DNA from: Zunongwangia pacifica
GTDB lineage: Bacteria; Bacteroidota; Bacteroidia; Flavobacteriales; Flavobacteriaceae
Length of the DNA: 64,000 bases
Assembly (NCBI RefSeq): GCF_023499215.1
Contig: NZ_JAKHSK010000001.1
Location: 124,001-188,000 of the forward strand
Direction of reading: 5' to 3'
Shown: positions 1 through 64,000 of the stretch, one piece after another
Position numbering within the stretch: position 1 is the stretch's first letter
Layout of the letters: each line of letters opens with the position of its first letter
Made by a program: the position numbers and the translations under genes
Notes under the pieces: generated by a model
The model's input: the letters and a program-made list of their open reading frames with translations, nothing else
What the model was told of the DNA's origin: nothing
Databases searched by the model: none

Positions 1-1785
1 CCTCTTGTTACCGGAGAGAAAACTTATCATGATATAAGTGTTGAAGTAGGAGCGCCTGTACTTGGTAGAGCTAATAAGACCTGGTACATTGTATTTACAC
101 TTGCCTTAATTGCATTTTTGTGGGGATTAGGTTGTATTATTTACACCGTTTCAACAGGAATCGGAGTTTGGGGATTGAACAAAACCATTGGTTGGGCCTG
201 GGATATTACCAACTTCGTTTGGTGGGTAGGTATTGGGCACGCCGGAACGTTGATATCTGCAGTATTATTGTTATTTCGTCAAAAATGGAGAATGGCAGTA
301 AACCGTTCTGCAGAGGCCATGACAATTTTTGCGGTGGTTCAGGCTGGTTTATTCCCTATTATCCACATGGGACGTCCTTGGTTAGCCTATTGGGTATTAC
401 CAATTCCTAACCAGTTTGGTTCTTTATGGGTTAACTTTAACTCGCCACTGTTATGGGACGTGTTCGCAATTTCAACCTATTTATCGGTATCACTTGTTTT
501 CTGGTGGACTGGTTTACTTCCAGATTTTGCAATGCTTCGTGATAGAACAACAAATGAATTTCAAAAGAAAATATACGGCATACTAAGTTTTGGATGGAGT
601 GGTCGTGTAAAAGACTGGCAGCGTTTTGAAGAAGTTTCTTTAGTACTTGCTGGTTTAGCAACGCCTTTGGTACTTTCTGTACACACCATTGTATCGTTTG
701 ACTTTGCCACATCAGTAGTTCCTGGTTGGCACAGTACCATTTTCCCACCTTATTTCGTTGCCGGTGCGATTTTCTCAGGATTTGCGATGGTACAGACCTT
801 ACTTATTATCATGAGAAAAGTGGTTAACCTTCAGGACTATATTACGTTACTTCATATTGAATATATGAACAAAGTAATATTGTTAACCGGAGGTATCGTA
901 TCTGTAGCATATATTACTGAATTTTTTATAGGTTGGTACTCTGGGACCAGTTATGAAAATTATACTTATTTGTCTTTCGGTGCAGCAACAGGGCCTTATG
1001 CCTGGGCATTTTGGGCATTAATTATATGTAACTTTGTAGTGCCATTAACATTGTGGGTTAAGAAACTTAGAAGAAATATTCTTTGGACGTTTATCGTGGC
1101 GCTGGTAATTAATATCGGGATGTGGTTTGAGCGTTTTGATATTATTGTGATCGATTTAAGTAAAGGTAGAACGCCTTCTTCTTGGGCGATGTTCTCTCCT
1201 ACTTTTGTTGATATTGGAGTTTTTATCGGTACTATAGGTTTCTTCTTTGTATTGTTCCTTCTTTATGCAAGAACGTTCCCTGTGATTGCTCAGGCTGAAG
1301 TAAAAACAATTTTGAAGTCTTCCGGAGAGTATTATAAAAATTTAAGAGCTAAACATGGTGATGATGTAGCCCATCATGTAGATAACGATCCAACTGCAAA
1401 AGAGCCTTCAGCAAATATTGAAGGGAAAAAAGATTTTTTTGGGGATACATCAACAGAAAAAGAGCCAGGTTCAGAGCATGTACCTACTGTTAATGCAGAT
1501 GCTCTGGGATTAACCGAAGCACAGAAAGATCGATTGGATGCAATGCTTGCCAGAATAGGTACCTATAATCCTAAACTGGAGAGTGCTGATAATTTACAAA
1601 AGCTAAATGGTGTAGGTCCTTTATTGGAGCAGCATTTACATCAGGTTGGTATTTACAAATACGATCAGGTAGCTAATTTAACCAAGGATGATTACATATT
1701 GCTTGATGAAGTTATTGAAAACTTCCCTATTATCGAAAACAGAGGTGATTGGAATACTCAGGCAACTGAATTAAAAAATAAATAA
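1..1785 (+). CDS. actC: Alternative complex III subunit ActC (NrfD/PsrC-type quinol-binding membrane subunit), 5'-partial
   Basis: The frame is open from base 1, so the true start lies upstream; the apparent TTG at 118 lies inside the protein. About ten hydrophobic helices of the NrfD/PsrC family fill roughly the first 430 residues. In alternative complex III this subunit binds menaquinol in the cytoplasmic membrane and works with the multihaem ActA and the iron-sulfur ActB, which should lie just upstream. A hydrophilic linker follows the helices. The last 75 residues (about bases 1540-1780) form a separate helix-hairpin-helix-like domain with the motif LNGVGPLLEQHL, which resembles the C-terminal domain seen on some NuoE and ribosomal proteins. 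actD starts five bases after the stop. The family call is firm; the role of the tail is unknown. Confidence 0.93.
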   Translation, partial: PLVTGEKTYHDISVEVGAPVLGRANKTWYIVFTLALIAFLWGLGCIIYTVSTGIGVWGLNKTIGWAWDITNFVWWVGIGHAGTLISAVLLLFRQKWRMAVNRSAEAMTIFAVVQAGLFPIIHMGRPWLAYWVLPIPNQFGSLWVNFNSPLLWDVFAISTYLSVSLVFWWTGLLPDFAMLRDRTTNEFQKKIYGILSFGWSGRVKDWQRFEEVSLVLAGLATPLVLSVHTIVSFDFATSVVPGWHSTIFPPYFVAGAIFSGFAMVQTLLIIMRKVVNLQDYITLLHIEYMNKVILLTGGIVSVAYITEFFIGWYSGTSYENYTYLSFGAATGPYAWAFWALIICNFVVPLTLWVKKLRRNILWTFIVALVINIGMWFERFDIIVIDLSKGRTPSSWAMFSPTFVDIGVFIGTIGFFFVLFLLYARTFPVIAQAEVKTILKSSGEYYKNLRAKHGDDVAHHVDNDPTAKEPSANIEGKKDFFGDTSTEKEPGSEHVPTVNADALGLTEAQKDRLDAMLARIGTYNPKLESADNLQKLNGVGPLLEQHLHQVGIYKYDQVANLTKDDYILLDEVIENFPIIENRGDWNTQATELKNK

Positions 1786-1790
1786 TCAAG

Positions 1791-2318
1791 ATGGCATCAA
1801 AGACAATACACGCTATTTATAACGATGATGATCTGCTTTTACATGCAGTAAAGCAGGTTCGTGAAGCGCGCTATCATATTGGTGAAATTTATACACCTTT
1901 TCCTGTGCATGGCCTTGATAAGGCAGTAGGGGAGGCACCAACACGATTAGCTATAACTTCATTTTTGTACGGTATAACTGGATTATCAGTTGCTGTTTTG
2001 ATGATGAATTATATGATGGTTCAGGATTGGCCACAGGATATTGGTGGAAAACCTAGTTTTTCTTTTCTAACCAATATGCCATCTTTTATTCCGATTATGT
2101 TTGAGCTAACTGTATTTTTTGCGGCTCACTTAATGGTGATTACTTTTTACATGAGAAGTAGATTGGCGCCTTTTAAAAAAGCTGAAAATCCAGATCCAAG
2201 AACTACAGATGATATGTTCTTGATGGAAGTAGACGCAACGAATCATAATGTAGAAGACCTGACGAAATTTTTATATGATACAGGTGCTGCAGAAATTAAA
2301 TTAATTGACAATAAATAG
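1791..2318 (+). CDS. actD: Alternative complex III subunit ActD (DUF3341)
   Basis: This 175-residue protein has a soluble N-terminal half with the family pattern HAIYNDDDLLLHAV, followed by two transmembrane helices at roughly residues 60-85 and 100-125. That is the layout of DUF3341, the membrane-anchoring ActD subunit of alternative complex III. It sits between actC and actE with gaps of five bases on each side, so it is co-transcribed and probably made in step with them. The length is normal for the family and nothing is missing. Confidence 0.93.
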   Translation: MASKTIHAIYNDDDLLLHAVKQVREARYHIGEIYTPFPVHGLDKAVGEAPTRLAITSFLYGITGLSVAVLMMNYMMVQDWPQDIGGKPSFSFLTNMPSFIPIMFELTVFFAAHLMVITFYMRSRLAPFKKAENPDPRTTDDMFLMEVDATNHNVEDLTKFLYDTGAAEIKLIDNK

Positions 2319-2323
2319 ACCAG

Positions 2324-2998
2324 ATGAGAAGTTTATTTCATAAATCTTTAATCTTTGTTATAATCGCAGGTTTCTTAAGTTCTTGTGCAGGAGACAGGGA
2401 TCGTAATTATCAATATTTCCCAGATATGTACCGTCCAGTACCTTACGAACCTTATGGCGCTTATGATATTTTTGCCAATCAACAGGAAGCTAAATTACCT
2501 GTAGATGGTACGATACCAAGAGGATGGATGCCTTATGATTATGAAGATACTCCAGAGGGTAGAGCAAATGCGAAAGCAAATCTTAAAAACCCGCTTCCTT
2601 ATACCGAAGATAACTTAACTAAAGGTAAAGCATTGTATACCGTTTATTGTGCAGTTTGTCATGGTGATAAAGGTAATGGGCAGGGAACTTTAGTGGAAAG
2701 AGAAAAAATACTTGGTGTGCCTTCTTATGATGATCCAGGGCGTAGTATTACCGAGGGTAGTGTTTATCACGCCATGTACTATGGACTTAATAATATGGGA
2801 TCTTATGGTGTGCAGACTAGCATTAAAGAACGTTGGCAGATTGATCATTATGTAATGAGTTTGAAGGATAAGCTTGAAGGTAAGCCGGAAAGAGCTTTTC
2901 AAACAAATACTGTAACTCAGGAGAATTCAGATAATCTTAATCCTGCAGAACCTGCTGAAGATCTTAGTCAACAAGACCAAACGCAATCTGAAGAATAA
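2324..2998 (+). CDS. actE: Alternative complex III monohaem cytochrome c lipoprotein ActE
   Basis: The 224-residue protein begins with a lipoprotein signal ending in LSSC (Cys21), so the mature form should be lipid-anchored on the periplasmic side. A single haem c site CAVCH lies at residues 109-113, followed by the GDKGNGQG stretch typical of mono-haem cytochrome c. A methionine in the downstream MYYGLNNMGSYG segment could be the sixth haem ligand. The last 40 residues are acidic and Gln/Asn-rich and are probably disordered. ActE carries electrons within alternative complex III towards the oxidase encoded just downstream. It lies between actD and actF in the standard act order. Confidence 0.94.
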   Translation: MRSLFHKSLIFVIIAGFLSSCAGDRDRNYQYFPDMYRPVPYEPYGAYDIFANQQEAKLPVDGTIPRGWMPYDYEDTPEGRANAKANLKNPLPYTEDNLTKGKALYTVYCAVCHGDKGNGQGTLVEREKILGVPSYDDPGRSITEGSVYHAMYYGLNNMGSYGVQTSIKERWQIDHYVMSLKDKLEGKPERAFQTNTVTQENSDNLNPAEPAEDLSQQDQTQSEE

Positions 2999-3031
2999 TT
3001 AAATAGGAATATAGCTTTTAGATCTAGTAAT

Positions 3032-4396
3032 ATGTATACGCTTTCTAGTAAATTAAAATTAACTGCAATTATTCTAGTAATTGTTGGTGCCATAGGTTTG
3101 GTTTATGGATTTATTTCTACACCATCGAACGAAGAAGAATTGAAGGAATTATTGGCGGCAGATGCCCATGGAGAACATGGTGCTGAACACGAAGAAGCTT
3201 CAGCAACAACAGAAGAACATGGTACGGCTGTAGAAGCAGATCATGCGGCATCTTCTGAAGGGCATGGGGAAACTGCTCATGGAGAAGGTGAACATGGTGA
3301 CTCCCATATGGAGCATTTATTGCACCAGTTTCAAACAAAACCATGGTCAGCAATCTTTGTTTCAGCCTTCTTTTTCTTTATGATTGCATTGGGTGCCTTA
3401 GTGTTTTATGCAATTCAGTATGTTGCTCAGGCAGGATGGTCTCCGGTATTATTCCGAGTAATTGAGGGTGTTACAAATTACCTGTTACCAGGATCTATTA
3501 TTGTAGTATTGATCGTGATTTTTGCAGGGACTCATTTTTATCCCTGGCAAAACCATGAGTTGGTTGAAGAAGATGTAATTCTTCAGGGTAAATCGGGATA
3601 TCTTAACTTTCCATTCTTTGTGATAAGAGCTATTATTTATTTAATTGGATGGAATTTATATCGATTTATATCGCGAAGAAATTCGTTAGCACAAGCTACT
3701 GCAACAAACCTTACTCCTTATAAAAAGAATTTTAAAGCTTCTGTATTTTTCTTGTTGTTCTTTGTGATTACAGAAACTACAATGGCTTGGGACTGGTTTA
3801 TGAGTATGACACCACACTGGTATAGTACCCTTTTCGCGTGGTATATTTTTGCAAGTATCTTTGTATCTGCAATTACTGTTATAGCTTTAGTTACGATGTT
3901 CCTTAAAAAGGCTGGTCATCTTGAATTTGTAAATGACAGCCATTTACACGATTTGGCTAAGTTTATGTTCGCTTTTAGTGTATTTTGGACATACCTTTGG
4001 TTTGGCCAGTTCTTGTTAATATGGTATGCGAACATCCCAGAAGAAGTAACCTATTTTATCATCAGAATAGAAGAATATAACCTTCTTTTCTTTGGAATGT
4101 TAGTGTTGAATTTCATATTCCCAATCCTGATGTTAATAAATAGTGATTATAAGCGTATTCCATGGTTTGTGATGATGGCGGGTGTAGTAATCCTTATAGG
4201 TCATTATATCGATATTTTCTTATTGGTTATGCCTTCTACTGTTGGTCCTAACTGGTCTTTCGGTATTACTGAAATTGCAGGATTATTATTTTTCCTTGGA
4301 TTGTTTATATTATTTGTTGGAACAGGACTGGCAAAAGAATCCTTATATCCAAAAGGTAACCCTTTCCTTAAGGAAAGTGAAAATTACCATTACTAA
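3032..4396 (+). CDS. actF: Alternative complex III subunit ActF (quinol:cytochrome c oxidoreductase membrane subunit)
   Basis: The 454-residue membrane protein has about ten helices and matches ActF, a relative of ActC that lacks the quinol site. Helix 1 spans residues 9-27. It is followed by an extended loop of about 55 residues (47-102) rich in His, Glu and Gly, with eleven histidines, before helix 2 near residue 107. The second half is a regular multi-helix core with the segment ETTMAWDWFMSMTPHWYST. The gene is 33 bases after actE and 35 bases before the subunit II gene, in the same transcription unit. The family call is firm. The His-rich loop is unusually long and could bind a metal, which is inference. 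Confidence 0.92.
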   Translation: MYTLSSKLKLTAIILVIVGAIGLVYGFISTPSNEEELKELLAADAHGEHGAEHEEASATTEEHGTAVEADHAASSEGHGETAHGEGEHGDSHMEHLLHQFQTKPWSAIFVSAFFFFMIALGALVFYAIQYVAQAGWSPVLFRVIEGVTNYLLPGSIIVVLIVIFAGTHFYPWQNHELVEEDVILQGKSGYLNFPFFVIRAIIYLIGWNLYRFISRRNSLAQATATNLTPYKKNFKASVFFLLFFVITETTMAWDWFMSMTPHWYSTLFAWYIFASIFVSAITVIALVTMFLKKAGHLEFVNDSHLHDLAKFMFAFSVFWTYLWFGQFLLIWYANIPEEVTYFIIRIEEYNLLFFGMLVLNFIFPILMLINSDYKRIPWFVMMAGVVILIGHYIDIFLLVMPSTVGPNWSFGITEIAGLLFFLGLFILFVGTGLAKESLYPKGNPFLKESENYHY

Positions 4397-4431
4397 TTAA
4401 AAGATTGATTGTTTAAAGAAGACTTTATAAA

Positions 4432-5466
4432 ATGACCGTATTTTTAGTAATCATAGTATTAGCACTTCTTGCTGTAACGGGATGGCAGATTTCAAAAATA
4501 TTTGAATTGTCAAAATCGCCTGATGCAGATACCACTCAGGTAGCTAACAACAAGGATAACGAGAACCAGGGGAAATTAATGATGGGGTTTGCCGTTTTCC
4601 TATATCTTTTAATGTTTTACTGTTTTTGGAGTTTTACTAATGTAACACTTCCAGATGCAGCTTCAGAACATGGTGGGAAATATGACAATCTAATGTTGAT
4701 CTCAATGTTATTGATCATGTTTGTTCAGATTGTTACACAAGCATTATTACACTATTTTGCCTATAAATATCGTGGAGCGGAAGGGAAAAAAGCTTTGTTT
4801 TATGCAGATAACGATAAATTGGAATTTATCTGGACAATTATTCCTGTAATTACGTTAGCGGGTTTAATTATCTATGGTCTGTTTACATGGAATGACATCA
4901 TGAGTGTTAATGAAGACGAAGACCCATTGGTAATCGAGCTTTATGCACAGCAATTTAGCTGGACAGCAAGATATGCCGGTGAAGATAATACCCTTGGTGA
5001 GGCGAATGTTCGATTCATAGAAGGAATTAATGCGCTTGGTATAGATAAAGAAGATTCTTATGCTCAGGATGATAAAGTGGTTAGAGAACTTCACTTGCCG
5101 GTTAATAGACCCGTGTTATTTAAGTTGAGATCACAAGACGTTTTGCACTCTGCTTATTTTCCACACTTTAGAGCACAGATGAATGTAGTTCCTGGTATGA
5201 TTACTCAATTTGGATTCACGCCAACGGTAACTACAGAGGAAATGAGAAATAATGAAGATATTGTTGATAAAGTAGAGCATATTAACGATATTAGAAATGA
5301 GAAAGGGGATGATTCTTATGAGTTTGATTATTTCTTACTATGTAATAAGATTTGTGGACAGGCACACTACAACATGCAGATGAAGGTTATAGTAGAATCT
5401 GAAGCAGATTATGAAGCATGGTTAGCCGAACAATCTACCTTCGGTGAATCAATGTCTGAGGAATAA
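4432..5466 (+). CDS. coxB: Cytochrome c oxidase subunit II
   Basis: The 344-residue protein carries a complete dinuclear copper A site: His239, Cys304, Cys308, His312 and Met315, the last four within CNKICGQAHYNM. This domain takes electrons from cytochrome c on the periplasmic face. Four hydrophobic segments lie near residues 3-20, 49-68, 88-108 and 132-152, so there is an extra helical hairpin ahead of the usual two-helix anchor. The segment between residues 20 and 48 is polar and charged. No haem c domain is fused, so the donor is probably ActE or another cytochrome. The gene lies between actF and the subunit I gene. Confidence 0.96.
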   Translation: MTVFLVIIVLALLAVTGWQISKIFELSKSPDADTTQVANNKDNENQGKLMMGFAVFLYLLMFYCFWSFTNVTLPDAASEHGGKYDNLMLISMLLIMFVQIVTQALLHYFAYKYRGAEGKKALFYADNDKLEFIWTIIPVITLAGLIIYGLFTWNDIMSVNEDEDPLVIELYAQQFSWTARYAGEDNTLGEANVRFIEGINALGIDKEDSYAQDDKVVRELHLPVNRPVLFKLRSQDVLHSAYFPHFRAQMNVVPGMITQFGFTPTVTTEEMRNNEDIVDKVEHINDIRNEKGDDSYEFDYFLLCNKICGQAHYNMQMKVIVESEADYEAWLAEQSTFGESMSEE

Positions 5467-5501
5467 AAATATTAAAGAATTTAAAGTATTATAATAAAGA
5501 T

Positions 5502-7313
5502 ATGTCAGCAGTAGTAAACGCACCAGCTCACGAAGATCACGGACATCATCATAAGCAAAATTTTATTTCAAAGTACATTTTTAGCTTTGATCATAAAATG
5601 GTTGCTAAGCAATTCCTTATTACAGGTTTAATAATGGGAATTGTAGGTATAGCAATGTCAATTTTGTTTAGAATTCAATTGGCATGGCCAGAGCAATCTT
5701 TTGCAATCTTTGAAACTTTATTAGGAAAATGGGCTCCAGATGGAGTTATGACGCCAAATATTTATTTAGCGCTGGTTACTATTCACGGTACTATAATGGT
5801 ATTTTTTGTGTTAACCGCCGGCTTAAGTGGTACTTTTAGTAACCTTTTAATTCCGTTGCAAATTGGTGCACGTGATATGGCTTCAGGTTTTATGAATATG
5901 CTTTCTTATTGGCTGTTCTTTATTGCCTGTGTTATTATGCTTTGCTCTTTGTTTGTTGAAGCTGGACCTGCATCATCTGGTTGGACAATCTATCCTCCGT
6001 TAAGTGCGTTGCCACAAGCTATTGGTGGTTCTGGGATGGGGATGACACTTTGGTTGGTTTCCATGGCACTATTTATCGCTTCTCAGCTCCTTGGAGGTAT
6101 TAACTATATTGTAACCGTAATTAACCTAAGAACCAAAGGAATGTCTATGACAAGACTTCCGTTAACGATATGGGCGTTCTTGGTAACTGCTATCTTAGGT
6201 TTGGTTTCTTTCCCGGTATTATTATCTGCAGCTTTATTACTTATTATGGATAGAAGTTTCGGTACTTCATTTTTCTTAAGTGATATTTTCTTAGATGGAG
6301 AAGTTTTGAGTCATCATGGTGGATCACCAGTTCTTTTTGAACACTTATTTTGGTTTTTAGGCCACCCAGAGGTTTACATTGTAATTTTACCGGCTTTGGG
6401 TATAACTTCAGAGGTTGTCGCGACAAACTCTCGTAAACCAATCTTTGGATACCGTGCGATGATTGCTTCTATTTTAGCAATTGGTTTCCTTTCAACTATC
6501 GTATGGGGTCACCACATGTTCGTTTCTGGTATGAACCCATTCTTAGGATCTGTATTTACATTTACAACATTATTGATTGCTATTCCTTCTGCGGTAAAAG
6601 CCTTCAACTATATAACAACTTTATGGAAAGGTAACCTTCAAATGAACCCTGGGATGCTTTTCTCTATTGGATTAGTATCAACATTTATTACTGGTGGTTT
6701 AACCGGTATTATTCTTGGGGATTCTACATTAGATATTAACGTACATGATACCTACTTTGTAGTAGCGCACTTCCACTTAGTAATGGGTATATCGGCGTTG
6801 TATGGTCTTTTTGCAGGTGTTTATCACTGGTATCCAAAAATGTTTGGCCGTATGATGAACAAAAATCTTGGGTATATCCATTTCTGGGTAACGGCGGTTG
6901 GAGCATACGGAGTTTTCTTCCCAATGCACTTCTTGGGTATGGCTGGTCTTCCAAGACGTTATTATACAAATACGGCATTCCCTTATTTTGATGATCTTGC
7001 AGATATCAACGTAATTGTAACTGTATGTGCTATTATCACGGCACTTGTGCAGTTGGTATTTATTTACAACTTCTTTAGTTCCATGTTCTACGGTAAGAAA
7101 GCGACGAGAAATCCTTGGAAATCGAATACGTTAGAATGGACTACTCCTGTAGAACATATCCATGGGAACTGGCCAGGAGAGCTTCCTGTTGTTTACCGTT
7201 GGGCTTACGATTATAGTAAGACCAATAGTGATGGAGATTATGTGATCCAAGGTCAGGATTATATTCCTCAAAATGTTCCTATGCAGAATAAAGAAGAAGA
7301 CTTGCAGCATTAA
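5502..7313 (+). CDS. coxA: Cytochrome c oxidase subunit I (A-type haem-copper oxidase)
   Basis: This 603-residue catalytic subunit reduces oxygen and pumps protons. Visible ligands include His95 (low-spin haem), His288 with Tyr292 in GHPEVY (copper B and the Tyr-His cross-link), His337-His338 (copper B), and the pair of haem histidines in HDTYFVVAHFH. Glu290 in the GHPEVY motif and a lysine in AIPSAVKAF fit an A1-type enzyme with D and K proton channels. The N-terminus is His-rich (HEDHGHHHKQ, residues 10-19). The gene is last in the act-cox operon and is followed by a clear terminator. Subunits III and IV are absent here and are encoded at 30.9-32.9 kb. Confidence 0.97.
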   Translation: MSAVVNAPAHEDHGHHHKQNFISKYIFSFDHKMVAKQFLITGLIMGIVGIAMSILFRIQLAWPEQSFAIFETLLGKWAPDGVMTPNIYLALVTIHGTIMVFFVLTAGLSGTFSNLLIPLQIGARDMASGFMNMLSYWLFFIACVIMLCSLFVEAGPASSGWTIYPPLSALPQAIGGSGMGMTLWLVSMALFIASQLLGGINYIVTVINLRTKGMSMTRLPLTIWAFLVTAILGLVSFPVLLSAALLLIMDRSFGTSFFLSDIFLDGEVLSHHGGSPVLFEHLFWFLGHPEVYIVILPALGITSEVVATNSRKPIFGYRAMIASILAIGFLSTIVWGHHMFVSGMNPFLGSVFTFTTLLIAIPSAVKAFNYITTLWKGNLQMNPGMLFSIGLVSTFITGGLTGIILGDSTLDINVHDTYFVVAHFHLVMGISALYGLFAGVYHWYPKMFGRMMNKNLGYIHFWVTAVGAYGVFFPMHFLGMAGLPRRYYTNTAFPYFDDLADINVIVTVCAIITALVQLVFIYNFFSSMFYGKKATRNPWKSNTLEWTTPVEHIHGNWPGELPVVYRWAYDYSKTNSDGDYVIQGQDYIPQNVPMQNKEEDLQH

Positions 7314-7339
7314 ATAAAATATATCTAAAAAATACACAG

Positions 7340-7372
7340 AAGCCTTTTCTTAATTGAAGAGGCTTTTTTATT
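7340..7372 (+). terminator. Intrinsic terminator after the act-cox operon
   Basis: A ten-pair stem (one G-U pair) joins AAGCCTTTTC at 7340-7349 and GAAGAGGCTT at 7356-7365, with a run of T after it. It lies 27 bases past the subunit I stop and closes the operon. Confidence 0.8.
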
Positions 7373-7381
7373 TTATCTTTG
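7354..7381 (+). promoter_or_regulatory. Predicted promoter of ruvB
   Basis: TTG at 7354-7356 and TATCTTTG at 7374-7381 match the Bacteroidota primary sigma factor pattern (TTG, about 17-20 bases, TAnnTTTG). The spacing is 17. It overlaps the upstream terminator and lies 31 bases before the ruvB start. Confidence 0.6.
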
Positions 7382-7412
7382 TTTTGCCTATACTTAGGTT
7401 AAAATTAATTTT

Positions 7413-8441
7413 ATGGTTATGAATGAAAACCTGGATGCCACTGGTGAAAATTTTTCTTCGGAAGAATTTGATATTGAAAGAGCTTTAAGGCCACTTAGTT
7501 TTGATGACTTTGCCGGGCAGGAACAGGTATTGGATAACCTAAAGGTTTTTGTTGCGGCGGCTAATCTAAGAAGTGATGCTTTAGATCATACCCTTTTGCA
7601 TGGCCCTCCTGGATTGGGAAAAACCACTTTAGCACATATTTTAGCCAACGAACTTGGTGTGGGGTTAAAAGTTACCTCAGGACCGGTTCTGGATAAGCCA
7701 GGAGATTTGGCCGGACTTTTAACGAATCTTGATGAACGTGATATTCTTTTTATAGATGAGATCCATCGTTTAAGCCCTATTGTAGAAGAATATTTATATT
7801 CGGCAATGGAAGATTACCGTATCGATATCATGATCGAATCTGGTCCTAATGCGCGCAGTGTACAGCTTAATTTGAGTCCGTTTACGCTCATCGGTGCAAC
7901 CACCAGATCAGGATTGCTTACGGCTCCCATGAGGGCACGTTTTGGTATTTCCAGTCGATTACAGTATTATTCCACCGAGTTACTTTCTGATATTGTACAA
8001 CGTAGCGCACAAATTTTAAATGTTCCCATAAGTCTGGAAGCCGCTATAGAAATTGCAGGACGTAGTCGCGGTACGCCACGTATTGCCAATGCGCTTTTAA
8101 GAAGGGTGCGAGATTTTGCCCAAATTAAAGGAGATGGTAAAATAGATATCAATATCGCCAGATATGGTCTTAAGGCGTTGAACGTTGATGCCCATGGTCT
8201 GGATGAAATGGATAATAGGATCTTAGAGACCATTATCGATAAATTTAAAGGTGGTCCTGTAGGGATTACTACGCTCGCTACCGCAGTTAGTGAGAGTGCA
8301 GAAACTATCGAGGAGGTGTATGAACCCTTTTTAATACAGCAGGGATTTATTTATCGCACGCCAAGAGGAAGAGAGGTGACCGAGGCTGCTTATAAACATT
8401 TAGGAAAATCTCGAGGCCCTAGCCAGGGAGGCTTGTTCTAG
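7413..8441 (+). CDS. ruvB: Holliday junction branch migration ATPase RuvB
   Basis: The 342-residue AAA+ motor has Walker [10 protein letters not shown] at residues 64-72, a DEIHRL Walker B, the sensor segment GATTRSG, and a C-terminal winged-helix domain ending in the usual [14 protein letters not shown]. RuvB drives branch migration on RuvA-bound Holliday junctions. Its partner ruvA lies 10 kb away at 18.3 kb, not next to it, which is common in this phylum. A second ATG two codons downstream is an equally possible start. The length is normal. Confidence 0.97.
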
Positions 8442-8482
8442 ATAGTAAAGAAATTCTGTCTTATTTTTGATGATTTTGACTT

Positions 8483-9805
8483 ATGAAGAAAGAAATTCCA
8501 CAGGTTTCTACCTTAACGTTTTTTAAAAATGCAGCCGGTATTGTTAAAAATCCGCTGCCATTTCATCATGAGAATTTTCAAAAGCATGGTGATATTTTTA
8601 GACTAAATATCGGCCCTAAAAAATCGGTTGTTTTTTGCAGGGATGCCGATTTCGCTCAATACGTACTTCAGAAAAATCAGAAGAACTATATCAAATCTGA
8701 AATTCAGACCAAAGACTTAGTGAAATATGTGGGGAACGGTTTGTTAACCTCTAACGGAGAATACTGGCAGAAGCAGCGTAAACTTATCCAGCCTGCATTT
8801 CATAAAAAACATGTTGCTAATTTACTAGATACGGTTTTAGAAGCTATTCGGGTGGAATATGTAAAGATTCGGCCAGCAAAGACAATAGATGTTTTTCCGA
8901 TTTTTAATGATTTGGCTTTTCAAACTGTGGTGAAGTCACTTTTTAGTAGTGCTGCAAGCCAGGAAGAGATCAACAGGCTTCAATTTGTGACCGAGGAAAA
9001 TCAGAAAATGCTGGTCAAAGAATTGCGGCAACCTTATAAAAGATTTTGGTTTCATGTAAGCGGAAAACTAAAATATCATCTTAAACTTAGCGAGGAAGCC
9101 AGACAAATTTTAAGGAATATCGTCCAAAAACGAAAGCAAAATCCTAAACGCTACGATGATCTTTTGGATATGCTGCTGGATGCTCGATATGAAGATGGGC
9201 AGCCTATGAATGAAGAGCAGTTAATCGATGAAATTCTTATACTTTTTGTGGCAGGGCACGAAACTACTTCAAATTCACTGAGTTTTACCACGCAACTTTT
9301 AGCGCAAAATCCACAAATACAGGACAAAATTTTTGCTGAAGTAAAAGCCGCTTCAGCAGGAACAACTAGTTTAATGGAATTTCTTCAGCAATGTCCCTAC
9401 ACACAAAATGTGATTTTAGAGAGTATGCGATTATATCCGCCGGCCTATTTTATGGATCGTGTGAATTTAGAGGAAGATGAATTTAATGGGTTCAAATTCG
9501 ATAAAAATTCAGATCTTTTATTTTCATTTTATGAAATTCATCGTAGTGAAAAACATTGGGAGCGTCCGTTAGAATTTAATCCAGATCGTTTTGCTACAGA
9601 GAAGAATCCGGCAGCCTATTTTCCTTTTGGTGCCGGCCCCAGGAAATGTATTGGAAGTAATTTTGCGATGTACGAGATGATTTTAGCCGTTTCAGAATTA
9701 ATTCTGAGCTATAAAATTTTACCGGTAAAAGAAGATATTGAGATTTTACCGCTTATCACCCTAAAGCCTAAAAATGCTTTTGTAGAATTTCAGAAAAGAG
9801 CTTGA
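8483..9805 (+). CDS. Cytochrome P450
   Basis: The 440-residue protein has all the P450 hallmarks: oxygen-activation motif AGHETTS in helix I near residue 260, the ExxR motif ESMR, and the haem-ligand loop [12 protein letters not shown] with Cys389 as thiolate ligand. No signal peptide, membrane anchor or fused reductase is visible, so it is probably a soluble enzyme needing ferredoxin or another donor. The substrate cannot be read from the sequence; fatty acids or isoprenoids are common for bacterial members. The stop codon shares one base with the queG start (TGATG), so the two are probably translationally coupled. Confidence 0.93.
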
Positions 9806-10731
9806 TGTTTATAGACAACAAAGCGAAATATACCAATCTTATCAAAGAAGAGGCAAAGCGGCTGGGCTTTATGTCTTGCGGAATTAGTAAAGCTGAGTTT
9901 TTAGAAGAGGAAGCGCCAAGATTGGAGGAATGGCTTAATAAAAATCGAAATGGTAAGATGTATTATATGGAAAATCATTTTGATAAGCGCCTGGATCCTA
10001 CAAAACTGGTGGATGGTGCTAAAAGCGTGATCTCTTTATTGTTGAATTATTATCCCAGCGAATTTCAGAACCCAGAATCCTATAAAATCAGTAAATACGC
10101 TTATGGAAAAGATTATCACTTTGTGATCAAAGACAAATTGAAATCTTTGCTTCAATTTATCCAAAATGAGATTGGAGAAGTAGACGGCCGAGCTTTTGTA
10201 GATTCGGCACCGGTTTTAGATAAAGCCTGGGCGGCAAAAAGCGGTTTAGGATGGATTGGTAAGAACTCGAATTTACTATCTAAAAAAGCAGGTTCTTTTT
10301 TCTTTATAGCAGAATTAATAGTGGATCTAGATTTAGACTATGACACCCCGGTTACCGATCATTGTGGTACTTGTACTGCTTGTATAGATGCCTGTCCCAC
10401 CAATGCGATTGTAGAGCCCTATAAAGTTGATGGTAGTAAATGTATCTCGTATTTTACGATAGAGCTACAAGACGAATTACCTAACAGTTTTAAAAATACT
10501 TTCGAGGATTGGATGTTTGGCTGTGATATTTGCCAGGATGTATGCCCGTGGAATCGATTTTCGAAATCGCATAGCGAACCACTTTTTAATCCACATCCAG
10601 ATTTGTTGAAGTTCGATAAAAAAGACTGGGAAGAAATTACCAAGGAAACGTTTAATGAAATCTTTCGAAAATCGGCCGTAAAAAGAACCAAATTCGAAGG
10701 TTTAAAGCGTAATATTAAAGCTATTTCATAA
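9805..10731 (+). CDS. queG: Epoxyqueuosine reductase QueG
   Basis: QueG performs the last step of queuosine synthesis in tRNA, reducing epoxyqueuosine with cobalamin and two [4Fe-4S] clusters. The 308-residue protein shows the first cluster in [16 protein letters not shown] and the second in [11 protein letters not shown], plus the conserved [21 protein letters not shown] segment containing the catalytic Asp. The start chosen is ATG 9805, which overlaps the P450 stop by one base; a TTG one codon earlier is less likely. A convergent hairpin terminator follows. A degraded copy of the last 100 codons lies at 15.55-15.78 kb. Confidence 0.95.
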
Positions 10732-10736
10732 AAGAT

Positions 10737-10776
10737 AAACAGCACTTTGATCCCTTTTAGGATGAAAGTGCTGTTT
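10737..10776. terminator. Bidirectional terminator between queG and the DUF5777 gene
   Basis: A twelve-pair perfect stem links AAACAGCACTTT (10737-10748) and AAAGTGCTGTTT (10765-10776). The loop can pair further (ATCC with GGAT). A and T ends on both sides suit two convergent operons. Confidence 0.75.
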
Positions 10777-10795
10777 GAGATGGAAGGTCCTATTT

Positions 10796-11674
10796 TTAGT
10801 TTTTATGGCTTACCTGAAAAGCTCTTGAAATATTGAAGCCTAAATGAATATCGCCTTTAAAGAAACTATCGGTAGTTTCAGTAATAAAAGAATTTTCAAC
10901 CATAGTAATGGCATTCGAGAGCATGATCTGGAAAACATGTCCGCCGGTTTCGATGTCTACACTTACCGCAAAAGAATTTTTAGTATCGATAGATTTTAAC
11001 GGGTTTATGGTATAAAAATATTCTGCATTAAACGATACACGCTTGCTTAATTTCATACGGGCGCCTGTTCCTATTGCAAAAATATCATGTGGATCCTGAT
11101 TTTTCTGAACGCTGTTTTTATGAATATAGGTTGGCGTAAGTTGCAGCGAAAATTTATCGCTAAACTTTCTGGCAATTAATAGCTGTGAGGTGTAATAAAG
11201 CCGATCGCTAAAATCGGGTTTTTCATCGGGCGCATAATTCTTTATGGTTTTTCGGATAATGCTTCCAAAAACCGAAATGCTTACCGGGGTAGGCTTTACG
11301 CCGGTAGTTTGTTTTAATAATCGATATTTGGCAAAACCATCTAAGGTTTTTTCAAAAGAACTTCTACCCAAACCTAAGGTTAAATCGTCGGTAAGAGCGT
11401 ATTCTAACGCAAATCTAATGTTAGATTCATCCAGTCCAAATAGCTGGTCTATGCCATCATTAGTACGCCCAAATCGGTGTGAGATTAAGAATTCTAGAAC
11501 TCCTTGTTTTCGATTTTCTATAGAATGGCCATTAATTATTCGGGTGCCTTTAAATGTCGCACTAACCGGTGTGGTTTCTACAGGAGTTTCATCTTCTAGT
11601 ATCGACATCTGGTTTTGAGCAGATGCCGTTACTGAAAAAATTAAGAAAGGAAGAATGTAAAGTATTTTCTTCAT
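10796..11674 (-). CDS. DUF5777-like outer-membrane beta-barrel protein
   Basis: The 292-residue protein starts with a Sec signal peptide (cleavage near residue 19, SASA-Q) and then shows alternating amphipathic strands typical of a small outer-membrane barrel. The segment GVLEFLISHRFGRTNDG near residue 60 is characteristic of DUF5777 proteins of Bacteroidota. The function of the family is not known. It is the last gene of a minus-strand operon and starts 14 bases after the YceI stop. A role as the outer-membrane partner of the periplasmic YceI, OB-fold and cytochrome proteins is inference from position only. Confidence 0.75.
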   Translation of the reverse strand: MKKILYILPFLIFSVTASAQNQMSILEDETPVETTPVSATFKGTRIINGHSIENRKQGVLEFLISHRFGRTNDGIDQLFGLDESNIRFALEYALTDDLTLGLGRSSFEKTLDGFAKYRLLKQTTGVKPTPVSISVFGSIIRKTIKNYAPDEKPDFSDRLYYTSQLLIARKFSDKFSLQLTPTYIHKNSVQKNQDPHDIFAIGTGARMKLSKRVSFNAEYFYTINPLKSIDTKNSFAVSVDIETGGHVFQIMLSNAITMVENSFITETTDSFFKGDIHLGFNISRAFQVSHKN

Positions 11675-11688
11675 GATTATAGGTACGT

Positions 11689-12246
11689 TTAATTATAAGG
11701 CTGATGAATGAACTGAAAAGAAGTTTCAACTTCATCTGAAATATTATTTCGAACCACGTTAGGGATTTTTATATCGTAGTCTTTAATATTGATCATGAAT
11801 TTGCCTTTTAAACTGACTTCTTTTTCGCTTTTATTAAAAATGCTTTCTATGGTTATGGTTTTTTTTACCCCGTGAATTGTTATGTTTCCGGTTATTTTTG
11901 CAAGACTTTCTTCTCCTGAAAGAAGTTCTTTTAAGTTTTTAATAGTGCCTGAGAATTTGGCTTTTGGGTATTTGTCTGATTCTACATAATTTTCATTGAA
12001 ATGTTCTTGCATTAGCGCTTTTTCAAAAACAAAAGATTTCATAAGAACATTAATAGCTATTTCTCCAGATTCTAAATCTACAATACTTAAAACCTGATTG
12101 TTTTCTGCTTTAATATCTTCGACAAACGTGTGGGAGTAAAAGGATACTTTACCATTTTTGGTGAGAAACTTTTGTCCGAAAAATGAAGTACTATTCAGTA
12201 AGCAAAAGAAGAGTAGTAATGTGAATGCTGTTGTTTTATTTTTCAT
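11689..12246 (-). CDS. YceI-like periplasmic lipocalin-fold protein
   Basis: The 185-residue protein has a signal peptide of about 24 residues followed by a YceI domain, with the pattern HFNENYVESDKYPKAKFSG and the later GNITIHGVKKTITI. YceI proteins have a lipocalin-like barrel that binds isoprenoid quinones or other amphiphiles in the periplasm. The start overlaps the end of the OB-fold gene by 11 bases, so the two are coupled. The family is clear; the ligand here is unknown, but a haem c protein in the same operon is consistent with a quinone or redox role. Confidence 0.88.
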   Translation of the reverse strand: MKNKTTAFTLLLFFCLLNSTSFFGQKFLTKNGKVSFYSHTFVEDIKAENNQVLSIVDLESGEIAINVLMKSFVFEKALMQEHFNENYVESDKYPKAKFSGTIKNLKELLSGEESLAKITGNITIHGVKKTITIESIFNKSEKEVSLKGKFMINIKDYDIKIPNVVRNNISDEVETSFQFIHQPYN

Positions 12247-12688
12247 AATTTGAGGGTATAATAGAGGCGTCTATTAGCACTACGTCTAATAAAAAGCCAG
12301 TGCAAATTCCTTTAATTTGAATTTTATCGCCTATTTTTAGTTGAAGGCTTGCTTTATTACTGCTGGGGTTTAAATTACAGGTCACGCTGGTGGAAGCGTC
12401 TGGATATCCAACCGATAATACTCGTACGCCATTAGAAGAATCTATTTTTTGTAAAATTCCTTCTACCGCTATTAGTTGATCTAAATACCGCTTATTGGCT
12501 TGTTCTTCATTTGTGGAGAAATCATCTATCAATTGCTGGGCACTTATAGAAATAGATGGTTTTTCGAGTATTACATTTCTATGTGGTTTGTTAAACATCC
12601 AGATACTTATGGTTGCTGCTAAAAGCAATAAAATGCCTAGGGCAATTGCGATAGAATACCCTATTTTTTTTCTTTTTTTCAGACTCAT
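12236..12688 (-). CDS. Membrane-anchored OB-fold (tRNA_anti-like) protein
   Basis: The 150-residue protein has a basic N-terminus, one transmembrane helix at about residues 10-32 and a periplasmic OB-fold with the pattern KRYLDQLIAVEGILQKID and later KIGDKIQIKGICTGFLLDVVL. This matches the tRNA_anti-like family of small OB proteins in Bacteroidota. Despite the family name it is probably not a nucleic-acid binder here, because the domain faces the periplasm. It starts four bases after the stop of the broken cytochrome gene and overlaps the YceI gene by 11 bases. The function is unknown. Confidence 0.75.
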   Translation of the reverse strand: MSLKKRKKIGYSIAIALGILLLLAATISIWMFNKPHRNVILEKPSISISAQQLIDDFSTNEEQANKRYLDQLIAVEGILQKIDSSNGVRVLSVGYPDASTSVTCNLNPSSNKASLQLKIGDKIQIKGICTGFLLDVVLIDASIIPSNYEK

Positions 12689-12691
12689 GCT

Positions 12692-13061
12692 TTAGTTTAT
12701 TTTAGCACCACTGTCTACCCAGCAGGAAATAGCTTTAATTTGTTGGTCGGTAAGACTTCCGTTTAGCGGCATGGTTCTGTTTTGGGTTACTGCTTTTATA
12801 GCTTTGGCATTGTTTTGTAATACCGTTGAATTTTCAAAATTTAGCGGGTGTACCGTTCCGTTATGGCATTGTATACAAGAGCTGGTAAAAATAGGCTGTA
12901 TCTGTTCTTGAAAAGAGATCCCCGGATTACAATCCGGAGAATCTATAATTGTGGTATCATCATCAATGACGTTGCTTTCACAAGCACTTAGAAAAAAACA
13001 AAACCGATAAGAAACTTAGATAAGCAATTTCTTTACAATCTATTTTGCTAGATAATTTCAT
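12692..13061 (-). pseudogene. Haem c lipoprotein gene with a one-base frameshift in its signal peptide
   Basis: Reading the minus strand from ATG 13061 gives MKLSSKIDCKEIAYLSFLSVLF and then a shift at a run of seven T (plus-strand A-run 12992-12998). Removing one T restores a lipobox (FFLSAC), an acidic linker and a mono-haem cytochrome domain with CIQCH at bases 12863-12877, ending KAISCWVDSGAKIN at 12692. The repaired protein would be about 122 residues. No start codon exists in the downstream frame between the preceding in-frame stop and the lipobox, so the domain cannot be made as drawn. It lies four bases before the OB-fold gene in a tight operon. It may be a true null allele, a phase-variable tract or a sequencing error. 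Confidence 0.8.
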
Positions 13062-13095
13062 GGTAGATTTATTTAATGTGAAATAAAACAGTTAT

Positions 13096-13956
13096 CTATT
13101 CTTCAGGAGCTTCGATGCTGTTATGGTTTACAATAGGCCATATGCCTGGAAGCGGAACACTAACACCTTTATTATCTCCTTTTGCTGAATCTCCCCCGAA
13201 GTAGTATAAAGGCCAGCCTTTATAAGTAAGTTGTTCACGTTTATTGTGTACCGATATGGTGTTGAAATCTGAAAGCTTTAAAATACTAGGGAGGTTTTCT
13301 AGGCTTATAGTAAATATGGGCCAGGCAGCATCGTTAGAGAAATCCTCAGATGTGTAATTGTTGGTGTCTTTTTTGTCTGGAGAAAAAGCATAAAGCGTAT
13401 TTCCTGCATTATCGGTAAGGTATTTTGTGAGTCCCTCTCCTTCTATATATTCATTATCACTGTTAATAATGTAGTTTTTGCCATCTGCTCCTACCAATTG
13501 GGCATTCACAAACATTAGCGAGTAATCTGGTTTTGCTACATACCAAACTTCCCCTATACGATCACCATTTATATCACCAGCTTGGACGTCATTGGCATAA
13601 TAATATAAAGGCCATCCTTTATAAGTAGTTTGTTTTTTGCCGTCGGGACGGGTAATAGTTGCAAAATCATTGGTGTCTAAATCGTCATCGGTTTTTATCG
13701 TTTCTTGATAAAAAACAGGCCATGCAGATAAACAACTCTCGGTGCAAGTAGAATTGTCTTTAGAGTCATTCGAAAAGAAATATAGAGTCCTTCTTGATCC
13801 ATCGGTTAAGATATTTCCGAATTTGCTATTGTTGGTCAAACTAACAGTTGCTGAATTTTCCTGTGGATCTGTAATAGTTTGAGGAGCGTCATCATCGCTA
13901 CTGCAAGATTGGATGAATAAAGCAGCGAAAGTCAAAATAAAAATCAATTTTTTCAT
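13096..13956 (-). CDS. COG4315 repeat lipoprotein (secreted repeat of unknown function)
   Basis: The 286-residue protein has a lipoprotein signal with lipobox IQSC (Cys18), then an Asp/Ser-rich linker and two tandem copies of the COG4315/Lipoprotein_15 unit. The repeated features are LYFFSNDSKD and LYAFSPDKKD early in each copy, and YKGWPLYYYANDVQAGD and YKGWPLYYFGGDSAKGD late in each copy, which are the known YxxxxD-type motifs. Each copy also has a conserved AWPxF. Family members are secreted or lipid-anchored and their function is unresolved. The gene heads the minus-strand cluster with the cytochrome, OB-fold, YceI and DUF5777 genes 34 bases downstream. Confidence 0.85.
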   Translation of the reverse strand: MKKLIFILTFAALFIQSCSSDDDAPQTITDPQENSATVSLTNNSKFGNILTDGSRRTLYFFSNDSKDNSTCTESCLSAWPVFYQETIKTDDDLDTNDFATITRPDGKKQTTYKGWPLYYYANDVQAGDINGDRIGEVWYVAKPDYSLMFVNAQLVGADGKNYIINSDNEYIEGEGLTKYLTDNAGNTLYAFSPDKKDTNNYTSEDFSNDAAWPIFTISLENLPSILKLSDFNTISVHNKREQLTYKGWPLYYFGGDSAKGDNKGVSVPLPGIWPIVNHNSIEAPEE

Positions 13957-14235
13957 TGTTTACAATTTTTTAGTAATGAGCCACAAATAAAATTTAGGAT
14001 TCTGTTTTTTAGACTATTAAAGTTTATGAATAGGAAGAAATAAGCGTTGAAAGGGAATTTTTTGGTCTGAATAAAATGGGATAATTCGTGAGAGTGGAGT
14101 GTTTTTAAAAAAACGGGATTGGTTTTTTTCGATTTTGGAATTTGCTGATTCCTGAAGTTCCAAAAAAAAGCCTCACAATTAGAGTAAAAATTGAGAGGTG
14201 TTTTTGAGGGCAGTTATTTAATAATAACAAGGTTT
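13957..14235. other. Intergenic region upstream of the COG4315 operon
   Basis: These 279 bases hold the presumed promoter of the COG4315 operon at the low-coordinate end and the terminator of the LytTR gene at the high end. No open frame of note or RNA gene was seen. The DNA has several homopolymer tracts of six to eight A or T. Confidence 0.6.
14162..14199 (-). terminator. Terminator of the Cache-LytTR gene
   Basis: On the minus strand a stem with one internal mismatch pairs the bases at 14189-14199 with those at 14170-14180, followed by eight T (A-run at 14162-14169). It lies about 35 bases past the stop. Confidence 0.65.
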
Positions 14236-15369
14236 TTAGTCTATGGGTTCTCCTCTAAGCCATTTTTTAAAAAGGGAAGCTTTATGTTTGCTAATGAGTA
14301 TGTCTACAGGAGATTTGGGGCACATCTCGATTTTTAGTTGATTGTTCCCGTATTTATATATTTTATCAATCGCGTTGATATTCAATATAAATCTTCGGTT
14401 TGCTCTGAAGAAGTGCTGACTACTTAAATCGGAACAGATTTCTTCTAAACTATTGTTGCTGTTAAATACTTTGCCATTGGTGCAGCAAATGTAAGTAACC
14501 GTATTTTCCATATAGATAAAAGCAATTTCTTTAGGATCGATAGAAACAATTTGGTCTTTTATGTAGGTTAGAATTCGTTTTCTACAGCTGGATTTACTGT
14601 CTTCATTCTCTTTCTTTATTTCCTTTTGTTTTTGCTGCTGCAAGACCAAATTTTGATTAAGTTCTGATAAGCTTAAAAGTTTTTTGGATAGACCTTTGTT
14701 CTCTTTCTCAATTTCTTTCTCGTAACTTCCATTAATTAGGCGTACCGTAAAGAGCGATATAATTACAATGAGAATGCCTGAAATACTACAAATTATGGTG
14801 AAGTTTAGCTTTAAATTACCGATTTGTGTTTTTAATTTGTCGAGATTGGCATGAGCAGCAATAATCCAATCGGTATCTTTAATGGGGTATAGATAAATAA
14901 TTTCAGAATAATCATTGTCTAGCACCGTTTGTTCTTTGGTGAGAATGCTGTAAAGCTCATAAATTTTAGGTTCTTTGTCTATGGGCTGAATTAGCGATTT
15001 TTCGGTATAAATTTTTTCTCCAATTTTGTGAGGATTAGGATGACAAACTTCTATGCCAGACCAATCAATCATGCAAATGTAACCAGACTGTGAATTGCTA
15101 CGCTCTATGGTTTTTTGTAGGTTTTGAATTACGATATCATGCTCAATACCATTCTCTAATTGAAATTTTATTAGAGAAGATATTTCCTGAGCTTCTCTTT
15201 TACTTGCCTCAACTTGATTTTTCAAAAAGTTTTCAGAGGTGTATTCGATTAAATAATAAATGCTGAAATAACTCATAACAAAAGTTATGGTCGTTAAGCT
15301 CAAGAAAGTGAAAATGTAGGCTTTGTCTTTCTTCATTAGTGATTTCGAAGTTAGTTTTAAAGGTTTCAA
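14236..15369 (-). CDS. Membrane sensor with Cache-like domain and LytTR DNA-binding output
   Basis: The 377-residue protein has a transmembrane helix at about residues 18-41 and a second at 190-212. They bracket a periplasmic domain of about 150 residues that looks like a Cache sensor (SGYICMIDWSGIEVCHPNPHKIGE). A coiled-coil stretch (about 218-258) leads to a C-terminal LytTR domain (about 265-372) with FRANRRFILNINAIDKIYKYGNNQLKIE. It is therefore a one-component transmembrane transcription regulator with no kinase or receiver domain. It is upstream of, and in the same direction as, the COG4315-cytochrome-YceI cluster, which is its most obvious target, though that is inference. The ligand is unknown. 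Confidence 0.85.
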   Translation of the reverse strand: MKPLKLTSKSLMKKDKAYIFTFLSLTTITFVMSYFSIYYLIEYTSENFLKNQVEASKREAQEISSLIKFQLENGIEHDIVIQNLQKTIERSNSQSGYICMIDWSGIEVCHPNPHKIGEKIYTEKSLIQPIDKEPKIYELYSILTKEQTVLDNDYSEIIYLYPIKDTDWIIAAHANLDKLKTQIGNLKLNFTIICSISGILIVIISLFTVRLINGSYEKEIEKENKGLSKKLLSLSELNQNLVLQQQKQKEIKKENEDSKSSCRKRILTYIKDQIVSIDPKEIAFIYMENTVTYICCTNGKVFNSNNSLEEICSDLSSQHFFRANRRFILNINAIDKIYKYGNNQLKIEMCPKSPVDILISKHKASLFKKWLRGEPID

Positions 15370-15550
15370 ACTTAAAGAAGCAGCATATTAGTATTCTGAT
15401 TCAGAAATATTAATAATAGATGATATTATAAGTTTATTTTATTCCTAAATGCTTAGATAATAAGGATATTTATTATGAGTTTGTTAATATAAAGCGGGTG
15501 ATGCTTTGTTAACTTCAACTAGGGAATAATGGCTGAGATAGCGGGATTTT

Positions 15551-15778
15551 ATGAAACCTCACAAAGTTGATGGCTGTAAATACATCTCATATTTTACTGG
15601 ATTTTCGAAATCGTATAGCGAGCCACTTTTTGATCGGTATTCAGATTTGTTGAAATTCAATAAAAAGGACTGGGAAGAAATTCTCAGGAAACTTTTAATA
15701 AGATCTTCCTAAAATTTGCCGTAAAAAGAACTAAATTCGAAGGTTTAAAGCGTAATGTTGAGTTTTTGGATTCATAAA
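15551..15778 (+). pseudogene. Degenerate duplicate of the queG 3' end
   Basis: These bases align with queG 10419-10735 in two blocks. The first carries KVDGxKxISYFT and the second FSKSxSEPLF...DLLKFxKKDWEEI and then the [11 protein letters not shown] end in another frame. Identity is high, roughly 85 percent by eye. Thirty-two codons of queG (about 10459-10554), including the CDICQDVC cluster ligands, are missing as an in-frame deletion. A later one-base loss shifts the frame and gives a stop. An ATG at 15551 opens a 48-codon frame through the remnant, but its product would have no cluster ligands and is unlikely to be functional. Confidence 0.85.
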
Positions 15779-15898
15779 GTGATCATCTTCAAGTTATGAT
15801 CTTAAAAATCATAGCCTTAAAAATCAAATTTGATTAAAACAGGTTAAAATCTTACCACTATTTTAAAATATTTAGGTAGTTAATGTAATCTACCTTGC

Positions 15899-15906
15899 TA
15901 ACTTTG
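15899..15906 (+). promoter_or_regulatory. Predicted -7 box of maeB
   Basis: TAACTTTG matches the Bacteroidota TAnnTTTG box and ends 21 bases before the maeB ATG. The -33 element is weak. Confidence 0.5.
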
Positions 15907-15927
15907 TAATAGCTAAAACCAATAGTT

Positions 15928-18219
15928 ATGAGCAACAATTCAAGAAAAAGACGGGAAGCTTTGGTGTACCACGCTAAGCCCAAGCCCGGTAAAATCCAGA
16001 TCGTCCCTACCAAAAAATACGCTTCGCAACGTGACCTTTCTTTAGCGTATTCACCTGGGGTGGCAGAGCCATGTTTAGAGATTGAAAAAGATAAAGAAAA
16101 TGCCTATAAATATACTACCAAAGGAAATTTAGTTGCCGTAATTAGTAATGGTACGGCTGTTTTAGGACTAGGTGATATAGGTCCAGAAGCTTCTAAACCT
16201 GTAATGGAAGGAAAAGGATTGCTTTTTAAAATCTTTGCAGATATTGATGTTTTTGATATTGAAGTAGATACTAAAAATGTAGATGCTTTTATCGAAACTG
16301 TAAAAAATATAGCGCCAACTTTTGGAGGGATTAATCTTGAAGATATTAAAGCTCCCGAAGCTTTTGAAATTGAAAGAAGATTAAAAGAAGAACTGGACAT
16401 TCCAGTAATGCACGACGATCAGCACGGTACGGCAATTATTTCTGCAGCAGCACTTTTAAACGCAGTAGAACTTGCTAAAAAGAAAATGAGCAAGATAAAG
16501 ATTGTAGTGAGTGGTGCCGGTGCCGCGGCGGTTTCCTGTACTAAACTATACAAAGCTTTTGGCGCAAAGGCTGAAAATATTGTGATGCTTGATAGTAAAG
16601 GAGTGATACGAAAAGACCGTCCTAATCTATCTGAAGAGAAATTAGAATTTGCAACCGATAGGGATTTAAATACTCTAGAGGATGCTATGAAAGATGCCGA
16701 TGTTTTTATTGGTCTTTCTATCGCAAATATCGTTTCTCCCGATATGCTTAAGAGCATGGCAAAACGGCCAATCGTTTTTGCTATGGCGAATCCAAATCCA
16801 GAGATCGATTACCAACTCGCTATGGATACCCGTAAAGATGTTATTATGGCTACAGGACGTAGCGATCATCCTAACCAGGTGAATAACGTGCTGGGATTCC
16901 CGTTTATCTTCCGTGGCGCTTTAGATGTTAGAGCGACAAAGATCAACGAAGAGATGAAGATGGCAGCGGTTAAGGCTTTAGCTGAACTGGCCAAAGAACC
17001 AGTGCCAGAACAAGTGAATATTGCGTATGGAGAAACCAGACTTAATTTTGGTTCAGAATATATCATCCCCAAGCCATTCGATCCCAGGCTTATTGCTAAA
17101 GTTCCGCCGGCAGTTGCAAAAGCAGCGATGGAAAGTGGTGTTGCCAGAACTGAAATTACCGACTGGCAGAAATACGAAGATGAACTTTTAGAACGAATGG
17201 GCAGTGATAATAAGATCACTCGTTTATTGATGCAGCGCGCTAAAAACAATCCAAAGCGTGTAATTTTTGCTGAAGCAGATCATCTGGATGTATTAAAAGC
17301 AGCACAGATTGTTTACGATGAAGGCATAGGGATTCCTATTCTTCTAGGACGTAGGGAAGTGATTAAAGAATTAATGGCAGAGATCGATTTTGATGCCGAT
17401 GTAGAAATTATCGATCCAAAATCTGATGAAGAACACGATAAACTCAAAAAATACGCTCAAGCTTATTTTGGTTATCGTAGTAGAAAAGGGGTAACCCTTT
17501 ATGACGCGCAGCGATTAATGCGGGAACGTAATTATTTTGCCGCTATGATGGTAAATGAAGGAGATGCCGATGCTTTACTTTCAGGATACTCCCGTGCCTA
17601 CCCAACCGTTGTAAAGCCAATGCTTCAGCTTATCGGTATGGCAAAAGGAGTTTCAAGGGTTGCGGCAGCGAATGTGATGAATACCAATAGAGGACCAATT
17701 TTTATAAGCGATACTTCTATAAATATAGATCCATCAGCTAAAGATTTGGCAAAAATAGCCCAGTTAACTGCCGGTGTGGTCAAACTTTTTGGTTTAGAGC
17801 CGGTAATGGCGATGTTATCTTACGCTAATTTTGGGTCATCTAACCATCCGCAGGCAAGAAAAGTTAAAGATGCTGTTTCTTATCTACATCGTTACCACCC
17901 CGATTTGTTAGTAGATGGTGAATTACAGTCAGATTTTGCTTTAAATAAGGAAATGCTTCAGAATAAATTTCCATTTTCAAAACTGGCAGGAAAAAAGGTA
18001 AATACTTTAATTTATCCAAGCTTAGATTCGGCTAACAGTGCATACAAACTTATAAAAGAGCTTAATGATATCGATTCTATAGGTCCTATTATGATGGGAA
18101 TGAACAAGCCTGTGCATATCCTTCAGTTAGGGGCAAGTGTAGAAGAAATGGTAAATATGGCTGCCGTAGCGGTTGTAGATGCCCAGGAAAAAGAGAAAGC
18201 AAAAAAAGCAAAAAAATAA
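15928..18219 (+). CDS. maeB: NADP-dependent malic enzyme with C-terminal phosphotransacetylase-like domain
   Basis: The 763-residue protein decarboxylates malate to pyruvate with reduction of NADP. The malic enzyme part fills about residues 1-430, with YSPGVAEPC, the HDDQHGTA metal-site motif and the nucleotide-binding VVSGAGAAAVSC. Residues about 430-763 form a phosphotransacetylase-like domain, which in MaeB proteins is usually regulatory (acetyl-CoA sensing) and not catalytic. The length matches the hybrid class. The C-terminus is a Lys/Ala-rich tail. The gene stands alone between a 558-base gap and a terminator and has its own promoter box. Confidence 0.95.
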   Translation: MSNNSRKRREALVYHAKPKPGKIQIVPTKKYASQRDLSLAYSPGVAEPCLEIEKDKENAYKYTTKGNLVAVISNGTAVLGLGDIGPEASKPVMEGKGLLFKIFADIDVFDIEVDTKNVDAFIETVKNIAPTFGGINLEDIKAPEAFEIERRLKEELDIPVMHDDQHGTAIISAAALLNAVELAKKKMSKIKIVVSGAGAAAVSCTKLYKAFGAKAENIVMLDSKGVIRKDRPNLSEEKLEFATDRDLNTLEDAMKDADVFIGLSIANIVSPDMLKSMAKRPIVFAMANPNPEIDYQLAMDTRKDVIMATGRSDHPNQVNNVLGFPFIFRGALDVRATKINEEMKMAAVKALAELAKEPVPEQVNIAYGETRLNFGSEYIIPKPFDPRLIAKVPPAVAKAAMESGVARTEITDWQKYEDELLERMGSDNKITRLLMQRAKNNPKRVIFAEADHLDVLKAAQIVYDEGIGIPILLGRREVIKELMAEIDFDADVEIIDPKSDEEHDKLKKYAQAYFGYRSRKGVTLYDAQRLMRERNYFAAMMVNEGDADALLSGYSRAYPTVVKPMLQLIGMAKGVSRVAAANVMNTNRGPIFISDTSINIDPSAKDLAKIAQLTAGVVKLFGLEPVMAMLSYANFGSSNHPQARKVKDAVSYLHRYHPDLLVDGELQSDFALNKEMLQNKFPFSKLAGKKVNTLIYPSLDSANSAYKLIKELNDIDSIGPIMMGMNKPVHILQLGASVEEMVNMAAVAVVDAQEKEKAKKAKK

Positions 18220-18238
18220 ATTTAACGCTTAACTGCAT

Positions 18239-18275
18239 TTAAGGGGGAGAGCTATTGTTTTTCCCCTTATTTTAT
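18239..18275 (+). terminator. Intrinsic terminator after maeB
   Basis: AAGGGG at 18241-18246 pairs with CCCCTT about 17 bases further on, followed by a T-rich tract. It lies 20 bases past the maeB stop. Confidence 0.6.
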
Positions 18276-18280
18276 TTTAG

Positions 18281-18288
18281 TACATTTG
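18281..18288 (+). promoter_or_regulatory. Predicted -7 box of ruvA
   Basis: TACATTTG matches TAnnTTTG and ends 24 bases before the ruvA ATG. The nearest TTG upstream (18255-18257) is spaced 23 bases, slightly long. Confidence 0.5.
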
Positions 18289-18311
18289 GGCTTTAACTTT
18301 TCGGTTAACGT

Positions 18312-18893
18312 ATGATTCATCACTTAAAGGGCAAACTGGTAGAGAAGAATCCTACCTATGTTGTTGTAGATTGTAATGGCGTTGGTTATTTTGTCCATAT
18401 TTCGCTAAATACTTTTTCAAAAATAAAAGACGAAGAGAATATTTCCATATTTACCCATTTGCAGGTAAAGGAAGATTCTCATACACTTTTTGGATTTTAT
18501 GAAAAATCTGAAAGGGAAATTTTTAGGCTCCTTATATCTGTAAGTGGAATAGGAGCCAGTACGGCCAGGACGATGCTTTCTTCTTTAGATCCCACTCAAA
18601 TTAGAGATGCTATTGCCTCTGGTGACGTAGCAACCATACAAAGTATAAAAGGAATAGGTGCAAAAACGGCACAGCGTGTTATTTTAGACCTAAAAGATAA
18701 GATTGTTAAAATCTTTGGTGTAGACGAGGTTTTTGTAGAGCAAAACAATACAATTAAAGAAGAAGCGTTATCTGCATTAGAGACGCTGGGATACGCCCGT
18801 AAGCAGGCAGATAAAGTTTTAAATAAGCTAATGAAAGACAAGGAGGATCCTACAGTAGAGACCCTTATTAAATTGGCGCTAAAAAATTTGTAG
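18312..18893 (+). CDS. ruvA: Holliday junction DNA helicase subunit RuvA
   Basis: The 193-residue protein has the N-terminal OB-fold (MIHHLKGKLVEKNPTYVVVD), two helix-hairpin-helix motifs (SVSGIGASTA and SIKGIGAKTAQRV) and the small C-terminal domain that contacts RuvB. It forms tetramers that hold the four-way junction for RuvB. The gene is five bases upstream of the sprA TTG start. This ruvA-sprA pairing is conserved in flavobacteria. Confidence 0.97.
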   Translation: MIHHLKGKLVEKNPTYVVVDCNGVGYFVHISLNTFSKIKDEENISIFTHLQVKEDSHTLFGFYEKSEREIFRLLISVSGIGASTARTMLSSLDPTQIRDAIASGDVATIQSIKGIGAKTAQRVILDLKDKIVKIFGVDEVFVEQNNTIKEEALSALETLGYARKQADKVLNKLMKDKEDPTVETLIKLALKNL

Positions 18894-18898
18894 TTACA

Positions 18899-21800
18899 TT
18901 GAGAAACAATTACCTGAGATTGTTAACATCGATGCGTTTTCCTTCACCATTAGTGTTGTTGCTTTTAATTTCTTTTAATTTATCTGCACAGGAAGAAGAG
19001 GAGGAAGAAACGCAGCAGGATACCACCCAAACCTTTTCGTTTGGAAAGATTGCTATGCCCGATCCCGGATCGATACAATCAAAATATGAATACGACCCGG
19101 CATTAGATCTGTATTTTTATAAAAAAACTCTTGGAGAGACCAATATTGGTCTTCCTTTGGTTCTTTCTCCCAAAGAATACGAGGAACTGGTGATCAAGGA
19201 AGAAATGCAGCGCTATTTCATATTAAAAAATCAGGCGCTTACGGGTCGATCTAATGATGCCGATGTATTGCAGCACGATTTACTGCCAGATTTTTATGTG
19301 AATTCAGATTTCTTTCAAAGTATTTTTGGGGGAAATAATATTGATATTTCTCCGCAGGGTTCAGTAGCCATGGATCTTGGGATTTTATTTACCAAACAGG
19401 ATAATCCGGCATATTCACCAAGAAACCGTTCTAATTTCACTTTCGATTTCGATCAAAGGATCCAGTTATCTTTATTAGGCCAGGTAGGAACCCGATTGGG
19501 GATTACCGCCAATTATGATACCGAATCTACTTTTGATTTTCAGAATCAATTAAAATTAGAATATACGCCAAGCGAAGACGACATCATTCAAAAAATTGAA
19601 GTGGGTAATGTAAATATGCCATTAAACAACACTTTAATTCAGGGAGCGCAAAGTCTCTTTGGTTTTAAAACACAGCTTCAGTTTGGTAAAACAAAAATTA
19701 CCGGAGTCTTTTCAGAACAAAATTCAGAACGTAGAACAGTAAATGTAGAAGGTGGCGCTGCGTTAGAAGATTACGAGAAATTTGCACTGGATTATGACCA
19801 GGATCGTCACTTTTTCTTAGCTCATTATTTTAGGGATAATTATAACGAGTTTATAGCCGATTATCCTTTTGTAAGAAGTGGGATTCAGATTAAAAGGATT
19901 CAGGTTTGGATTACGAACAGGACCAATAATGTACAAAACCTGACCGATACCCGAAATATTGTCGCGATTCAGGATATTGGGGAAAGTCCGGTTGAAGGAA
20001 ATATAGGTTTGGATAATGTGCCTCCCGGCTTTTTTAATCAGGCTGCCGGTGCCTATCCAGATAACGAAAATAACGATTTTAATCCCGTTGGTATAACAGG
20101 AAATGAACAATCTATTTTGACACCGGCAATCCGGGATATTTCGACTGTAGAAAGCGGATTTGGGAATGTGCGGGTTTCTGAGGGGATCGATTATGTAAAG
20201 CTGGAAAATGCCCGCCAGCTTGGTCCTAATGAATATAAGTTAAACCAGGATTTGGGGTACATTACATTAAACCAAAGGTTAAGTAATGATGAGGTGCTGG
20301 CCGTTGCATTTCAGTACACGGTAAATGGGCAGGTGTACCAGGTTGGGGAATTTGCAAATGATGGGGTTAATGCTACCGGAGATGAATCGCAACAGCAACA
20401 AGGCCAAAATGATGCGCGGATAAGCCAAAATTTAGTGGTTAAAATGCTTAAAAGCACGGTCACTAATGTAAACGAGCCGGTGTGGGATTTAATGATGAAA
20501 AACATCTATAGTTTAGGAGCTTACGATTTAGATCCCAATGATTTTAGATTGAATATTCTTTATACCGATCCACAACCACTGAATTATATTCGTCCGGCTG
20601 AAAATTCTTCAGTACCATTGCCGGAAGATGTCGCTGAAACTCCGCTTTTGCGTGTTTTTAACCTGGATAATTTGAATAATACTAACGATCCTATTAATGG
20701 TGGGGATGGTTTTTTTGATTTTGTACCTGGTTTTACCATCGATGTAAAAAACGGATTGGTGATCTTCACTTCGGTCGAGCCTTTTGGAGAATATTTATTT
20801 GAGAAATTAGATAATACGCCTAATAATAATCAGGAGATTTATTCAGAGCCTTCAACGTGGAATGATAACCAGGAAAAATATGTATTTAGATCCTTATACC
20901 GAACTACAAAAACACAGGCAGAACAGGAAGATGCAGATAAGAATAAATTTCAGTTAAAAGGACGTTACAAATCCTCGAATTTTGAAGGAATCCCCATTGG
21001 TTTTAATGTTCCACAGGGATCGGTGACTGTAACAGCGGGAGGAAGAACGCTTCAGGAAGGGGTAGATTATGTAGTAAATTACGATTTAGGAAGGGTGCAG
21101 ATTTTAGATGAAGCACTTTTAGCTTCAGATACACCTATTCAGGTAAATACAGAAAGTAATGCCTTATTTGGTCAGCAATCTAAGCGATTTACAGGGATTA
21201 ATATAGAACATCAGTTTAGTGAAGATCTAATCGTTGCCGGTACGTTTCTTAATCTAAGGGAGCGTCCGCTTACCCAAAAAGCCAATTATAGTTATGAACC
21301 GATAAATAATACCATTTTAGGTTTTAACTTCAATTACACCACCGAGGTTCCTTTTTTAACAAGATTGGTCAATAAATTGCCTAATATCGATACAGATGTA
21401 AAATCTAATCTTTCGGTAAGAGGGGAATTTGCATATTTGATTCCGGGAGCACCGGCAGTGAATGATTTTGATGGGAAGGCCACTTCGTATATCGACGATT
21501 TTGAAGCGGCACAAACATCTATAGATATTAGTACGCCGCTTAGCTGGGAGCTTTCCAGTGTGCCTATTGGTTTTGGTGGAGAATTAGCGAATGGAGATCT
21601 AAGGGTTGGGGATAGAAGGGCAAAGTTATCCTGGTACACTATAGATCCTGTTTTTTATAGTAATAGCCGTCCCGATGGCATTACAGATTCAGATCTTAGC
21701 AGTTATGCCACAAGAAGGGTCACGGTAGATGAAATTTTTCCAAATGTAGATGTAATACAGGGACAGGCACAGGTAGTTTATACAATGGATGTGGCTTATT

Positions 21801-24800
21801 ATCCTGAAGAACGTGGGCCTTATAATTATAATTCTGCCGCAGCGGGCAGTAATACCTTGCCAAATCCTGCCGATAATTTTGGTGGGATGATGCGCGGAAT
21901 AAATACCACCAATTTTGAACAATCTAACGTAGAATATATTCAGTTTTGGGTGATGGATCCTTTTATTTACAAAGAGGATCCGGATAATATCAATAACGAC
22001 GGGAAAATTGTCTTCAACTTAGGGAATATTAGCGAAGATGTTCTTAAAGATGGTAAAAAGCAATATGAAAATGGCCTGCCTGAAGATGGATCTGACCTGA
22101 ATACTACTGAAACTTCTTTTGGTAAAGTCCCATCAGACCAGTCACTGGTATACGCTTTTAGTTCAGAAGGTCAGGCAAGGATTAATCAGGATGTGGGATA
22201 TGACGGTTTAAGCGATGCTGAAGAGGCGCAAAAATTCCCGCAATTTGGAAGTCTGCCCGATCCTTCTGCAGATAACTATGAGTATTTTTTAAATGCCAAT
22301 GGAGGTATAAGAGAACGCTATAGAAATTATAACGGGGTTGATGGAAACTCCCCGGATAATTCGGGCGATAATAATCGCGGTAATACAACGCTTCCTACCA
22401 CAGAGGATGTGAACCGGGATAATACCATGAACACCATTAACAGCTATTTTCAGTACGAAGTTCCTTTTTTTGAGGGAATGAATAGTGAAAATAACGATTA
22501 TGTTTCAGATACTAAAGAGTTAAACGTTACCCTTAAAAATGGACAAACACAACGAGTTCGTTGGGTGCAGTTTAAAGTGCCAATTTTTGAACCTACAGAA
22601 GCTATTGGTGGTATTTCAGATTATCGTTCTATCCGTTTTATGAGGATGTTTTTAACCGAATTTCAGAATCCAACTTTGTTGAGGTTTGGAACGATGGAAT
22701 TGGTTAGAGGTGATTATCGTCGCTATAATGGCAATTTGGATGAAGAAAGTAATCTACCCGAAAGCTCTGATGCTCTTTTTGAAGTAACCGCGGTAAATAT
22801 TGAAGAAAACGAAAACAGGGCACCAATTCCTTACGTACTGCCTCCGGGAGTGATTAGGGAAGAATTATATCAAAATAATACCAATATTAGGCAAAACGAG
22901 CAATCGCTTTCGATGCGGGTTTGCGGTTTGGATCCACAGGATGCACGTGCTGTATATAAAAACTTTCAGGTAGATATGCGACAGTATAAAAATCTGGAAA
23001 TGTTTTTGCACGCTGAAGGATTCCAGGGGCAGGCCGATCCTGATGACGGAGAAATGGTCGCTTTTTTAAGAATAGGGACAGATTTTACCGATAATTTTTA
23101 TCAGATAGAGATCCCGCTTTCAATCACTGCGGCGGGTAGTGTGAGCCCAACAGATATATGGCCAGAACTTAACCGTTTAAATCTACCTTTAGAATTGCTT
23201 CAGCAGGTAAAAACAACGGTTTTAGGAGATCCTTCTTATAATACCACCCGTTTAAATTTTTTTGATGAAAATTTGGAGCCGCGTAATCCTGAAGATGCAT
23301 ACGAGCCGGGAAGGTTAAGGATTGGGGTAAAAGGGAATCCTAGTTTTGGAAATATAAGGCTGATTATGCTTGGGGTTAAAAACGGAACGCCAAGAGCTGG
23401 ATTACAAGAGGTTTGTGGAGAAGTTTGGTTTAACGAGCTTCGACTTTCAGATCTTGATAACGAAGGAGGTTGGGCAGGCGTCTTAAATATAGATACCAAT
23501 TTGGCCGATTTTGCAACCTTTTCTGCAACAGGAAGAAAAAGTACCGTTGGGTTCGGAACGTTAGATCAGGGGCCAAATCAGCGTAGTAGGGAAGATGCAG
23601 AACAGTATGATTTTGTGACCAATATTAATATGGGGCAACTGCTGCCGCAAAAATGGGGACTTAAAATTCCGGTGAATTATAGTCGCGGGGAAGAAGTGAT
23701 TACCCCAAAATACGATCAGGAATTTTTAGATATCGAATTGGATACGCGTTTAGCCGGGATTACTGATCCTGAAGAAAGAGACCGGGTTAAAAAACAGTCG
23801 CAAACGTATACAAAACGAGAAAGTATAAATCTAATTGGGCTTAGGAAAGAACGAACAGGAGAGGCAAAACCACAGCTGTACGATATAGAAAACTTTGCTT
23901 TTTCAGGATCCTATAATCAGGTGGATTACCGTGATTTTGAGATCGAAAAATCTTTAGATCAAAATGTAAGGACCGGTGCAACATATCAATTTAATTTTGC
24001 GCCCAAAAAAGTGGAACCTTTTAAAAATGTAGCCGCATTAGATAGTAGTCAGTATTTTTCTTTAATTAAAGATTTCAATCTTAATTTATTGCCTTCTAAT
24101 ATTAATGCCAGTGCTAATTATTTTAGGCAGTTCACCCAACAACAATTTAGATCCTTAGAGTTGAGTGATAGTGATATTGGGATCCCTACCTTATATCAAA
24201 GAAATTTCTTGTTTGATTGGGAATACGGCATTAATTACAATCTTACCAATGCTTTGAATTTTAGTTTTAATGCGTCAAATAATCGAATTGTAAGAAATTA
24301 TATTGATGAAGATGGAAATGCAGATAATACAATTGGCGTTTTTGATGATTATTTTAACGTAGGAGAGCCAAACAATCATTACCAGAGTATTCAGGTGAAT
24401 TATGAGTTACCATTAAATAAATTACCGGTTTTTGAATTTTTAAAAACTTCTTATTCGTATACTGGCGATTTCCAATGGCAGCGTGGTTCCAGAATTTATC
24501 AAAATCTAGAAGGTGTCCCCAATATTGGAAATTCTGTTCAGAATTCAAATTCCCATCAAATAACAGCGAATATGGATCTGCAAAAGCTGTATAATTATGT
24601 TGGGCTTATAAAAAAGGACACTAAAAAGGCTACTTCAATTGCAGAGCGTAGTATGGGTGTGCCAACACTACAGCCTCCAGCAGAAGAAACTGAGGCAAAA
24701 CCAGAGCGAAAAAGAAAATCTGTTTCAGGGAATAAAGCCGTAAATACGGTTATCGATGTGGTGACTGCTGTAAAAAGGCTTCAGGTAAATTATAGAAATA

Positions 24801-26083
24801 CTCAGGGTACTTTTTTACCAGGGTATACTCGTAGTATTGGCTTTATGGGAACCTTAAAACCTTCAGCAGGATTTACGTTTGGGTTACAGGACGAAATTAG
24901 GTATGAGGCCGCAAGAAGAGGTTGGTTAACTTTATATCAAAATTTTAACCAGCAATTTACCACCAATGAGAATGAGGAATTAAATGCACAGGCCTCTGTA
25001 GATTTGCTTCCAGATTTAACAATCGATATTATTGGTAGAAAGTTATATTCTGAAACGTATTCAGAAAATTATCAGGTAAATCCTCAAAGCATGGAATATC
25101 AGTCGTTAACTCCTTATACTTTTGGGAACTTTAATATTTCTACGATTCTAATTAAAACCGCTTTTAGTCAAAGTGATGAGCAGTCTTCAGCAACGTTCGA
25201 TAAATTTAGAGCCAATAGAATTAAGGTGGCCAGGAGATTAGCAGAAGAGCGTGGCTTAGATCCTAACAATGTAGACGAGAGTGGCTACCCTGTAGGTTTA
25301 GGCAGGGCCAATCAGGCGGTTTTGTTACCGGCATTTCTGGCAGCGTATACAGGAACCTCTGTAGATAACGTGAAGTTAGGAGCATTTAGAAGTATTCCTT
25401 TACCAAACTGGAATATAAAATATACCGGTTTGATGAGATTGGCGTTTTTTAAGCGTAATTTTAGACGAATATCGCTTTCGCATGGTTATCAGTCTAATTA
25501 CACGATTAATCAGTTTCAAACCAATTTAGATTATGATGCTGAAAAGCCTTTTGAGACCAATCAGGCAGGAGATTATAAAAACCCAACCTTGTTTTCGAAT
25601 ATCGTATTATCTGAATTGTTTACCCCTTTGATTCAGGTAGATTTAGAAACCACTAACAATATTCAGTTTTTAGGAAGAGTAGAAAAAGACAGGCAGCTTT
25701 CTCTAAGTTTCGATAATAATATTCTTACTGAAATTAGCGGGAATCAATATACTTTGGGAATGGGGTATCGTTTAAAGGATATGAAGATTGTAACCGCCTT
25801 AGGTGGGCGTCGCAGGGTATTAAGTAGTGATCTTAATTTTAAGGCAGATGTGTCTTATAGAAAGAATAAAACCATTGTAAGGTATTTAGATTTATCGAAT
25901 AATCAGGTGATTGCCGGGCAGGATATCTGGTCGATTAATTTTGTGACTGATTATGCAATCACAAAAAACCTAACTGCATTGTTTTATTATGAGCATACCT
26001 TCTCTGAATATGCGGTTTCTACAGCATTTCCGCAAACAACAATAAGGTCTGGCTTTACTTTAAGATATAATTTTGGAAATTAA
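18899..26083 (+). CDS. sprA: Type IX secretion outer-membrane translocon SprA (Sov)
   Basis: This giant 2394-residue protein is the pore of the type IX secretion system, which exports gliding adhesins and CTD-tagged proteins through the outer membrane. The N-terminus is a signal peptide ending near SLSAQ, followed by a Glu-rich stretch. The body is a long series of beta strands, with many Asn/Asp-rich loops and a C-terminal strand ending in TIRSGFTLRYNFGN, as expected for an outer-membrane barrel. The start drawn is TTG at 18899; ATG 18932 (eleven codons later) leaves a shorter but complete signal peptide and is a real alternative. The length and neighbours (ruvA, gcvH) match the known sprA locus of Flavobacterium. 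Confidence 0.95.
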   Translation: MRNNYLRLLTSMRFPSPLVLLLLISFNLSAQEEEEEETQQDTTQTFSFGKIAMPDPGSIQSKYEYDPALDLYFYKKTLGETNIGLPLVLSPKEYEELVIKEEMQRYFILKNQALTGRSNDADVLQHDLLPDFYVNSDFFQSIFGGNNIDISPQGSVAMDLGILFTKQDNPAYSPRNRSNFTFDFDQRIQLSLLGQVGTRLGITANYDTESTFDFQNQLKLEYTPSEDDIIQKIEVGNVNMPLNNTLIQGAQSLFGFKTQLQFGKTKITGVFSEQNSERRTVNVEGGAALEDYEKFALDYDQDRHFFLAHYFRDNYNEFIADYPFVRSGIQIKRIQVWITNRTNNVQNLTDTRNIVAIQDIGESPVEGNIGLDNVPPGFFNQAAGAYPDNENNDFNPVGITGNEQSILTPAIRDISTVESGFGNVRVSEGIDYVKLENARQLGPNEYKLNQDLGYITLNQRLSNDEVLAVAFQYTVNGQVYQVGEFANDGVNATGDESQQQQGQNDARISQNLVVKMLKSTVTNVNEPVWDLMMKNIYSLGAYDLDPNDFRLNILYTDPQPLNYIRPAENSSVPLPEDVAETPLLRVFNLDNLNNTNDPINGGDGFFDFVPGFTIDVKNGLVIFTSVEPFGEYLFEKLDNTPNNNQEIYSEPSTWNDNQEKYVFRSLYRTTKTQAEQEDADKNKFQLKGRYKSSNFEGIPIGFNVPQGSVTVTAGGRTLQEGVDYVVNYDLGRVQILDEALLASDTPIQVNTESNALFGQQSKRFTGINIEHQFSEDLIVAGTFLNLRERPLTQKANYSYEPINNTILGFNFNYTTEVPFLTRLVNKLPNIDTDVKSNLSVRGEFAYLIPGAPAVNDFDGKATSYIDDFEAAQTSIDISTPLSWELSSVPIGFGGELANGDLRVGDRRAKLSWYTIDPVFYSNSRPDGITDSDLSSYATRRVTVDEIFPNVDVIQGQAQVVYTMDVAYYPEERGPYNYNSAAAGSNTLPNPADNFGGMMRGINTTNFEQSNVEYIQFWVMDPFIYKEDPDNINNDGKIVFNLGNISEDVLKDGKKQYENGLPEDGSDLNTTETSFGKVPSDQSLVYAFSSEGQARINQDVGYDGLSDAEEAQKFPQFGSLPDPSADNYEYFLNANGGIRERYRNYNGVDGNSPDNSGDNNRGNTTLPTTEDVNRDNTMNTINSYFQYEVPFFEGMNSENNDYVSDTKELNVTLKNGQTQRVRWVQFKVPIFEPTEAIGGISDYRSIRFMRMFLTEFQNPTLLRFGTMELVRGDYRRYNGNLDEESNLPESSDALFEVTAVNIEENENRAPIPYVLPPGVIREELYQNNTNIRQNEQSLSMRVCGLDPQDARAVYKNFQVDMRQYKNLEMFLHAEGFQGQADPDDGEMVAFLRIGTDFTDNFYQIEIPLSITAAGSVSPTDIWPELNRLNLPLELLQQVKTTVLGDPSYNTTRLNFFDENLEPRNPEDAYEPGRLRIGVKGNPSFGNIRLIMLGVKNGTPRAGLQEVCGEVWFNELRLSDLDNEGGWAGVLNIDTNLADFATFSATGRKSTVGFGTLDQGPNQRSREDAEQYDFVTNINMGQLLPQKWGLKIPVNYSRGEEVITPKYDQEFLDIELDTRLAGITDPEERDRVKKQSQTYTKRESINLIGLRKERTGEAKPQLYDIENFAFSGSYNQVDYRDFEIEKSLDQNVRTGATYQFNFAPKKVEPFKNVAALDSSQYFSLIKDFNLNLLPSNINASANYFRQFTQQQFRSLELSDSDIGIPTLYQRNFLFDWEYGINYNLTNALNFSFNASNNRIVRNYIDEDGNADNTIGVFDDYFNVGEPNNHYQSIQVNYELPLNKLPVFEFLKTSYSYTGDFQWQRGSRIYQNLEGVPNIGNSVQNSNSHQITANMDLQKLYNYVGLIKKDTKKATSIAERSMGVPTLQPPAEETEAKPERKRKSVSGNKAVNTVIDVVTAVKRLQVNYRNTQGTFLPGYTRSIGFMGTLKPSAGFTFGLQDEIRYEAARRGWLTLYQNFNQQFTTNENEELNAQASVDLLPDLTIDIIGRKLYSETYSENYQVNPQSMEYQSLTPYTFGNFNISTILIKTAFSQSDEQSSATFDKFRANRIKVARRLAEERGLDPNNVDESGYPVGLGRANQAVLLPAFLAAYTGTSVDNVKLGAFRSIPLPNWNIKYTGLMRLAFFKRNFRRISLSHGYQSNYTINQFQTNLDYDAEKPFETNQAGDYKNPTLFSNIVLSELFTPLIQVDLETTNNIQFLGRVEKDRQLSLSFDNNILTEISGNQYTLGMGYRLKDMKIVTALGGRRRVLSSDLNFKADVSYRKNKTIVRYLDLSNNQVIAGQDIWSINFVTDYAITKNLTALFYYEHTFSEYAVSTAFPQTTIRSGFTLRYNFGN

Positions 26084-26094
26084 TGCCATGCTAT

Positions 26095-26124
26095 TTGAAC
26101 AATTACCCGAAAAAATTAACTTTG
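26095..26124 (+). promoter_or_regulatory. Predicted promoter of gcvH
   Basis: TTG at 26095-26097 and TAACTTTG at 26117-26124 are spaced 19 bases, a full match to the Bacteroidota promoter pattern. The box ends 20 bases before the gcvH ATG. Confidence 0.7.
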
Positions 26125-26144
26125 TCGTTATATAAAACATAACT

Positions 26145-26525
26145 ATGAATATTCCAGAGGATTTAAAGTACACCAGAGACCACGAGTGGGTTAAAATCGA
26201 AGGTGACATTGCAACTGTAGGTATTACAGATTTTGCACAAGGTGAGTTAGGAGATATTGTTTACGTAGAGGTAGAATCTGTAGACGAATCTTTAAACCGT
26301 GAAGATGTTTTTGGAACGGTAGAAGCTGTTAAAACAGTTTCAGATCTTTATTTGCCTTTAACGGGGGAGATTATTGAATTTAACGATAGTCTAGAAGATG
26401 AGCCTGAAAAGGTAAATAATGCACCATATACAGATGGTTGGATGATTAAAGTGAAATTTGCTGAAATCGCTGAGCTGGAAGATCTTCTTACTGCGCAGGA
26501 ATATAAAGAAATTATCGGTGGTTAA
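26145..26525 (+). CDS. gcvH: Glycine cleavage system H protein
   Basis: The 126-residue lipoyl carrier shuttles the aminomethyl group between the P, T and L proteins of glycine cleavage. The lipoylated lysine is Lys63 in VEAVKTVSDLY. The characteristic DHEWVKIEGDIATVGITDFAQ N-terminal region and DGWMIKVK near the end are intact, and the length is standard. No other gcv gene is in the window, which is normal for this phylum. It overlaps the start of the VanZ-like gene by eight bases. Confidence 0.97.
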   Translation: MNIPEDLKYTRDHEWVKIEGDIATVGITDFAQGELGDIVYVEVESVDESLNREDVFGTVEAVKTVSDLYLPLTGEIIEFNDSLEDEPEKVNNAPYTDGWMIKVKFAEIAELEDLLTAQEYKEIIGG

Positions 26526-26904
26526 ACTTGCCTTTTCTTTGGCAGGTCTTTATACGGCTACGCTAACTTTTTTCTCACTATATAAAATAACTCCTGAAAT
26601 TACGGTAGGAAATTTTAGTATAGGCGATAAAATTTTGCATACTTCGGCTTATTTTGTGTTATTTTTAGTTTGGAAACTCTCTTTTTATCTAAAATCTGAA
26701 CATAATGATGCATATAAGGCCACAATTTTAAAAATAAGTGTTTCTTGTATTGCTTTTGGTATGTTAATTGAGGTTTTACAGGGTACACTTACCAGTTACA
26801 GACAGCCCGATTGGTTCGATGTGATTGCAAATTCAACTGGTGTTTTAATAGCATCAATCCTTTTTTTAACTTTGGAGAGACCACTTAAAAAGGTTAAAAA
26901 CTGA
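26518..26904 (+). CDS. VanZ-family membrane protein
   Basis: The frame is open from 26458, but the likely start is GTG 26518, which begins MVKLAFSLAGLYTATLTF, gives a four-helix protein of 128 residues and overlaps gcvH by eight bases. VanZ-family features include DKILHTSAYFVLFLVW with its conserved His and the late RQPDWFDVIANSTGV segment. The family is named for a teicoplanin-resistance gene, but most members have no known function and resistance should not be assumed. The gcvH-VanZ-tonB order is conserved in flavobacteria. Confidence 0.85.
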   Translation: MVKLAFSLAGLYTATLTFFSLYKITPEITVGNFSIGDKILHTSAYFVLFLVWKLSFYLKSEHNDAYKATILKISVSCIAFGMLIEVLQGTLTSYRQPDWFDVIANSTGVLIASILFLTLERPLKKVKN

Positions 26905-26966
26905 TATTTATTTAATTTTTTGGAAAAAATATTTATTTTAGCAAACCTTATTAATCATTAACCATT

Positions 26967-27689
26967 ATGGAACCTAAGAAAAATCCGAAAGCAGATTTAT
27001 CGAAAAGAAGCGTATTGTTTCTTCAATTAGGTCTTATATTGGTTCTTTTTGTTACCTGGCAGGCTATTGAATGGAAGACTTACGAAAAGTCTGATATTGA
27101 TACCGGAATGGTGCAGATGGATCAATTAGAAGACGAAGAAATTCCAATTACCGAAATGCAAAACACACCGCCACCACCTCCACCGCCACCACCGGCACCA
27201 GAGGTTATTGAAGTTGTGGAGGATGAGGAAGAAGTAGAAGAAGATGAAATTGAATCTACTGAAACCAGCCTTGAAGACATCGTTGAAGTAGAAGAAGTAG
27301 TTGAAGCGCCAGAAGAAGAAGAGGTAGCAGACGTTCCCTTCGCAGTTATCGAGGATGTGCCAATTTTCCCAGGATGTGAAAATCTTAAAGACAATGACGA
27401 GCGTAAAGCTTGTATGAGTGAAAAAGTAATGAAATTTGTACAAAAAGAATTTGATACAGATTTAGGAGCTGAACTTGGATTATCAGGTATTACTCGTGTA
27501 ATTGTACAGTTTAAGATCGATAAACAAGGAAAAATTACAGATGTTAGAGCTCGTGCTCCGCACCCAAGGTTAGAGCAGGAAGCTGCCAGAGTAGTAAACA
27601 AATTACCTAAAATGCAACCAGGTAAGCAAAGAGGTAAGCCGGTAGGGGTTGTTTACTCACTGCCAATTACATTCCAAATTCAAGATTAA
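26967..27689 (+). CDS. TonB-family energy transducer
   Basis: The 240-residue protein has one transmembrane helix at about residues 15-33, a linker with eight consecutive prolines plus Ala-Pro (about 67-77), a long acidic Glu/Val stretch and a C-terminal TonB domain (about 145-240). It passes the energy of the proton gradient to outer-membrane TonB-dependent transporters. The C-terminal domain begins VPIFPGCENL and contains a second Cys in ERKACMSEK, a pair typical of Bacteroidota TonB proteins. The next gene, remB, starts with a related domain. A strong terminator follows. Confidence 0.93.
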   Translation: MEPKKNPKADLSKRSVLFLQLGLILVLFVTWQAIEWKTYEKSDIDTGMVQMDQLEDEEIPITEMQNTPPPPPPPPPAPEVIEVVEDEEEVEEDEIESTETSLEDIVEVEEVVEAPEEEEVADVPFAVIEDVPIFPGCENLKDNDERKACMSEKVMKFVQKEFDTDLGAELGLSGITRVIVQFKIDKQGKITDVRARAPHPRLEQEAARVVNKLPKMQPGKQRGKPVGVVYSLPITFQIQD

Positions 27690-27718
27690 GGAAAAAGATT
27701 ACATTTATATGAATTGCT

Positions 27719-27748
27719 GAAATCCCGGTTTTTACCGGGATTTCTTTG
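27719..27748 (+). terminator. Intrinsic terminator after tonB
   Basis: A ten-pair stem joins GAAATCCCGG (27719-27728) and CCGGGATTTC (27735-27744) with a T-rich tail. Its presence argues against a remB start at 27714. Confidence 0.85.
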
Positions 27749-27803
27749 TTTTAGGATATATTTAAAAAGTGTATCTTTCGACCCGAATATCTATTTTTTT
27801 TCT

Positions 27804-29921
27804 ATGAAGTATTTTCTACTTCCGTTTTTTCTATTTGCTAGTTTTTTATTGCAGGCACAAAACGCTGAGATCTATCCTGTTTTTCCTAAATGTGAGTCTG
27901 TAAATTACAATGCTCAACAAAGCTGTTTTAAGAATACATTGGTTGCGTTTGTGGTCGATCATTTTGAAGTTCCTTCAAGTGTAATTGCTAATAATTATAC
28001 AGGAGAAATTGCTGTGGTCTTTGAGGTAACCAAAGAAGGTCAGTTTAAATTGATGTATGTTAATGCCGCTTACGATGCGTTAAAGGATGAGGTTTCCAGA
28101 ATATTTAAATTACTTCCTGTAATAGAGCCGGCAAAATATAATGCACACCCTACCTATATGCAATTTAGGTTACCCATAAAAATTCCTTTAGATAGAAACG
28201 AAATTCGTGATTTAGAACCTGTGCCTTCAGAGGTTCAAAAGAAGGATACAGTAGAACTAGCTGAAAATTTGGACACCAATGAGTTAGTGATAGCGGCTAA
28301 TGAATATGATGCTGTTCATTCTAATGAATTTACAAATCCTCGTTATGAAAGCAGTATAAATATTCCATTGTCGCACGAATATTATTCCAGGTTTGATGCG
28401 GCGTTAAATCAAATTGGAACGAATAATCATACCGCTTCAAAACCACTTCTTTTTAAGGATGTTTCAAAATATTACGATCTGAAAAATGATGCCGAAAGAC
28501 TTTATCAGGATCGAAAAACTTTAGTAGGGCGTAAAATCTGGAATGAACACATGCTTAGATTTCAGAATGAAGACTATTGGTTTACTTTCGATTTTGCTTT
28601 AGATCTTCAGCTTGGTAAAGATTTTAACGATGATTCGGCAGACTTTACCTATAACAATACAAGAGCTGCCGTGTTTCAGGGGGGATTGGGTAAACATCTC
28701 AATTTTTATACTGTTGTTTATGAAAACCAGGGTAGGTTTGCCGGATATTTTAATAATTGGGCAGAGTCGATACGGCCAGATGGTGGAGATCCCGCTATTA
28801 TCCCAGGGCGCGGGATAGCAAAACCTTTTGGAGACGATTCGTACGATTATCCTGTTGCGGAGGGGTATCTTTCTTATAGCCCTTCAAAATACTTTAATAT
28901 TCAGTTTGGGCATGGTAAAAACTTCATAGGGGATGGATATCGTTCCTTATTAGTGAGTGATGTAACTTCACCATATCCTTATTTTAAGTTGAATACTACA
29001 TTTTGGAAATTGAAATATACCAATACCTGGATGTCTATGCGAGATGTAAGGCCAGAAGTTACGGAAGATGGTAGTTTTAGAACCAAGTATATGGCGAATC
29101 ACTATTTGAGTTTAAATGTAAGTAAACGACTTAATATTGGTCTTTTTGAATCGGTAATCTGGGAGAACGATAACAATAGAGGGTTTGATATTAATTATTT
29201 AAATCCGGTGATTTTTTATCGTGCTATCGAATTTTCAACGGGAGCCCGTGGAGGGAATGCGTTGATTGGGCTAAGTGGAAAATATAAAGTGAGTAATCAG
29301 TTAAATGCCTATACTCAAATTATCATTGATGAATTTTCCTCCAGTGATATTTTTGGAGGAGAAAAAAGTTGGAAAAACAAGTTAGGTTATCAATTAGGTT
29401 TAAAATATTTCAATGCCTTTAAGGTTCCCAATCTTTTCCTTCAGTTAGAATATAATCAGGTGCGTCCCTATACCTATTCTCATAATACAGAAGTGTTGAA
29501 CTATGGCCATAATAACCAGTCCTTGGCACATTTATGGGGAGCAAATTTTAGAGAACTAATAGCGATTGCCAGGTATAAAAAAGATCGCTGGTATGGTATG
29601 GCGAAATTCATTTATGGGAAAAGAGGTTTTGATTATGATAATGATCCTTATTCTTATGGAGGGAATATTTATCGTAATTATGAAGATCGCCCTTTTGATA
29701 ATGGAGTTAAAATAGGGCAGGGGAATACGGGAATTTCGTTCTTTGGGCAGTTAGAAGCAGGATATATCATAAACCCTGAGACTAATTTAAAGCTTTACGG
29801 AAGTTTTATTTACCGTAACATGAATACCGATGTAAATACAAGAAGTAATTTTGATATTTCTACGTCTTGGTTAAACTTTGGTTTACGTACAGATATTTTT
29901 AATTGGTATTACGACTATTAA
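27804..29921 (+). CDS. remB: Gliding motility protein RemB (outer-membrane barrel with TonB-like N-terminal domain)
   Basis: The frame is open from TTG 27714, but that start lies ahead of the tonB terminator hairpin. ATG 27804 begins a good signal peptide (MKYFLLPFFLFASFLLQAQ) and gives 705 residues. Residues about 22-130 resemble the TonB C-terminal domain of the preceding gene, with YPVFPKCESV and a spaced second Cys. The rest is rich in beta strands and Tyr/Asn/Gly, as in Wzi-like outer-membrane barrels. The gene order sprA-gcvH-VanZ-tonB-remB matches the Flavobacterium johnsoniae locus in which remB was defined as needed for gliding. How RemB acts is not known. Confidence 0.85.
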   Translation: MKYFLLPFFLFASFLLQAQNAEIYPVFPKCESVNYNAQQSCFKNTLVAFVVDHFEVPSSVIANNYTGEIAVVFEVTKEGQFKLMYVNAAYDALKDEVSRIFKLLPVIEPAKYNAHPTYMQFRLPIKIPLDRNEIRDLEPVPSEVQKKDTVELAENLDTNELVIAANEYDAVHSNEFTNPRYESSINIPLSHEYYSRFDAALNQIGTNNHTASKPLLFKDVSKYYDLKNDAERLYQDRKTLVGRKIWNEHMLRFQNEDYWFTFDFALDLQLGKDFNDDSADFTYNNTRAAVFQGGLGKHLNFYTVVYENQGRFAGYFNNWAESIRPDGGDPAIIPGRGIAKPFGDDSYDYPVAEGYLSYSPSKYFNIQFGHGKNFIGDGYRSLLVSDVTSPYPYFKLNTTFWKLKYTNTWMSMRDVRPEVTEDGSFRTKYMANHYLSLNVSKRLNIGLFESVIWENDNNRGFDINYLNPVIFYRAIEFSTGARGGNALIGLSGKYKVSNQLNAYTQIIIDEFSSSDIFGGEKSWKNKLGYQLGLKYFNAFKVPNLFLQLEYNQVRPYTYSHNTEVLNYGHNNQSLAHLWGANFRELIAIARYKKDRWYGMAKFIYGKRGFDYDNDPYSYGGNIYRNYEDRPFDNGVKIGQGNTGISFFGQLEAGYIINPETNLKLYGSFIYRNMNTDVNTRSNFDISTSWLNFGLRTDIFNWYYDY

Positions 29922-29959
29922 CCGAGACATATAGATTTAAAATTAACAATTGTGCGGCC

Positions 29960-29989
29960 TTGTCAAAACCTAATTAAGGAGTATCTTTG
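29960..29989 (+). promoter_or_regulatory. Predicted promoter of the haem O synthase-oxidase operon
   Basis: TTG at 29960-29962 and TATCTTTG at 29982-29989 are spaced 19 bases, a full match. The box ends 22 bases before the TTG start of the haem O synthase gene. Confidence 0.7.
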
Positions 29990-30011
29990 CGCCAATTATA
30001 AAAAATAATTT

Positions 30012-30914
30012 TTGAGTAGCGCACGCGTAAATAGTTCTTCACCTTCGTTATTATCAGATTTTAAGGAAATAACCAAGATGCGTTTGGCCATAAGTGTGGT
30101 TTTCTCTTCAGTGGCGGGTTATTTTTTAGGTGCAGAAACGGTAGATTTTGTTGTTGTACTCCTTTTAGCTATTGGCGGATATTTTATGGTAGGGGCGTCT
30201 AATGCCTACAATCAGATTATCGAAAAAGATTTAGATGCCTTGATGGATAGAACGAAAAACCGTCCTGTTCCTTCAGGTAGAATGTCGGTAACCACTGCAT
30301 TTATTATAGCAAGTGTATTTACTGTTTTAGGTTTAGTGGTACTTTATATTATTAATCCTAAAACAGCAATGTTTGGAGGGATTAGTATTTTTCTTTACGT
30401 TAGTATCTATACGCCTTTAAAAACAAAAACTCCTTTATCTGTATTTGTAGGAGCTTTTCCGGGAGCCATCCCTTTTATGCTAGGGTGGGTCGCTGCATCG
30501 GGAGAGTTTAGTATTGAACCGGGAACCTTGTTTATGATCCAGTTCTTTTGGCAATTTCCTCACTTTTGGGCTATTGGATGGTGGTTGTATGACGATTATA
30601 AAAAAGGCGGTTTTTTTATGTTACCTACAGGTAAAAGAGACAAGGGGACAGCAATACAGATTGTTTTATATTCGATCTGGACGATATTGGTTTCTTTAAT
30701 TCCGGTGTTTGGGGTAACTGGACGGTTATATCTAACTCCGGTTTCCGGGGTAATTATTTTAGTATTGGGTATAGGGATGCTTTATTATGCAGTAAGACTT
30801 TTTAAACTTAAAACGGCACAGGCAGCAAAAAAATTAATGCTTGCTAGTGTGTCTTATATTACATTATTACAAATAGTTTACGTATTGGATAAATTTATTA
30901 GAGAATGGATTTAA
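30012..30914 (+). CDS. cyoE: Protoheme IX farnesyltransferase (haem O synthase)
   Basis: The enzyme adds a farnesyl group to haem B, making haem O, the precursor of the haem A used by the oxidase. The 300-residue membrane protein belongs to the UbiA superfamily. Its first Asp-rich motif is seen in NQIIEKDLDALMDRTKNRPVPSG, and about eight or nine helices follow the usual pattern. The start is TTG 30012, because no ATG occurs before residue 23, which is already at the first helix. It overlaps the first subunit III gene by ten bases, so it is coupled to the oxidase genes. The symbol ctaB is equally used. Confidence 0.95.
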   Translation: MSSARVNSSSPSLLSDFKEITKMRLAISVVFSSVAGYFLGAETVDFVVVLLLAIGGYFMVGASNAYNQIIEKDLDALMDRTKNRPVPSGRMSVTTAFIIASVFTVLGLVVLYIINPKTAMFGGISIFLYVSIYTPLKTKTPLSVFVGAFPGAIPFMLGWVAASGEFSIEPGTLFMIQFFWQFPHFWAIGWWLYDDYKKGGFFMLPTGKRDKGTAIQIVLYSIWTILVSLIPVFGVTGRLYLTPVSGVIILVLGIGMLYYAVRLFKLKTAQAAKKLMLASVSYITLLQIVYVLDKFIREWI

Positions 30915-31486
30915 CAAATGGAAGCGAGCAGGAAAGAAGAGATCGCGCCAAAAAAATGATGCTCTGGTTTGCGATTATTAGTATGGGAATGATGTTTGCC
31001 GGGCTTACCAGTGCTTATGTAGTAAGTAAAACCAGACCTGATTGGCTTACTGAATTCGAATTACCGCAATCTTTTATATGGAGTACTATTGTAATTTTTA
31101 TTAGTAGTATCACCATGTTTTTTGCGAAAAAGAATATTATATTAGGCAACAGGAAAAACGGTACGGCCTTTTTAATAGGGACTTTAATCCTGGCGGTGTT
31201 ATTTGTGCTTTTTCAGTTTCAGGGATTTGCAGCTATTGTAAATGCCGGTTATTATTTTACCGGAAGCGAAAGTACAATTACAACAAGCTTTATTTATGTA
31301 TTGGTTTTAACCCACTTAGCCCACCTTGCGGCGGGTTTAATTGTGCTTTTGGTATTAATTTATAATCATTTTAAACAACGGTACCATAAAGGACAAACAC
31401 TTGGATTAGAGCTTGGTGCGACTTTTTGGCACTTCCTTGATGTACTGTGGGTTTACCTGTTTTTCTTTTTATATTTCTTTAGATAA
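30905..31486 (+). CDS. Cytochrome c oxidase subunit III family protein (short form)
   Basis: The 193-residue protein has five hydrophobic helices and ends in GLELGATFWHFLDVLWVYLFFFLYFF, the diagnostic C-terminal helix of the subunit III family. The start ATG 30905 overlaps the haem O synthase stop by ten bases. A second subunit III gene follows 36 bases later. Two paralogous subunit III genes in a row are usual in flavobacterial oxidase loci. Each may supply part of the five- to seven-helix fold, or they may be alternative subunits. Confidence 0.9.
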   Translation: MDLTNGSEQERRDRAKKMMLWFAIISMGMMFAGLTSAYVVSKTRPDWLTEFELPQSFIWSTIVIFISSITMFFAKKNIILGNRKNGTAFLIGTLILAVLFVLFQFQGFAAIVNAGYYFTGSESTITTSFIYVLVLTHLAHLAAGLIVLLVLIYNHFKQRYHKGQTLGLELGATFWHFLDVLWVYLFFFLYFFR

Positions 31487-31496
31487 TAAAATTGCG

Positions 31497-31504
31497 TATT
31501 TTTG
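31497..31504 (+). promoter_or_regulatory. Possible internal -7 box before the second subunit III gene
   Basis: TATTTTTG matches TAnnTTTG and ends 18 bases before the ATG at 31523. No clear TTG element is at the right distance. Confidence 0.4.
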
Positions 31505-31522
31505 CGCTGCACTTAAAATTAA

Positions 31523-32518
31523 ATGACTTCTTCTATGGACGCTACTGTTGTTAGAACAGGCACCGAAGGTAAAACTTGGGGCGGTGGTAACCAGCCACTT
31601 GGAGCCAGCTATGGTAAGTTGATGATGTGGTTTTTCATCCTTTCCGATGCACTTACATTTACAGGATTTTTATCGGCTTATGGATTTTCAAGGTTCAAGT
31701 TTATGGATTCTTGGCCAATTGCTGATGAGGTTTTTAACCACTTTCCATTTCTTCATGGGGTAGATGCGCCAATGTATTATGTGGCATTAATGACGTTTAT
31801 CCTTATTTTCTCTTCTGTGACCATGGTATTAGCAGTAGATGCAGGCCATCAAATGAAACAAGGGAAAGTAACAACTTATATGTTCTTAACAATTATAGGG
31901 GGGTTAATCTTCTTAGGTTCTCAGGCATGGGAGTGGAGTAACTTTATTTCTGGAGAATATGGTGCGTTAAAAACAAAAGGGGATAAAATTCTTCAGTTTG
32001 TAGATGGTGAAGGTCATCGCGTAGCTTTAAAAGATATTGCAGTTATGCACGAATCTGAGCTTACTACCCATACCGGAAATACTGGTATCTGGTTTGAGAG
32101 CGGATCAACTGTTTCAGAATATAGTTTAGAAAGCATTAAAGAAGGGTTTGCGAAAAACGAAAATCTCTTTATAAGAACATTAGATTTTGATGAAGAAGGA
32201 GGGGAGAAAAAGATCCTTTCCAGAGAAGAATCACAAAGTTGGTTAGATAATAATGCTATTGGCGTTGTAGAAGGAGCGAACCTAACCGAGAATGAATATG
32301 GCCCACCATTATTCGCAGATTTCTTTTTCTTTATTACAGGATTCCACGGATTCCACGTATTTTCTGGAGTTATAATTAATATTATTATTTTCTTTAATGT
32401 GATCTTAGGAACCTACGAGAGAAGAGGAAGCTATGAAATGGTAGAAAAGGTTGGTTTATACTGGCACTTTGTAGATTTAGTTTGGGTATTTGTATTCACT
32501 TTCTTTTACCTTGTTTAA
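31523..32518 (+). CDS. Cytochrome c oxidase subunit III (long form with soluble insertion)
   Basis: The 331-residue protein has the subunit III pattern LGASYGKLMMWFFILSDALTF at the start and the typical final helix LYWHFVDLVWVFVFTFFYLV. Between helices it carries a polar insertion of about 120 residues (about 150-265), with charged segments such as FDEEGGEKKILSREESQSW, that most subunit III proteins lack. The insertion follows the helix ending in SQAWEWSNFISGEYG, so it lies on one face of the membrane. It may be a docking surface. Subunit IV follows 20 bases later. Confidence 0.93.
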   Translation: MTSSMDATVVRTGTEGKTWGGGNQPLGASYGKLMMWFFILSDALTFTGFLSAYGFSRFKFMDSWPIADEVFNHFPFLHGVDAPMYYVALMTFILIFSSVTMVLAVDAGHQMKQGKVTTYMFLTIIGGLIFLGSQAWEWSNFISGEYGALKTKGDKILQFVDGEGHRVALKDIAVMHESELTTHTGNTGIWFESGSTVSEYSLESIKEGFAKNENLFIRTLDFDEEGGEKKILSREESQSWLDNNAIGVVEGANLTENEYGPPLFADFFFFITGFHGFHVFSGVIINIIIFFNVILGTYERRGSYEMVEKVGLYWHFVDLVWVFVFTFFYLV

Positions 32519-32538
32519 TTTTTTGAATCAAAGAAATT

Positions 32539-32907
32539 ATGGCACACGATAGTACAGCAACACATCAACACGAGTCCAATACAAAAAGAATCTGGCAGGT
32601 TTTTGCGATTCTTTCTGTAGTAACCATTGTAGAGGTAATATTAGGTATTGTAAGACCAGGTTTTCTTACTGAAACTTCTTTGGTAGGAATGCACCTTTTA
32701 AACTGGATATTTATTATTCTTACCTTATATAAAGCATATTATATCGCATGGGCTTTTATGCACATGGAGCACGAAACTAAAGGGCTTAGAAGAGCAGTTG
32801 TTTGGACCGGGATTTTTCTTGCGATTTATTTAATCTTCATTCTATTAACAGAAGGAGATTATATATATGAAGTTTATAAAAACGGCTATATTGCTTGGGA
32901 TTTTTAA
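32539..32907 (+). CDS. Cytochrome c oxidase subunit IV family protein
   Basis: The 122-residue protein has a His-rich N-terminus (MAHDSTATHQHESN) and three transmembrane helices with the family segment YYIAWAFMHMEHETKGLRRAVVW. It belongs to the prokaryotic subunit IV family (PF03626-like). It lies last among the oxidase structural genes and is followed by a terminator, so the chaperone genes downstream are in another transcription unit. Confidence 0.9.
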   Translation: MAHDSTATHQHESNTKRIWQVFAILSVVTIVEVILGIVRPGFLTETSLVGMHLLNWIFIILTLYKAYYIAWAFMHMEHETKGLRRAVVWTGIFLAIYLIFILLTEGDYIYEVYKNGYIAWDF

Positions 32908-32935
32908 AACTTGACAAAAGTTAAAACATTAAGAA

Positions 32936-32966
32936 AAGGCGGTTTTGTTAAACCGTCTTTTTATTT
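32936..32966 (+). terminator. Intrinsic terminator after oxidase subunit IV
   Basis: A ten-pair stem (one G-U pair) of AAGGCGGTTT (32936-32945) and AAACCGTCTT (32950-32959) is followed by a T-rich tail. A TATTTTTG box at 32962-32969 just after it could start the chaperone operon. Confidence 0.75.
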
Positions 32967-32992
32967 TTGTACTGCTTTTCTGAAACGGTGTT

Positions 32993-33637
32993 ATGAAGAA
33001 ATTTTTTGTGCTCACAGTACTATTCGCATTGCCAATCGTCGCTTATCTTTTTTTTGCATCAGGTAAAAATAATTTTGCAAGATTACCTGTTTTAACTGAA
33101 GAGGTATCTGAAATTTCTGATCTGTCCAGTTACGATGACGAACCTGTATTTCTTCAGGATCATATTAGTGTGGTGGCCTTTTTTGGGGAAAAAATAGAAG
33201 ATTTAAAAGGGAATACGTTTAACCTGGATAAAAAAATCCTTGAAAAGTATTACGGATTTAATGATTTTCAGTTTGTTATTATTCTTCCTGAAAGTGCCAG
33301 AGAGAGTGCAGCAGATTTTGCAAAGGAATTTGAGGGCATTACCAATGCGCACGAATGGAAATTTGTATTTGGCTCACCAGAAGAAATCAAAGCTATTTTT
33401 GTAAGTTTTAATAGCCCATATCATCTTTCAACAGAGAGTTATTCTCCGTATGTATTTATAGTGGATAAATCCCGAAATCTTAGAGGTAGGGACGATGACG
33501 ATGAAGGTAACCTTTTTGGATATGATTCCAGGGATATAGCAGAACTTACCAATAAGATGAATGATGACGTAAAAGTGATTTTGGCTGAATATCGCCTGGC
33601 TTTAAAAAAGAATAATGCAGATAGAAATAATAACTGA
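32993..33637 (+). CDS. Membrane-anchored SCO/thioredoxin-fold-like protein without cysteine
   Basis: The 214-residue protein has an N-terminal transmembrane helix (about residues 4-22) and a periplasmic domain. Its strand pattern (HISVVAFFGEKIEDL, FQFVIILPESA, EWKFVFGSPEEIKAIF, YSPYVFIVDKSRNLRGRDDDD) runs parallel to the SCO protein of the next gene. It has no cysteine at all, so it cannot bind copper or do thiol chemistry as SCO does. It sits 16 bases upstream of the SCO gene. I do not know a characterised counterpart. A non-catalytic SCO relative that helps copper delivery is inference. Confidence 0.65.
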   Translation: MKKFFVLTVLFALPIVAYLFFASGKNNFARLPVLTEEVSEISDLSSYDDEPVFLQDHISVVAFFGEKIEDLKGNTFNLDKKILEKYYGFNDFQFVIILPESARESAADFAKEFEGITNAHEWKFVFGSPEEIKAIFVSFNSPYHLSTESYSPYVFIVDKSRNLRGRDDDDEGNLFGYDSRDIAELTNKMNDDVKVILAEYRLALKKNNADRNNN

Positions 33638-33653
33638 TTAGAATTTCAGAATA

Positions 33654-34394
33654 ATGAAAAAGAAATATTCATATATAGGTTTAGCTATAATCATTCTGGT
33701 TTTTGGGATTATTGTAATTCCGAAGATTATAGATAAAATGAGTAATGGAGAGATAGTAGAAGGAGATCGGCTTAATAAAGAGGGGACAAAACGACCTGCG
33801 AAGGAGTCTCCTGAAGTTGGTTACCTGGAACTTAATGGAAAAAAAAGAAAAGCACCAAGTTTTGAATTTATAGATCAGCATGGCGATACCATTAGTAATG
33901 AAGATTACCTGGGGAAGGTGTATGTAGTGGAATTCTTTTTTACGACTTGTCCAACAATCTGTCCTGTGATGAGTGAAAATTTGGTGGAGGTTCAGGATGA
34001 ATTAAAAGATCATGAAGATGAATTTGGTATAGCTTCTTTTTCTATCGATCCAGAACATGATACGCCACAGGTGCTTTCAGAATATGCAGAGCATTACGGG
34101 ATAACAAATCCTAACTGGCATTTACTAACCGGGGAGAAGGAGAAAATTTATCAATTAGCTAATGCAGGATTTCAAACTTATGCAGGTGAAGACCCCGATG
34201 TAAAGGGAGGCTTTGTACATTCTGGTATGTTTGCTTTAATTGATAAGGATGGATATATTCGTTCTAGAAAAGACAATTTTGGTAATCCATTGATTTATTA
34301 CAGAGGTTTTGTTAAAAGAAATGCATCGATAGCCGAGGGAGAAGAAGAACCGCAAATCGATATGTTAATTGAGGATATTAAGACATTGTTGTGA
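33654..34394 (+). CDS. SCO-family copper chaperone for cytochrome oxidase
   Basis: The 246-residue protein has an N-terminal membrane anchor (about 7-25) and a thioredoxin-like domain with the copper ligands Cys99 and Cys103 in CPTICP and His189 in FVHSGMFALIDKDG. SCO proteins load copper into the subunit II copper A site or keep its cysteines reduced. The domain is complete. It overlaps the next gene by four bases (GTGA). The order SCO-DUF420 is a standard oxidase-assembly arrangement. Confidence 0.94.
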   Translation: MKKKYSYIGLAIIILVFGIIVIPKIIDKMSNGEIVEGDRLNKEGTKRPAKESPEVGYLELNGKKRKAPSFEFIDQHGDTISNEDYLGKVYVVEFFFTTCPTICPVMSENLVEVQDELKDHEDEFGIASFSIDPEHDTPQVLSEYAEHYGITNPNWHLLTGEKEKIYQLANAGFQTYAGEDPDVKGGFVHSGMFALIDKDGYIRSRKDNFGNPLIYYRGFVKRNASIAEGEEEPQIDMLIEDIKTLL

Positions 34395-34930
34395 AAAAAA
34401 CGCTAACAAAAACAGATAAAATCGCCATTCCGGTAATCATTACCCTTTCAGTATTAGTGCCTATTGTGGTTTTAATTTTAATGAATTTGCCAGAGCGCTA
34501 CAATTTACTGGGAACAGAGTCAGGCACATTTCCATTATTTCATGCGGTACTTAACGGATCTACAGCGGTATTACTTTTAATGGGGTTTTTCTTTATGAGG
34601 ATAAAGGAATATAAACTGCATAGAAATGTAATGATCACTGCTTTTGTACTTTCTGCGGTATTTTTGGTGAGTTACGTGATTTCAAAAATAAGTAATGATC
34701 CGGTACATTATGAAGGTACGGGGTTCCTCAAATACGTTTATTATTTTATTTTGATTTCGCATATTGCCCTTTCAGCAATTATAATTCCTCTGGTTTTATT
34801 CACCATGTATCGTGGCTTAACAGGGGAATATCAAAAACATGCTAAAATAGCGCGATGGACATTCCCTATATGGTTGTATGTAGCGATAACCGGGGTTTTG
34901 GTATACGTTTTTATGTATCCGTATTATTAA
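34391..34930 (+). CDS. DUF420 membrane protein
   Basis: The 179-residue protein starts at GTG 34391, overlapping the SCO stop by four bases, and has five transmembrane helices. DUF420 features include FPLFHAVLNGSTAVLLLMGFF and the conserved His in HYEGTGFLKYVYYFILISH. The family is found next to SCO and oxidase genes and is thought to be involved in cytochrome oxidase biogenesis, but no precise role is established. The length is normal. Confidence 0.88.
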   Translation: MKKTLTKTDKIAIPVIITLSVLVPIVVLILMNLPERYNLLGTESGTFPLFHAVLNGSTAVLLLMGFFFMRIKEYKLHRNVMITAFVLSAVFLVSYVISKISNDPVHYEGTGFLKYVYYFILISHIALSAIIIPLVLFTMYRGLTGEYQKHAKIARWTFPIWLYVAITGVLVYVFMYPYY

Positions 34931-34942
34931 AATTGAATAGAA

Positions 34943-35182
34943 ATGACGAGGATTTTTAATGTGAAGAAGATATTGGTCGTTTTAATACTACTTTTTATAC
35001 CAGTTTTTGCAAACGCTCAATGTGCTATGTGTAGAGCAGTGCTTGAAAGTGAATCTTCACAAAACGCTGCTGAAGGTATTAATGATGGAATTCTATATTT
35101 AATGGTTTTTCCCTATTTGCTTGTAGGTGGCCTTGGATACTATATTTATCGTTCTTACCGAAAGAAAAAATACGAAGCTTAA
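34943..35182 (+). CDS. Small exported CxxC membrane protein of the oxidase locus
   Basis: The 79-residue protein has a signal-like helix ending ANAQ, then CAMC (Cys27, Cys30) right after the predicted cleavage site, a short polar region and one transmembrane helix (about 48-70) with a basic C-terminal tail. It lies 12 bases after DUF420 and is the last gene of the copper-chaperone unit. The exported CxxC pair next to SCO suggests a thiol or copper role, which is inference. I do not recognise a named family. Confidence 0.75.
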   Translation: MTRIFNVKKILVVLILLFIPVFANAQCAMCRAVLESESSQNAAEGINDGILYLMVFPYLLVGGLGYYIYRSYRKKKYEA

Positions 35183-35285
35183 ATCATATTTTAAGAAATT
35201 TTTAATTTATATGTAACATTCTCAACTTTTTGCAGTCTTATGGATATAAGCAAATTATTTGCTTTTAACCATCAGTCAAAATGTT

Positions 35286-35987
35286 ATGATTACAATTAAA
35301 GATTTACACAAATCTTATAAAACAGGAAATAACTCACTTCATGTTTTAAAAGGCATAAATTTTAATGTTTCTGAAGGTGAACTGGTTTCTATAATGGGTT
35401 CGTCTGGCTCTGGTAAATCTACACTTCTTAATATTTTGGGGATGTTAGACGAAGCCGATACCGGTTCTTATACCCTGGATGGCGTAGCAATAAAGAATCT
35501 TAATGAAAAAATTGCCGCCCGTTACCGCAACAAATTCCTTGGATTTATATTTCAGTCTTTTAATCTTATCAATTATAAAACGGCACTCGATAATGTAGCC
35601 CTGCCTTTATATTATCAGGGGATGAAACGTGGTGAACGTATGGATAAGGCTAAGGCTTATTTAGAGAAAGTGGGGCTGGCACAGTGGATGGATCATTTAC
35701 CCAACCAGCTTTCAGGAGGACAAAAACAACGTGTGGCCATAGCAAGAGCTTTAGCTTCAGATCCAAAAGTGTTATTGGCCGACGAACCTACCGGTGCATT
35801 AGATACAAAAACCTCTTACGAGGTGATGGACTTAATTCAGCAAATTAACGATGAGGGGAGGACCATTCTTATCGTTACGCACGAGCATGATATTGCGCAA
35901 ATGACCAAAAGAATAGTAAACCTTAAAGATGGTTTAATTATAGATGATACTAAAGTTAACCAGGTAAGAGCGCTACAAAATGTTTGA
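35286..35987 (+). CDS. ABC transporter ATP-binding protein (MacB/LolD type)
   Basis: The 233-residue ATPase has Walker [10 protein letters not shown], a Q-loop in FIFQSFNLI, signature [15 protein letters not shown] and Walker [16 protein letters not shown] 35286 ([12 protein letters not shown]) is preferred to the earlier TTG because it starts at the first strand of the fold. The stop overlaps the next gene by eight bases. It powers the two MacB-like permeases that follow, in an efflux operon that reaches to tsaB. The substrate is unknown. Confidence 0.92.
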
Positions 35988-37227
35988 TCTTGAACGTTGG
36001 CAGGAAATTTTTGAAACCATCAGTAAAAATAAGCTGCGTACATTTTTAACTGGACTCTCGGTAGCTTCAGGGATTTTTATTTTGGTGATTCTTCTTGGTA
36101 TTGGTGAGGGGATGAAAAACGGTATTGAAAGAGAATTTCAGAGTGATGCTGCCAATATCATTTATGTTTTTCCGGGAGTAACTTCAAAAGAATATAAAGG
36201 CTTAAATCCAGGCCGGATGATTCAGATGAAAAATGACGATTATCAATTCACTACTACAGAAAATAAAGAGGCACTAGAATATAAATCTTCAGTTTATAGA
36301 ATTTGGGGTGGGATGGTAAGCTTTGGTAAAGAGTCTGGTTCTTATAGGGTAGAAGGCGTGTATCCAGATTACCAATTTCTGGAAAATAGTAGTATGCTTT
36401 TAGGCCGTTTTATAAATTATAAGGATGTTAATGAGTCGGGCAAAGTTGTTATTATCGGGAATCGGGTAAAGAATGACTTATTTAAAGATGCAAAAAGTAT
36501 TTTAGGAGAATATGTAGAAATTTCAGGAATTAAATTTAAAGTGGTTGGGGTATATACAGACCCTGGCGGGGAACGTGAGGAAAGCAGGGTTTTTGTTCCT
36601 ATTACTACAGCCCAAAAAGTTTTTGGGGGCGGTAATGATATTAACTATATGTCCTATACGTTGCAACCCGAAGGTACCTATGAAGAAGCTTTAGCCTCAG
36701 CTAACAAGTTTACTAAAAAAGTAGAAACCTACTTAAAAGGAAAGCATACCATTGCGCCAGATGATAATAGCGCAATTAGAGTTAACAATATGCTCGAAAA
36801 TACAAAGCGATTTTATGACCTAATGGGCATGATAAAAATGTTTTTTTGGGGAGTAGGTATTTGTACGATTATCGCCGGAATTGTTGGGGTAAGCAATATT
36901 ATGTTGATTATTGTAAAAGAGCGAACCCGGGAAATTGGTGTACGTAAAGCTTTGGGAGCAGAGCCGATTTCTATTATTGGGATGGTGCTTCACGAGTCTA
37001 TTTTTGTGACCTCTTTTGCTGGATTTACAGGTTTGATTTTGGGATTAGTTCTACTGGATGTAGTTGGACCCATGATACAAACCGATTTTATATATAATCC
37101 AACCGTAAATTTTAATGTGGCTTTATCTACGGTATTCATATTAATTGTAGCGGGAGCGGTAGCAGGTTTTTTTCCGGCCTACCGGGCGGCAAAGATTAAA
37201 CCAATCGTAGCATTAAGAGACGAGTAA
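35980..37227 (+). CDS. MacB/FtsX-type ABC permease 1
   Basis: The 415-residue protein has the MacB layout: one N-terminal helix (about 20-42), a large periplasmic domain (about 45-280) and three C-terminal helices starting near residue 285 with VGVSNIMLIIVKERTREIGVRKALGA, the FtsX coupling segment to the ATPase. It overlaps the ATPase gene by eight bases and is 12 bases from the second permease. These transporters push substrates from the periplasm outward in tripartite systems and do not carry them across the membrane. The two permeases probably pair as a heterodimer. Confidence 0.9.
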   Translation: MFDLERWQEIFETISKNKLRTFLTGLSVASGIFILVILLGIGEGMKNGIEREFQSDAANIIYVFPGVTSKEYKGLNPGRMIQMKNDDYQFTTTENKEALEYKSSVYRIWGGMVSFGKESGSYRVEGVYPDYQFLENSSMLLGRFINYKDVNESGKVVIIGNRVKNDLFKDAKSILGEYVEISGIKFKVVGVYTDPGGEREESRVFVPITTAQKVFGGGNDINYMSYTLQPEGTYEEALASANKFTKKVETYLKGKHTIAPDDNSAIRVNNMLENTKRFYDLMGMIKMFFWGVGICTIIAGIVGVSNIMLIIVKERTREIGVRKALGAEPISIIGMVLHESIFVTSFAGFTGLILGLVLLDVVGPMIQTDFIYNPTVNFNVALSTVFILIVAGAVAGFFPAYRAAKIKPIVALRDE

Positions 37228-37239
37228 AAATTTTAAATC

Positions 37240-38505
37240 ATGTTTAGTAGAGATCGCTGGGACGAAATTATAGAAGCGCTAACCGCAAACTGGTTTAGAA
37301 CGCTATTAACTGCTTTTGGGGTGTTATGGGGGATTTTTATTTTGGTGATTCTTTTGGCAGCCGGTAAAGGATTAGAGAATGGTATTAAACAAGGATTTAG
37401 TGGCATGGCAACAAACTCTATGTTTATGTGGTCACAAAATATTTCTAAACCTTATAAGGGTTTGCCTAAAGGTAGAAGATATAATTTTAAGCTAGGTGAT
37501 GTAGAAGCCATAAAACAAACGGTGCCCGGTTTAGAGATTGTTTCTCCCCGTAATCAATTAGGAGGCTTTGGAGGAGCAAACAATGTAGTACGTGGTTTAA
37601 ATAGTGGAGCTTATAATGTTTATGGTGACTATCCTGAGATTATAAGGCAGCAGCCTATGGATATTACTTCCGGGCGGTTTATAAATTATTCCGATATTAA
37701 AGATAACCGAAAAGTCGCGGTGATTGGTGAAGGCGTAAGGACAGGTTTGTATGATATAAAGGAAGAAGTTTTGGGAACCTATATTAAGATTAACGGGGTT
37801 AATTTTATGGTGATAGGAACTTATAAGAAAAATGGGAGTGGCGGAGGAAATGCAGAAGAAATGCAAAAAGAGATCTTTGTCCCATTTACGGCATTTTCGC
37901 AAGCCTTTAATATGGGGGATGTGGTTGGATGGATGGCGATCACCGCAAATGACGATCATTCTATAACCGAGCTTAAAAATAGTGTTTTTGATGTTATTAA
38001 ATCCCGTCACAGTATCGCTCCAGATGATGATCGGGCAGTAGGGAATTTTGATTTATACGAAGAATATAGCCGTATTAACCGTTTGTTTATCGCATTGCGT
38101 CTGGTGGCCTATTTTGTAGGAACACTTGTTTTGCTATCAGGAATTATTGGGATTAGTAATATCATGCTTATCGTAGTAAAAGAACGTACAAACGAGATTG
38201 GTGTTAGACGGGCTTTGGGAGCAAGTCCCTGGAATATTAGGGGGCAAATACTTTTAGAATCGATATTTCTTACCATTATTTCAGGTATGGCAGGAATCAT
38301 TCTTTCCACCTTGGTCATTTTTATAATTAATATGATTTTAGACGGGATGGATACTTCAGAAATGATGTTTATTAACCCATCTGTAAATATAGGGGTTGTT
38401 TTAATCGCATTGGCCATCCTTGTGATCTCTGGATTGCTGGCAGGATTGATTCCGGCACAAAATGCAATAAAGATCAAGCCTGTAGACGCTTTAAGAACAG
38501 AATAA
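37240..38505 (+). CDS. MacB/FtsX-type ABC permease 2
   Basis: The 421-residue protein is a paralogue of the preceding gene with the same order: N-terminal helix, periplasmic domain and three C-terminal helices with GISNIMLIVVKERTNEIGVRRALGAS. The two differ throughout the periplasmic domain, so they are not a recent duplication. With the shared ATPase they would form an asymmetric transporter. The adaptor gene follows 33 bases downstream. Confidence 0.9.
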   Translation: MFSRDRWDEIIEALTANWFRTLLTAFGVLWGIFILVILLAAGKGLENGIKQGFSGMATNSMFMWSQNISKPYKGLPKGRRYNFKLGDVEAIKQTVPGLEIVSPRNQLGGFGGANNVVRGLNSGAYNVYGDYPEIIRQQPMDITSGRFINYSDIKDNRKVAVIGEGVRTGLYDIKEEVLGTYIKINGVNFMVIGTYKKNGSGGGNAEEMQKEIFVPFTAFSQAFNMGDVVGWMAITANDDHSITELKNSVFDVIKSRHSIAPDDDRAVGNFDLYEEYSRINRLFIALRLVAYFVGTLVLLSGIIGISNIMLIVVKERTNEIGVRRALGASPWNIRGQILLESIFLTIISGMAGIILSTLVIFIINMILDGMDTSEMMFINPSVNIGVVLIALAILVISGLLAGLIPAQNAIKIKPVDALRTE

Positions 38506-38538
38506 CAAGTTAAGATAAAAGAATAAATACAATCAAAA

Positions 38539-39657
38539 ATGAAAAGAACAGTTACCATCATTATTTTAGCCGTAATTTTTATTGGCTTTCTAGGTTCGCT
38601 GTATTATTACTTTCAAAAGGGGCAGGAAGATCCAGTGGTCTATCAAACCGAACAGGCTTCTGTACAAACCATCACTAAAAATACCGTGGCAACCGGAAAT
38701 ATCGTTCCGTTAGAAGAAATATTAATTAAGCCTAATATTAGTGGAATCATAGATGAAATTTATGTTGAGGCGGGGGAATCTGTTGAAGCCGGAGACTTAA
38801 TTGCCAGGATTAGGGTGATCCCTAATGTAAACTCGTTGCAAAGTGCAAAAGATGCGGTGGCTACCGCTAAAATTAATCTTGATAATCAAAAGAAAATATT
38901 CGAGCGTCAAAAATCTTTATTCGATAAAGGGGTTATTTCTGCCAACGATTATGATAATGTAGAAGTGGCTTATCAAAGAGCTGAGCAAAACTACAAATCG
39001 GCACAACAAAATTTTGAGATCGTAAAAACCGGAACCACCAGAGGGATTGGTAGCGCGGCAAATACATTAATTAGAAGCACCGTTACCGGAATGGTGCTCG
39101 ATGTACCTGTGAAAACTGGTAACCAGGTAATCGAATCTAATAACTTTAACGACGGAACTACGCTGGCTACGCTTGCTGATGTGAATAAGATGATTTTTGA
39201 AGGTAAAGTAGATGAAAGCGAAGTTGGTAAAATTAAAGAAGGCTTACCGCTTGAAGTAACTGTAGGTGCTATAGAAAATAAAACTTTCGATGCGGTTTTA
39301 GATTATATCGCGCCAAAAGGAGTTGAAGAAAACGGAGCAATTCAGTTTGAAATTAAAGGAACCTTAGATAAGGCAGATACCACTTTTATTAGAGCGGGAC
39401 TAAGTGCCAATGCTTCAATAATTTTAGCAAAAGCTGAAAATGTACTGGCTATAAAAGAGGCTTTAGTTCAGTTTGATAATGATACGCAACAACCTTATGT
39501 GGAAATAGAGACAGGAAATCAGCAATTTGAGCGTAAAGATGTAGAGTTGGGCGTAAGTGATGGAATTAATGTAGAGATTAAAAGCGGAATAGATAAAGAC
39601 GATAAAATTAAGGTATGGAATCAACTCAAACCTGCTCAAAATTTCGCTGCAAATTAA
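38539..39657 (+). CDS. Periplasmic adaptor (membrane fusion protein) 1
   Basis: The 372-residue protein has an N-terminal membrane anchor (about 5-25), a split lipoyl/barrel-sandwich domain (ISGIIDEIYVEAGESVEAGDLIARI and later STVTGMVLDVPVKTGNQV), an alpha-helical hairpin between them (about 95-165) and C-terminal beta domains. It is the MacA/HlyD-class adaptor linking the ABC permeases to a TolC-like channel. The operon has a second adaptor after the TolC gene. Confidence 0.9.
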   Translation: MKRTVTIIILAVIFIGFLGSLYYYFQKGQEDPVVYQTEQASVQTITKNTVATGNIVPLEEILIKPNISGIIDEIYVEAGESVEAGDLIARIRVIPNVNSLQSAKDAVATAKINLDNQKKIFERQKSLFDKGVISANDYDNVEVAYQRAEQNYKSAQQNFEIVKTGTTRGIGSAANTLIRSTVTGMVLDVPVKTGNQVIESNNFNDGTTLATLADVNKMIFEGKVDESEVGKIKEGLPLEVTVGAIENKTFDAVLDYIAPKGVEENGAIQFEIKGTLDKADTTFIRAGLSANASIILAKAENVLAIKEALVQFDNDTQQPYVEIETGNQQFERKDVELGVSDGINVEIKSGIDKDDKIKVWNQLKPAQNFAAN

Positions 39658-39718
39658 TTTTCTGTAGTTTTTGTAACAACTCAACTTTTTGTTAGACATA
39701 TCTTTTACAATATACATT

Positions 39719-41161
39719 ATGAATAAATTTAGACTTTTTGCCATTTTACTTTTGGTTGGGTTCATCGCCAATGCGCAGGAGAAAAAATGGACCTTGCAGG
39801 AATGTGTGGAGTATGCGTTAGAGCATAACATCTCTGTTAAACAATCTGAACTTGATGTAGAAGCAGCCGAGATTGATAAAAAAGATGCCATTGGTAAACT
39901 GTTGCCAGCGATAAATGGTAGTGCCAGCAACTCCTGGAACACCGGTTTAACCCAAAACGTAACTACCGGAGTGCTGCAAAATCAAACGACAAGAAACTTT
40001 TCTGCAGGAGTAACCGCTAGTATTACTTTGTTCGATGGGCTTAGCAATTATAAGCAGGTGCAACGGGCCAAAATGTCTAAACTCGCGGCGCAGTATTCCT
40101 TAGATAAGATGGAAGATGATATTACATTAGCAATCGCAAATTCTTATCTTCAGGTGTTATTTGCAAAGCAGGATCTGGAAGTTTTAAAATCACAAAACGA
40201 AGTAACCTTAGAGCAGTTAGAACGTACAGGGCAATTGGTAGATGCCGGATCTTTACCAAGGGGCGACCTTTTGGAAATCCAGGCTACAAATGCAGATGAA
40301 AAACAGCGAATTATAATTGCACAAAATAATATCAGGATTTCATTAATTAGTCTTGCTCAAACTTTGTTAATCAAGGATTATGAAAATTTTGATATTGTAG
40401 AGGACGATTACGATATCTTCGGAACCGAAATTTTGGATAATTCAGTATATGATATTATAGAAAGAGCTAAAGAAGAACGTTCAGAAATTAGAATTGCTGA
40501 AGCTAATAAAGAAATTGCCGAGCAAAATGTTAAAATAGCACGCGGAGCTTATCTACCAACTTTAGGCGCATTTATCAATTATAACACCAGGGAGACCGGA
40601 GCCAATAGAATAGAATATGTAAACCCTCCTGGTACTACAGTTACAGAAATTGGTTACGTAGAATCTACAGGAGAAAAGGTGGTTACAGAAACTCAGAATC
40701 CTGCAATTCCAACCGTTTTAAGTCCGCGACCATTTATAGATCAATTATGGCTAAATGATGGTATTTCTTATGGGTTTCAATTAAGCGTTCCTATTTTTAA
40801 CGGTTTTTCGGTCAGAAATCAGGTGAAGAGAAGCAAAGTAAATGTACGTAGGGCTGAATATCAATTAGAACAGGCAGAATTGGATTTGGAAGCAAACGTT
40901 TATCAAGCCTATGTAGATGCCACCGGGGCTTTTGAAGCTTATGAAGCAGCTTTAGTAGCGGCCGAATCTCAGGAAAAAGCCTATGAATATGCAACAGAGC
41001 GTTTTGGTGTAGGATTAACCAACGCTTTCGATTTTAGTCAGTCTAAAGTACGTTACGAAAATGCGCAGCGTGAAGTGATTCGTACCAAGTATGATTATAT
41101 CTTCAAACTAAAAGTATTAGAATTATATTTTGGAGTTCCGGTAGCTAATTTAAGATTCTAA
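39719..41161 (+). CDS. TolC-family outer-membrane efflux protein
   Basis: The start ATG 39719 gives a clean signal peptide (MNKFRLFAILLLVGFIANAQ). The frame is open from 39689, but that start adds ten residues before it. The 480-residue protein shows the two internally repeated helical segments of TolC-type channels (WTLQECVEYALEHNISVKQSE early and the YQLEQAELDLEANVYQAYVDA helix later). It forms the outer-membrane exit duct. It lies between two adaptor genes and 61 bases after the first. Confidence 0.92.
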   Translation: MNKFRLFAILLLVGFIANAQEKKWTLQECVEYALEHNISVKQSELDVEAAEIDKKDAIGKLLPAINGSASNSWNTGLTQNVTTGVLQNQTTRNFSAGVTASITLFDGLSNYKQVQRAKMSKLAAQYSLDKMEDDITLAIANSYLQVLFAKQDLEVLKSQNEVTLEQLERTGQLVDAGSLPRGDLLEIQATNADEKQRIIIAQNNIRISLISLAQTLLIKDYENFDIVEDDYDIFGTEILDNSVYDIIERAKEERSEIRIAEANKEIAEQNVKIARGAYLPTLGAFINYNTRETGANRIEYVNPPGTTVTEIGYVESTGEKVVTETQNPAIPTVLSPRPFIDQLWLNDGISYGFQLSVPIFNGFSVRNQVKRSKVNVRRAEYQLEQAELDLEANVYQAYVDATGAFEAYEAALVAAESQEKAYEYATERFGVGLTNAFDFSQSKVRYENAQREVIRTKYDYIFKLKVLELYFGVPVANLRF

Positions 41162-41241
41162 AGAGCTTAATAAGTGCTTATTGATATTTTGGTTTCATCA
41201 AGAACGGGATATTTAAAATTTCGCTTTTAAAAATGTTATAA

Positions 41242-42522
41242 ATGAAAAAGAAAACTCTTTTTATCATTCTGGGAATTATTGTGGTTTTGGCCATATTACT
41301 CGTTGTAGGTAAGAAATCTGGAATGTTTGGTAAAAATGGTAATTTTAAACAAGTAGAAATTACACAAATTAAATCGCTGGATATTGTAGAAACGGTATCG
41401 GCAACCGGAAAAATCCAACCAGAGGTAGAGGTGAAATTATCTTCTGAAGTTTCTGGGGAAATTATTGAGCTTCCAATCATTGAAGGGCAGCAGGTAGAAA
41501 AAGGCGATTTATTGGTAAGGATTAACCCAGATATTTATCAATCTAACGTACAACGTTCACGTGCCAGTATGGAGAATGCCCGCGCTAATTACTCGCAGTC
41601 CCAGGCCAGTTTAAAGCAGGCAAAGGCAGATTACGAACGTAATAAAACACTTTTCGAAAAAGGAGTGATTTCTAAGGCAGAATGGGATGGCATTGTGTCC
41701 AGCTATGAAGTGGCTGAGGCTAATAAAGAATCTGCTTATTACAGTATGCAAAGTGCTGCTGCAACAGTGACCGAAGCTCAGGATAACCTGGGTAGAACAA
41801 ATATCTATGCGCCTATGAGCGGTACAATTTCTAAATTAGATGCCGAGTTAGGGGAACGGGTAGTAGGAACCCAGCAAATGGCCGGTACCGAGATTTTACG
41901 TGTGGCCAACCTTTCTAATATGGAAGTTGAAGTAGATGTAAACGAAAATGATATTGTAAAAGTTGAAGTGGGGGATTCTACCGTTGTTGAGGTAGATGCT
42001 TACCTAAGAAAAGAATTTAAAGGTGTGGTTACTGAAATTTCTAACTCTGCCGATAGTGAGTTAACCACAGATCAGGTAACAAATTTTAAAGTAAAAGTCC
42101 GCATTTTAGAGGATTCGTATAAAGATCTTTTAGAAGGGAAACCGGCGAATTATTCGCCATTTAGACCAGGAATGACGGCTACCGTAGACATTATTACCAA
42201 TAAAAAGAATAATGTTATAGGTGTTCCTATTAGTGCGATCGTTGTAAAAGCCGATACCTCGTCTGTAACTAAGGGAGCCATGCCTCCTAAAAATGTAGAA
42301 ACCGATCCTTCTAAACTTTTTGAATGTGTCTTTGTTAAGAACGGGGAAGAAGCTAAATTGCGCGTTGTAAAAACCGGAATTCAGGATGATGCTAATATTC
42401 AGATTACAGATGGTCTGGAAGAAGGAGAAACTGTAATTACCGGCCCGTATAATGTAGTAACAAAAACTCTAAAATCTGGAGATAAAGTTGAGGTTATGGG
42501 TAGCACCAACGGCGAAGGATAG
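41242..42522 (+). CDS. Periplasmic adaptor (membrane fusion protein) 2
   Basis: The 426-residue protein has a membrane anchor (about 4-21), a split lipoyl domain (VSGEIIELPIIEGQQVEKGDLLVRI and later APMSGTISKLDAELGERV), a long helical hairpin (about 95-180) and C-terminal beta domains. It is related to but clearly distinct from the adaptor upstream and is longer. It starts 80 bases after the TolC-like gene and 20 bases before tsaB. Two different adaptors in one operon may serve the two permeases or act on different pumps. Confidence 0.9.
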   Translation: MKKKTLFIILGIIVVLAILLVVGKKSGMFGKNGNFKQVEITQIKSLDIVETVSATGKIQPEVEVKLSSEVSGEIIELPIIEGQQVEKGDLLVRINPDIYQSNVQRSRASMENARANYSQSQASLKQAKADYERNKTLFEKGVISKAEWDGIVSSYEVAEANKESAYYSMQSAAATVTEAQDNLGRTNIYAPMSGTISKLDAELGERVVGTQQMAGTEILRVANLSNMEVEVDVNENDIVKVEVGDSTVVEVDAYLRKEFKGVVTEISNSADSELTTDQVTNFKVKVRILEDSYKDLLEGKPANYSPFRPGMTATVDIITNKKNNVIGVPISAIVVKADTSSVTKGAMPPKNVETDPSKLFECVFVKNGEEAKLRVVKTGIQDDANIQITDGLEEGETVITGPYNVVTKTLKSGDKVEVMGSTNGEG

Positions 42523-42541
42523 AGTTTAAAATTCGATAATT

Positions 42542-43204
42542 TTGGCTATAATTCTTTGTTTGGAGACCGCAACCACTAACTGCTCGGTTGCTTTGTGTGA
42601 AGAGGGTAATTTAATCGCTTTAAAAGAAGATAATAGTAAAGGCTATTCTCATGCTGAAAAATTGCACGTGTTTATCGATGAAATTTTAAAAGAAAACAAT
42701 CTTAAAATCGATAATCTTGATGCTATTGCGATTAGTAAAGGCCCCGGGTCTTATACAGGGCTAAGAATTGGGGTTTCCGCGGCCAAAGGTTTGTGCTTTG
42801 CTCAGGATATCCCATTAATTTCAGTGCCAACGTTAACCGCTTTGGCCAAGCAGGTAAATCCAAAAGAAGGAGAACAGATCATCCCCATGCTAGATGCAAG
42901 AAGAATGGAAGTGTATTCCGCAGTATTCGATTCAGCATTTAATCAAATAAGAGAAACTAAAGCTCAGGTACTTTCCGAAGAAAGTTTTCAGGAAGAACTG
43001 GCAAAAGGGAAAGTTTATTTTATTGGTAATGGAGTGGCAAAATTCAGGGAAATCTGTGAACATCCAAATGCTGAATTCATTGAAGACCGACTTCCTTCAG
43101 TAAAAGAAATGAATACAATAGCTTATGATAAATACAAAATAAGCGACATAGAAGATGTCGCTTATTTTGAACCTTATTATTTAAAAGATTTTGTGGCAGG
43201 TTAA
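42542..43204 (+). CDS. tsaB: tRNA N6-threonylcarbamoyladenosine biosynthesis protein TsaB
   Basis: The 220-residue protein has the ASKHA-fold start MAIILCLETATTNCSVAL and the conserved SKGPGSYTGLRIGVSAAKGL. TsaB is the inactive partner that holds TsaD in the complex that modifies tRNA at A37. The start is TTG 42542, because no ATG lies near the conserved first strand. Its 3' end contains two hairpins, one entirely inside the coding sequence at 43136-43168 and a terminator that overlaps the stop codon. The next gene is convergent. Confidence 0.95.
   Translation: MAIILCLETATTNCSVALCEEGNLIALKEDNSKGYSHAEKLHVFIDEILKENNLKIDNLDAIAISKGPGSYTGLRIGVSAAKGLCFAQDIPLISVPTLTALAKQVNPKEGEQIIPMLDARRMEVYSAVFDSAFNQIRETKAQVLSEESFQEELAKGKVYFIGNGVAKFREICEHPNAEFIEDRLPSVKEMNTIAYDKYKISDIEDVAYFEPYYLKDFVAG
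43136..43168. terminator. Perfect 14-pair hairpin inside the end of tsaB
   Basis: The bases at 43136-43149 and 43155-43168 are perfectly complementary with a five-base loop. Runs of A and T at the ends would make it a terminator on both strands. It encodes part of the TsaB C-terminus and lies 27 bases before a second terminator. It could stop transcription of the convergent mscS gene. Confidence 0.6.
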
Positions 43205-43225
43205 TAAACCTGCTTTTCTTTTTTT
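43196..43225 (+). terminator. Terminator overlapping the tsaB stop codon
   Basis: A seven-pair stem of GCAGGTT (43196-43202) and AACCTGC (43207-43213) with a T-rich tail includes the tsaB TAA stop. It marks the end of the long efflux-tsaB transcription unit and reaches the end of mscS on the other strand. Confidence 0.75.
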
Positions 43226-44108
43226 ATTCCGATTTATCTGTGCTGCTTTTTTCAGAAGCTTTTAAAACTGTCCCGCTCATTTTTGTTTGATCATAAAGAT
43301 AAACATCACGTTGTGGGTAAGGAATTGTCATACCGGCTTCTTCTAATCTTATTTTCCCTTCTTCCAACATATGCCAGTGAATATCCCAGAAAACGCTGTT
43401 TTTAGCAAAATATCTTACGTAAAAGTTTACTGAATTATCGCCTAATTCACCAACAAGTACCTGTGGTGCTGGTTCTGCCTCAATACCTTCCTGTTCTTTT
43501 ACCAGGTTCATCAACACTTCTTTCGCTTTCTTGATATCATCATCGTAAGAAATACCAAATGTCATGTTTTCCCTTCGGGTATCATTATAACTATAATTGG
43601 TGATATTATCGTTACTTAGCTGTCCATTAGGAATAACGGCACGTTGGTTTCCAAAAGTGTCTATTTTAGTGTAAAATAAAGTAACTTCTACAACACTACC
43701 AGAAACCCCTTGAGCCTCTATCCAGTCTCCAACCTTAAAAGGTTTTAATATGATGATTAAAACACCACCAGCAAAGTTAGAAAGAGATCCCTGTAAGGCA
43801 AGGCCAATTGCCAAACCTGCAGCACCAATCGCAGCAACCAGCGATGCGCTTTCTACACCTAGTTGCGTGATAACTAAAACAAATAGCAGAATTTTAAGTC
43901 CCCAGCTTAAAAGATTAACAGTGAATTTTTCTAGCGTAGGATCAAAATCTTTTTTATCGAAAAGTTTCTGAACGTATTTTTTAATAATTTTTATTACCCA
44001 GAGTCCCACAATCAATAATGCGATGGCACCAAGAAGTGTTGGTAGGTAAGAGATAAATTTGTCGGCGTATTCTTTGGCGATTTCGCCCCAGTCACTTAGT
44101 TTTCCCAT
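43224..44108 (-). CDS. Small-conductance mechanosensitive channel (MscS family)
   Basis: The 294-residue protein has three transmembrane helices, with the pore helix AAIGAAGLAIGLALQGSLSNFAGG rich in Gly and Ala as in MscS, followed by the beta domain (FKVGDWIEAQGVSGSVVEV) and the vestibule domain. It opens under membrane tension to release solutes during osmotic downshock. Length and order are those of the short MscS class. The C-terminal tail after DVYLYDQTK is Ser/Lys-rich. It is convergent with tsaB, and the two stops are 20 bases apart. Confidence 0.94.
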   Translation of the reverse strand: MGKLSDWGEIAKEYADKFISYLPTLLGAIALLIVGLWVIKIIKKYVQKLFDKKDFDPTLEKFTVNLLSWGLKILLFVLVITQLGVESASLVAAIGAAGLAIGLALQGSLSNFAGGVLIIILKPFKVGDWIEAQGVSGSVVEVTLFYTKIDTFGNQRAVIPNGQLSNDNITNYSYNDTRRENMTFGISYDDDIKKAKEVLMNLVKEQEGIEAEPAPQVLVGELGDNSVNFYVRYFAKNSVFWDIHWHMLEEGKIRLEEAGMTIPYPQRDVYLYDQTKMSGTVLKASEKSSTDKSE

Positions 44109-44180
44109 AGTTATATAGTAGTTTTATGCAAAGAGAACAATTTTTTAGGGCAAATGCGAGTAATTCTCGTTTAAGTTTTG

Positions 44181-46223
44181 TTAAACCACCTTTATATTAT
44201 TTAAAACAGGCGTTAAAATTTGCTCTGGGAGCTGGCATTTTCCCTTTTCGCATAAATAATATAATGTTTTTCCTTTCACAAAGCGATCTTTAAGAAGGGC
44301 TAGGTCACTTTTGGTATTACTTCCCGAAATGATAAGATTTGGAAGGTATTTTTTCTGAAGTTCTTTTTGTTTTTCCGCTGCTTTTTCTCCAAGAACCGCC
44401 AATTCATAAAAAGGATTACTAAAGTTTAAGTATAAATGAAGCCAGTTGGAATACCCCATAGGATAGGAGTCAATTTTATCTGAAATGACTTGAAGCATTT
44501 TATCTGAAGTCTCTAAAAATTTAGATTTTCCTGTTAAACTGCCCAATCTGAATAAGTTATTGGCCATGACCGAGTTGGAAGCGGGGATCACATTATCGGT
44601 AAACTCAACCGGATTACTAATTAATGCATCATCTTTTTTTGAAGTGAAGTGAAATAGCGAATTTTTCTCATTATAGAAATATTCAAAACAATACGCTGTA
44701 AGATGGGTAGAAAAATCAATCCATTTTTTATCGAAAGTGACCTCGTGTAATTTTAGAAAAGCTTCTATGGTAAAGGCATAATCTTCAAGATAGCCGTTAA
44801 TTTTACTTTGTTTGTTTTTATAGGAATGAAAAAGACTATGGTCTGATTTTAGCTGATTTTCGATAATAAATTCAGCATTTTTTAGCGCGGTAGCAAGATA
44901 ATTTGTGTTTCCTGTGGCGGCATAAGCTTCAGCGAAACCGGTAATGGTTAACGCATTCCAGGAGGTGAGCGTTTTATCATCCAAACCTGGCTTTTTTCTT
45001 GTTTTCCTCGCTTCAGCAAGAATTTCTATCCATTTCAATTTTTTCTGTTGAAATGCTTCTGTAGGGATGTTATGCTTTTCAGCAAAAAGATCATCTCTTT
45101 CGGTTTTATAAAGAATATAATTTTCATTTTCCCAATAGCCTTTAGCATTAATATTAAAATAGGCTGAAAAATGATCGAATTCTGAGGTTAATAGTTCTTG
45201 AAGTTCTTCTTTTTTCCAGGTGTAGAAAGCTCCTTCTTCCTGAATTCCTTTTTCGTTCTCAGAATCGGCATCCAAAGCTGAATAAAAAGCGCCGGTACTA
45301 TCGGTAAGTTCAGTTTTGATGAAATTAGCTGTTTTTTCAATAATTTCTTTATACCAGCTATTTTGGGTAAGCTTGTAGGCTTTACTGTACAAACTTAAAA
45401 GTTGCGCGTTGTCGTAAAGCATTTTCTCAAAATGCGGCACGTGCCAGCGATCATCTACAGAATATCTGGCAAAACCACCGCCAATATGATCAAAAGTACC
45501 ACCAAAAGATATTTTATCTAAACTATGCAGCACATAATCCTGTAATTGACGATCGCCAAATTGATAGCCATAGCGTAACAGAAAATCTAAATTGCTTGGC
45601 ATCATAAATTTTTGGGCATTTTTGGAGCCACCCAGTGAGGTGTCTAAATATGGTTTCCAGTTTGCCACGAACTCGGTTATTCGTTTTTGTGAAAATTCAT
45701 GGGTGTTTTCATTATTATCAATAAGATTGAGTTGTAGCAAACCTTCCCCCAGCCTATTGGCGTAATTGGTAAGCTGTGCGGGATCTTTTTTGTAGAGCTG
45801 TTGAATTTGCAATAAAGCACTTTTCCATTGTTCCTTTTTAAAATAGGTGCCACCCCAAACTGGGCGACCGTCGGGTAGCGCGACAATATTCATAGGCCAT
45901 CCGCCGCTGCCGGTCATTATTTGTACGGCTTGCATGTACACCTGGTCGATATCGGGACGTTCTTCCCGATCTACTTTTATAGAAATATAATGAGCATTCA
46001 TAATATCGGCCACTTCTGGATCTTCAAAACTTTCGTGCTCCATTACATGGCACCAGTGACATGCCGAGTATCCCACACTAATTATTAATAATTTGTTGGT
46101 AGTCTTGGCTTCTTCTAAAACATTTTTATGCCATGCTTTCCAGTCTACCGGATTATGAGCATGCTGTAAAAGATAAGGGCTGCTTTCGTAAATAAGATCG
46201 TTGGTGAATTTTGGATTGCTCAT
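44181..46223 (-). CDS. Thioredoxin domain-containing protein (YyaL/DUF255 family)
   Basis: The 680-residue protein opens with the DUF255 thioredoxin-like domain (about 1-165) containing SACHWCHVMEHESF and VKVDREERPDIDQVYMQ. An alpha/alpha-barrel domain like N-acylglucosamine epimerase fills the rest, with GGFARYSVDDRWHVPHFEKMLYDNAQL. The human homologue is SPATA20. The family is widespread and its biochemical role is unresolved. No signal peptide is visible. The gene stands alone on the minus strand after mscS with a 72-base gap. Confidence 0.9.
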   Translation of the reverse strand: MSNPKFTNDLIYESSPYLLQHAHNPVDWKAWHKNVLEEAKTTNKLLIISVGYSACHWCHVMEHESFEDPEVADIMNAHYISIKVDREERPDIDQVYMQAVQIMTGSGGWPMNIVALPDGRPVWGGTYFKKEQWKSALLQIQQLYKKDPAQLTNYANRLGEGLLQLNLIDNNENTHEFSQKRITEFVANWKPYLDTSLGGSKNAQKFMMPSNLDFLLRYGYQFGDRQLQDYVLHSLDKISFGGTFDHIGGGFARYSVDDRWHVPHFEKMLYDNAQLLSLYSKAYKLTQNSWYKEIIEKTANFIKTELTDSTGAFYSALDADSENEKGIQEEGAFYTWKKEELQELLTSEFDHFSAYFNINAKGYWENENYILYKTERDDLFAEKHNIPTEAFQQKKLKWIEILAEARKTRKKPGLDDKTLTSWNALTITGFAEAYAATGNTNYLATALKNAEFIIENQLKSDHSLFHSYKNKQSKINGYLEDYAFTIEAFLKLHEVTFDKKWIDFSTHLTAYCFEYFYNEKNSLFHFTSKKDDALISNPVEFTDNVIPASNSVMANNLFRLGSLTGKSKFLETSDKMLQVISDKIDSYPMGYSNWLHLYLNFSNPFYELAVLGEKAAEKQKELQKKYLPNLIISGSNTKSDLALLKDRFVKGKTLYYLCEKGKCQLPEQILTPVLNNIKVV

Positions 46224-46301
46224 AACTTCATTTTAATAAAAGTTAGTCAAATTTAAAAGTTTTGAAACAATGATATGTCGATTACTTTATCTGATAAACG
46301 G

Positions 46302-46329
46302 TTGTGCAAACTTAAGATTAGTATATTTG
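46302..46329 (+). promoter_or_regulatory. Predicted promoter of the Pit transporter gene
   Basis: TTG at 46302-46304 and TATATTTG at 46322-46329 are spaced 17 bases. The box ends 122 bases before the ATG at 46452, giving a long leader in which no riboswitch or hairpin stood out. Confidence 0.55.
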
Positions 46330-46451
46330 TTGCTCAAAATCAGCATGAAGACAGGGATTTAGGCTTTAAATAACTTAAAGTTTTCATAACCTTAGACCGC
46401 TTTGAATTTCAAAAAAAAGATAGACTTTTGCTGGTTGAAAATATTGGATTT

Positions 46452-48716
46452 ATGGAAGATGTTTACATTGTAATGCTTGTAGCCCTTTTAGCGCTTGCGA
46501 TTACAGATTTGGTGGTAGGGGTAAGTAATGATGCCATCAATTTTTTAAATTCGGCTATAGGGTCTAAGGCGGTTTCCATGCGAACCATCTTAATTGTAGC
46601 AAGTGTTGGTGTGGCTATTGGAGCGATTTTTTCCAGTGGCTTGATGGAAGTGGCCCGAAAAGGAATTTTTCTTCCGCAGCAATTCTATTTTGAAGAGATT
46701 ATGATCATTTTTATGGCGGTAATGATCACAGATGTCTTACTGCTCGATTTCTTCAATTCTATTGGTTTACCTACTTCAACTACCGTCTCGATTGTATTTG
46801 AATTACTGGGGGCGGCTGTAAGTATTGCCGTAATTAAGATCTATAAAGAAGGAAACGACATCAGTCTTTTGGGGAGCTACATTAATACCAGTAAAGCGAC
46901 AGAAATTATTATTGGTATTTTAACGGCGGTCGTCATCGCCTTTATTGTGGGATTGGTGGTACAGTATATTTCCCGGCTAATTTTTTCTTTTCAGTTTGAA
47001 AGGAAAATGAAATATGTGGGAAGTGTTTTTGGAGGAGCTTCCTTAACCGCAATTCTTTATTTTATCCTTATAAAAGGACTTAAAAGTGTGCCTTACCTTT
47101 CTGAAGATACGCTTAATTACATCAACGAAAATACCCTGATTATCATTTTAATTGGTTTTGTGCTGTTCTCTATCATAAGCCAGGTATTAATGAGTCTTTT
47201 TAAGCTAAATATATTAAGGGTAATTATCGTTATAGGAACCTTTGCTTTGGCGTTAGCTTTTGCGGGGAACGACTTGGTGAACTTTATTGGGGTGCCTATT
47301 GCAGCCTGGCAATCGTTCAATTTGTGGGAAGCAGCCTATCAATCATCCGGAGTTTTGCCTTCAGAATTATTAATGAGCGGATTAAGCGGAAGTGTGCCTA
47401 CTCCAGAATTCCTGTTAATTATTGCGGGAGGTGTAATGGTGGTGACGCTTTGGTTTAGCAGTAAAGCAAAATCTGTGGTAGAAACCGGGGTTAATCTGGC
47501 AAGACAGGGTGACGGTGTAGAGCGTTTTGAACCCAATTGGCTTTCCAGAAGCATTGTGCGTTATTCGGTGATGTTGAGTGGCGCAGTGTCTACAGTAGTG
47601 CCAAAAGCGATAAAGAATAAGATTGATAAGAAGTTTGAAAAGCCAGAGAATCATTCTCGTAGCAAGAGGTTAGATGCTCCTGCTTTCGACATGGTTAGGG
47701 CTTCTGTAAACCTTGTTGTGGCCAGTATTTTAATATCTATTGGTACTAACCTTAAATTACCGTTATCGACTACGTATGTTACTTTTATGGTGGCGATGGG
47801 GTCTTCTTTGGCAGATAGAGCCTGGGATCGTGAAAGTGCGGTGTATCGTGTGGCAGGAGTGTTAAACGTGATTGGCGGGTGGTTTGTTACGGCTTTGGTG
47901 GCTTTTACGGCATCGGCAATTTTTGCCTGTATCATTTACTACGGTGGGACTATTGCTTTAGCAGTACTTATTATTGTAGCTGTTGTTTTGGTGGTAAGAA
48001 GTGGTATTCTGCATAGTAAAAAATCGAAAGAAGAAAAGAAAAACAAACGTTACAATCGTACAGATATTATTACGATTAACGAGATTACTACAGAAACTTC
48101 AGAAAATATTTCTAGTGTGATCCATGGGATTAACCGAATGTATACCAAAACAGTAGATAATCTTGGTTATCATGATCTAGGAAAGCTTAAGAAAAATAAC
48201 AAAGCGATAGGTAAGCTTGAAGAAGAGGTTGATGAACTTAAAGGGAATATCTTCTATTTTATTAAATCGCTGGATGATGATTCGGTTGAAGCTAGTAAGT
48301 TTTATATTTTGATTCTCGATTATCTTCAGGATATGACGCAGTCTATAGCATTTATTACACGTAATAGCTATAATCACGTACATAACAATCATAAGAACCT
48401 TAAGTTTAATCAAATTCGGGATTTAAAAAAGGTAGATGAAAGAATGCAGGTACTTTTCGATGATATCGAGTATGCATTTAATAACCATGAATTTGCGAAA
48501 ATAGACCAGATCTTAAAAGATAAGCAGGAATTGTTGGATTACGTGTCAGATCTAATTCAGAAGCAAATTAATCGTATTCGGACTTCAGAAACGAGTCCGC
48601 GTAATACTAAACTTTATTTTGGATTACTTTTAGAAACAAGGGATTTAATTACCTCAACAATGAGTTTGCTTCATTTATTCCAGGAGTTTTACAGGGAAGC
48701 AAAAAGTACTTTTTAA
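46452..48716 (+). CDS. Inorganic phosphate transporter (Pit/PiT) with C-terminal PhoU-like domain
   Basis: ATG 46452 is preferred; the frame is open from TTG 46428. The 754-residue protein has two Pit signature regions, GVSNDAINFLNSAIGSKA at the start and LPLSTTYVTFMVAMGSSLADRAW later, each near a helix break, with about ten to twelve helices. The last 210 residues (from about 540) are soluble and helical and resemble PhoU, with paired helices full of Lys, Asp and Leu. Low-affinity phosphate uptake driven by ion gradient is the likely job. The PhoU-like tail is usually a separate gene (DUF47) next to pit. Confidence 0.9.
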   Translation: MEDVYIVMLVALLALAITDLVVGVSNDAINFLNSAIGSKAVSMRTILIVASVGVAIGAIFSSGLMEVARKGIFLPQQFYFEEIMIIFMAVMITDVLLLDFFNSIGLPTSTTVSIVFELLGAAVSIAVIKIYKEGNDISLLGSYINTSKATEIIIGILTAVVIAFIVGLVVQYISRLIFSFQFERKMKYVGSVFGGASLTAILYFILIKGLKSVPYLSEDTLNYINENTLIIILIGFVLFSIISQVLMSLFKLNILRVIIVIGTFALALAFAGNDLVNFIGVPIAAWQSFNLWEAAYQSSGVLPSELLMSGLSGSVPTPEFLLIIAGGVMVVTLWFSSKAKSVVETGVNLARQGDGVERFEPNWLSRSIVRYSVMLSGAVSTVVPKAIKNKIDKKFEKPENHSRSKRLDAPAFDMVRASVNLVVASILISIGTNLKLPLSTTYVTFMVAMGSSLADRAWDRESAVYRVAGVLNVIGGWFVTALVAFTASAIFACIIYYGGTIALAVLIIVAVVLVVRSGILHSKKSKEEKKNKRYNRTDIITINEITTETSENISSVIHGINRMYTKTVDNLGYHDLGKLKKNNKAIGKLEEEVDELKGNIFYFIKSLDDDSVEASKFYILILDYLQDMTQSIAFITRNSYNHVHNNHKNLKFNQIRDLKKVDERMQVLFDDIEYAFNNHEFAKIDQILKDKQELLDYVSDLIQKQINRIRTSETSPRNTKLYFGLLLETRDLITSTMSLLHLFQEFYREAKSTF

Positions 48717-48742
48717 GAGGGGCTTTAAAAAAATAAGAAATT

Positions 48743-48773
48743 AAAAATCCGCTTTAATCAAGCGGATTTTTTT
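48743..48773. terminator. Bidirectional terminator between pit and nfu genes
   Basis: A twelve-pair stem pairs AAAAATCCGCTT (48743-48754) with AAGCGGATTTTT (48760-48771) around a five-base loop. It sits in the gap between convergent genes. Confidence 0.85.
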
Positions 48774-48801
48774 AATTTTCTATTAATATATTCAGTGTTA
48801 A

Positions 48802-49731
48802 TTATCCATTAACGGCTTCTACATAATCTACTTTTCCTTTTAGCATATCTCGAAGCATCGTTTCAATTCCGCTTTTTAACGTCATGGTCGAGGACGGGCA
48901 GCCGCTACAGGCTCCCTGTAGGATCACTTTTACAGTTCTGCTTTTTTCGTTATAGGAATCAAATAAAATATTACCTCCATCACTGGCTACTGCCGGCTTA
49001 ATATATTCTTCTAAGATAGCGACAACCTGTTGGGAAGTGTCGTCCAGCTCATCAATATTAATTTGTGGTTTGGGTGCGCTTTTAGAAGTTTTAGATTCAT
49101 TTTCTTCTCCTGTTGTGCCGGTAATCGCATCGTTATTTAAAACTGAATTTCCTTCCTGAATAAAATTGCGAATGAATTCACGTAATTCCATGGTGATCTC
49201 GTCCCAGGAAGCCACGTCGTATTTATTGATACTAACATAATTCTCATCAATAAAAACTTCTTTTACAAAAGGAAAATGAAATAGTTTTTGAGCTAATGGA
49301 GATTCAGCCGCATCGTCAATATTTTTGAATTCAGCCGCATGAAGTACCAGTTTTCTATTGGCTACAAACTTCATCACCTTAGGGTTTGGTGTGCTTTCGG
49401 CGTAAACGGTGACAGGAATATTTTTTTGCTGCTCGTCAGTTTTAATAACTACACCGCCTTTATTCAGGTAATTTTGTATTTGCTCGGCTACCTCATTTTC
49501 AACTTCAGGCCATGCTACAATATCATATTTTTCAATAGCGATAAAATTTTGAGAAATGTAAACTGTCTTTACAAATGGAAGATAAAAAAGTTGTTGGGCA
49601 ATTGGGGACTTCGTAGCTTCATCGATGTTTTTGAACTCAAAATTCTCGTGTTTGGTTAAGAATTTATTGGCTTCAAATTTTACAATTGCCGGTTGTGTAG
49701 TGTGTTGTATATTAATAGTATAATTCTCCAT
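48802..49731 (-). CDS. NifU/Nfu-type iron-sulfur protein with duplicated N-terminal domain
   Basis: The 309-residue protein has two tandem Nfu N-terminal domains (about 5-90 and 105-195) and a C-terminal NifU domain (about 225-305). The NifU domain has the cluster-binding CSGCPSS in ILQGACSGCPSSTMTLKSGIE. The second N-domain has the family motif ESTPNPKVMKF; the first has only TTQPAIVKF at the same place. Both contain paired segments (IAQQLFYLPFVKTVYIS and LAQKLFHFPFVKEVFID). It would carry [4Fe-4S] clusters to apoproteins. The duplication seems shared by many flavobacteria but I cannot confirm how old it is. Confidence 0.9.
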   Translation of the reverse strand: MENYTINIQHTTQPAIVKFEANKFLTKHENFEFKNIDEATKSPIAQQLFYLPFVKTVYISQNFIAIEKYDIVAWPEVENEVAEQIQNYLNKGGVVIKTDEQQKNIPVTVYAESTPNPKVMKFVANRKLVLHAAEFKNIDDAAESPLAQKLFHFPFVKEVFIDENYVSINKYDVASWDEITMELREFIRNFIQEGNSVLNNDAITGTTGEENESKTSKSAPKPQINIDELDDTSQQVVAILEEYIKPAVASDGGNILFDSYNEKSRTVKVILQGACSGCPSSTMTLKSGIETMLRDMLKGKVDYVEAVNG

Positions 49732-49747
49732 TTCTTGAAATTTTCTG

Positions 49748-49755
49748 CAAAAATA
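49748..49755 (-). promoter_or_regulatory. Possible -7 box of the nfu gene
   Basis: On the minus strand these bases read TATTTTTG, matching TAnnTTTG, 16 bases before the nfu ATG. The -33 element is not clear. Confidence 0.4.
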
Positions 49756-49839
49756 CTAAACAAAAGTCAGCTTATGTATATATTTACGCGACTTATATTT
49801 AATAGCATCTATAGTTTGATAAAATTTTACTTCGGTTTT

Positions 49840-50862
49840 ATGTGCTTCCAGCGGTATGGACGAATCTTGAGTTTGTTGATTTTTGGTTTCCTTTTTACAT
49901 TTTCGGGTAAAAAGACGTATGCACAAGAAGTTATTCCAACATATTCAGATTACCTTACAGATAATCTATACTTATTATATCCATCGATGGCAGGTGCTTC
50001 AAATTATAATCAAATTCGGCTTACCGCTAGGCAGCAGTGGTTTGACGTAGATAACGCCCCCAACTTACAAACTTTAAGTGTTAATGGAAGATTGGGTGAT
50101 AAGATAGGTTTGGGAAGTATCTTCTTTAGAGATGAAAATGGTTATTTTTCTAAGTTAGGAGCCTATGCTACTTTTGCTTATCATCTTATGTTTTCCAGGG
50201 ATAATGTGAACCTTAATCAGTTATCTTTTGGGATTAGTGGAGGGATTATTCAGCACCGGCTGGATCAATCTGCATTTACGGTTTATGATCCTATTATTGG
50301 AAATAGTGCTACTGCGACAGATATTTTTGGAAATATGGATGTAGGAATGTCGTATTATTATATGGATTTTTATGCGCATGTTGCGGTAAAGAATATTATT
50401 ACGGTAGATAGGGATTTATTTTACTCTGATGCGGTGCCGAATAATCAAAGAAAATATCTGGCTTCAGCCGGATATGTTTTCGATTTTTATCGCAATGATT
50501 GGGGATTGGAACCTTCGTTTTTATTTCAGCTTAGAGAACTAAATTCTCAAGCCACCATAGATGCAAATATAAAAGCCTATAAAGATTTCGATTTTGGCCA
50601 GGGATGGGTGGGAATGTCTTATCGGCAAGCTTTTGATGGAGCAGAGTATACCAGAACCGGGGAAGAAATACAACGACAAAATTTACGATATATCACCCCT
50701 TTTTTAGGTTTGGAATATAAACGATTTGTTTTTGGTTATACCTTTAGTTACCAGATGAATACTATGGTGTTAAGTAATAATGGTTTCCATCAGATTACTT
50801 TGGGATATAATTTTGGGGAAAGCAGGCAGCGATACGATTGTCATTGCCCGGCGATTAATTAA
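49840..50862 (+). CDS. PorP/SprF-family type IX secretion outer-membrane protein
   Basis: The frame is open from 49693, which would overlap the divergent nfu gene. ATG 49840 gives a plausible signal peptide (MCFQRYGRILSLLIFGFLFTFSGKKTYAQ) and 340 residues. The mature part has the PorP/SprF features DNLYLLYPSMAGASNYNQIRLTARQQW near its start and an amphipathic strand pattern ending GFHQITLGYNFGES. These proteins tether adhesins exported by the type IX system. They are usually next to a giant adhesin gene, but none is nearby here. The 3' end overlaps the convergent murI stop by four bases. Confidence 0.88.
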   Translation: MCFQRYGRILSLLIFGFLFTFSGKKTYAQEVIPTYSDYLTDNLYLLYPSMAGASNYNQIRLTARQQWFDVDNAPNLQTLSVNGRLGDKIGLGSIFFRDENGYFSKLGAYATFAYHLMFSRDNVNLNQLSFGISGGIIQHRLDQSAFTVYDPIIGNSATATDIFGNMDVGMSYYYMDFYAHVAVKNIITVDRDLFYSDAVPNNQRKYLASAGYVFDFYRNDWGLEPSFLFQLRELNSQATIDANIKAYKDFDFGQGWVGMSYRQAFDGAEYTRTGEEIQRQNLRYITPFLGLEYKRFVFGYTFSYQMNTMVLSNNGFHQITLGYNFGESRQRYDCHCPAIN

Positions 50863-51650
50863 AAGTCAAGGTGTGTCACCCTAAAGCTTTCATTGTTATC
50901 GTTAACGAGGTTTTGAAGTACTTTTGGATCGTGGTTAGTATAAAAAATACAGGTTCCTTTTTGCTTAAAATCGGTATGTAATATTTTTTCTTTTTCCAAA
51001 ATAGCCTTGGTCTGTCGGGCTACGGCTTCACCAGAGTCGATAATACTTAAATCGACACTGAATTTTTCTTTTAACTTCGGAATTAAATAGGGGTAGTGGC
51101 TACAGCCTAAAACCAAATAATCAATAGGGTTTGATTTTAAAGGGACAAGAAGATCATCCAATAACTTATCCATTTCTTCTGAATATATTTTCCCAGCTTC
51201 GATAAGCTCTACGAGTCCGTTTCCTTCTACTTCAATAACTTTTAATCCCTGGGTGTATAGATCTGAAGTTTTTGTGAATAAACTGCTGCTAAGCGTCCCT
51301 TTGGTGGCAAGAATACCAATTGTTTTTGTTTTCGACTTTAATGCGGCAGGTTTTATTGCGGGTTCAATGCCAATGATAGGAATGTCGAATTCATTTCTTA
51401 ATTCTTCAATCGCATTTGTCGTGGCGGTGTTGCAGGCTACAACAATTATTTTAGCGCCAAGTTCTAAAAGTTTTAGAGTGTTTTTTCGGCTAAGTTCGAT
51501 AATTTCCTGCTTGGTTTTAATACCATAAGGAGCATTACTGCTATCGGCCAGATACATAGTATCTTCAAAAGGTAAAAGCTCATGGATTTCTCTCCATATA
51601 GAAGTTCCCCCAACGCCTGAATCAAATATGCCAATATTGTTTTTGCCCAT
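50859..51650 (-). CDS. murI: Glutamate racemase
   Basis: The 263-residue enzyme makes D-glutamate for peptidoglycan. It has both catalytic cysteines, in VACNTATTNA and LGCSHYPYLIPKL, and the N-terminal IGIFDSGVGGTSIWREI. Length and motifs are normal. It is the last gene of the minus-strand envelope block but is separated from the OmpH gene by a strong palindromic terminator, so it may have its own promoter or depend on read-through. Confidence 0.97.
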   Translation of the reverse strand: MGKNNIGIFDSGVGGTSIWREIHELLPFEDTMYLADSSNAPYGIKTKQEIIELSRKNTLKLLELGAKIIVVACNTATTNAIEELRNEFDIPIIGIEPAIKPAALKSKTKTIGILATKGTLSSSLFTKTSDLYTQGLKVIEVEGNGLVELIEAGKIYSEEMDKLLDDLLVPLKSNPIDYLVLGCSHYPYLIPKLKEKFSVDLSIIDSGEAVARQTKAILEKEKILHTDFKQKGTCIFYTNHDPKVLQNLVNDNNESFRVTHLDF

Positions 51651-51662
51651 AGGATCAAAAAT

Positions 51663-51692
51663 AAAAACTGCGCAGATATCTGCGCAGTTTTT
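51663..51692. terminator. Perfect palindromic terminator between ompH and murI
   Basis: A 30-base perfect palindrome (51663-51692) can fold into a long stem with no forced loop, flanked by A and T runs. It follows the short OmpH gene on the minus strand by 27 bases and is about 12 bases upstream of murI. Confidence 0.85.
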
Positions 51693-51719
51693 ATTATAAA
51701 TTATATCTTAAAATCTTTA

Positions 51720-52232
51720 TTAAATACCTAATTTAGTTTTTACATCTGGCATTAAATCATACCCGTCTGCCATGATTACACCAGCACCAGTTGTAGAATC
51801 TAAAACATAATCAAATCCTTTAGCTCTTGCTACATCTTGGATAGCATTACGTGCTTTTTCTAAAATGGGTCTTACAAGATCTTGTTGTTTTTTCTGAAGA
51901 TCCTGAGAAGCTTTTTGGCTACGCTCACGGATTCTTTGCTCAGCACTTTGTAACTCCATAGAACGTTTTTGGTTCTCTTCTTCAGTTACTGTTTCAGCTT
52001 CAGCTTCGTAACGTTGTAGGGTCTTTTGTGCTTCATTCATCATATCCTTGATTTCAGCATCATACGTATTTCTCAACTTATCGAGTTGGGTCATGGCATC
52101 TTTATACGCAGGCATAGACTCGATAAGTTCCTGAGTCGCGATGTGTGCAACTTTAGAGTCCTGAGCATTTACAAATGTCGTAGCTCCCAGGGTTAATGCT
52201 AAGGCTATAAAAAATGTTCTTAATTGTTTCAT
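51720..52232 (-). CDS. OmpH/Skp-family periplasmic chaperone (short)
   Basis: The 170-residue protein has a signal peptide cleaved near FVNAQ and a long coiled-coil (about 45-125) as in Skp, which escorts unfolded outer-membrane proteins to BamA. The C-terminal segment KGFDYVLDSTTGAGVIMADGYDL is characteristic. It lies downstream of the longer OmpH gene by 34 bases and is the last gene before a terminator. The size is normal. Confidence 0.93.
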   Translation of the reverse strand: MKQLRTFFIALALTLGATTFVNAQDSKVAHIATQELIESMPAYKDAMTQLDKLRNTYDAEIKDMMNEAQKTLQRYEAEAETVTEEENQKRSMELQSAEQRIRERSQKASQDLQKKQQDLVRPILEKARNAIQDVARAKGFDYVLDSTTGAGVIMADGYDLMPDVKTKLGI

Positions 52233-52266
52233 TTTAATTATTATTAAGTGTTAAAGTAATTATTTG

Positions 52267-53079
52267 TTAATTGATTGTATCCTTCTTTTGTTGTAATGCT
52301 TCTCGGGCAGCTTGTATGCTATCCTGCCTCGCTTTACGCTCTTTTAATATTCTTTCTCTTCTTGCTTCAAATTCAGCTTTTTTAATGGCTCTAAGAGAAT
52401 CACGTTCTCTACGGCGTTGCTCAATATAAAGTTCTCTTTCGGTTTTAGCATTTTCAGAAGCCTGAGCTCTAGCCTGAATAACGGAGTCTTGAGCTACCGT
52501 TCTGTTTTCAGCCTGTTCCAATTCTATACGATCTTTGCGGGTTTCGATTTGTTCCCGATTGGCTGCTCTGGTAATGATTCTTAAAACCTGATCACTCATA
52601 TCGTAATTGGACTTGGCATAAATCATACCAATTTCTGAAGTGCGGTCGAAAATAAAATCAAATTTTCTTCTTTCGGCTATTTCCTGGACTGCGGTAAATA
52701 CCTGATCCTGTATAGGTTTAATTAGTTTTTTCTTCTGAATAATAAAATCGCCTCCAGGCCCAAATCTTTTTTGTTGATACTCGGTGAGCTGATCTTGTAA
52801 ATACTTGATATCCTCTTCGCGCTCTTCTAAAAGTTCTTTGGTTAATAAAGCGCGCTCATTTTCAAGTTGGGTCTGGATTTCAGAAATTTCACGTCTTTTT
52901 GAATCAATTTCGTTTTTCCATTCTTGTACGCGACGATCAAGTTGGGCTGAAGCTTCCTGATATTCAGGAATGTTCTCTAAAATATAGTCCATATCAATAT
53001 AGCCAATATTAAGGCCACGCTGGGCAAATGTTACCAGCGGTAAAAGTATTGCTATAATAATTAGACTTAATTTTTTCAT
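52267..53079 (-). CDS. OmpH/Skp-family periplasmic chaperone (long, with extra coiled-coil tail)
   Basis: The frame is open from 53103, but ATG 53079 gives a signal peptide cleaved near TFAQ and 270 residues. Residues about 40-175 match Skp. From about 180 to the end there is an Arg/Glu/Ala-rich coiled-coil with many ERxxR and EARRER-type repeats, absent from the short paralogue. This tail may lengthen the tentacles or bind another partner. It lies 30 bases downstream of bamA, in the usual bamA-ompH-ompH order. Confidence 0.9.
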   Translation of the reverse strand: MKKLSLIIIAILLPLVTFAQRGLNIGYIDMDYILENIPEYQEASAQLDRRVQEWKNEIDSKRREISEIQTQLENERALLTKELLEEREEDIKYLQDQLTEYQQKRFGPGGDFIIQKKKLIKPIQDQVFTAVQEIAERRKFDFIFDRTSEIGMIYAKSNYDMSDQVLRIITRAANREQIETRKDRIELEQAENRTVAQDSVIQARAQASENAKTERELYIEQRRRERDSLRAIKKAEFEARRERILKERKARQDSIQAAREALQQKKDTIN

Positions 53080-53109
53080 ACGCCCGAATATAGAAAATAT
53101 CATGCCATT

Positions 53110-55743
53110 TTAAAATTGTTGACCGATGATGAAATGTGTTTCCCATCCGTTTGCACCAGATTGTCCAGGGATTGGATCAAATCCATAACCAAAGTCGATT
53201 CCTAATAGTCCAAAAGCAGGCATAAAAATCCGAAGACCGGCACCAGCAGAGCGGTTTAACTGGAATGGATTAAAATCTTTAAAGTTGTCATAAGAAGCAC
53301 CACCTTCTAAGAATGTTAATGCATATATCGATGCTGATGGTTTAAGAGTAATAGGGAAACGAAGCTCTAAAGAGTATTTGTTATAGATCGTTGCCCCATC
53401 GTCTTGTGATGCCTGACTTAAAGATGTCCTGTCTAAAGGAATTAAAGACTGGTTAGGATATCCTCTTAGTCTAATGGTTTCACGACCATCAAGACTATAC
53501 GATCCAAGTCCGTCACCTCCCAGATAAAAACGCTCAAAAGGAGGGATTCCACGCTCTTGATTATAAGCGCCTAGGAAACCATATTCAACGTTTGTTCTTA
53601 ATACTAAATTTTTGTTTTCACCAAAGTTAGCTAAAGTAGTATACCAGTCTCCTTTAAATTTAACTTTATAAAATTCCAGCCACTTGTATTTTTCCTGATC
53701 GATTTTAGATTGATCTCCTACGGCGTTATCTGGAGTTACACGATTACCATTTCTATCGATTAGATTTCCATTATCATCTTCTAACTGATATTCTCTATGG
53801 TTTTTCAAATCATCATAGTCTACACCATTCCATAGTGAATAAGGAGGGGTGAACTTAGCAGTGATGCTAAAAACAGATCCTCCTACCGGGAAGATTGGGT
53901 TATACCTTGTGTTATCCCTAGTAATACCTAAGGTATAGGTAAAGTTGTTAGAGAAACCGTCACCGTAGGTAAATAATCCGGTATTATAGTTGTTAAGATC
54001 GTAACGTTGGAAACCTACAGCATGAGAAATTTGTAAATAAGGATCTGGTTCGGTAAGCCGTTTACCAAATCCTACACTAACCCCTAAAATATCAAAGCTA
54101 CGGTCTCTATTAGCTTTTCTTGCTCGATAATCATATAAAAACTGCCTTGTGTAAGAGAAGGAAGTAGAAAGTTGTACTGGTTTCCTCCCGCCTAGCCATG
54201 GCTCTACAAAAGAAAGGCTATAGGTTTGGTAATAAGTACTGGCTTGTGCTCTTAAAGAAAGGCTTTGTCCGTCTCCCATAGGTACCGGTTTGTATGCATC
54301 TTTATCGAATATTCCCGCTAGTGAGAAGTTATTGAAAGAAAGCCCTAAAGTACCTATAAAACCACCGCCACCATAACCACCTTGTAGTTCGATCTGGCTG
54401 GCACCGGCTTCAACTACATTGTATTCTAAGGATAATGTTCCAGTTTGTGGATCTGGATCAATAAACTCAGGACTAAGTTGCTCCGCATCAAAGAATCCTA
54501 AAGAACCTAATTCTCTTACCGTAGATACAACGTCCTGCTGGTTATACTTTTGCCCTGGTTTTGTTAACAGGTTCCTGTAGATTACGTGGTCTTTAGTTTT
54601 GTTGTTTCCAACAACTCGGATTTCGTCAAAATAAGCTTCTTTTCCTTCAGTGATTCGTAATTCGAAATCAATCGTATCTTTATAAACATTCGTTTCTACT
54701 AAATTAAAACTAGAGAATAGATAACCATTGTTTCTATAAATGGTGGAAATATTGGTTGCATTAGGATCTTTAGGATCTTCAATTCTTTCGTTCATAAGAA
54801 CGCCGTTATAGGTATCTCCCTTTTTAATCCCTAAAGCACGGTGTAAGAAATCATCGGTGTAAACCGTGTTGCCAACAAAATCGATATTTCCGATGTAGTA
54901 TTTGTCACCCTCTTCAAGTTTAATCTTTAAAGCGATGTTATTTTTATCGACTTTAATAAGACTATCCGAAATAATTCGGGCATCTCTATACCCATTTTCT
55001 TTTAGTTTGTTTACAAGGTTTTGCTTATCTGTTTGGTAATCTTCCCTGTTAAATTTTGAACGCTTCCAGAAACGATAAAATCGCTTTTCCTTGGTGTCTT
55101 TCATGGCTCTTTTTAACCTGGCATCAGAGATCTGCTCATTACCAATGATATCGATATCCTTAATTTTTACCTTATCTCCGGTATCGATATTAACAACCAT
55201 ATTTACGAGGTTGTTATTGGTTGTATCTTTAACTTCGACAGTGTTTATGGCTACTTTTGCATTAAAATACCCATCTTTTTTGTACTTGTTTTCGATGTAA
55301 TTTTTGGTGTTGGTAATGAGGTTTTCAGTAACATTAACACCGATCTTTAGCTTATTTTCGTCAATGAGCTCTTCCTTGTCTTTTTTCTTTTTAATGCCTT
55401 GTATCCTAACTTCAGAAAGTTTTGGTATATCTGTGATCACTAGCTCAAGATCTGCGACCCCGTCTTTTACATTGGTGATATAAAATTCGATATCACTAAA
55501 CATATCGAGATCCCAAAGTTTTTTGATAACATTACTTAGCCGTTGCCCAGGAATGTAAATTTCGTCACCTGTTTTAAGTCGTGTAAATGAAATTACGGTG
55601 CCTTCGTTATATCTTGTAGAGCCGGTAACTTTTATTTTGCCTAAAGTGTATTTTTTACCGTTTCCTATAGGGAGATCCTGCGCATTTGCAGCGATGCTAA
55701 AAGTAAAACAAATTATTACGAATGCTAATATCCTTTTCGTCAT
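53110..55743 (-). CDS. bamA: Outer-membrane assembly factor BamA
   Basis: The frame is open from 55920 into uppS, but ATG 55743 begins a clean signal peptide (MTKRILAFVIICFTFSIAANAQ) and leaves seven bases to the uppS stop. The 877-residue protein has about five POTRA domains (up to about residue 440), then a 16-stranded barrel with the Omp85 motif IRLRGYP near the end and a final strand GWETHFIIGQQF. The periplasmic domains receive clients from the two OmpH chaperones encoded next. The acidic loops with EDDNGNLIDRNGNRVTPDN are typical of Bacteroidota. Confidence 0.96.
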   Translation of the reverse strand: MTKRILAFVIICFTFSIAANAQDLPIGNGKKYTLGKIKVTGSTRYNEGTVISFTRLKTGDEIYIPGQRLSNVIKKLWDLDMFSDIEFYITNVKDGVADLELVITDIPKLSEVRIQGIKKKKDKEELIDENKLKIGVNVTENLITNTKNYIENKYKKDGYFNAKVAINTVEVKDTTNNNLVNMVVNIDTGDKVKIKDIDIIGNEQISDARLKRAMKDTKEKRFYRFWKRSKFNREDYQTDKQNLVNKLKENGYRDARIISDSLIKVDKNNIALKIKLEEGDKYYIGNIDFVGNTVYTDDFLHRALGIKKGDTYNGVLMNERIEDPKDPNATNISTIYRNNGYLFSSFNLVETNVYKDTIDFELRITEGKEAYFDEIRVVGNNKTKDHVIYRNLLTKPGQKYNQQDVVSTVRELGSLGFFDAEQLSPEFIDPDPQTGTLSLEYNVVEAGASQIELQGGYGGGGFIGTLGLSFNNFSLAGIFDKDAYKPVPMGDGQSLSLRAQASTYYQTYSLSFVEPWLGGRKPVQLSTSFSYTRQFLYDYRARKANRDRSFDILGVSVGFGKRLTEPDPYLQISHAVGFQRYDLNNYNTGLFTYGDGFSNNFTYTLGITRDNTRYNPIFPVGGSVFSITAKFTPPYSLWNGVDYDDLKNHREYQLEDDNGNLIDRNGNRVTPDNAVGDQSKIDQEKYKWLEFYKVKFKGDWYTTLANFGENKNLVLRTNVEYGFLGAYNQERGIPPFERFYLGGDGLGSYSLDGRETIRLRGYPNQSLIPLDRTSLSQASQDDGATIYNKYSLELRFPITLKPSASIYALTFLEGGASYDNFKDFNPFQLNRSAGAGLRIFMPAFGLLGIDFGYGFDPIPGQSGANGWETHFIIGQQF

Positions 55744-55750
55744 AAATACA

Positions 55751-56491
55751 CTAACTAAGTTGCTCACTTGTTTTTCCAAATCTTCGTTCTCTGTTTTGAT
55801 AATTGTAAATGGCTTCATAAAGATTTTCTTTTCTAAAGTCTGGCCATAAAATATTTGTAAAATACAACTCGGCATAAGCCATTTGCCAAAGCAAAAAGTT
55901 GCTGATCCTTTGTTCGCCACTTGTTCTAATCATCAAGTCGACATCGGGAATATCTTTGGTATATAAACTTTTAGATATTAAAGAATCATTTATTTCATCT
56001 GGTTGTAACGTTCCTTCTTTAACTTTATTGGCTAAAGCTTTGAATGCAGAGGTGATTTCTTCTCTGGAACCATAGCTTAATGCCAAAATTAAAGTCATTT
56101 TAGCGTTATCTTTTGTTTTTTCGATAACATCTAAAAGTTCCCTTTTTGCTTTTTTAGGCAGATTATCAATATTGCCTATTGCGGTTAGTTTGATATTGTT
56201 GTCCTGAAGCGTTTTGATTTCTTTCTTTAAAGAAGAAACCAAAATTTTCATTAGGGTGTCAACTTCTAGTTTTGGGCGATTCCAATTTTCAGTGGAAAAA
56301 GCGTATAGAGTTAAAAATTTTATTCCAATCTCGGCACTACCTTCTACAACATCTCTTACAGATTTTACGCCTTCATTATGGCCAACCGCTCTTAAAAAGC
56401 CTTGTTTTTTTGCCCAACGGCCGTTGCCGTCCATTATAACGGCAATATGCGAGGGTAATTTTGTTAAGTTGAGATTTTCTTTAAAATTCAT
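55751..56491 (-). CDS. uppS: Isoprenyl transferase (undecaprenyl diphosphate synthase)
   Basis: The 246-residue enzyme makes the C55 lipid carrier of peptidoglycan. It has the substrate motif AVIMDGNGRWAKKQG near the N-terminus and DLMIRTSGEQRISNFLLWQ, LYFTNILWPDF towards the end. Length and motifs are complete. It is seven bases upstream of bamA and three bases downstream of the DUF6089 stop, forming the core of the envelope operon. Confidence 0.97.
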   Translation of the reverse strand: MNFKENLNLTKLPSHIAVIMDGNGRWAKKQGFLRAVGHNEGVKSVRDVVEGSAEIGIKFLTLYAFSTENWNRPKLEVDTLMKILVSSLKKEIKTLQDNNIKLTAIGNIDNLPKKAKRELLDVIEKTKDNAKMTLILALSYGSREEITSAFKALANKVKEGTLQPDEINDSLISKSLYTKDIPDVDLMIRTSGEQRISNFLLWQMAYAELYFTNILWPDFRKENLYEAIYNYQNRERRFGKTSEQLS

Positions 56492-56494
56492 TTC

Positions 56495-57196
56495 CTAAAA
56501 GCTCGAGTAACATGGTTTTCTGCCAAATGTTATGGTGAATGTGATTCCGGTAAAAACATACCAATCTTTAGTATTTTGATTACCAAAAGTAAGTATTGGA
56601 TCTTGTTCACCCAGTAATTCTTCAGGATTACTTCCGTCCAAATTATCGGTAAAGGTATAGCGGGCACCAATTTCTATAGCGCCAATCAAATGCTGGCTAA
56701 GCGTTGTTTTGTATCCAACAACCATAGGGATGGCAAATTCCCAATTAGTACCTTCATTAACTAATGGCCCCCCGCGTGAACCATCTAAAATTACATGGTC
56801 TGCACTAAAATAGGTGAATCCGGTGTAAAGATACGGCGTACTTTGCGATGTTCCCTTATGTAAATCAAAATCCCAAAAATTAAATTCTAAACCCAAAGAG
56901 GCTTCGGTAATCGTATTACTAAATGAATAGCCTCTTTGTTTTCTGCGAGTATCATTGCTATCAGCATCATCTGCTTCTATTTTTCCCATAATCACTGAGA
57001 ACCTAAAGGAGTGACGTGGGCTCCTATTCCATTTTAGAATACCCCCCACTGCAAGACCACTGGGATTAATGTAGAACGAATTTCCTACATCCCCAATATA
57101 ATTTGCGCCACCCAAAAAGGCACCCACCTCATAGGTTTGAGATTGCAAATTAACTGTAGTGATCAACATAAAAACAAAAGCTATTAGATACCGCAT
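56495..57196 (-). CDS. DUF6089-type outer-membrane barrel protein
   Basis: The 233-residue protein starts with a signal peptide cleaved near LQSQ and then beta-strand segments such as YEVGAFLGGANYIGDVGN and SFRFSVIMGKIEADDAD, ending ITFTITFGRKPCYSSF. This looks like DUF6089, a small outer-membrane barrel next to uppS in many flavobacteria. Its role is unknown. The gene is three bases before uppS and has a clear promoter upstream, so it heads the uppS-bamA-ompH operon. Confidence 0.85.
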   Translation of the reverse strand: MRYLIAFVFMLITTVNLQSQTYEVGAFLGGANYIGDVGNSFYINPSGLAVGGILKWNRSPRHSFRFSVIMGKIEADDADSNDTRRKQRGYSFSNTITEASLGLEFNFWDFDLHKGTSQSTPYLYTGFTYFSADHVILDGSRGGPLVNEGTNWEFAIPMVVGYKTTLSQHLIGAIEIGARYTFTDNLDGSNPEELLGEQDPILTFGNQNTKDWYVFTGITFTITFGRKPCYSSF

Positions 57197-57213
57197 AGGT
57201 TCTTAAAAGTTTG

Positions 57214-57242
57214 CAAATATAACAATTATGTTTGCTCTGCAA
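57214..57242 (-). promoter_or_regulatory. Predicted promoter of the DUF6089-uppS-bamA operon
   Basis: On the minus strand TTG (plus-strand CAA at 57240-57242) and TATATTTG (57214-57221) are spaced 18 bases. The box lies 17 bases before the ATG at 57196. Confidence 0.65.
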
Positions 57243-57293
57243 TAATTTGAGCTCATTAGTATTACATTAACAGTTTTTAAAAAAAAATATTGT

Positions 57294-58178
57294 TTAGTTA
57301 CGTTTATCTTCTCCCCATAAAAGCTTTTTTCTTAAAGTTTGAAGAAAGCTGTCTTCATTTAGCTCTACAAGGTTGATGGTGTATGGGGCCTTTTGAATAA
57401 TGATTTCGGTATCATTTTGAAGGCTTGCTAAGCGGGAATCCATAGATAATAAGTGAGAATCTTCCCTACCACTAACTTTTAAAGTAATTTTAGTATCATC
57501 TTTAATAATTAAAGGTCTGGCGTTTAAATTATGCGGAGCAATAGGCGTGATAACAAGTGAATCTGCATCTGGGGTAATTACCGGGCCACCGCAACTAAGG
57601 GAATATCCGGTAGATCCTGTTGGAGTAGCAATAATTAAACCATCGGCCCAATATGAGGTAAGATACTGGTCATTTAACCAAGTATCTACTGTAATCATTG
57701 AAGTGGTATTTTTTCGGCTAACCGCTATTTCATTAAGGGCTACATTATCAAAAATTTCATCGTCAGACTTTGGGTTTGTTTCAATCTGCAATACAGTTCT
57801 TGGTGAAATACTAAAATCTTTTTTTAAGAGGGTATGAATTGTTTCTCCAATTTGTTCTTTCTGGATTGTAGATAAAAAACCAAGTCGGCCGGTGTTAATT
57901 CCTATAATAGGGATATCAAGATTCTTAATATAATTTATCGATTTTAGGATGGTGCCATCGCCACCAATGGTAAAGAAAAGATCGTAACTGGCGTCCAGGA
58001 TATCGAAAGTTTCATAATCGCTATACTCGCCGGTAATGCTCTTGTTCTTATTAATAAGGTCTAAAAAGTTACGCTCAATAACGACGTCAACTTTTTCTTC
58101 CTTAAGGAGTTCTAAAAGCTGGTTAATATAAGTGCCGGCGTTTTCATGATAAAACTGGCCGTAAATGCCTATTTTCAT
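57294..58178 (-). CDS. nadK: NAD kinase
   Basis: The 294-residue enzyme phosphorylates NAD to NADP. Motifs are GGDGTIL, NTGRLGFLS and the PTGSTGYSLSCGGP loop. The length matches the family. It is separated from DUF6089 by 97 bases with a promoter in between, so it is probably a separate unit. The CBS-domain gene lies 87 bases upstream. Confidence 0.96.
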   Translation of the reverse strand: MKIGIYGQFYHENAGTYINQLLELLKEEKVDVVIERNFLDLINKNKSITGEYSDYETFDILDASYDLFFTIGGDGTILKSINYIKNLDIPIIGINTGRLGFLSTIQKEQIGETIHTLLKKDFSISPRTVLQIETNPKSDDEIFDNVALNEIAVSRKNTTSMITVDTWLNDQYLTSYWADGLIIATPTGSTGYSLSCGGPVITPDADSLVITPIAPHNLNARPLIIKDDTKITLKVSGREDSHLLSMDSRLASLQNDTEIIIQKAPYTINLVELNEDSFLQTLRKKLLWGEDKRN

Positions 58179-58265
58179 TTATATCAAAATTTATTCGATA
58201 ATCAAGATTATTAGTTCGATGCTCGATAGTTATTAAGGAGTGCCGAATTAAAAAAATATTCTTAA

Positions 58266-58922
58266 TTAAATGTTTAGGTATTTGTCCAGATATTTAGATC
58301 GATCACGAAGATTTTTATTAAAAGCATCTTCCTGATGTTGCGAAATAATATTGTAACCATAACGTCTTAGGGATTGTATCACCTCGTTAATTCCGGTAGG
58401 GTTTATTTTTATGGTGATTTGCGCAAGATCATTTTCTATCTTAGAAACAAACAAGCCAAGCAAGTGAACATTACTGGATTCTACGATCTGGCTAATTTCA
58501 CTTAAAGAGTAATCTTTAAATCCTTTTTCAACTACAATAATATTTCCGGCTTCATTTAAAAATGGGGTTTCGTTAAAAATTCCCATAATTTCATTCAGTT
58601 CTACATAGCCTAAATATTCATTTTCACTATCCAGGACCGGTAAAATATTAGAATTGTTTTGTGCAAAAGATTCTAAAATGTCCAGCCAGTAATCGGTATT
58701 TCGAACAAAAAAGCCCTCAAGTGCATATTGATAATCTTCAATCGATTTTTCAGCTTCAAAACATCGAATATCATTTTCAGAAATACAACCCATATAAATA
58801 CCATTGTTCTCTACCGGTAAGTGAGAATAGGTAAGTTGGTTAAAATCATTCTGTAATTCACCAATCTTGTCTGAAAAATGACGAATAGCAACATCATTCA
58901 ATATATATTCTTCAATATCCAT
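58266..58922 (-). CDS. CBS-domain protein
   Basis: The 218-residue cytosolic protein contains two CBS repeats (about 5-60 and 75-130) with SHLPVENNGIYMGCISENDI and NSNILPVLDSENEYLGYVELNEIMG. An ACT-like C-terminal half follows (KGFKDYSLSEISQIVESSNVHLLGLFVS). Such proteins usually sense adenine nucleotides and control an enzyme or channel. No catalytic domain is present. It has its own start on the minus strand, with pdxJ diverging. The target is not evident. Confidence 0.82.
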   Translation of the reverse strand: MDIEEYILNDVAIRHFSDKIGELQNDFNQLTYSHLPVENNGIYMGCISENDIRCFEAEKSIEDYQYALEGFFVRNTDYWLDILESFAQNNSNILPVLDSENEYLGYVELNEIMGIFNETPFLNEAGNIIVVEKGFKDYSLSEISQIVESSNVHLLGLFVSKIENDLAQITIKINPTGINEVIQSLRRYGYNIISQHQEDAFNKNLRDRSKYLDKYLNI

Positions 58923-59116
58923 AATCCTCGCGTCGTTTAACGCAAATTAATTAAAATAATATTCATGAAGCCATCCTCAACTTTGTATTTTTGTTAAAAC
59001 GGGAAGTTTTAGGATAAGCTTTAGAATTTGTCCTGTAGATCTGCGCTATTATTGTAGCAGTTCATTTTAATTGATATCGAATTTGAAACCAAATCCTTAA
59101 AGGTAAAGATAAGAAG

Positions 59117-59833
59117 ATGACAAAATTAAGTGTAAATATAAATAAGATCGCTACGTTAAGAAATGCCAGGGGAGGTGATATTCCTAATGTAGTGCAATGT
59201 GCTTTAGATATCGAGAGGTTTGGAGCTGAAGGGATTACAGTGCATCCAAGACCAGACGAAAGACATATAAGATATCAGGATACAAGGGACTTGAAACCCC
59301 TTCTAAAAACCGAATTTAATATTGAAGGAAATCCGGTTACAAAATTTATAAATCTGGTGCTAGAAGTAAAACCGGCACAGGTAACTTTGGTGCCAGATGC
59401 TGTAGATGCGATTACCAGTAATGCCGGTTGGAATACGGTAAAAAATAAAGATTATCTTATTGAGATTATTTCTGAATTTAAAAAACATGGGATTAGAACA
59501 TCGATTTTTGTAGATCCAGATGAAAAAATGATTGAAGGAGCCGCTGCAACCGGTACAGATCGTATTGAATTATATACAGAAAGTTTTGCCGAAAAATTTG
59601 CAGCCGGCGATAAAGAAGCAGCGGTAAAGCCTTATGCAGATTGTGCAAAGTTGGCCCATCAATTAGGGCTGGGGATTAACGCCGGGCATGATTTGTCTTT
59701 GGATAATATCGAGTTTTTTAAAAATAAGGTTCCTTTTGTAGATGAGGTTTCTATAGGTCATGCTTTAATTGCCGAAGCGCTTTATCTTGGTTTAGAAGAA
59801 ACGATCGCTAGGTATTTACAAAAATTACAGTAA
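59117..59833 (+). CDS. pdxJ: Pyridoxine 5'-phosphate synthase
   Basis: The 238-residue enzyme condenses 1-deoxyxylulose 5-phosphate with 3-amino-2-oxopropyl phosphate in vitamin B6 synthesis. It has the family features [15 protein letters not shown] at the N-terminus, [15 protein letters not shown] and [12 protein letters not shown] near the end. Length is normal. A TATTTTTG box at 58986-58993 is about 125 bases upstream. The alpha/beta hydrolase gene follows after 42 bases. Confidence 0.96.
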
Positions 59834-59875
59834 GCTTAAATTGGTCATTTTCGACTATTATTTTAAAAAATTGCA

Positions 59876-60640
59876 ATGAAGTTACATACTAATATTATAG
59901 GAGAGGGAAAACCTTTTATCATCTTACACGGATTTCTAGGAATGGGAGACAATTGGAAAACACTGGGAAAGATGTTTTCTGAAAAAGGATACCAGGTTCA
60001 TCTGGTAGATCAGCGAAATCATGGTAAAAGTCCCCATAGCGATGATTTTTCCTATGAAGTGCTAGCCGAAGATTTAAAAGAATATATTGAGGAGCATCAT
60101 TTAGAAAAAGTAGTGCTAATGGGGCATTCTATGGGAGGCAAAACGGCTATGCTATTTGCAACCACTTATCCCGATTTACTTGAAAAGCTTATAATTGTAG
60201 ATATTGCTCCAAAATATTATAAACCACATCATCAGGATATTTTAGCCGGATTAACCTTGCTGGAGGAATCTGATGTTTCTTCGCGCCAGGAAGCGGCCAA
60301 AATAATTTCTGAATATGTTCCCGATAGACCTACGCAGCTTTTTCTGCTGAAAAATCTAGACCGTGAGGATAAAGACAAGTATGTATTAAAAGTTAACCTG
60401 AAAACTTTAAAAGATAAAATCGAAAATATAGGGGCAGCTTTAGAAAAAGGAAAAGTTTACGAAGGGAAAACCTTATTTATAAAAGGAGAAAAATCGGGTT
60501 ATATAAAATTACCCGAAGATGAAGGTTTGCTTCATAGTCATTTCCCCGCTGCTGAAATTGAAGTGATTAGCGATGCCGGGCATTGGGTACATGCTGAAAA
60601 TCAAGAAGATTTTTATGATTCGGCGATTAGATTTCTTTAA
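59876..60640 (+). CDS. Alpha/beta hydrolase (YbfF type)
   Basis: The 254-residue cytosolic protein has a serine nucleophile in MGHSMGGK, the oxyanion-hole pair HGFLGMGDNWKTLG and a late His in SDAGHWVHAENQEDFY that completes the triad. It resembles the YbfF/BioH-type esterases. The substrate is unknown. It follows pdxJ after 42 bases and may be co-transcribed. Confidence 0.9.
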   Translation: MKLHTNIIGEGKPFIILHGFLGMGDNWKTLGKMFSEKGYQVHLVDQRNHGKSPHSDDFSYEVLAEDLKEYIEEHHLEKVVLMGHSMGGKTAMLFATTYPDLLEKLIIVDIAPKYYKPHHQDILAGLTLLEESDVSSRQEAAKIISEYVPDRPTQLFLLKNLDREDKDKYVLKVNLKTLKDKIENIGAALEKGKVYEGKTLFIKGEKSGYIKLPEDEGLLHSHFPAAEIEVISDAGHWVHAENQEDFYDSAIRFL

Positions 60641-60761
60641 AAATTACCATTAAATATTATGCATACATAATATTTTTACCTATTTTGTTACGGTATTTGT
60701 ATTTTGAGATAAATTTATTGCACACTTTACAAATTGAAACAAACTTAATTCTACTAAAATT

Positions 60762-62012
60762 ATGAAGAAACTTTTATTCCTAACCCTTTTTGGGTTGGCG
60801 GCTGCAATGACTTACGCCGGGGGATACAGGGTAGGGCTTCAGGGACAGCGAAGGCTGGCAATGGGGCATACTGGTGTGGCTGTGGTTGATAATGCAGAAT
60901 TGGCTTTTTTTAACCCGGCAGGGTTAGTGTATCTAGAGGATCGCATAAATGTAGCCGTTGGTGCCAGTGCGGTATTCTCTGATGTGGTATGGCAAAATGA
61001 CCAATATGGGCAAATGGCAAGAACAGATAGCCCGGTAGGTACACCTTTTTATGCCTACTTTTCTTATAAAGCTTCAGATTGGTTAACATTAGGACTGGCA
61101 GCTTATACGCCTTACGGAAGTTCTGTAGAGTGGCCAACAGATTGGTCTGGATCCCATTTGGTAAATAATATCGATCTTAAAGCGATTTATATTCAGGCTT
61201 TGGCTTCTATAAAAATTTCAGAGCAGCTTAGTATAGGTGGAGGTCCTATATATGTAAATGGATCTGTAAACTTCAATAGAAATTTAAACAGAACCCTTAG
61301 CGATATCGATGGAAATAGGGCAAATGTGACTGTAGATGCTTCTGGAGTGCATGCCTGGGGTTGGTCTTTGGGGGCTATGTATAATCCTACCGATAAACTT
61401 AGGATAGGGGCAAATTACCGTTCAGAAATTATTGTTGAAGCAGAAAATGGTGATGCAGATTTTAGTAATATTCCTAATTCACCTCTTACTCCTTTTAATG
61501 ATACCCGTTTTGATGCATCATTACCTTTGCCGGCAGAACTTTCTATTGGGTTATCTTATGAGATTTCAGATAAATGGTTAGTGGCTTTTGATTATAACCG
61601 TGCTTTTTGGGATGTCTACAAGTCTTTAGATATCGATTTTCAGGATCCGGCAATTCCAGATTCTAAAAACCCCAGAAATTATAAAGATGCCAATATTTAT
61701 AGATTTGGGGCGCAGTACATCGCAAACGACATGTTTACCTTAAGAGCAGGGTATTATTTTGATGAATCCCCTGTGCAATCAGGCTATTTCGCGCCAGAAA
61801 CCCCAAGGAATGATGCGCACGGTTTCACCGCAGGACTATCAGTAAATATTACCGAAAAACTTTCCATAGATGCTTCTTTCCTTTATAATAGATTTAAAGA
61901 GGTAGAGGAATCTTATGATTATTATACAGAAAATGGTCAAAATGTGCCTTTTGAGGGTTCTTATAAATCAGTGGCATTTGTTCCCGGGCTTGGTGTGACA
62001 TTCAAAATTTAA
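60762..62012 (+). CDS. OmpP1/FadL/TodX-family outer-membrane channel
   Basis: The 416-residue protein has a signal peptide cleaved near MTYAG, a FadL-like N-terminal hatch with LAMGHTGVAVVDNAELAFFNPAG, where NPAG is the family signature, and a beta-strand pattern ending in VPGLGVTFKI. FadL-type channels take up hydrophobic compounds by lateral diffusion across the outer membrane. The SGNH-lipoprotein gene starts 12 bases after it, so the two are in one operon. The promoter region upstream (60641-60761) has no clear box. Confidence 0.9.
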   Translation: MKKLLFLTLFGLAAAMTYAGGYRVGLQGQRRLAMGHTGVAVVDNAELAFFNPAGLVYLEDRINVAVGASAVFSDVVWQNDQYGQMARTDSPVGTPFYAYFSYKASDWLTLGLAAYTPYGSSVEWPTDWSGSHLVNNIDLKAIYIQALASIKISEQLSIGGGPIYVNGSVNFNRNLNRTLSDIDGNRANVTVDASGVHAWGWSLGAMYNPTDKLRIGANYRSEIIVEAENGDADFSNIPNSPLTPFNDTRFDASLPLPAELSIGLSYEISDKWLVAFDYNRAFWDVYKSLDIDFQDPAIPDSKNPRNYKDANIYRFGAQYIANDMFTLRAGYYFDESPVQSGYFAPETPRNDAHGFTAGLSVNITEKLSIDASFLYNRFKEVEESYDYYTENGQNVPFEGSYKSVAFVPGLGVTFKI

Positions 62013-62023
62013 ACTTACAGGAA

Positions 62024-63598
62024 ATGATGAAAAACTATAGATTTTTAGCAGTAGGCTTATTGGCTTTGGGAATAGTTTCTTGTGAGCCAGATTTAGATCA
62101 TCCAATAGATGAAAAAGGAAGTGTATATAGTAATGGAGAAGCCGATTTTACGCATTACGTTGCCTTAGGAAATTCGTTAACTGCCGGTTATGCAGATAAT
62201 GCGCTTTATATTACGGGGCAAACCAATTCGTATCCTAATATTTTAGCGGGACAATTTGCGTTAACGCAGGAAACAGATGAGTTTACCATTCCTTATATGA
62301 ATGATAATGCCGGTGGGCTTTTAGCTAACGGGCAACAAATAACAAATAATAGATTGGTGCTGGCCACAGATGGAGAAGGCAATAATAGCCCTTCGGTCTA
62401 TACCGGCATGGCGCCTACAACAGATATTGCTAACATTTTAGAAGGACCTTTTAGTAATATGGGAGTTCCTGGAGCCAAATCGTATCACTTAGGTGTAGAA
62501 GGTTATGGTAATTTAGCAGGAGTACAGGCCGGCCTTGCAAATCCTTACTTTGTAAGATTTGCGTCTTCGCCTCAAACAAGTGTGATGGCCGATGCCATGG
62601 CTCAAAATCCTACATTCTTTTCTTTGTGGATAGGCAATAATGATGTGTTAGGTTATGCTACCTCAGGAGGTACGGGGGTAAATCAGGCAGGGAATTTAAA
62701 TCCGGCCACCTATGGATCTAATGATATTACAGATCCTCAGGTATTTGCCAGTGTATATTCTGGTTTGGTTCAAACGCTAACTGCTAATGGCGCAGGTGGC
62801 GTGTTGATTAATATTCCAGATGTAACTTCTATCGCATTTTTTAATACCGTACCTAATAATGCCTTAGTCTTAGATGCACAAACTGCCGGGAACTTAACAG
62901 CATATTTTAGTGCCGTTTCTCAGGTTTTTGCTGGAGGGTTAATGGCGCAGGGAGTTCCGCAGGAACAGGCAATGGCTTTAGCAGCTCAATATGCAATTAC
63001 TTTTAATGAAGGGCCAAATAGATTTATAATCGACGTGCCGGTAACACAAACCAATCCGCTTGGATTTAGACAGATGACGGAAGATGAGTTGATTCAACTT
63101 CAGGTGGATCAATCGGCTTTGGCCAGTGGTTACGGTTCAGTGAAGTTAACCGCAGAAGTACAACAGGTTTTAGGGCTGTTAATGGCTGGAGGAACTCCAA
63201 CTGCAGAGCAGGCTAATATCTTATTTAGTGGTGTAAATGGTTTAGATGATGCAGATGTTTTAGATAGTACAGAAATTTCAGAAATTCAAACGGCTACGGC
63301 TGCATTTAACCAAACGATAGCTGCAGTAGCCAATGCAAACGGACTTGCAATGGTAGATGCTAATGCATTATTAAATGGTGTTGCAAATGGTGGATTTTCT
63401 TTTGATGGTGGTACTGTTACTGCTACCTACGCCACAGGTGGTGCTTTTTCTTTAGATGGAGTGCATTTAACGCCAAGAGGCTATGCTATTGTAGCTAATG
63501 AGATTATCGATCAGATTAACGCGACTTATGGCTCTACGGTTCCAAAAGTAAATGTTGGACAATACGGCACTATTACGCTTAGTAATGATGTGCAGTAA
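62024..63598 (+). CDS. SGNH/GDSL-hydrolase lipoprotein
   Basis: The 524-residue protein has a lipobox IVSC (Cys20) and an SGNH hydrolase domain. The nucleophile is Ser51 in ALGNSLTAGY (Asn where the canonical motif has Asp), the third block is WIGNNDVLGY, and Asp478 with His481 in DGVHLTPRGY completes the triad. An insertion of about 150 residues (about 270-430) rich in Ala and Gln lies before the last block. It would be anchored in the outer membrane as an esterase or lipase. It is paired with the FadL channel. Confidence 0.88.
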   Translation: MMKNYRFLAVGLLALGIVSCEPDLDHPIDEKGSVYSNGEADFTHYVALGNSLTAGYADNALYITGQTNSYPNILAGQFALTQETDEFTIPYMNDNAGGLLANGQQITNNRLVLATDGEGNNSPSVYTGMAPTTDIANILEGPFSNMGVPGAKSYHLGVEGYGNLAGVQAGLANPYFVRFASSPQTSVMADAMAQNPTFFSLWIGNNDVLGYATSGGTGVNQAGNLNPATYGSNDITDPQVFASVYSGLVQTLTANGAGGVLINIPDVTSIAFFNTVPNNALVLDAQTAGNLTAYFSAVSQVFAGGLMAQGVPQEQAMALAAQYAITFNEGPNRFIIDVPVTQTNPLGFRQMTEDELIQLQVDQSALASGYGSVKLTAEVQQVLGLLMAGGTPTAEQANILFSGVNGLDDADVLDSTEISEIQTATAAFNQTIAAVANANGLAMVDANALLNGVANGGFSFDGGTVTATYATGGAFSLDGVHLTPRGYAIVANEIIDQINATYGSTVPKVNVGQYGTITLSNDVQ

Positions 63599-63624
63599 TG
63601 ATAAACTTATATTAAAATATGAGG

Positions 63625-63652
63625 AAGTCGGCAAGTAGCCGACTTTTTTTTT
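63625..63652 (+). terminator. Intrinsic terminator after the SGNH-hydrolase gene
   Basis: An eight-pair stem of AAGTCGGC (63625-63632) and GCCGACTT (63638-63645) with a five-base loop is followed by seven more T. It closes the FadL-SGNH operon. Confidence 0.9.
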
Positions 63653-63689
63653 CGCAATTTTGAACTAGCAATCAAACTCTTATAAAAAA

Positions 63690-64000
63690 ATGAGACTTTT
63701 ATTAAAACTTCTTTTGTCTGCGTTGGTAGTGGTAGGTTTAGCTAAGCTTTTACCCGGTGTTACGGTAGACAGTTATTTTACTGCATTTATTGTAGCTATC
63801 GTCTTAGCACTACTTAACCTTATCATTAAGCCTATCCTGGTGATCCTAACTTTGCCGGTAACCATCTTAACCCTTGGCCTGTTTTTGCTTATCATAAACG
63901 CCATAATTATCTTTTTAGCAGATGGTTTTGTGACTGGTTTTAATGTAGATGGCTGGTTTATGGCAATAATATTTAGTTTACTTTTTTCATTATTTCAGTC
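63690..64000 (+). CDS. Four-helix 'phage holin' family membrane protein, 3'-partial
   Basis: ATG 63690 opens a frame that runs off the window, giving 103 residues with three or more hydrophobic helices (RLLLKLLLSALVVVGLAKLL, then TAFIVAIVLALLNLIIKPIL and further). The pattern NLIIKPILVILTLPVTILTLGLF is typical of the PF04020 family, named after phage holins but usually chromosomal. No other phage gene is near, so it is not evidence for a prophage. Confidence 0.82.
   Translation, partial: MRLLLKLLLSALVVVGLAKLLPGVTVDSYFTAFIVAIVLALLNLIIKPILVILTLPVTILTLGLFLLIINAIIIFLADGFVTGFNVDGWFMAIIFSLLFSLFQ

Follow-up and report, generated by a model that had tools for sequence, protein, structure and literature searches.

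Why does the genome of Zunongwangia pacifica carry a second piece of queG on the far side of a six-gene cluster? The 64,000-nt stretch of DNA that we analysed (genome G000, contig 12), hereafter the window, holds in order ruvB (7413-8441), a cytochrome P450 gene (CYP; 8483-9805, plus strand; PF00067, E 2.3e-78), queG (9805-10731, plus strand; PF08331 and PF13484), six minus-strand genes (10796-15369), the relic of queG, maeB (15928-18219), and two genes that we take to be ruvA and sprA from their sequence and order rather than from a family search. The P450 gene and the first queG are both intact, the latter with an altered end after about 10717.

Identity and disablement of the queG relic

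At 15556-15774 the queG 3' end is present a second time in decayed form, and we can thus confirm what an initial annotation had proposed for 15551-15778. In blastn comparisons within the window, 15600-15759 aligns with 10556-10716 at 139/161 identical columns with one gap (E 1e-46), and a second alignment pairs 15563-15597 with 10423-10457 (30/35 columns identical, E 2e-5). When edge pieces are included, 178 of 208 aligned columns are identical between the relic and the intact gene, and none of 500 shuffles reaches the relic-queG score. Across the whole genome, the two best non-self matches of the relic are likewise the queG blocks (E 4e-48 and 4e-4), with the next match at E 0.005. Specifically, the first block (15556-15597, plus strand) corresponds to about 10416-10457 and the second (15598-15774, plus strand) to 10554-10728, and the queG part of the duplicated stretch amounts to about 315 nt. 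Beyond the left edge of the relic, queG homology gives no signal (112/500 shuffles reach the score).

The relic has no counterpart of 10458-10553, a gap of 96 nt, i.e. exactly 32 codons, with which the second Cys motif ([11 protein letters not shown]) is lost. Within the second block, which ends in an ancestral-type ...FLDS tail, the frame is broken by a 1-nt gap near 15682. The precise 32-codon deletion of the second iron-sulfur motif and the later frameshift had both been read from the letters beforehand, and both are borne out. Significant homology to an intact gene of the same genome (E 1e-46), together with the disabled frame and relaxed selection, marks the relic as a queG pseudogene. 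A separate observation concerns an AT-rich stretch of 21 nt left of the relic (15400-15420), which has one exact match each in three congeners (G001, G004, and G005), at other places in their genomes.

The native junction in the congeners

Six genomes of the genus were available, including that of Z. pacifica. All five congeners have an intact queG with maeB directly behind it, separated from it by spacers of 153-275 nt, which is the arrangement that had been anticipated for relatives lacking the cluster. The P450 gene, the upstream half of a native CYP-queG pair, is syntenic in all five as well, and the ancestral order that these genomes give is ruvB - P450 - queG - maeB - ruvA. Cluster and relic are both absent from the P450-queG-maeB locus in 5/5 congeners, and none of the five has the cluster here without the relic or the relic without the cluster. 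In each of them, the relic DNA matches the single queG only.

Of the two copies, it is the relic that is connected to the native maeB side and keeps the ancestral right-hand junction. Past its stop, the alignment runs on through the queG-maeB spacer of the congeners to the start of maeB, and 15600-15927 is recovered as one nhmmer match to their queG-maeB junction (E 2.7e-70). The native spacer (15775-15927, plus strand) is colinear with theirs. The intact queG agrees with the congeners to about 10717 and then has another tail (KAIS, stop) followed by other DNA, such that its C-terminus reads ...RNIKAIS as opposed to ...RNI(E/N/K)(F/Y)L... in the five congeners. To the right of its stop the native spacer finds no match (333/500 shuffles reach the score). 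On the other side, ruvB and P450 stand in native order to the left of the intact copy, with a spacer that by eye resembles that of G002.

Given that the native left flank is found at the intact queG and the native spacer at the relic, the old junction has been split, and about 4.8 kb now lies between its halves. The inserted segment (10718-15480; edges approximate) is absent here in 5/5 congeners, all of which present an empty site, and each queG copy keeps a native flank on its outer side, i.e. ruvB-P450 on the left and the queG-maeB spacer on the right. The cluster is thus flanked by the intact and the decayed copy, as the initial annotation had it.

Descent and decay of the two copies

The relic is closest to the queG of its own genome (178/208), followed by that of G002 (171/208). 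In a FastTree phylogeny, relic and own queG are sisters with moderate support (0.81) and branches of 0.165 and 0.032, respectively, and five third-position states are common to these two sequences and found in none of the five congeners. Closeness, tree, and shared third-position states together indicate that the relic and the intact queG are probably sisters, and that the copies probably separated within their own lineage after its split from G002, with only one of them staying under selection.

The two copies differ at 28 sites when blocks of at least 8 nt are counted (30 with short edge pieces). Among these, 17 changes are specific to the relic and fall 9/4/4 on codon positions 1/2/3 (13 non-synonymous, 4 synonymous), while the 4 changes specific to the intact queG fall 1/0/3. 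The other 7 differences are all in third positions, with both states occurring among the congeners. The relic-specific changes are as expected without selection and look neutral. A functional short protein starting at 15551 was accordingly rejected, because such changes do not point to a product under constraint, and the 48-codon open frame there looks accidental, as had been suspected, with 13 non-synonymous against 4 synonymous relic-specific changes in the queG frame. At 4 of the 28 differing sites, all of them among these 7, the relic has the state of G002 and the intact queG that of G001 and G004, which hints at some recombination.

The duplicated stretch probably extends beyond queG. Immediately upstream of the queG relic, about 15482-15558 (plus strand) is probably a remnant of the P450 gene, the gene before queG: 15494-15558 matches CYP 8729-8793 without gaps and in frame, with two stop codons, and the match abuts the edge of the queG relic in the correct order and strand. 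At the nucleotide level the match is weak (66% over 64 ungapped nt starting at 15496 and 8731, respectively; E 0.005 and 0.004), and an nhmmer model of ruvB-P450-queG-spacer built from the six genomes assigns 15493-15558 to P450 with E 1.3e-4. The score of the match is reached by 7/1000 dinucleotide shuffles; when the real right-hand sequence is kept, 5/3000 shuffles reach it and 0/3000 also stop 5 nt or less from the queG edge. When 15470-15790 is searched against the DNA of its own genome, the P450 gene does not appear among the matches at E <= 1. The best match to a protein profile built from 12 P450s falls on model positions 81-99, as expected, with a score (1.1-1.5 bits) that is not significant, being reached by 81/1500 shuffled sets and 66/1500 window control sets. 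As such, the earlier proposal that a "piece of queG" was duplicated stands for queG itself but probably falls short of the whole, as a part of the upstream P450 gene seems to be included according to the nucleotide tests, although not according to the protein-profile test.

The P450 stretch is 42/65 identical to the P450 gene of its own genome and 39-43/65 to those of the five congeners, and is thus not closest to its own. Set against 178/208 for queG, this value means that a single age explains both parts poorly. If the P450 relic is real, the duplicated unit was probably about 2 kb long, of which about 1.6 kb has since been lost by deletion.

The inserted cluster and the origin of the duplication

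The cluster is a compact set of envelope genes, and all six lie on the minus strand. Gene A (10796-11674) encodes a DUF5777 beta-barrel protein (PF19089, E 2.5e-98), gene B (11689-12246) a YceI family protein (PF04264, E 4.1e-18), gene C (12236-12688) a tRNA_anti-like protein (PF12869, E 4.5e-24), gene D (12690-13062) a cytochrome c-like lipoprotein (three-frame translation; PF13442 below the curated cut-off), gene E (13096-13956) a Lipoprotein_15 secreted repeat protein (PF03640, E 4.3e-38), and gene F (14236-15369) a LytTR regulator (PF04397, E 3.1e-16; Cache match below cut-off). The frame of gene D is apparently broken near its start, where start ATG and lipobox lie in different frames near a T run; the break may be real or stem from a sequencing error. 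A terminator-like hairpin (10737-10776), an inverted repeat with 17-nt arms that are 94% complementary, is located between queG and gene A.

In the congeners, genes B-E were sought within 18-19.5 kb around queG (gene D with X at stops), where the cluster is absent. A protein 33% identical to that of gene A is encoded elsewhere in the genome of 1/5 congeners (G004), and gene F has no full-length relative in the five, its LytTR domain alone giving matches. Third-position GC content of five cluster genes (0.26-0.34) resembles that of the neighbours (0.30-0.34), so that base composition is uninformative as to a foreign source. Among 72,556 plasmid records, 4 carry relatives of gene A, all less than 60% identical and from other genera.

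When named genomes were scanned with gene E, 80 loci were kept of at least 105 relatives; among the matches listed, all six gene kinds occur together in 16/80 loci. The nearest clusters among these matches are those of Galbibacter, Sinomicrobium, and Tenacibaculum, with gene E 60-65% identical. Within the fetched flanks of the matches listed, queG is found in 1/80 loci (55% identical, in a Bacteroidales MAG, L129) and maeB in 0/80. Taken together, the recurrence of the six genes and the rarity of queG and maeB beside them point to a module that recurs in other genomes, usually not beside queG. In the Bacteroidales MAG (L129:6415-10822), queG and ruvB adjoin genes F and E of the same cluster kind. 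Genes F and E have the same orientation in Z. pacifica; among the matches listed, F lies within 1.5 kb of E in 19/80 loci, of which 15 are divergent, 3 are head-to-tail as here, and 1 has F after E. Because the three nearest clusters (L068-L070) are divergent, gene F may have been inverted here.

With moderate confidence, we favour the explanation that the inserted 4.8-kb cluster is flanked by a direct duplication, probably of P450-queG, whose maeB-side copy is the relic; as part of the same explanation, and with similar assurance, the relic would have no function of its own. Starting from ruvB - P450 - queG - maeB - ruvA, DNA arriving from this lineage or a very close one would have carried P450/queG sequence next to the cluster, and single-crossover or one-sided recombination, the most likely route, would have left one copy on each side of the insert, giving ruvB - P450 - queG - cluster - (P450 queG) - maeB. 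The ruvB-side copy would then have stayed functional, while the redundant maeB-side copy would have lost selection and shrunk by about 1.6 kb between P450 and queG and by 96 nt in queG, along with point changes. A single crossover with partial homology is proposed because it leaves a direct duplication around the insert with the native flanks outside, and we infer, in line with the joint origin that the initial annotation had suggested, that duplication and insertion were probably one event. Neither a donor molecule nor an intermediate of the insertion was found.

There is a laboratory parallel for such a route. According to a study on E. coli (PMC3240628), partial duplications flank DNA that was integrated at lacZ by a single crossover of circular, partly homologous molecules: PCR on 60 clones yielded the product predicted for a partial target duplication in 56, and sequencing of 14 clones confirmed partial duplications of 109-950 bp. 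Both cases present inserted DNA beside a duplicated part of the same locus. The E. coli case involved laboratory conjugation and a marked plasmid, whereas the copy in Z. pacifica is old, decayed, and maybe about 2 kb long.

The same final order would also arise if a tandem P450-queG duplication came first, the cluster was inserted between the copies later, and the second copy decayed. We consider this possible but rather unlikely, as it needs two independent events at one place, and a tandem duplication that remains uninterrupted is expected to collapse quickly. In its favour, tandem duplications form readily, also by self-transformation, as reported in PMC3784515.

Less probable still, and in our view doubtful, is site-specific integration at an attachment site in the queG 3' end with later loss of the integrase. 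The layout would be that of the e14 element in icd, for which PMC6379469 gives a duplicated region of 163 bp: the gene itself is intact but changed at its end, and a separate 3' piece is displaced beyond the insert. As described there, e14 is a prophage with site-specific integration, whereas no integrase is seen among the six cluster proteins by Pfam, even if one may have been lost. Further points against it are that the window has no tRNA gene, that the probable P450 relic implies a duplication of about 2 kb, long for an attachment site, that the relic DNA matches no plasmid or phage record at E 1e-5, and that the distance from G002 is no greater for the intact queG 3' end than for the flanking genes. 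A similar scar in another genus, described below, would fit such integration.

That one queG copy came from another species, the relic having arrived with the cluster or the intact 3' half being foreign, is highly improbable: the four sites that link the relic with G002 and the intact queG with G001 and G004 speak for it, but the relic is closest to its own queG and its 3' flank is the native spacer, and a foreign 3' half of the intact gene was rejected since its third positions are as close to G002 (0.69 identical over 601-900) as those of the flanking genes ruvB, P450, maeB, and ruvA (0.58-0.81).

One further feature of the altered queG tail is a 14-nt exact match between 10714-10727 and 12726-12739 (gene D antisense), both of which read IKAIS. 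A match of this kind is reached by 8/2000 shuffles and by 6/1846 other 40-mers of the window, and is suggestive only of a template-switch scar.

The final 59 codons of queG also served as query against 397 genomes of the family, a search in which strongly decayed relics would be missed. The queG 3' end has a match in 364/397 genomes and more than one in 4 (G000, G108, G295, and G382). In G108, from another genus, an intact queG is followed by an AAA_14/DUF4143 ATPase gene, a queG 3' relic (113/142 identical), and, further on, maeB (L157:1767-4079). For that genus, 3/4 other genomes gave a queG match, and in 3/3 of these queG is directly followed by maeB; G108 thus appears to hold an independent, similar scar with other cargo. 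The second match in G295, located at the end of a contig and sharing 98.7% identity over 223 nt with the queG of that genome, was taken as an assembly duplicate, and that in G382 (E 0.0045, within a 966-aa open frame) was judged unrelated from its weakness alone. Two cases in 397 genomes do not establish a queG hot spot, and it seems improbable that the queG 3' end is a recurrent landing site in Flavobacteriaceae-type genomes, at which small modules without an integrase would insert and leave a displaced queG tail.

The queG relic is a duplicated pseudogene beside an insertion. It shares neutral-looking substitutions, a frame break, and deletions with ordinary pseudogene relics of segmental duplications, from which it shows no essential difference, and it is informative as a marker of the insertion edge. 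The scar is ordinary and a product of routine genome evolution, but it informs on the rearrangement by giving the insertion a direction, i.e. the place of the old junction, the genes that came in, and a rough timing relative to the split from the nearest congener. The second scar at queG in another genus offers a small lead to repeated entry of gene blocks at this place.
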